NCBI GenBank assembly: GCA_022560555.1
Contig: JADFSZ010000029.1
Coordinates: forward strand, 1-12,890
From: JADFSZ01 sp022560555 [NCBI: PVC group bacterium]
Lineage (GTDB): Bacteria; GCA-001730085; JADFSZ01
Length of the DNA stretch: 12,890 nucleotides
Direction of reading: 5' to 3'
Below, piece after piece: positions 1 to 12,890 of this stretch. Numbering within the stretch: position 1 is the first letter of the stretch; each line of letters begins with the position of its first letter. The notes below the pieces were generated by a model. The model searched no databases, was not told where the DNA came from, and saw only the letters and a list, made by a program, of their open reading frames with translations. The position numbers were made by a program, and so were the translations under genes.

Positions 1-1
1 G

Positions 2-61
2 AGCGGGGAGACCGGCGCGATCGTGAAACGCCGGTGGATCATTCAGATGGATGTACCGTAA
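2..61 (+). CDS. C-terminal end of an unidentified upstream gene (partial)
   Basis: The frame beginning at base 2 is open from the window edge to a TAA at 59-61 and would encode the last 19 residues of a protein ending in ...KRRWIIQMDVP. The stop lies within or just before the start of the next gene, the tight spacing seen elsewhere in this window, which is why I think it is a real gene end. Frame 3 has an early stop. Frame 1 is also open but continues into the body of the next gene in another frame, so it is less likely. There is too little sequence to assign a family; MEMO-family genes are often near radical SAM and AMMECR1 genes, but these residues do not let me claim that here. Confidence 0.4.
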   Translation, partial: SGETGAIVKRRWIIQMDVP

Positions 62-74
62 AATGTACCGCAAA
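51..74 (+). repeat. 12-base tandem duplication at the MEMO gene start
   Basis: ATGTACCGTAAA at 51-62 is followed directly by ATGTACCGCAAA at 63-74, differing at one base. It duplicates the start codon and encodes MYRK twice. The stop codon of the putative upstream gene (59-61) lies inside the first copy. Confidence 0.85.
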
Positions 75-860
75 CCTGCCGTGGCCGGTCAATTTTATTC
101 TTCGGACAAAAACGAGCTTTCCCGGAACCTCAAAGAGTTTTTAGGTAAAATAGAAGGGCAAAAAAATGTCTTTGCCGTCATGGTTCCGCATGCCGGATAT
201 GTCTATTCGGGCTCTGTCGCGGGAGAAGTGTTTTCAAAAATCACGATCCCGGACACTGTTCTTCTTTTGGGGCCGAATCATACAGGGATGGGTGTTCCCC
301 TCTCGATTATGGCCGAAGGATCGTGGGAAACGCCTCTCGGAACGGTGGATATTGATACAGATTTAGCTCAAGAGCTGCTCAGGAATTCCGAGGTGTTAGA
401 ATCCGACCACGATGCGCATAGACGTGAACATTCGCTGGAAGTTGAAATCCCGTTCCTTCAAATGCTTAAAAGTTCTTTTCGGATTATTCCTATCGTTATT
501 GGGACACAAAAAGAAGATTTGCTCAGAACATTGGGTGCGGAAATAGCGAGAAACCTCAAAGGAAAAAATGTTCTGATCGTCATTAGCTCAGACATGACAC
601 ATTACGAAACACATGACGCGGCTCAAAAAAAAGATGCCTTCGCCATTCGAGCCATTGAAGAACTAGATGAAGGCGCTTTGTCAAAAGCCGTGAGCACACA
701 TCAGATTAGCATGTGCGGATATGCCCCCGCGTATACAGCCCTGGTGGCCGTAAAAAAACTCGGCGCGACCGAGGGTAAACTAATTCGCTACAAAACCAGC
801 GGTGAGGTTTCAGGTGATTATGATAAAGTTGTGGGATATGCCGGGATGGTGATCACATGA
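63..860 (+). CDS. amrB: MEMO1-family protein (AmmeMemoRadiSam system protein B)
   Basis: This is a full-length member of the MEMO1 family, which shares the fold of extradiol dioxygenases. The family opening (M-x-R-K-PAVAGQFY) is present, followed by VPHAGYVYSG, GPNHTG, HRREHSLEVEIPFLQ, SSDMTHYE and MCGYAPAYTA. Counting from the start at 63, the residues matching the putative metal site of human MEMO1 are His43, Asp177, His180 and Cys218. Human MEMO1 has been linked to iron or copper binding; the bacterial role is not settled, although the gene is often found with AMMECR1 and radical SAM partners. Two in-frame ATGs exist, at 51 and 63, inside a 12-base near-perfect duplication. I chose 63 because it gives the usual family N-terminus and lies one base after the upstream stop; the start at 51 (269 residues) is possible. 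Neither has a strong ribosome binding site. Its end overlaps the next gene by ATGA, suggesting coupled translation. Confidence 0.9.
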   Translation: MYRKPAVAGQFYSSDKNELSRNLKEFLGKIEGQKNVFAVMVPHAGYVYSGSVAGEVFSKITIPDTVLLLGPNHTGMGVPLSIMAEGSWETPLGTVDIDTDLAQELLRNSEVLESDHDAHRREHSLEVEIPFLQMLKSSFRIIPIVIGTQKEDLLRTLGAEIARNLKGKNVLIVISSDMTHYETHDAAQKKDAFAIRAIEELDEGALSKAVSTHQISMCGYAPAYTALVAVKKLGATEGKLIRYKTSGEVSGDYDKVVGYAGMVIT

Positions 861-1291
861 GTGTGCACACCAAAAACAAAACAGAGATCGACCTCACAAA
901 GTTCCGGTGTGTGAAATGCGGCAATTGCTGCCGTCTGGCCTGGTCTTCCGATAAGCTGCGCTTCTCGAAATCCAGGCACAAGATATTTTGGGGTTCCAGG
1001 TATGGGGAGCCCGGATGTGTTTATGTTACACGTCGGGAAATTCCTGAAATCGCGAAATTTTTAAAATTGAAAGTGAATGATTTTGTGGAACGTTTTACGC
1101 GTTTTGCGCCGAAGCCTTACTTGAGTCTCATCGAAAAGAAAGATAAATCCTGTGTTTTCTTAAAAGACAATCGATGCCAAATCTACAAAGTCCGTCCGGG
1201 TCAGTGCCGGAACTATCCGTTTAATTGGTCGAGGGAAGAAACCCTCATGACGTGTGAGGGTGTTAAAAAATATTGTTTGAACGATACGTAA
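857..1291 (+). CDS. CxxCxxCC cluster protein, YkgJ family
   Basis: The 144-residue product has the signature of the YkgJ / UPF0153 family of putative zinc- or iron-cluster proteins: C18-x2-C21-x2-C24-C25 near the N-terminus, then Cys54, Cys99, Cys107 and Cys117 in the C-terminal half (CVFLKDNRCQIYKVRPGQCRNYPF is split here as CVFLKDNRCQIY then VRPGQCRNYPF), and Cys133 and Cys140 near the end. The motif 'C-x-I-Y-x-x-R-P-x-x-C-R-x-Y-P-F' is the family's second hallmark. No signal peptide or membrane segment is seen, so it is probably cytoplasmic. The molecular function is not established for most of the family. Its ATG overlaps the MEMO gene stop (ATGA, 857-860), so the two are probably co-translated. 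Family assignment is firm; metal type and role are unknown. Confidence 0.88.
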   Translation: MSVHTKNKTEIDLTKFRCVKCGNCCRLAWSSDKLRFSKSRHKIFWGSRYGEPGCVYVTRREIPEIAKFLKLKVNDFVERFTRFAPKPYLSLIEKKDKSCVFLKDNRCQIYKVRPGQCRNYPFNWSREETLMTCEGVKKYCLNDT

Positions 1292-1297
1292 TGTGAT

Positions 1298-1304
1298 AGG
1301 AGGA
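1298..1304 (+). promoter_or_regulatory. Strong Shine-Dalgarno of the DUF1844 gene
   Basis: AGGAGGA lies five bases before the ATG at 1310. It fixes that start and shows that this organism uses canonical ribosome binding sites for some genes. Confidence 0.8.
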
Positions 1305-1309
1305 ATTGT

Positions 1310-1690
1310 ATGGAAGGTGATCCAAAGAAAAAAGTCGATGAAAGCTGGAAAGAACAGGCCAAAAGTGATTTCGATAAAAACGTCCCCAATGCTTCTCAAA
1401 AAGAACCTGTGCCGAAAGGCCCGCAAGATCATGTCGCAGATATGCCTCCGGCCGACTTTTTGAGTTTTGTGACAACCCTCGGGATGCAGGCGGCTTCGCT
1501 TCTGGGGCTTGTCCCGAATCCGGAAACAAGTAAGGCTGAAAAAGATTTACCCCAGGCCAAATATCTTATCGATACGCTTGCTATGCTTGAAGAAAAAACA
1601 AAAAGTAATTTAACGGAAAGCGAAGCCAAAACCCTTGAACAACTGCTGTATGATTTGCGTATGCAGTATGTCCAAGCTTCTGGTTCATAA
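1310..1690 (+). CDS. DUF1844 family protein
   Basis: The first 40 or so residues are charged, low-complexity and rich in Lys, Asp and Pro, and are probably disordered. Residues 45-120 form the conserved DUF1844 core: PPADFLSFVTTLGMQA, an ALLG-like helix (AASLLGLVPNPE), then helices with YLIDTLAMLEEKTKSNLT and EAKTLEQLLYDLRMQYV. The core looks all-helical, without catalytic residues or membrane anchors. The family is found in several phyla, including PVC-type bacteria, Acidobacteria and Deltaproteobacteria, usually as a small protein near housekeeping genes; its function is unknown to me. It sits 18 bases after the YkgJ-type gene and 20 before def, consistent with one operon. Confidence 0.85.
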   Translation: MEGDPKKKVDESWKEQAKSDFDKNVPNASQKEPVPKGPQDHVADMPPADFLSFVTTLGMQAASLLGLVPNPETSKAEKDLPQAKYLIDTLAMLEEKTKSNLTESEAKTLEQLLYDLRMQYVQASGS

Positions 1691-1710
1691 ATTATTTATG
1701 GGTAATAAGT

Positions 1711-2238
1711 ATGAGTCATTATTTGAGAATTTATCCTGATCCTGTACTGCGAAAAAAAGCCGCGAATATTGATGATTTTTCCGAGAATTTGACAGTTCTT
1801 GTCAGTGACATGAGACGGATCTTAGCTGAGGTAGGAGGGGTTGGGCTTGCCGCTCCTCAGATAGGGGTTTCCAAACGTGTTATCCTTGTTCGAATGAATC
1901 CGATGGGACGTGTTGAGGACGAAGATGTGCGCGTGTTTATCAATCCTGAAATCATGGATGCAACTGGCAGTCGAATCGGGGAAGAAGGATGTTTGTCCAT
2001 CCCGGATGTATTGGGAGAGGTTGAGAGAAGCGCTCAAGTAAAGATTCGGGCCAAAGATCTTTTGGGAAAACATCTGGATTTTACCGCTCAAGATCTTGTC
2101 AGTGTGATTTTTCAGCATGAGATCGATCATTTGGACGGGATATTGTTTACCGACCGTATGAGTGCCGCAAAAAAGATTACGATATCCAGCCAGTTAAAGC
2201 AGTTGAAAAAGAAGTATCAGAAGGACCGTAAATCGTAA
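1711..2238 (+). CDS. def: Peptide deformylase
   Basis: This enzyme removes the formyl group from the N-terminal methionine of nascent proteins at the ribosome, using a catalytic metal (usually Fe2+). All three family motifs are intact in the 175-residue product: GVGLAAPQ (residues 43-50), EGCLS (92-96, metal ligand Cys94) and HEIDH (136-140, metal ligands His136 and His140 with catalytic Glu137). The C-terminus is Lys-rich (QLKQLKKKYQKDRKS), a basic tail that could contact the ribosome; that is inference. Length and N-terminus (LRIYPDPVLRKKA) are typical. There is no good Shine-Dalgarno before ATG 1711, only GGGTAATAAG, so translation may depend on the upstream gene. The stop codon falls inside a heptamer tandem repeat. 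The usual partner fmt follows only after an unusual 460-base gap. Confidence 0.97.
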   Translation: MSHYLRIYPDPVLRKKAANIDDFSENLTVLVSDMRRILAEVGGVGLAAPQIGVSKRVILVRMNPMGRVEDEDVRVFINPEIMDATGSRIGEEGCLSIPDVLGEVERSAQVKIRAKDLLGKHLDFTAQDLVSVIFQHEIDHLDGILFTDRMSAAKKITISSQLKQLKKKYQKDRKS

Positions 2239-2247
2239 ATCGTAAAT
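2227..2247 (+). repeat. Three tandem copies of CGTAAAT across the def stop
   Basis: CGTAAAT occurs at 2227-2233, 2234-2240 and 2241-2247 with no mismatches. The def stop codon (TAA, 2236-2238) lies in the second copy, so the last codons of def are written by the repeat. Such a short tract could be a slippage product or the scar of an insertion. Confidence 0.85.
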
Positions 2248-2257
2248 GTCTAGCGAT

Positions 2258-2266
2258 TGGTATAGT
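2258..2266 (+). promoter_or_regulatory. Possible extended -10 promoter
   Basis: TGG-TATAGT at 2258-2266 matches an extended -10 element (TGn followed by five of six bases of TATAAT). The -35 position (AATCGT) is poor. If used, transcription would begin near 2273 and run through the structured element into fmt. This is a weak call made from the motif alone. Confidence 0.3.
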
Positions 2267-2405
2267 TTTAATCGAATAATTTGTGGGCAGTGACCTATCG
2301 ATTCAGCCATTTTTTTCGCTTACAGTGGGCCATCGCTTGGTCGAGTTTAACCCGAAACTTGGAACTTTATTAGCTTGTGCATGATTTTCGAGGGGCGAAG
2401 ACCAT

Positions 2406-2446
2406 CGGAAATTCAGGCTTCAGGGTCCGCAACGCCTGAGTTTCCG
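2406..2446 (+). repeat. 13-pair inverted repeat
   Basis: CGGAAATTCAGGC (2406-2418) is complementary to GCCTGAGTTTCCG (2434-2446) over all 13 positions if one G-U pair is allowed, with a 15-base loop. No T-run follows, so it is not a terminator. Confidence 0.75.
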
Positions 2447-2461
2447 TACAGCAAGCTGTAC
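2446..2461 (+). repeat. Small perfect inverted repeat
   Basis: GTACAG, a CAAG loop, then CTGTAC. It abuts the preceding stem, so the two hairpins could stack. It is followed by AAAAATC, not by a T-run. Confidence 0.65.
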
Positions 2462-2506
2462 AAAAATCAGGCACGAGCTTATTGGGCTATATTTCGGGAT
2501 GAACTC

Positions 2507-2535
2507 GCCCTCAGGCAATAAATTGCCTAGAGGGC
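2507..2535 (+). repeat. 13-pair inverted repeat with tiny loop
   Basis: GCCCTCAGGCAAT (2507-2519) faces ATTGCCT-A-GAGGGC (2522-2535), giving 13 pairs interrupted only by bulged A2529, around an AA centre (a real loop would open a few A-T pairs). It is followed by TCAAACAC, so it is not a rho-independent terminator. Confidence 0.75.
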
Positions 2536-2544
2536 TCAAACACA

Positions 2545-2588
2545 AGCGACCATCGGAATTTTTCTGAACTCTCGGTCGCTCATGAGCG
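2545..2588 (+). repeat. Inverted repeat overlapping a 12-base palindrome
   Basis: AGCGACC (2545-2551) pairs with GGTCGCT (2574-2580) around a 22-base loop. The right arm overlaps the perfect palindrome CGCTCATGAGCG (2577-2588), so two mutually exclusive pairings exist. Confidence 0.6.
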
Positions 2589-2684
2589 CCCAAGTTCGCT
2601 CAAAAAAGTCTAAATCGATTTCTTAGATTATTCACACATCGTTTGGACAATACATTTAAGTCTTTACGCTATACGCTTGTTAAA

Positions 2685-2689
2685 AGGAG
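2685..2689 (+). promoter_or_regulatory. Ribosome binding site that sets the fmt TTG start
   Basis: AGGAG (within AAAAGGAG) ends eight bases before TTG 2698. The in-frame TTG at 2677 lies upstream of this site and has no Shine-Dalgarno, so 2698 is the better start. Confidence 0.75.
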
Positions 2690-2697
2690 TTTTTGTT

Positions 2698-3636
2698 TTG
2701 AGTCTTCGTGTCATATTTATGGGCACTCCGGAATTTTCTCTTAGCTCCTTAGAGGCTCTTCACAATCATTCGGCCGTGGAACTCCTTTTGGTTGTCACCA
2801 GGCCGGATGCTCCGCAAGGGCGCGGCCTCAAACTTGTAGAATCGCCCGTGAAACACTTAGCCGAAAATCTTCGAATTCCGGTGTCGACCCCGTCCAAGAT
2901 CAATGATCCGGAATTTGTGAAAAGCCTCCAAGATCTCAAACCGGATTTGATTTTAACAGTCGCGTTTGGTCTTTTTCTAGGGAGCGCGATTCTGAAGATT
3001 CCCCAATCGGGATGCCTCAATATTCACGCGTCCATATTGCCGAAGTATCGGGGCGCGTCTCCTATTCAGCGGGCCATTATCAACGGAGAATCTGAAACAG
3101 GGCTTACGGTTTTTCGCATTGTCAAGGAAATGGACGCGGGAGATATCCTGATGCAGGAAAAACTTAGTATCTCGGCCGATGAAACGGCCGGAGAGCTTCA
3201 TGACCGACTGGGGCGCCTCGCCTCCGTTGTCACTCAAAAGACCATTGATGCCGTTCTTAGCGGCAAAGAAACGTATACCCCCCAAGCTCATGAAAAGGCC
3301 ACATTTGCTCCCAAACTTAAAAAAGAGGATGGGCATATCAACTGGGACCAAGAGGCCAAAGACGTATTTAACCAGATCCGCGGCGTAACACCGTGGCCGG
3401 GAGCTTACGGCTCTTATCAAGGAGCCCGATTAAAGTTTCATCGGACGCGAGTTCTGGAGGCCGACCAAACATTCCGGGCAGGCACAATCATAAAAGCCGA
3501 TGATGCGGGAATCTGCGTGGGGTGCCGGAAGGGTCAAATCGTTATTGATGAGCTTCAGATGGCCGGGGGGCGTTTACTGAGGGCTCAGGAATTTTTGTGT
3601 GGACACAACATCAAACCCGGGGACATCATTCAATAA
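2698..3636 (+). CDS. fmt: Methionyl-tRNA formyltransferase
   Basis: Transfers a formyl group from 10-formyltetrahydrofolate to initiator Met-tRNA. From TTG 2698 the product has 312 residues, the usual size. It opens MSLRVIFMGTPEFS, the family N-terminus. The formyltransferase domain (about 1-190) holds the folate site and catalytic triad: Asn108 and His110 in LNIHASILPKYRGASP and Asp146 in EMDAGDIL, plus the tRNA-contacting loop RPDAPQGRGLKL (about 35-46). The C-terminal oligonucleotide-binding-like domain begins near residue 205, with VFNQIRGVTPWPGAY typical of it. A longer reading from TTG 2677 would add residues absent from the family. It works with def, but here stands behind a long gap and may have its own promoter. 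A weak 7-pair hairpin follows the stop, without a T-run. Confidence 0.97.
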   Translation: MSLRVIFMGTPEFSLSSLEALHNHSAVELLLVVTRPDAPQGRGLKLVESPVKHLAENLRIPVSTPSKINDPEFVKSLQDLKPDLILTVAFGLFLGSAILKIPQSGCLNIHASILPKYRGASPIQRAIINGESETGLTVFRIVKEMDAGDILMQEKLSISADETAGELHDRLGRLASVVTQKTIDAVLSGKETYTPQAHEKATFAPKLKKEDGHINWDQEAKDVFNQIRGVTPWPGAYGSYQGARLKFHRTRVLEADQTFRAGTIIKADDAGICVGCRKGQIVIDELQMAGGRLLRAQEFLCGHNIKPGDIIQ

Positions 3637-3653
3637 AGCCAAGGCAAAAGTCC

Positions 3654-3682
3654 TTGCTATCTCCTAACCATAGTTATATAAT
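3654..3682 (+). promoter_or_regulatory. Sigma70-type promoter for yajQ
   Basis: TTGCTA (3654-3659) and a perfect TATAAT (3677-3682) are separated by 17 bases, the optimal spacing. Transcription would begin near 3689, leaving a leader of about 70 bases before the yajQ start. This is the best promoter match I see in the window. Confidence 0.65.
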
Positions 3683-3760
3683 TCCAGGACTAACGTAGGG
3701 ACCAATAAAACCGTTTACGGAGTATCCCCCTTCACCCATAAGTTTATCTTTACCAATGCT

Positions 3761-4258
3761 ATGGCGTCTAGTTATTCATTTGACATTGTTTCACAGGTTG
3801 ATCTGCAGGAAGTTCAAAACGCTGTTAATCAGGCGTCAAAAGAACTTCATCAGCGCTTTGATCTTAAAGGGTCGAACAGCCGCGTGGACTGGGATGAGAA
3901 AAAAAGCGAACTGCGTCTGCACTCATCTGATGATTATAAACTCAAGGCTGTGAATGAGATTTTACGCCAAAAATTACTAAAGAGAAATGTCTCAGTAAAA
4001 TCTTTAGAGTACAAAGAAGCCGAAGCTTCTCCGAGCGGCGAAGTTAAACAGCATATTTTGATCCGGCAGGGGATTGCACAGGATAAAGCCAAAGACATTG
4101 TCAAAATGCTTAAAAAAGAAGGTTTTAAGGTCCAGTCGCAAATTCAACAGGATCAAATACGGGTCACATCGAAAAGCAAAGACGATTTGCAGGCTGTGAT
4201 GCAATTTTTAAGGCAAAGTGTCAACGATATACACCTTGATTTTGTCAATTATCGATAA
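3761..4258 (+). CDS. yajQ: YajQ family nucleotide-binding protein
   Basis: The 165-residue product matches the YajQ family end to end: start MASSYSFDIVSQVD (family S-FDIVS), QEVQNAVNQASKEL, RFDLKGSNS, then the second half KQHILIRQGIAQDKAKDIVKML split as KQHILIRQGI and AQDKAKDIVKMLK, and the end QVTS-like RVTSKSKDDLQAVMQFLR...LDFVNYR. Known members have two RNP-like alpha/beta domains, bind nucleotides and RNA, and at least one binds cyclic di-GMP; the cellular role varies and is not fixed for this one. ATG 3761 is the only in-frame start near the family N-terminus, yet no Shine-Dalgarno lies before it (upstream bases TTTATCTTTACCAATGCT). An out-of-frame ATG at 3756 lies just ahead. A strong promoter sits upstream; no terminator follows, so some transcripts may continue into recA. 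Confidence 0.95.
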   Translation: MASSYSFDIVSQVDLQEVQNAVNQASKELHQRFDLKGSNSRVDWDEKKSELRLHSSDDYKLKAVNEILRQKLLKRNVSVKSLEYKEAEASPSGEVKQHILIRQGIAQDKAKDIVKMLKKEGFKVQSQIQQDQIRVTSKSKDDLQAVMQFLRQSVNDIHLDFVNYR

Positions 4259-4314
4259 GGTGAGAAATTTTAGGAACTGTGAATATTCGAAAACCGTGCG
4301 TGAGGGGATAAACA

Positions 4315-4321
4315 AGGAGGA
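4315..4321 (+). promoter_or_regulatory. Strong Shine-Dalgarno of recA
   Basis: AAGGAGG lies six bases before ATG 4328. It fixes the recA start and so shows that the charged N-terminal extension is translated. Confidence 0.85.
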
Positions 4322-4327
4322 TCGACC

Positions 4328-5377
4328 ATGGTGACTGCCGTCAAAGTTGAAGAGAAAACAAAGGAAAAAGAAAAAGACAAGGAAAAGGAGCAAAAGGCCC
4401 AAGCCCTCGGTCTGGCGGTGACTCAGATTGAAAAACAATTTGGTAAAGGCTCGATCATGAAGCTTGGGGATGAGCGAATGATCTCGGATGTTCCGGCCAT
4501 TTCCACAGGGGCTCTGACACTGGATATTTGCTTAGGGATAGGGGGGCTGCCGAGAGGACGTGTTGTGGAAATCTTCGGCCCCGAGTCATCGGGGAAGACA
4601 TCTCTCTCGTTAACAGTTGTGGCCAACGCGCAAAAAGCGGGAGGTATTGCAGCCTACATTGATGCGGAACATGCCATAGATCCTACTTACACGAAGAAAT
4701 TGGGTGTGAATTTGAATGAACTGCTTATTTCTCAGCCGGACACCGGAGAACAGGCTCTGGATATTTGCGAAATGCTTGTCAGAAGCAATGCGGTGGATAT
4801 CATTGTCATAGATTCTGTGGCGGCATTGGTGCCCCGCGCGGAGATTGAAGGGGATATGGGAGACTCGCATATGGGTTTGCAGGCGCGCCTGATGAGTCAA
4901 GCGATGCGAAAATTGGCAGCCGCCATCAGTAAATCCAAAACGTGTGTTATTTTTATCAATCAAATCCGTATGAAGATCGGGGTTGTGTTCGGGAATCCCG
5001 AGACAACAACGGGCGGGAATGCGCTCAAGTTTTATTCGTCCGTCAGAATCGATGTCAGGCGAGCCGGACAAGTGACGGATGGAGACGTGATTATCGGCAA
5101 CCGGGTGAGGGCCAAGGTGGTCAAAAACAAAGTTGCGCCGCCGTTTCGTGTTGCCGAATTTGATCTTTTGTTTGAGTCGGGTATTTCCCGGGAAGGCTGC
5201 ATCCTGGATCTTGGGGTTCAGGAAAATATCATAGAAAAATCAGGAGCATGGTACTCGTATGGAGCGGACAGGATCGGCCAAGGGAGGGAGAATGTCCGAA
5301 AATTTCTTTTAGAAAATCCAAAAATAACAAATGAGATAGATAAAAAGCTGAGAGAAAAGCTTCTTGTGCCGCGTTAA
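4328..5377 (+). CDS. recA: Recombinase RecA
   Basis: RecA forms filaments on single-stranded DNA, carries out strand exchange and triggers LexA self-cleavage. The ATPase core is intact: Walker A GPESSGKT (residues 84-91), IDAEHA (111-116), Walker B DIIVIDS (157-163), loop L1 around [19 protein letters not shown], and L2 around [21 protein letters not shown] (split: [10 protein letters not shown] at 211-220, [11 protein letters not shown] after it). The C-terminus is short and ends in a basic stretch, without the acidic tail of the E. coli protein. Residues 6-25 are almost purely Lys and Glu, placing the conserved IEKQFGKGS about 16 residues later than in E. coli; the strong Shine-Dalgarno makes this start convincing. 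I see no LexA operator of the E. coli or Bacillus type in the 69 bases upstream. A terminator follows; recX is absent. Confidence 0.99.
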
Positions 5378-5405
5378 ACAGAAGATGGTTTTTTAAGTGC
5401 CTAAC

Positions 5406-5446
5406 GGGATAGTATGCCGCTCAGGGCGGGATGCTGTCCCTTTTTT
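5406..5446 (+). terminator. Rho-independent terminator after recA
   Basis: A 15-position stem, 5406-5420 with 5426-5440, has a single G-G mismatch (5416/5430) and two G-U pairs, a TCAGG loop, and is followed by six T (5441-5446). It closes the recA unit and separates it from hflK. Confidence 0.92.
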
Positions 5447-5492
5447 AGACGTGTTTAATAAATTGTTGACAACCTAAAGAGAGGAATGACTT

Positions 5493-6548
5493 ATGGCTGA
5501 TTTTAACTGGGATGATATCAAAAGTCCTGAAGATATCATCAATTTTGGAAAAAAAGGCATGGCGAAAATAAAAGGGAAACCCTATATCCCGATCTTGATT
5601 GTAGGGATAATTGTTGTCATGATTGGGTATTCGGGACTGTTCACGATTGAAGCGGATGAGCTTGGCGTTGTGACGCGGTTTGGGAAATATAATCGAACGG
5701 TTGATTCCGGATTGAATTTCAAGATTCCCATAAATATTGAGAAGGTCTATCGGGTGTTCAAAATCCAGAAAGTGTTTACGGAAGAATTTGGTTTTCGTAC
5801 GGCCGCGGCGGGTATACGATCAAAATTTACGCGCGATGGGTTTTTACATGAATCCTTAATGTTGACAGGAGATTTGAACGCCGTTGAGGTTTCCTGGATC
5901 GTCGTTTTTAATATTAAAAACGCCGAGAATTTTTTGTTTAACCTTAAGGAGTCGGCGGATTTTCTTGTCAGACACAGACGGAATATGAGAATTGGACACG
6001 CGACGGTAAGGGATTTGTCCCAGGCGATCATGCGCCAGGTTATTGGCGATTATTCGGTCAATGAAGTTCTGACGGATAAAAAAGAAGAGATTCGTCTTAT
6101 CGTGAAAACGAAGCTTCAAGAAAGCCTGGATCAGTATGATGCCGGCATTCTGATCGCGGAAGTCGAGTTAAAGGATGTCCAAGCGCCGGGAAAAGTTCAA
6201 GATGCCTTCAATGAAGTCAACCGGGCCGAGCAGGAAAAAGAACGTATGATCCTGGAGGCCGAAACGTCGTACAACAAGGTGATCGAGGAAGCCAAGGGAA
6301 TTGCAGCCAAAAAAATTCTCGAAAGCGAAGGGTATTATGAGGAAAGAACAAATCAGGCTAAGGGGGATGTTGCCGCTTTTCTTGCCATGCTCAAAGAATA
6401 CAAGGGGAATAAGGCTATCACAAAGAAAAGGCTGTATCTCGAAACCATGACCCGCGTTTTAAAGAAAGTCGAAAAGAAGTATATTATTGACGAAGATGTA
6501 AGGGGCGTTTTGCCTCTGCTGAATATCGGAGAGGGGAGTGCGCTATGA
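5493..6548 (+). CDS. hflK: HflK-like SPFH/band 7 membrane protein
   Basis: HflK and HflC assemble at the inner membrane into a large cage around the protease FtsH and restrain its activity on membrane proteins. The 351-residue product has a short cytoplasmic N-terminus, one membrane helix at about residues 31-50 (YIPILIVGIIVVMIGYSGLF), then the band 7 domain starting EADELGVVTRFGKYNRTVDSG and the coiled-coil stretch NEVNRAEQEKERMILEAE from about 240 to 300, rich in Glu, Ala and Lys. It lacks the Gly/Asn-rich N-terminus of enterobacterial HflK and is shorter than that 419-residue protein. AGAGAGG-like sequence before ATG 5493 is a fair ribosome binding site. The stop overlaps hflC by ATGA. Order and pairing with hflC support HflK rather than a generic stomatin-like protein. 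No ftsH is in view. Confidence 0.9.
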   Translation: MADFNWDDIKSPEDIINFGKKGMAKIKGKPYIPILIVGIIVVMIGYSGLFTIEADELGVVTRFGKYNRTVDSGLNFKIPINIEKVYRVFKIQKVFTEEFGFRTAAAGIRSKFTRDGFLHESLMLTGDLNAVEVSWIVVFNIKNAENFLFNLKESADFLVRHRRNMRIGHATVRDLSQAIMRQVIGDYSVNEVLTDKKEEIRLIVKTKLQESLDQYDAGILIAEVELKDVQAPGKVQDAFNEVNRAEQEKERMILEAETSYNKVIEEAKGIAAKKILESEGYYEERTNQAKGDVAAFLAMLKEYKGNKAITKKRLYLETMTRVLKKVEKKYIIDEDVRGVLPLLNIGEGSAL

Positions 6549-7504
6549 AAAAATACATAGGAATAATTGTTTTAGTTTTGTTTATCGTATTTGCCTTGCT
6601 TGCGAAGGAGCTGTTTTTTATTGTTCAGGAAACCGATCAGGTCATTGTGACCCAATTCGGAAAGCCCGTCGGAGAGGCGATCACAACCGCGGGCCTGCGT
6701 TTCAAACTCCCGTGGCAAAAGACGATTTATTTTGAAAAACGCGTGCTGCGTTGGGACGGGGATCCGAAGGATATGCCGACAAAAGATAAGCGGAATATCT
6801 TTATCGATACCACGGCCCGATGGCAGATTACGGATCCGCTTCTCTTCTATCAGGCGGCAAGAAATATCAACGGCGCGGCGAAAATATTGGATGGCTATAT
6901 CGATGCGGCCACGCGGGAAGTTATCAGTAAATTCAATCATGTCGAAGCGATCCGCAGCAGCAATCGTATCATTGCCATTGTACAGGAGGAGAATGTTCAA
7001 TACGATGTGTCTTTGGTCAAAGAGGCCATGGTGAAAATTGAGTTTGGACGGGATAGCTTAACGGCTTTGATTCTTAAAAACGCGGCGAAAAAAATAAAGG
7101 ACACAGGAATCACTCTGATTGATGTCAAAATCAAACGAATCAATTACATCGATGAAGTTCTCAAAGACGTGTATCGCCGTATGATTGCTGAAAGAAACCG
7201 CATTGCGGAAAAATACCGTTCGGAAGGAAAGGGCCAAAGGGCCAAAGTCGAGGGGCAGATCAAGAAGGAATTGCAAACGATTCAGTCGCAATCCTATCGG
7301 AAAGTCCAGGTTATACGAGGGAAAGCCGATGCCGAAGCCCTGAAAATTTATGCCGATGCTTATGGACAGGATCCGGATTTCTACGGATTTTTGAAAACCC
7401 TGGAAACATACGAACAAACTCTAGATGAGAAAACGACCTTGATATTAGGGACCAATTCGGAATATTTTCGATTGTTAAAGGGATTTCGTCTGAATGAGGA
7501 ATAA
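6545..7504 (+). CDS. hflC: HflC-like SPFH/band 7 membrane protein
   Basis: Partner of HflK in the FtsH-modulating complex. The 319-residue product begins with an N-terminal membrane anchor (KKYIGIIVLVLFIVFALLA, residues 2-20), followed by the band 7 domain: FFIVQETDQVIVTQFGKPVG, GLRFKLPWQ, RVLRWDGDPKDMPTKDKRN, IDTTARWQITDP, typical HflC wording. The stretch YRRMIAERNRIAEKYRSEGKG with RAKVEG and KADAEALKIYADAYGQDPDFY matches the HflC C-terminal half, the last part being a family hallmark. It starts within the hflK stop (ATGA), so equal amounts are probably made by coupled translation. The end carries the ribosome binding site (GAGGAA, 7496-7501) of the next gene. Confidence 0.93.
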   Translation: MKKYIGIIVLVLFIVFALLAKELFFIVQETDQVIVTQFGKPVGEAITTAGLRFKLPWQKTIYFEKRVLRWDGDPKDMPTKDKRNIFIDTTARWQITDPLLFYQAARNINGAAKILDGYIDAATREVISKFNHVEAIRSSNRIIAIVQEENVQYDVSLVKEAMVKIEFGRDSLTALILKNAAKKIKDTGITLIDVKIKRINYIDEVLKDVYRRMIAERNRIAEKYRSEGKGQRAKVEGQIKKELQTIQSQSYRKVQVIRGKADAEALKIYADAYGQDPDFYGFLKTLETYEQTLDEKTTLILGTNSEYFRLLKGFRLNEE

Positions 7505-7510
7505 ACCTTC

Positions 7511-9118
7511 ATGACCCAAAAAGTCATTGTCGAGTTATTTTTAGGCTTAGCTCTTTTTATGTACGGCATGGTTTTGATGACCCAATCCATGAAGTCATTG
7601 TCCTTGGATAAAATCAAGACGGTGATGGGGAAAGCCACCTCAAACAGGTTTAAGTCTTTTTTTGTCGGGCTGGGCGTGACATCTGTCATTCAATCCTCTT
7701 CGGCCACATCTGTTCTGGTTATCGGATTGATTAATGTCGGGGTTTTAACTCTCTATCAGGCTGTGCCGATCATTTTCGGGGCGAATATCGGAACAACCAT
7801 CACAGCTCAACTCATCTCGTTTAATATCACGGATATTGCCCCCTACATGATCATCGGTGGGCTCCTCATCAACTTTATCGCGAAAAGTCAAAAGCGAAAA
7901 AGTTTGGGGATGTCTCTTTTTGGATTCGGCCTTTTGTTTTATGGGCTCACTGTCATGAAACACGCGGTGGGGCCCTTAAAACAGTCGGAGATGATCTCGG
8001 AATTATTCCTGCAATTTGGGAACCATCCCTTTTTGGGAATAATGATCGGATTGATTGTTACCGTTGTCCTGCAGTCAAGCACAACGGTCATTGGACTCAT
8101 GATCGCTTTAGCGTCCATGGGTCTGCTTGACTTAAAACCCGCATTTTTTCTGTTGTTGGGAGACAACATCGGAACGTGTATTACCGCAATTTTAGCGAGC
8201 CTTCACAGCACGCGGTCCGGAAAACGCCTCGCCATAGCCCACACCTTGTTCAATATTATCGGAGCGACAATTGCCATATTTATGGCCCCCTTGTATCTTA
8301 AATATATCCCGATGATATCCGGTGATATATCGCGCCAAATTGCCAATACGCACACGATATTTAACATATTCAACGCATTGCTGTTTTTGCCTTTTGTGCC
8401 GCTCTACGTCAAGTTTTTGAATAAGATTTTTCCCGGAGATGATTATGTGAAAAGAGAGATAAAATACTTAGACAAAAATCTCATGGATACACCGTCGTTG
8501 GCCATCAATTCGGCTGTCCAGGAAATGGTTGTTATGGCGCAGATCTGTAAAGATATGTTACTTAAAGTCCGGGGATTTATCGGAAAATTTGACTATAAAA
8601 AGTTTGATGAAATTGAGACGGACGAATCATCCGTTGATTCTTTGCAGAACAACATCACAAACTACTTGGCGGCTGTCACACGAAAAGAGCTTTCGGAGAA
8701 AGAGGCGCTTCTTCTTCCCAACCTGTTTCATTCTGTGAATGATCTTGAGCGTGTCGGAGATCATGTTGAAAATATCGCGCACATTTTAAGGCGAAAACAT
8801 GAATCACGTATTGATTTGTCAACGGATGGTCAGAAAATGCTAGACGAACTTTTTGAAAATGTTGATCATATGCTGGATCTCACGATCAAATCGATGAAGG
8901 ACGACGATCATGACGCGGCGTGTGAATCGATTAAGGTCGAGGAGAAAACAAATCAGCTCACGAAACATGCCCGTGATGAACATATCCATTGGCTTCGCAC
9001 AGGTGCATCTACTCCGGAAAAATCTCTTTTGTTTAACGATACTTTGCTTCAGTTAGAGAGGATCGGGGACCACCTGTATAATATCACTCAGGGAGTTATT
9101 CATTTCGGAAAGCGTTAA
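7511..9118 (+). CDS. Na+/phosphate cotransporter with C-terminal PhoU-like domain
   Basis: Member of the Na/Pi-cotransporter II family (NptA/YjbB type), which moves phosphate across the inner membrane with sodium. The 535-residue product has two inverted membrane repeats, each with the family signatures: QSSSATS (61-67) with GANIGTT (90-96), and LQSSTT (187-192) with GDNIGTC (217-223). Several hydrophobic helices run from residue 5 to about 300. From about 330 to the end there is a helical PhoU-like domain, with the paired ERVGDHVENIAH and ERIGDHLYNITQG motifs (E-R-x-G-D-H), as in PhoU repeats. Bacterial relatives can export as well as import phosphate; direction cannot be read here. No pho box is evident. 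It starts six bases after hflC and ends one base before alaS. Confidence 0.92.
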   Translation: MTQKVIVELFLGLALFMYGMVLMTQSMKSLSLDKIKTVMGKATSNRFKSFFVGLGVTSVIQSSSATSVLVIGLINVGVLTLYQAVPIIFGANIGTTITAQLISFNITDIAPYMIIGGLLINFIAKSQKRKSLGMSLFGFGLLFYGLTVMKHAVGPLKQSEMISELFLQFGNHPFLGIMIGLIVTVVLQSSTTVIGLMIALASMGLLDLKPAFFLLLGDNIGTCITAILASLHSTRSGKRLAIAHTLFNIIGATIAIFMAPLYLKYIPMISGDISRQIANTHTIFNIFNALLFLPFVPLYVKFLNKIFPGDDYVKREIKYLDKNLMDTPSLAINSAVQEMVVMAQICKDMLLKVRGFIGKFDYKKFDEIETDESSVDSLQNNITNYLAAVTRKELSEKEALLLPNLFHSVNDLERVGDHVENIAHILRRKHESRIDLSTDGQKMLDELFENVDHMLDLTIKSMKDDDHDAACESIKVEEKTNQLTKHARDEHIHWLRTGASTPEKSLLFNDTLLQLERIGDHLYNITQGVIHFGKR

Positions 9119-9119
9119 C

Positions 9120-11951
9120 ATGAAAGCTTTAACCTCCCGGGACATCCGAAAAGAATTTCTAAAATATTTCCAAGATAAAGGTCACACCTTGTGTCCAAGC
9201 GATGGGCTGATTCCTGCCCATGATCCAACCTTATTGTTTACCACCGCCGGCATGGTTCAGTTTAAGCCTTTGTGGGCCGGGGGGGAGCTTCCTTATAAGC
9301 GAGCGGTATCTATTCAAAAATGTTTGAGGGCCGGAGGGAAAGGGAGTGATTTGGAAAATGTGGGTAAAACCTTACGGCATCACACATTTTTTGAAATGCT
9401 GGGCAATTTTTCGTTCGGGGACTATTTTAAAAAAGAAGCCATCCAATGGGCCTGGGAATTTGTTGTGAATGTTTTAGAAATTCCGAAAGAAAAATTATGG
9501 GTATCGATTTTCGAGGCCGATGAAGAAGCTGATAAGATCTGGAGAAAATATATTAATGAATCACGTATTGTTCGACTTGGTATAGAAGATAATTTCTGGG
9601 GTCCTGCCGGGAACGCGGGAGCCTGTGGACCCTGTTCGGAGATGTACATTGATCTTGGGCCCGGCAAAGGTTGTTCTAAGAGCTCTTGTGCGGTAGGGTG
9701 TGATTGTGAACGCTATTTGGAATTTTGGAATATTGTTTTTCCGCAATATTTCCAAGATGAGTCCGGTACAAGGGGCCCCTTGCAGAGGCGGGGGATTGAC
9801 ACAGGATTAGGGTTGGAGCGTCTAGCAACGATCTTGCAGGGGGTCGAAAATAATTACGAGACAGATCTTTTTCGCCCCATCGTCAAAGAAATTCTCAAAC
9901 ATTGCCCAAAGGACATTCAGTATCCGGATAATGAACGCCATAAAGTGTCCGTGCATGTGATTGCCGATCATATCCGTACACTTGTTTTTACTATATCAGA
10001 GAACATTATTCCTTCCAATGAGGGGCGGGGATATGTGATACGCAGGATTTTGAGGCGGGCTCTACGCCATGCGAGAATGTTGGGAATCACGGAGTGCCTT
10101 TTAGTGGATCTCGTTCAAGGTGTCGTGAAACAAATGTCGGAGGCATATCCGCATTTGAAGGAAACCGAAGAGCATGTGAAAAAAGTTATCCGGGCAGAAG
10201 AAAATAGTTTTGCGTTAGTACTCAGTGCAGGATTGGAAGTCTTGGAGTCTCTCATCGCTGAACTACGCTCACAAAAACAAAAAGTTCTACCGGGTGACAA
10301 AATATTTTATTTGTATGACACTCTTGGTTTTCCTGTAGATTTGATTAAGGATATTACAGCTGATGAAGGTTTTGTCATGGACGAGAAAGGTTTTCAAAGG
10401 TTGATGGACGCGCAAAAAGAGCGCGCACGGGCCGGTTGGCAGGGCGATAAAAATGCACAACAAGATGAAGTATTTAAGGCCCTTGCCAAAGAATTGCCCG
10501 TCAATGAGTTTATTCGGGATAAAGGATTAGTCATTGAAACAAAAATCTTAGCTCTTGTTAAAGACGGTCAAGTTGTTGATGAAGTTCAAGCTCCGGATAT
10601 ACCAGAAAATAAGACGAGACCTATCCCTTCAGTCGATGTCGATATGATTCTTGAAGAAACACCGTTTTATCCTAAGGGGGGCGGCCAAATTGGTGACACG
10701 GGACACATTAAAATGACGCAAGGCGAGTTCTTTGTCTTGGGTACACGCCGTGTGGGAGACAAAATAATACTTCATACAGGAAATGTGCGAGGTGGGTCTT
10801 TTAAAAAAGGGGATACTGTAAAAGCTATCGTGAACAAAGAGCGACGAGCAAAAATTATGTCCCATCATACGGTGACACATATCTTGCAAGCGGTTCTGCA
10901 AGAGTGTATTGATAAAAATATCAAGCAAGCGGGTTCTTATGTCGGAGATGAACGCCTGCGTTTTGATTTTAGTCATTTTGAAGCCTTAAGTGCTGAGCAG
11001 ATTACAAAAGTTGAGAGGCGTGTGAACGAACTTATTAAAAAAGATGACACCGTAACGGAAAAAAATCTTCTCCTAAAAGAAGCCAAAGCTTTGGGGGCTA
11101 TGGCGCTTTTTGGCGAAAAATATGCCGAAAAAGTTCGAATGATCAGCATCGGTGAATTCAGCAAAGAACTGTGCGGGGGAACACATGTAGCCCATGCAAA
11201 TGAGATCGGACAGTTTAGAATTGTTTCTGAGAAATCTGTGGCGGCCGGAATCCGGCGCATTGAGGCCATAGCGGGTAAAGCGGCCGAAGATGACTTGAAA
11301 AGAAAAAAGGAGAAAGTTCATGAATTGGCAAAAGATCTTGAAATCCCGGTTTATGAAGATATATCGGTAAACCTCGTGTTTAAAATTGAACCTAAAAAAA
11401 ACTATTTAGGAAATATCGCAGAATACCGACAAGAAAAAGTTAACTCTGAGAAAAAGAAGATTTCAGATCTCATCGCCAGTATAAAACTTGTTTCTCAGGA
11501 AGTTCCAAAAAGTTTATTCGAGGCTCAACAAGCCCTAAAAGAGAGAGAAAAGAATCTGGCCAAGGAGGGAAAAAATCTCGTTAAAAAAACGGCTGAAGAT
11601 ATTTGTCATGATGTGTTTAAGGTGAACTCAGTTCAATGTGTCGCTTCTCAAGTGACTGTGAGTGATGTGCCCCAGTTGAGACTCATGATGGATGCCATTA
11701 AGAAAAAATTAAAATCAGGCATTTTTGTTTTGGGGGCAGAAATTGCCTCCAAAGGCGTATTGCTCGTCGGGGTTTCAAAAGATTGTTTGAAAACAGGGTA
11801 TCATGCAGGTAGAATTGTAGCCGCTTTAGCCAAAGAGGCCGGTGGAAGCGGCGGAGGAAAGCCGGAATTGGCCCAAGCGGGTGTGCCGGATGTGAGCCGC
11901 TTAGAACATGTTGTATCCAACGCGAAGTCAATCATAAAAAATACAAAATAA
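9120..11951 (+). CDS. alaS: Alanyl-tRNA synthetase
   Basis: Charges tRNA-Ala and hydrolyses mischarged Ser- and Gly-tRNA. The 943-residue product has every domain: class II catalytic core (about 1-260, from LTSRDIRKEFLKYFQDKGHT through RHHTFFEMLGNFSFGDYFKKE and GIDTGLGLERLATIL), the tRNA-recognition helices (to about 460), the editing domain with zinc ligands His583, His587, Cys685 and His689 (HTVTH and CGGTH), and the C-Ala domain ending with GGSGGGKPELAQAG (908-921). It is about 65 residues longer than the E. coli enzyme: some 19 extra before the editing site, and most in the charged linker at about 720-845. Near 169-196 is a cluster of Cys (169, 172, 185, 190, 194, 196) before the ERYLEFWN motif, a form known from other bacterial and archaeal AlaRS. 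The start is one base after the symporter stop, with only a weak GGAAAG before it. Confidence 0.98.
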   Translation: MKALTSRDIRKEFLKYFQDKGHTLCPSDGLIPAHDPTLLFTTAGMVQFKPLWAGGELPYKRAVSIQKCLRAGGKGSDLENVGKTLRHHTFFEMLGNFSFGDYFKKEAIQWAWEFVVNVLEIPKEKLWVSIFEADEEADKIWRKYINESRIVRLGIEDNFWGPAGNAGACGPCSEMYIDLGPGKGCSKSSCAVGCDCERYLEFWNIVFPQYFQDESGTRGPLQRRGIDTGLGLERLATILQGVENNYETDLFRPIVKEILKHCPKDIQYPDNERHKVSVHVIADHIRTLVFTISENIIPSNEGRGYVIRRILRRALRHARMLGITECLLVDLVQGVVKQMSEAYPHLKETEEHVKKVIRAEENSFALVLSAGLEVLESLIAELRSQKQKVLPGDKIFYLYDTLGFPVDLIKDITADEGFVMDEKGFQRLMDAQKERARAGWQGDKNAQQDEVFKALAKELPVNEFIRDKGLVIETKILALVKDGQVVDEVQAPDIPENKTRPIPSVDVDMILEETPFYPKGGGQIGDTGHIKMTQGEFFVLGTRRVGDKIILHTGNVRGGSFKKGDTVKAIVNKERRAKIMSHHTVTHILQAVLQECIDKNIKQAGSYVGDERLRFDFSHFEALSAEQITKVERRVNELIKKDDTVTEKNLLLKEAKALGAMALFGEKYAEKVRMISIGEFSKELCGGTHVAHANEIGQFRIVSEKSVAAGIRRIEAIAGKAAEDDLKRKKEKVHELAKDLEIPVYEDISVNLVFKIEPKKNYLGNIAEYRQEKVNSEKKKISDLIASIKLVSQEVPKSLFEAQQALKEREKNLAKEGKNLVKKTAEDICHDVFKVNSVQCVASQVTVSDVPQLRLMMDAIKKKLKSGIFVLGAEIASKGVLLVGVSKDCLKTGYHAGRIVAALAKEAGGSGGGKPELAQAGVPDVSRLEHVVSNAKSIIKNTK

Positions 11952-11966
11952 AAAGGCGATTGTATT

Positions 11967-12890
11967 ATGCCCATAAAAATAATCCGCAGTTTAGCTTCAG
12001 CGCATAAAGAAATTGACCGTTTAGCTTCGCGCGGAGATTTTCTTAATAAAAAAAATGAAAGTATAGTGAAAACGATTATTACGGATGTGCGTCGGAATGG
12101 GGATCGTGCGGTCAAAAAATATTCGAAAAAATTTGATTCTGTTACACAGAAAAATCTTCGAGTGCCCCCAAAGGAAATCGATCGAGCCTATCGATCACTG
12201 AGCCGGGCGCATCGCATGCTATTTCAACGAGTCATCAAAAATGTGCGCGCGTTTCACAAGATTGAACGAAAAAAATCATGGATAAAAAAAATGGGGCACT
12301 GCCGCTTAGGCGAGAGAATCACGGCTGTGTCCAGCGTTGGTATCTACATCCCCGGGGGTCTTGCCCCTTTGGTATCAAGCGTATTTATGACGGTAATTCC
12401 CGCCCAGGCGGCCGGGGTTAAAAAGATTATTGTTACGAGTCCTCCCGCTTACAAAGGCCGCGTGAATCCCATTATCCTGGCTGCGTTGAAGATGTTAGGA
12501 ATCCGTGATGTGTTTTCAGTCGGAGGCGCTCAAGCGATCGCGGCGATGGCCTTTGGGACTCAAACGATACCGAGAGTCGATAAAATTGTTGGCCCGGGAA
12601 ATCGTTGGGTGACGTTAGCAAAAAAGGCCGTCTACGGGATTGTGGATATTGATATGCTGGCCGGGCCGAGTGAAATTGTGATTGTATCCGGTTCGAAGGG
12701 ACGAGCCGATTTTATCGCGAGTGATCTCTTGGCGCAAGCGGAGCATGATCCGATGGCATCAAGCATTTTGATTACCAACTCCAAACATCTTGCTGCGAAT
12801 GTTAAAAAAGAAGTGACAAAACAATTAAACGATTTAGATCGAACCCGATCAATTGCCAAAAAATCGCTCACCCGGTGGGGACGGATCATG
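11967..12890 (+). CDS. hisD: Histidinol dehydrogenase (partial, cut by window end)
   Basis: Catalyses the last two oxidations of histidine biosynthesis, histidinol to histidine, using NAD+ and zinc. The frame from ATG 11967 stays open for 308 codons to the last base; the family has about 430 residues, so roughly the last quarter is missing. Recognised blocks are VGIYIPGGLAPLVSSV, GVKKIIVTSPP, VGGAQAIAAMAFGTQTIP, VDKIVGPGNRWVTLAKKAVY, MLAGPSEIVIV and DLLAQAEHDPMASSIL. The first two zinc ligands, Gln257 and His260 (AQAEH), are present; the catalytic Glu-His pair and remaining ligands would lie beyond the window. The N-terminal third is unusually Lys/Arg-rich. The gene starts 15 bases after alaS behind a weak AAAAGG, so it probably shares its transcript. 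Other his genes may follow, which cannot be seen. Confidence 0.97.
   Translation, partial: MPIKIIRSLASAHKEIDRLASRGDFLNKKNESIVKTIITDVRRNGDRAVKKYSKKFDSVTQKNLRVPPKEIDRAYRSLSRAHRMLFQRVIKNVRAFHKIERKKSWIKKMGHCRLGERITAVSSVGIYIPGGLAPLVSSVFMTVIPAQAAGVKKIIVTSPPAYKGRVNPIILAALKMLGIRDVFSVGGAQAIAAMAFGTQTIPRVDKIVGPGNRWVTLAKKAVYGIVDIDMLAGPSEIVIVSGSKGRADFIASDLLAQAEHDPMASSILITNSKHLAANVKKEVTKQLNDLDRTRSIAKKSLTRWGRIM

Follow-up and report, generated by a model that had tools for sequence, protein, structure and literature searches.

Organization and Predicted Fold of the def-fmt Interval

The window (the whole 12,890-nucleotide stretch of contig JADFSZ010000029.1 analyzed here) carries def and fmt in the same orientation, separated by 438 bases that contain no ORF of 60 aa or longer. 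The features of the locus are listed in Table 1. The original prediction had described a nested multibranch structure at 2353-2598 in this interval, to be read as a noncoding RNA, a structured leader of fmt or a repeat element. In the shuffled-control check (200 shuffles per strand), the plus strand of 2353-2598 folded at -94.9 kcal/mol against a shuffle mean of -65.8 kcal/mol and the minus strand at -95.0 kcal/mol against -65.1 kcal/mol, and none of the 200 shuffles was as low for either strand. The structure is therefore as unusually strong as predicted, ∼29 kcal/mol under the shuffle mean on either strand (z about -6.5). Such near-equal strength on both strands is no less compatible with palindromic DNA than with an RNA specific to one strand. 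The predicted nesting held in part: the helix 2372-2380/2471-2479 belongs to the minimum-energy fold of both strands, whereas the outermost closing helix 2353-2362/2590-2598 is present in the minus-strand fold and gives way in the plus-strand fold to pairing of 2353-2357 with a stretch near 2492.

Table 1. Features of the window around the def-fmt interval.
Feature	Position	Strand	Evidence and remarks
CxxCxxCC-domain protein, host gene of copy 3	857-1291	+	PF03692, 45.3 bits (cut-off 23)
Repeat copy 3, in frame inside ORF 857-1291	936-1016	+	R1 match, 52.5 bits
def, peptide deformylase	1711-2238	+	PF01327 and NCBIfam peptide deformylase; left neighbor
GTAAATN heptamer array, variable seventh base, just past def	2228-2247	+	Second dispersed repeat of the interval
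Repeat copy 1: hairpin ∼2379-2418, tail ∼2342-2378	2342-2420	-	R1 model match, 74.5 bits; partial DNA matches on other contigs
Repeat copy 2: hairpin 2434-2472, tail 2473-2505	2432-2508	+	R1 match, 79.2 bits; 89% DNA match on contig C176
Further hairpins beside the inverted pair, stems GCCCTC...GAGGGC and GCGACC...GGTCGC	2509-2598		Folds of both strands
fmt, methionyl-tRNA formyltransferase	2677-3636	+	TIGR00460, 299.1 bits (cut-off 201.5); right neighbor

A search of 2200-2760 gave no terminator-like site, in agreement with the earlier view that the hairpins are not terminators. Rfam gave no match in the window at the gathering threshold and none in 2200-2720 up to E = 5, so that no known family is recognized, as had been stated, and a dedicated noncoding RNA gene gains no support from this source. 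Across nine other loci, Rfam returned two tRNAs.

The predicted boundaries were replaced, since 2342-2420 (minus strand) and 2432-2508 (plus strand) are two copies of one repeat. They form an inverted pair with the hairpins facing each other, and their tails start with complementary stretches, which accounts for the second closing helix (2372-2380/2471-2479) of the original prediction. Taken singly, the copies differ in fold strength. The hairpin of copy 2 (2434-2472, plus strand) reached a DNA fold z of -5.93 and that of copy 3 (938-978, plus strand) a z of -3.87; the hairpin of copy 1, folded as 2380-2420 on the minus strand, two bases short of its foot, gave z = -0.56, no better than shuffles, and is degenerate and weak alone. 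The multibranch shape is thus made of the two inverted copies and the further hairpins at 2509-2598. The latter (from ∼2510 on) were not recognized by the covariance model of the repeat (R1) even with filters off, and the own-genome DNA search with the interval matched only the stretch that precedes them. The GTAAATN array at the left end of the interval is dispersed as well: its pattern has 45 matches in the genome with at most one mismatch, whereas the reversed pattern, used as a control, has 4. On contig C42, a GTAAATN array occurs together with a palindromic repeat copy.

A Dispersed Palindromic Repeat with a Covarying Hairpin

Searching the 222-contig genome with the interval gave seven further matches on six other contigs. 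A core-motif pattern built from the own-genome matches, and independent of the covariance model, occurred at 25 places, compared with 2 for the reversed pattern, and 20 of the 25 were judged by eye to be members. For the alignment, 18 copies were chosen by eye from the 25, leaving out five non-members and two partial members. The repeat unit is ∼80 bp long and consists of an imperfect hairpin of ∼40 bases and a conserved tail of ∼35 bases. The aligned copies share the hairpin GCCTGA...TCAKGC, whose upper stem varies greatly, followed by a tail that reads roughly CACGAGCTTATTGGGTTCCAGGTTCGGGATGAA. Among the best 150 of 542 candidates, the covariance model found at least 43 matches with E ≤ 1e-4, spread over 21 contigs, and when opposite-strand readings were merged, 44 model matches corresponded to at least 37 distinct hairpins. 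On 7 of the 21 contigs that carry copies, a copy lies no more than 250 bp from a contig end (6.7% expected, P = 3e-4), which suggests that further copies are collapsed at contig ends and uncounted. Because of this excess, and because 150 of the 542 candidates were scored, the true copy number is probably higher than the count.

Arrays of copies are present on C38, C152, C176, and C98. No clear target duplication was identified at the copies. Two copies, on C46 (L093) and C29 (L089), have similar flanks past the unit (GAGCCTGCTGGAGCGAG-like); these shared flanks suggest that the two may be parts of a larger composite repeat.

In the 18-copy alignment, two-sided changes were seen at 12 of the 18 stem pairs, and the score for covariation was 0.376, compared with 0.119 for shuffled alignments and at most 0.076 when one arm was slid. 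An alignment of 44 rows gave 15 of 18 pairs and a score of 0.410, with the rows fitted to the model and seven hairpins counted twice, once on each strand. A C-T mismatch low in the stem and a bulged base recur among the copies. Judged from the aligned copies, the paired changes show that the palindrome has been maintained. Covariation by itself is no proof of RNA function or of selection, since a DNA hairpin used for transposition, or template switching within the palindrome, could also match the two arms.

Neighbors of the Copies and the def-fmt Gap in Other Genomes

The genes adjoining the other copies include leuS and tmk (C101), purQ (C98), a gene for a LacI-type regulator (C180), apt (C47), and the genes for methionyl aminopeptidase and S13 (C42), and have nothing obvious in common. 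By mechanical ORF calls, copies on C101, C180, C216, C98, and C152 start no more than 25 bp from the end of the preceding ORF. Such positions would suit copies that are kept as transcript ends or message stabilizers, as some REPs are, a role that is compatible with our preferred explanation of a dispersed repeat. We consider it improbable given that the ORF calls are mechanical and that the def-fmt interval holds no terminator-like site. Near an end of the C98 contig, an ORF (L079:1612-2166) starts as PanC but leaves that family after 58 residues, probably at a chimeric join.

The region upstream of fmt was then compared among genomes by reading fmt with its upstream flank at 29 best-scoring loci of other genomes. 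In 15 of the 29, def lies directly upstream of fmt, and the gap is -7 to 72 bp in all 15; by the same measure the gap in the window is 463 bp. In the other genome of the same phylum in the collection searched (L151) the gap is about 0 bp. No def was found upstream at the remaining 14 loci, among them L146 with only ∼10 bp of upstream sequence. The short gaps in 15 of 15 cases indicate that the def-fmt interval of the window is an added one. Together with the copies elsewhere in the genome, they bear out one part of the original prediction, that a repeat element has landed between two normally adjacent genes. Another part, a structured leader that controls fmt, was rejected on the gap comparison. 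As for a cis-regulatory RNA leader or small RNA gene of the def-fmt locus more generally, a strong fold does lie directly upstream of fmt, but no comparable gap exists in the compared genomes with def upstream, the same element adjoins many unrelated genes and sits inside a coding gene, the opposite strand folds equally strongly, and Rfam has no match; we regard an RNA of this kind as very unlikely. A second Fmt-like protein is encoded on contig C11 (28-945), with 35% identity to Fmt of the window; it is either a paralogue or from a contaminating contig.

A Copy in Frame in a CxxCxxCC Gene

Copy 3 lies within the coding sequence of a CxxCxxCC-domain protein, where it encodes approximately residues 27-52 (LAWSSDKLRFSKSRHKIFWGSRYGEP) as an in-frame insertion of ∼26 residues. 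The Pfam match of the protein spans 111 residues for 78 profile positions. To place the insertion, 23 homologues were aligned, of which L112, which is without the motif, was dropped; L123 stood outside the alignment. The insertion is missing from all 22 readable homologues, and the distance from the CC pair to the next conserved glycine is 27 residues here vs. at most 5 in those 22. With the best homologues, the match begins just after the insertion. Residues 26-54 also match a repeat copy on C170, where stop codons break that frame, and the insertion peptide is thus the repeat read through. Structure prediction for the protein alone was poor (mean pLDDT 38.9) and was set aside. This is the one clear intragenic copy among the loci; other overlaps with ORFs, in dcd (C166) and rpsM (C42), precede the family match of the ORF. 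An assembly artefact, either of this copy or of the arrays, is conceivable in a genome fragmented into 222 contigs with a chimera-like end on C98, but the copy is exactly in frame between the two halves of a conserved domain, which would be rare in a chance join, and we give this explanation very little weight.

Distribution Outside the Genome

No DNA match of the interval was found in 58 other genomes, and the covariance model gave no match in the other genome that represents the phylum in the collection searched, with 150 of 585 candidates scored. A less sensitive scan of 289 other genomes, with 16 candidates scored per genome and stricter filters (under these settings the own genome gave 17 matches vs. 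43, E ≤ 1e-4), returned a single match in G153 (E 1.4e-4); this hairpin lacks the conserved tail, appears to be a chance match and was rejected as a family member. One exact core pattern had two matches, both in Sphingobacteriaceae, among 84,980 genomes of named species, a collection that may omit the own genome; by our own estimate two matches are probably close to chance expectation. The same exact pattern had no match in viral contigs. In the literature covered by a limited search, which included REPs in connection with candidate phyla or metagenome-assembled genomes, the repeat family is not described.

Candidate Enzymes for Movement of the Repeat

The genome encodes a REP-associated tyrosine transposase (RAYT) on C102 (55-1005, L043; NF047646, 85.5 bits, cut-off 80), whose C-terminal part gives a weak DnaA-like match. 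Two more distant Y1 transposase genes score under the NF047646 cut-off. Around the three Y1 genes, the parts of the contigs examined gave no significant match to the repeat; the C102 contig starts 54 bases upstream of the RAYT gene, which leaves very little sequence to inspect on that side. The RAYT flank contains no inverted repeat and matches one other place, C29:8605-8662, which we take to be an IS3-like remnant. The RAYT on C102 is the first candidate for a mover of the repeat, although we hold this role to be less likely than not; movement by this enzyme is an inference.

A full-length integron integrase is encoded on C166 (L042:7481-8479; 469.8 bits, cut-off 265). The contig ends ∼225 bases upstream of the integrase start codon and does not include a cassette array; a GTTAGAC upstream of the gene may, we presume, belong to an attI site. 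Integron attC sites have the core motifs RYYYAAC and GTTRRRY; it is their folded shape rather than their sequence that is conserved, and some bases of the stem stay unpaired. The reading of the copies as attC-like recombination sites of this integron thus has a likeness in hairpin shape and bulges and a resident integrase in its favor, but it was rejected on the absent core motif (0/42 copies at the 5′ foot and 0/42 at the 3′ foot), and with copies between housekeeping genes, in short arrays without cassette ORFs or any cassette arrangement, and no model match near the integrase, it is the least credible of the alternatives.

Comparison with Known Repeats and Interpretation

Sections of PMC3733652 describe REP dimers, the GTAG and CGTC superfamilies, and REPs that lie immediately downstream of stop codons or, in several species, within ORFs; RAYTs are described both with REPs at their flanks and without them. 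The repeat reported here resembles REPs and BIMEs as a short palindrome in inverted pairs and clusters, mostly intergenic, often just past a stop codon and occasionally within an ORF, in a genome that encodes a RAYT. It differs in being longer, with a conserved unpaired tail, in the lack of a constant GTAG/CGTC tag at the foot, in copy number (tens rather than hundreds), and in that the search detected no copy next to the gene for the transposase. Near the hairpin foot of 42 copies, GTAG occurred 2 times and CGTC once, and the reverse complements CTAC and GACG 4 and 2 times, respectively. In-frame Rickettsia palindromic elements (RPEs) are described in part of PMC10969869. Likened by description, the repeat shares with them a palindrome that is both intergenic and in frame in a protein gene, with an insert of 20-30 residues; it differs by one clear intragenic copy here vs. 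many in Rickettsia, and by the host lineage.

We concluded that the structure is, with high probability, an inverted pair of copies of a small, non-autonomous, dispersed palindromic repeat that inserted, along with other repeats, between def and fmt, two genes that normally abut. The repeat appears to be a new family among selfish repeats of a known kind, similar to REP/BIME and to the Rickettsia palindromes. Such a repeat would spread as folded single-stranded DNA, with the hairpin kept for that reason, and an enzyme acting in trans would cut and paste it. The surviving copies would then occupy low-harm sites, either intergenic or in a tolerated in-frame loop. Against this explanation stand the lack of copies by the Y1 genes, unlike classical REP-RAYT pairs, the failure to identify a clear target duplication, and the degenerate hairpin of copy 1. 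We also considered, as a rather speculative proposal, a palindromic repeat outside both REP superfamilies that has a single-stranded tail and a covarying hairpin, would be moved in trans by a RAYT/DnaA-like transposase in a sparsely sampled phylum, and may add in-frame protein segments as RPEs do.

With this reading, what had appeared as an RNA-like structure becomes a clear example of an inserted repeat. A repeat family whose hairpin is kept via paired changes is added for a phylum of which the collection searched has just two genomes. That no copies were found next to the RAYT gene is relevant to the question of which enzymes move REP-like repeats, and the CxxCxxCC gene with its in-frame copy offers a case in which the incorporation of selfish DNA into a protein can be tested.
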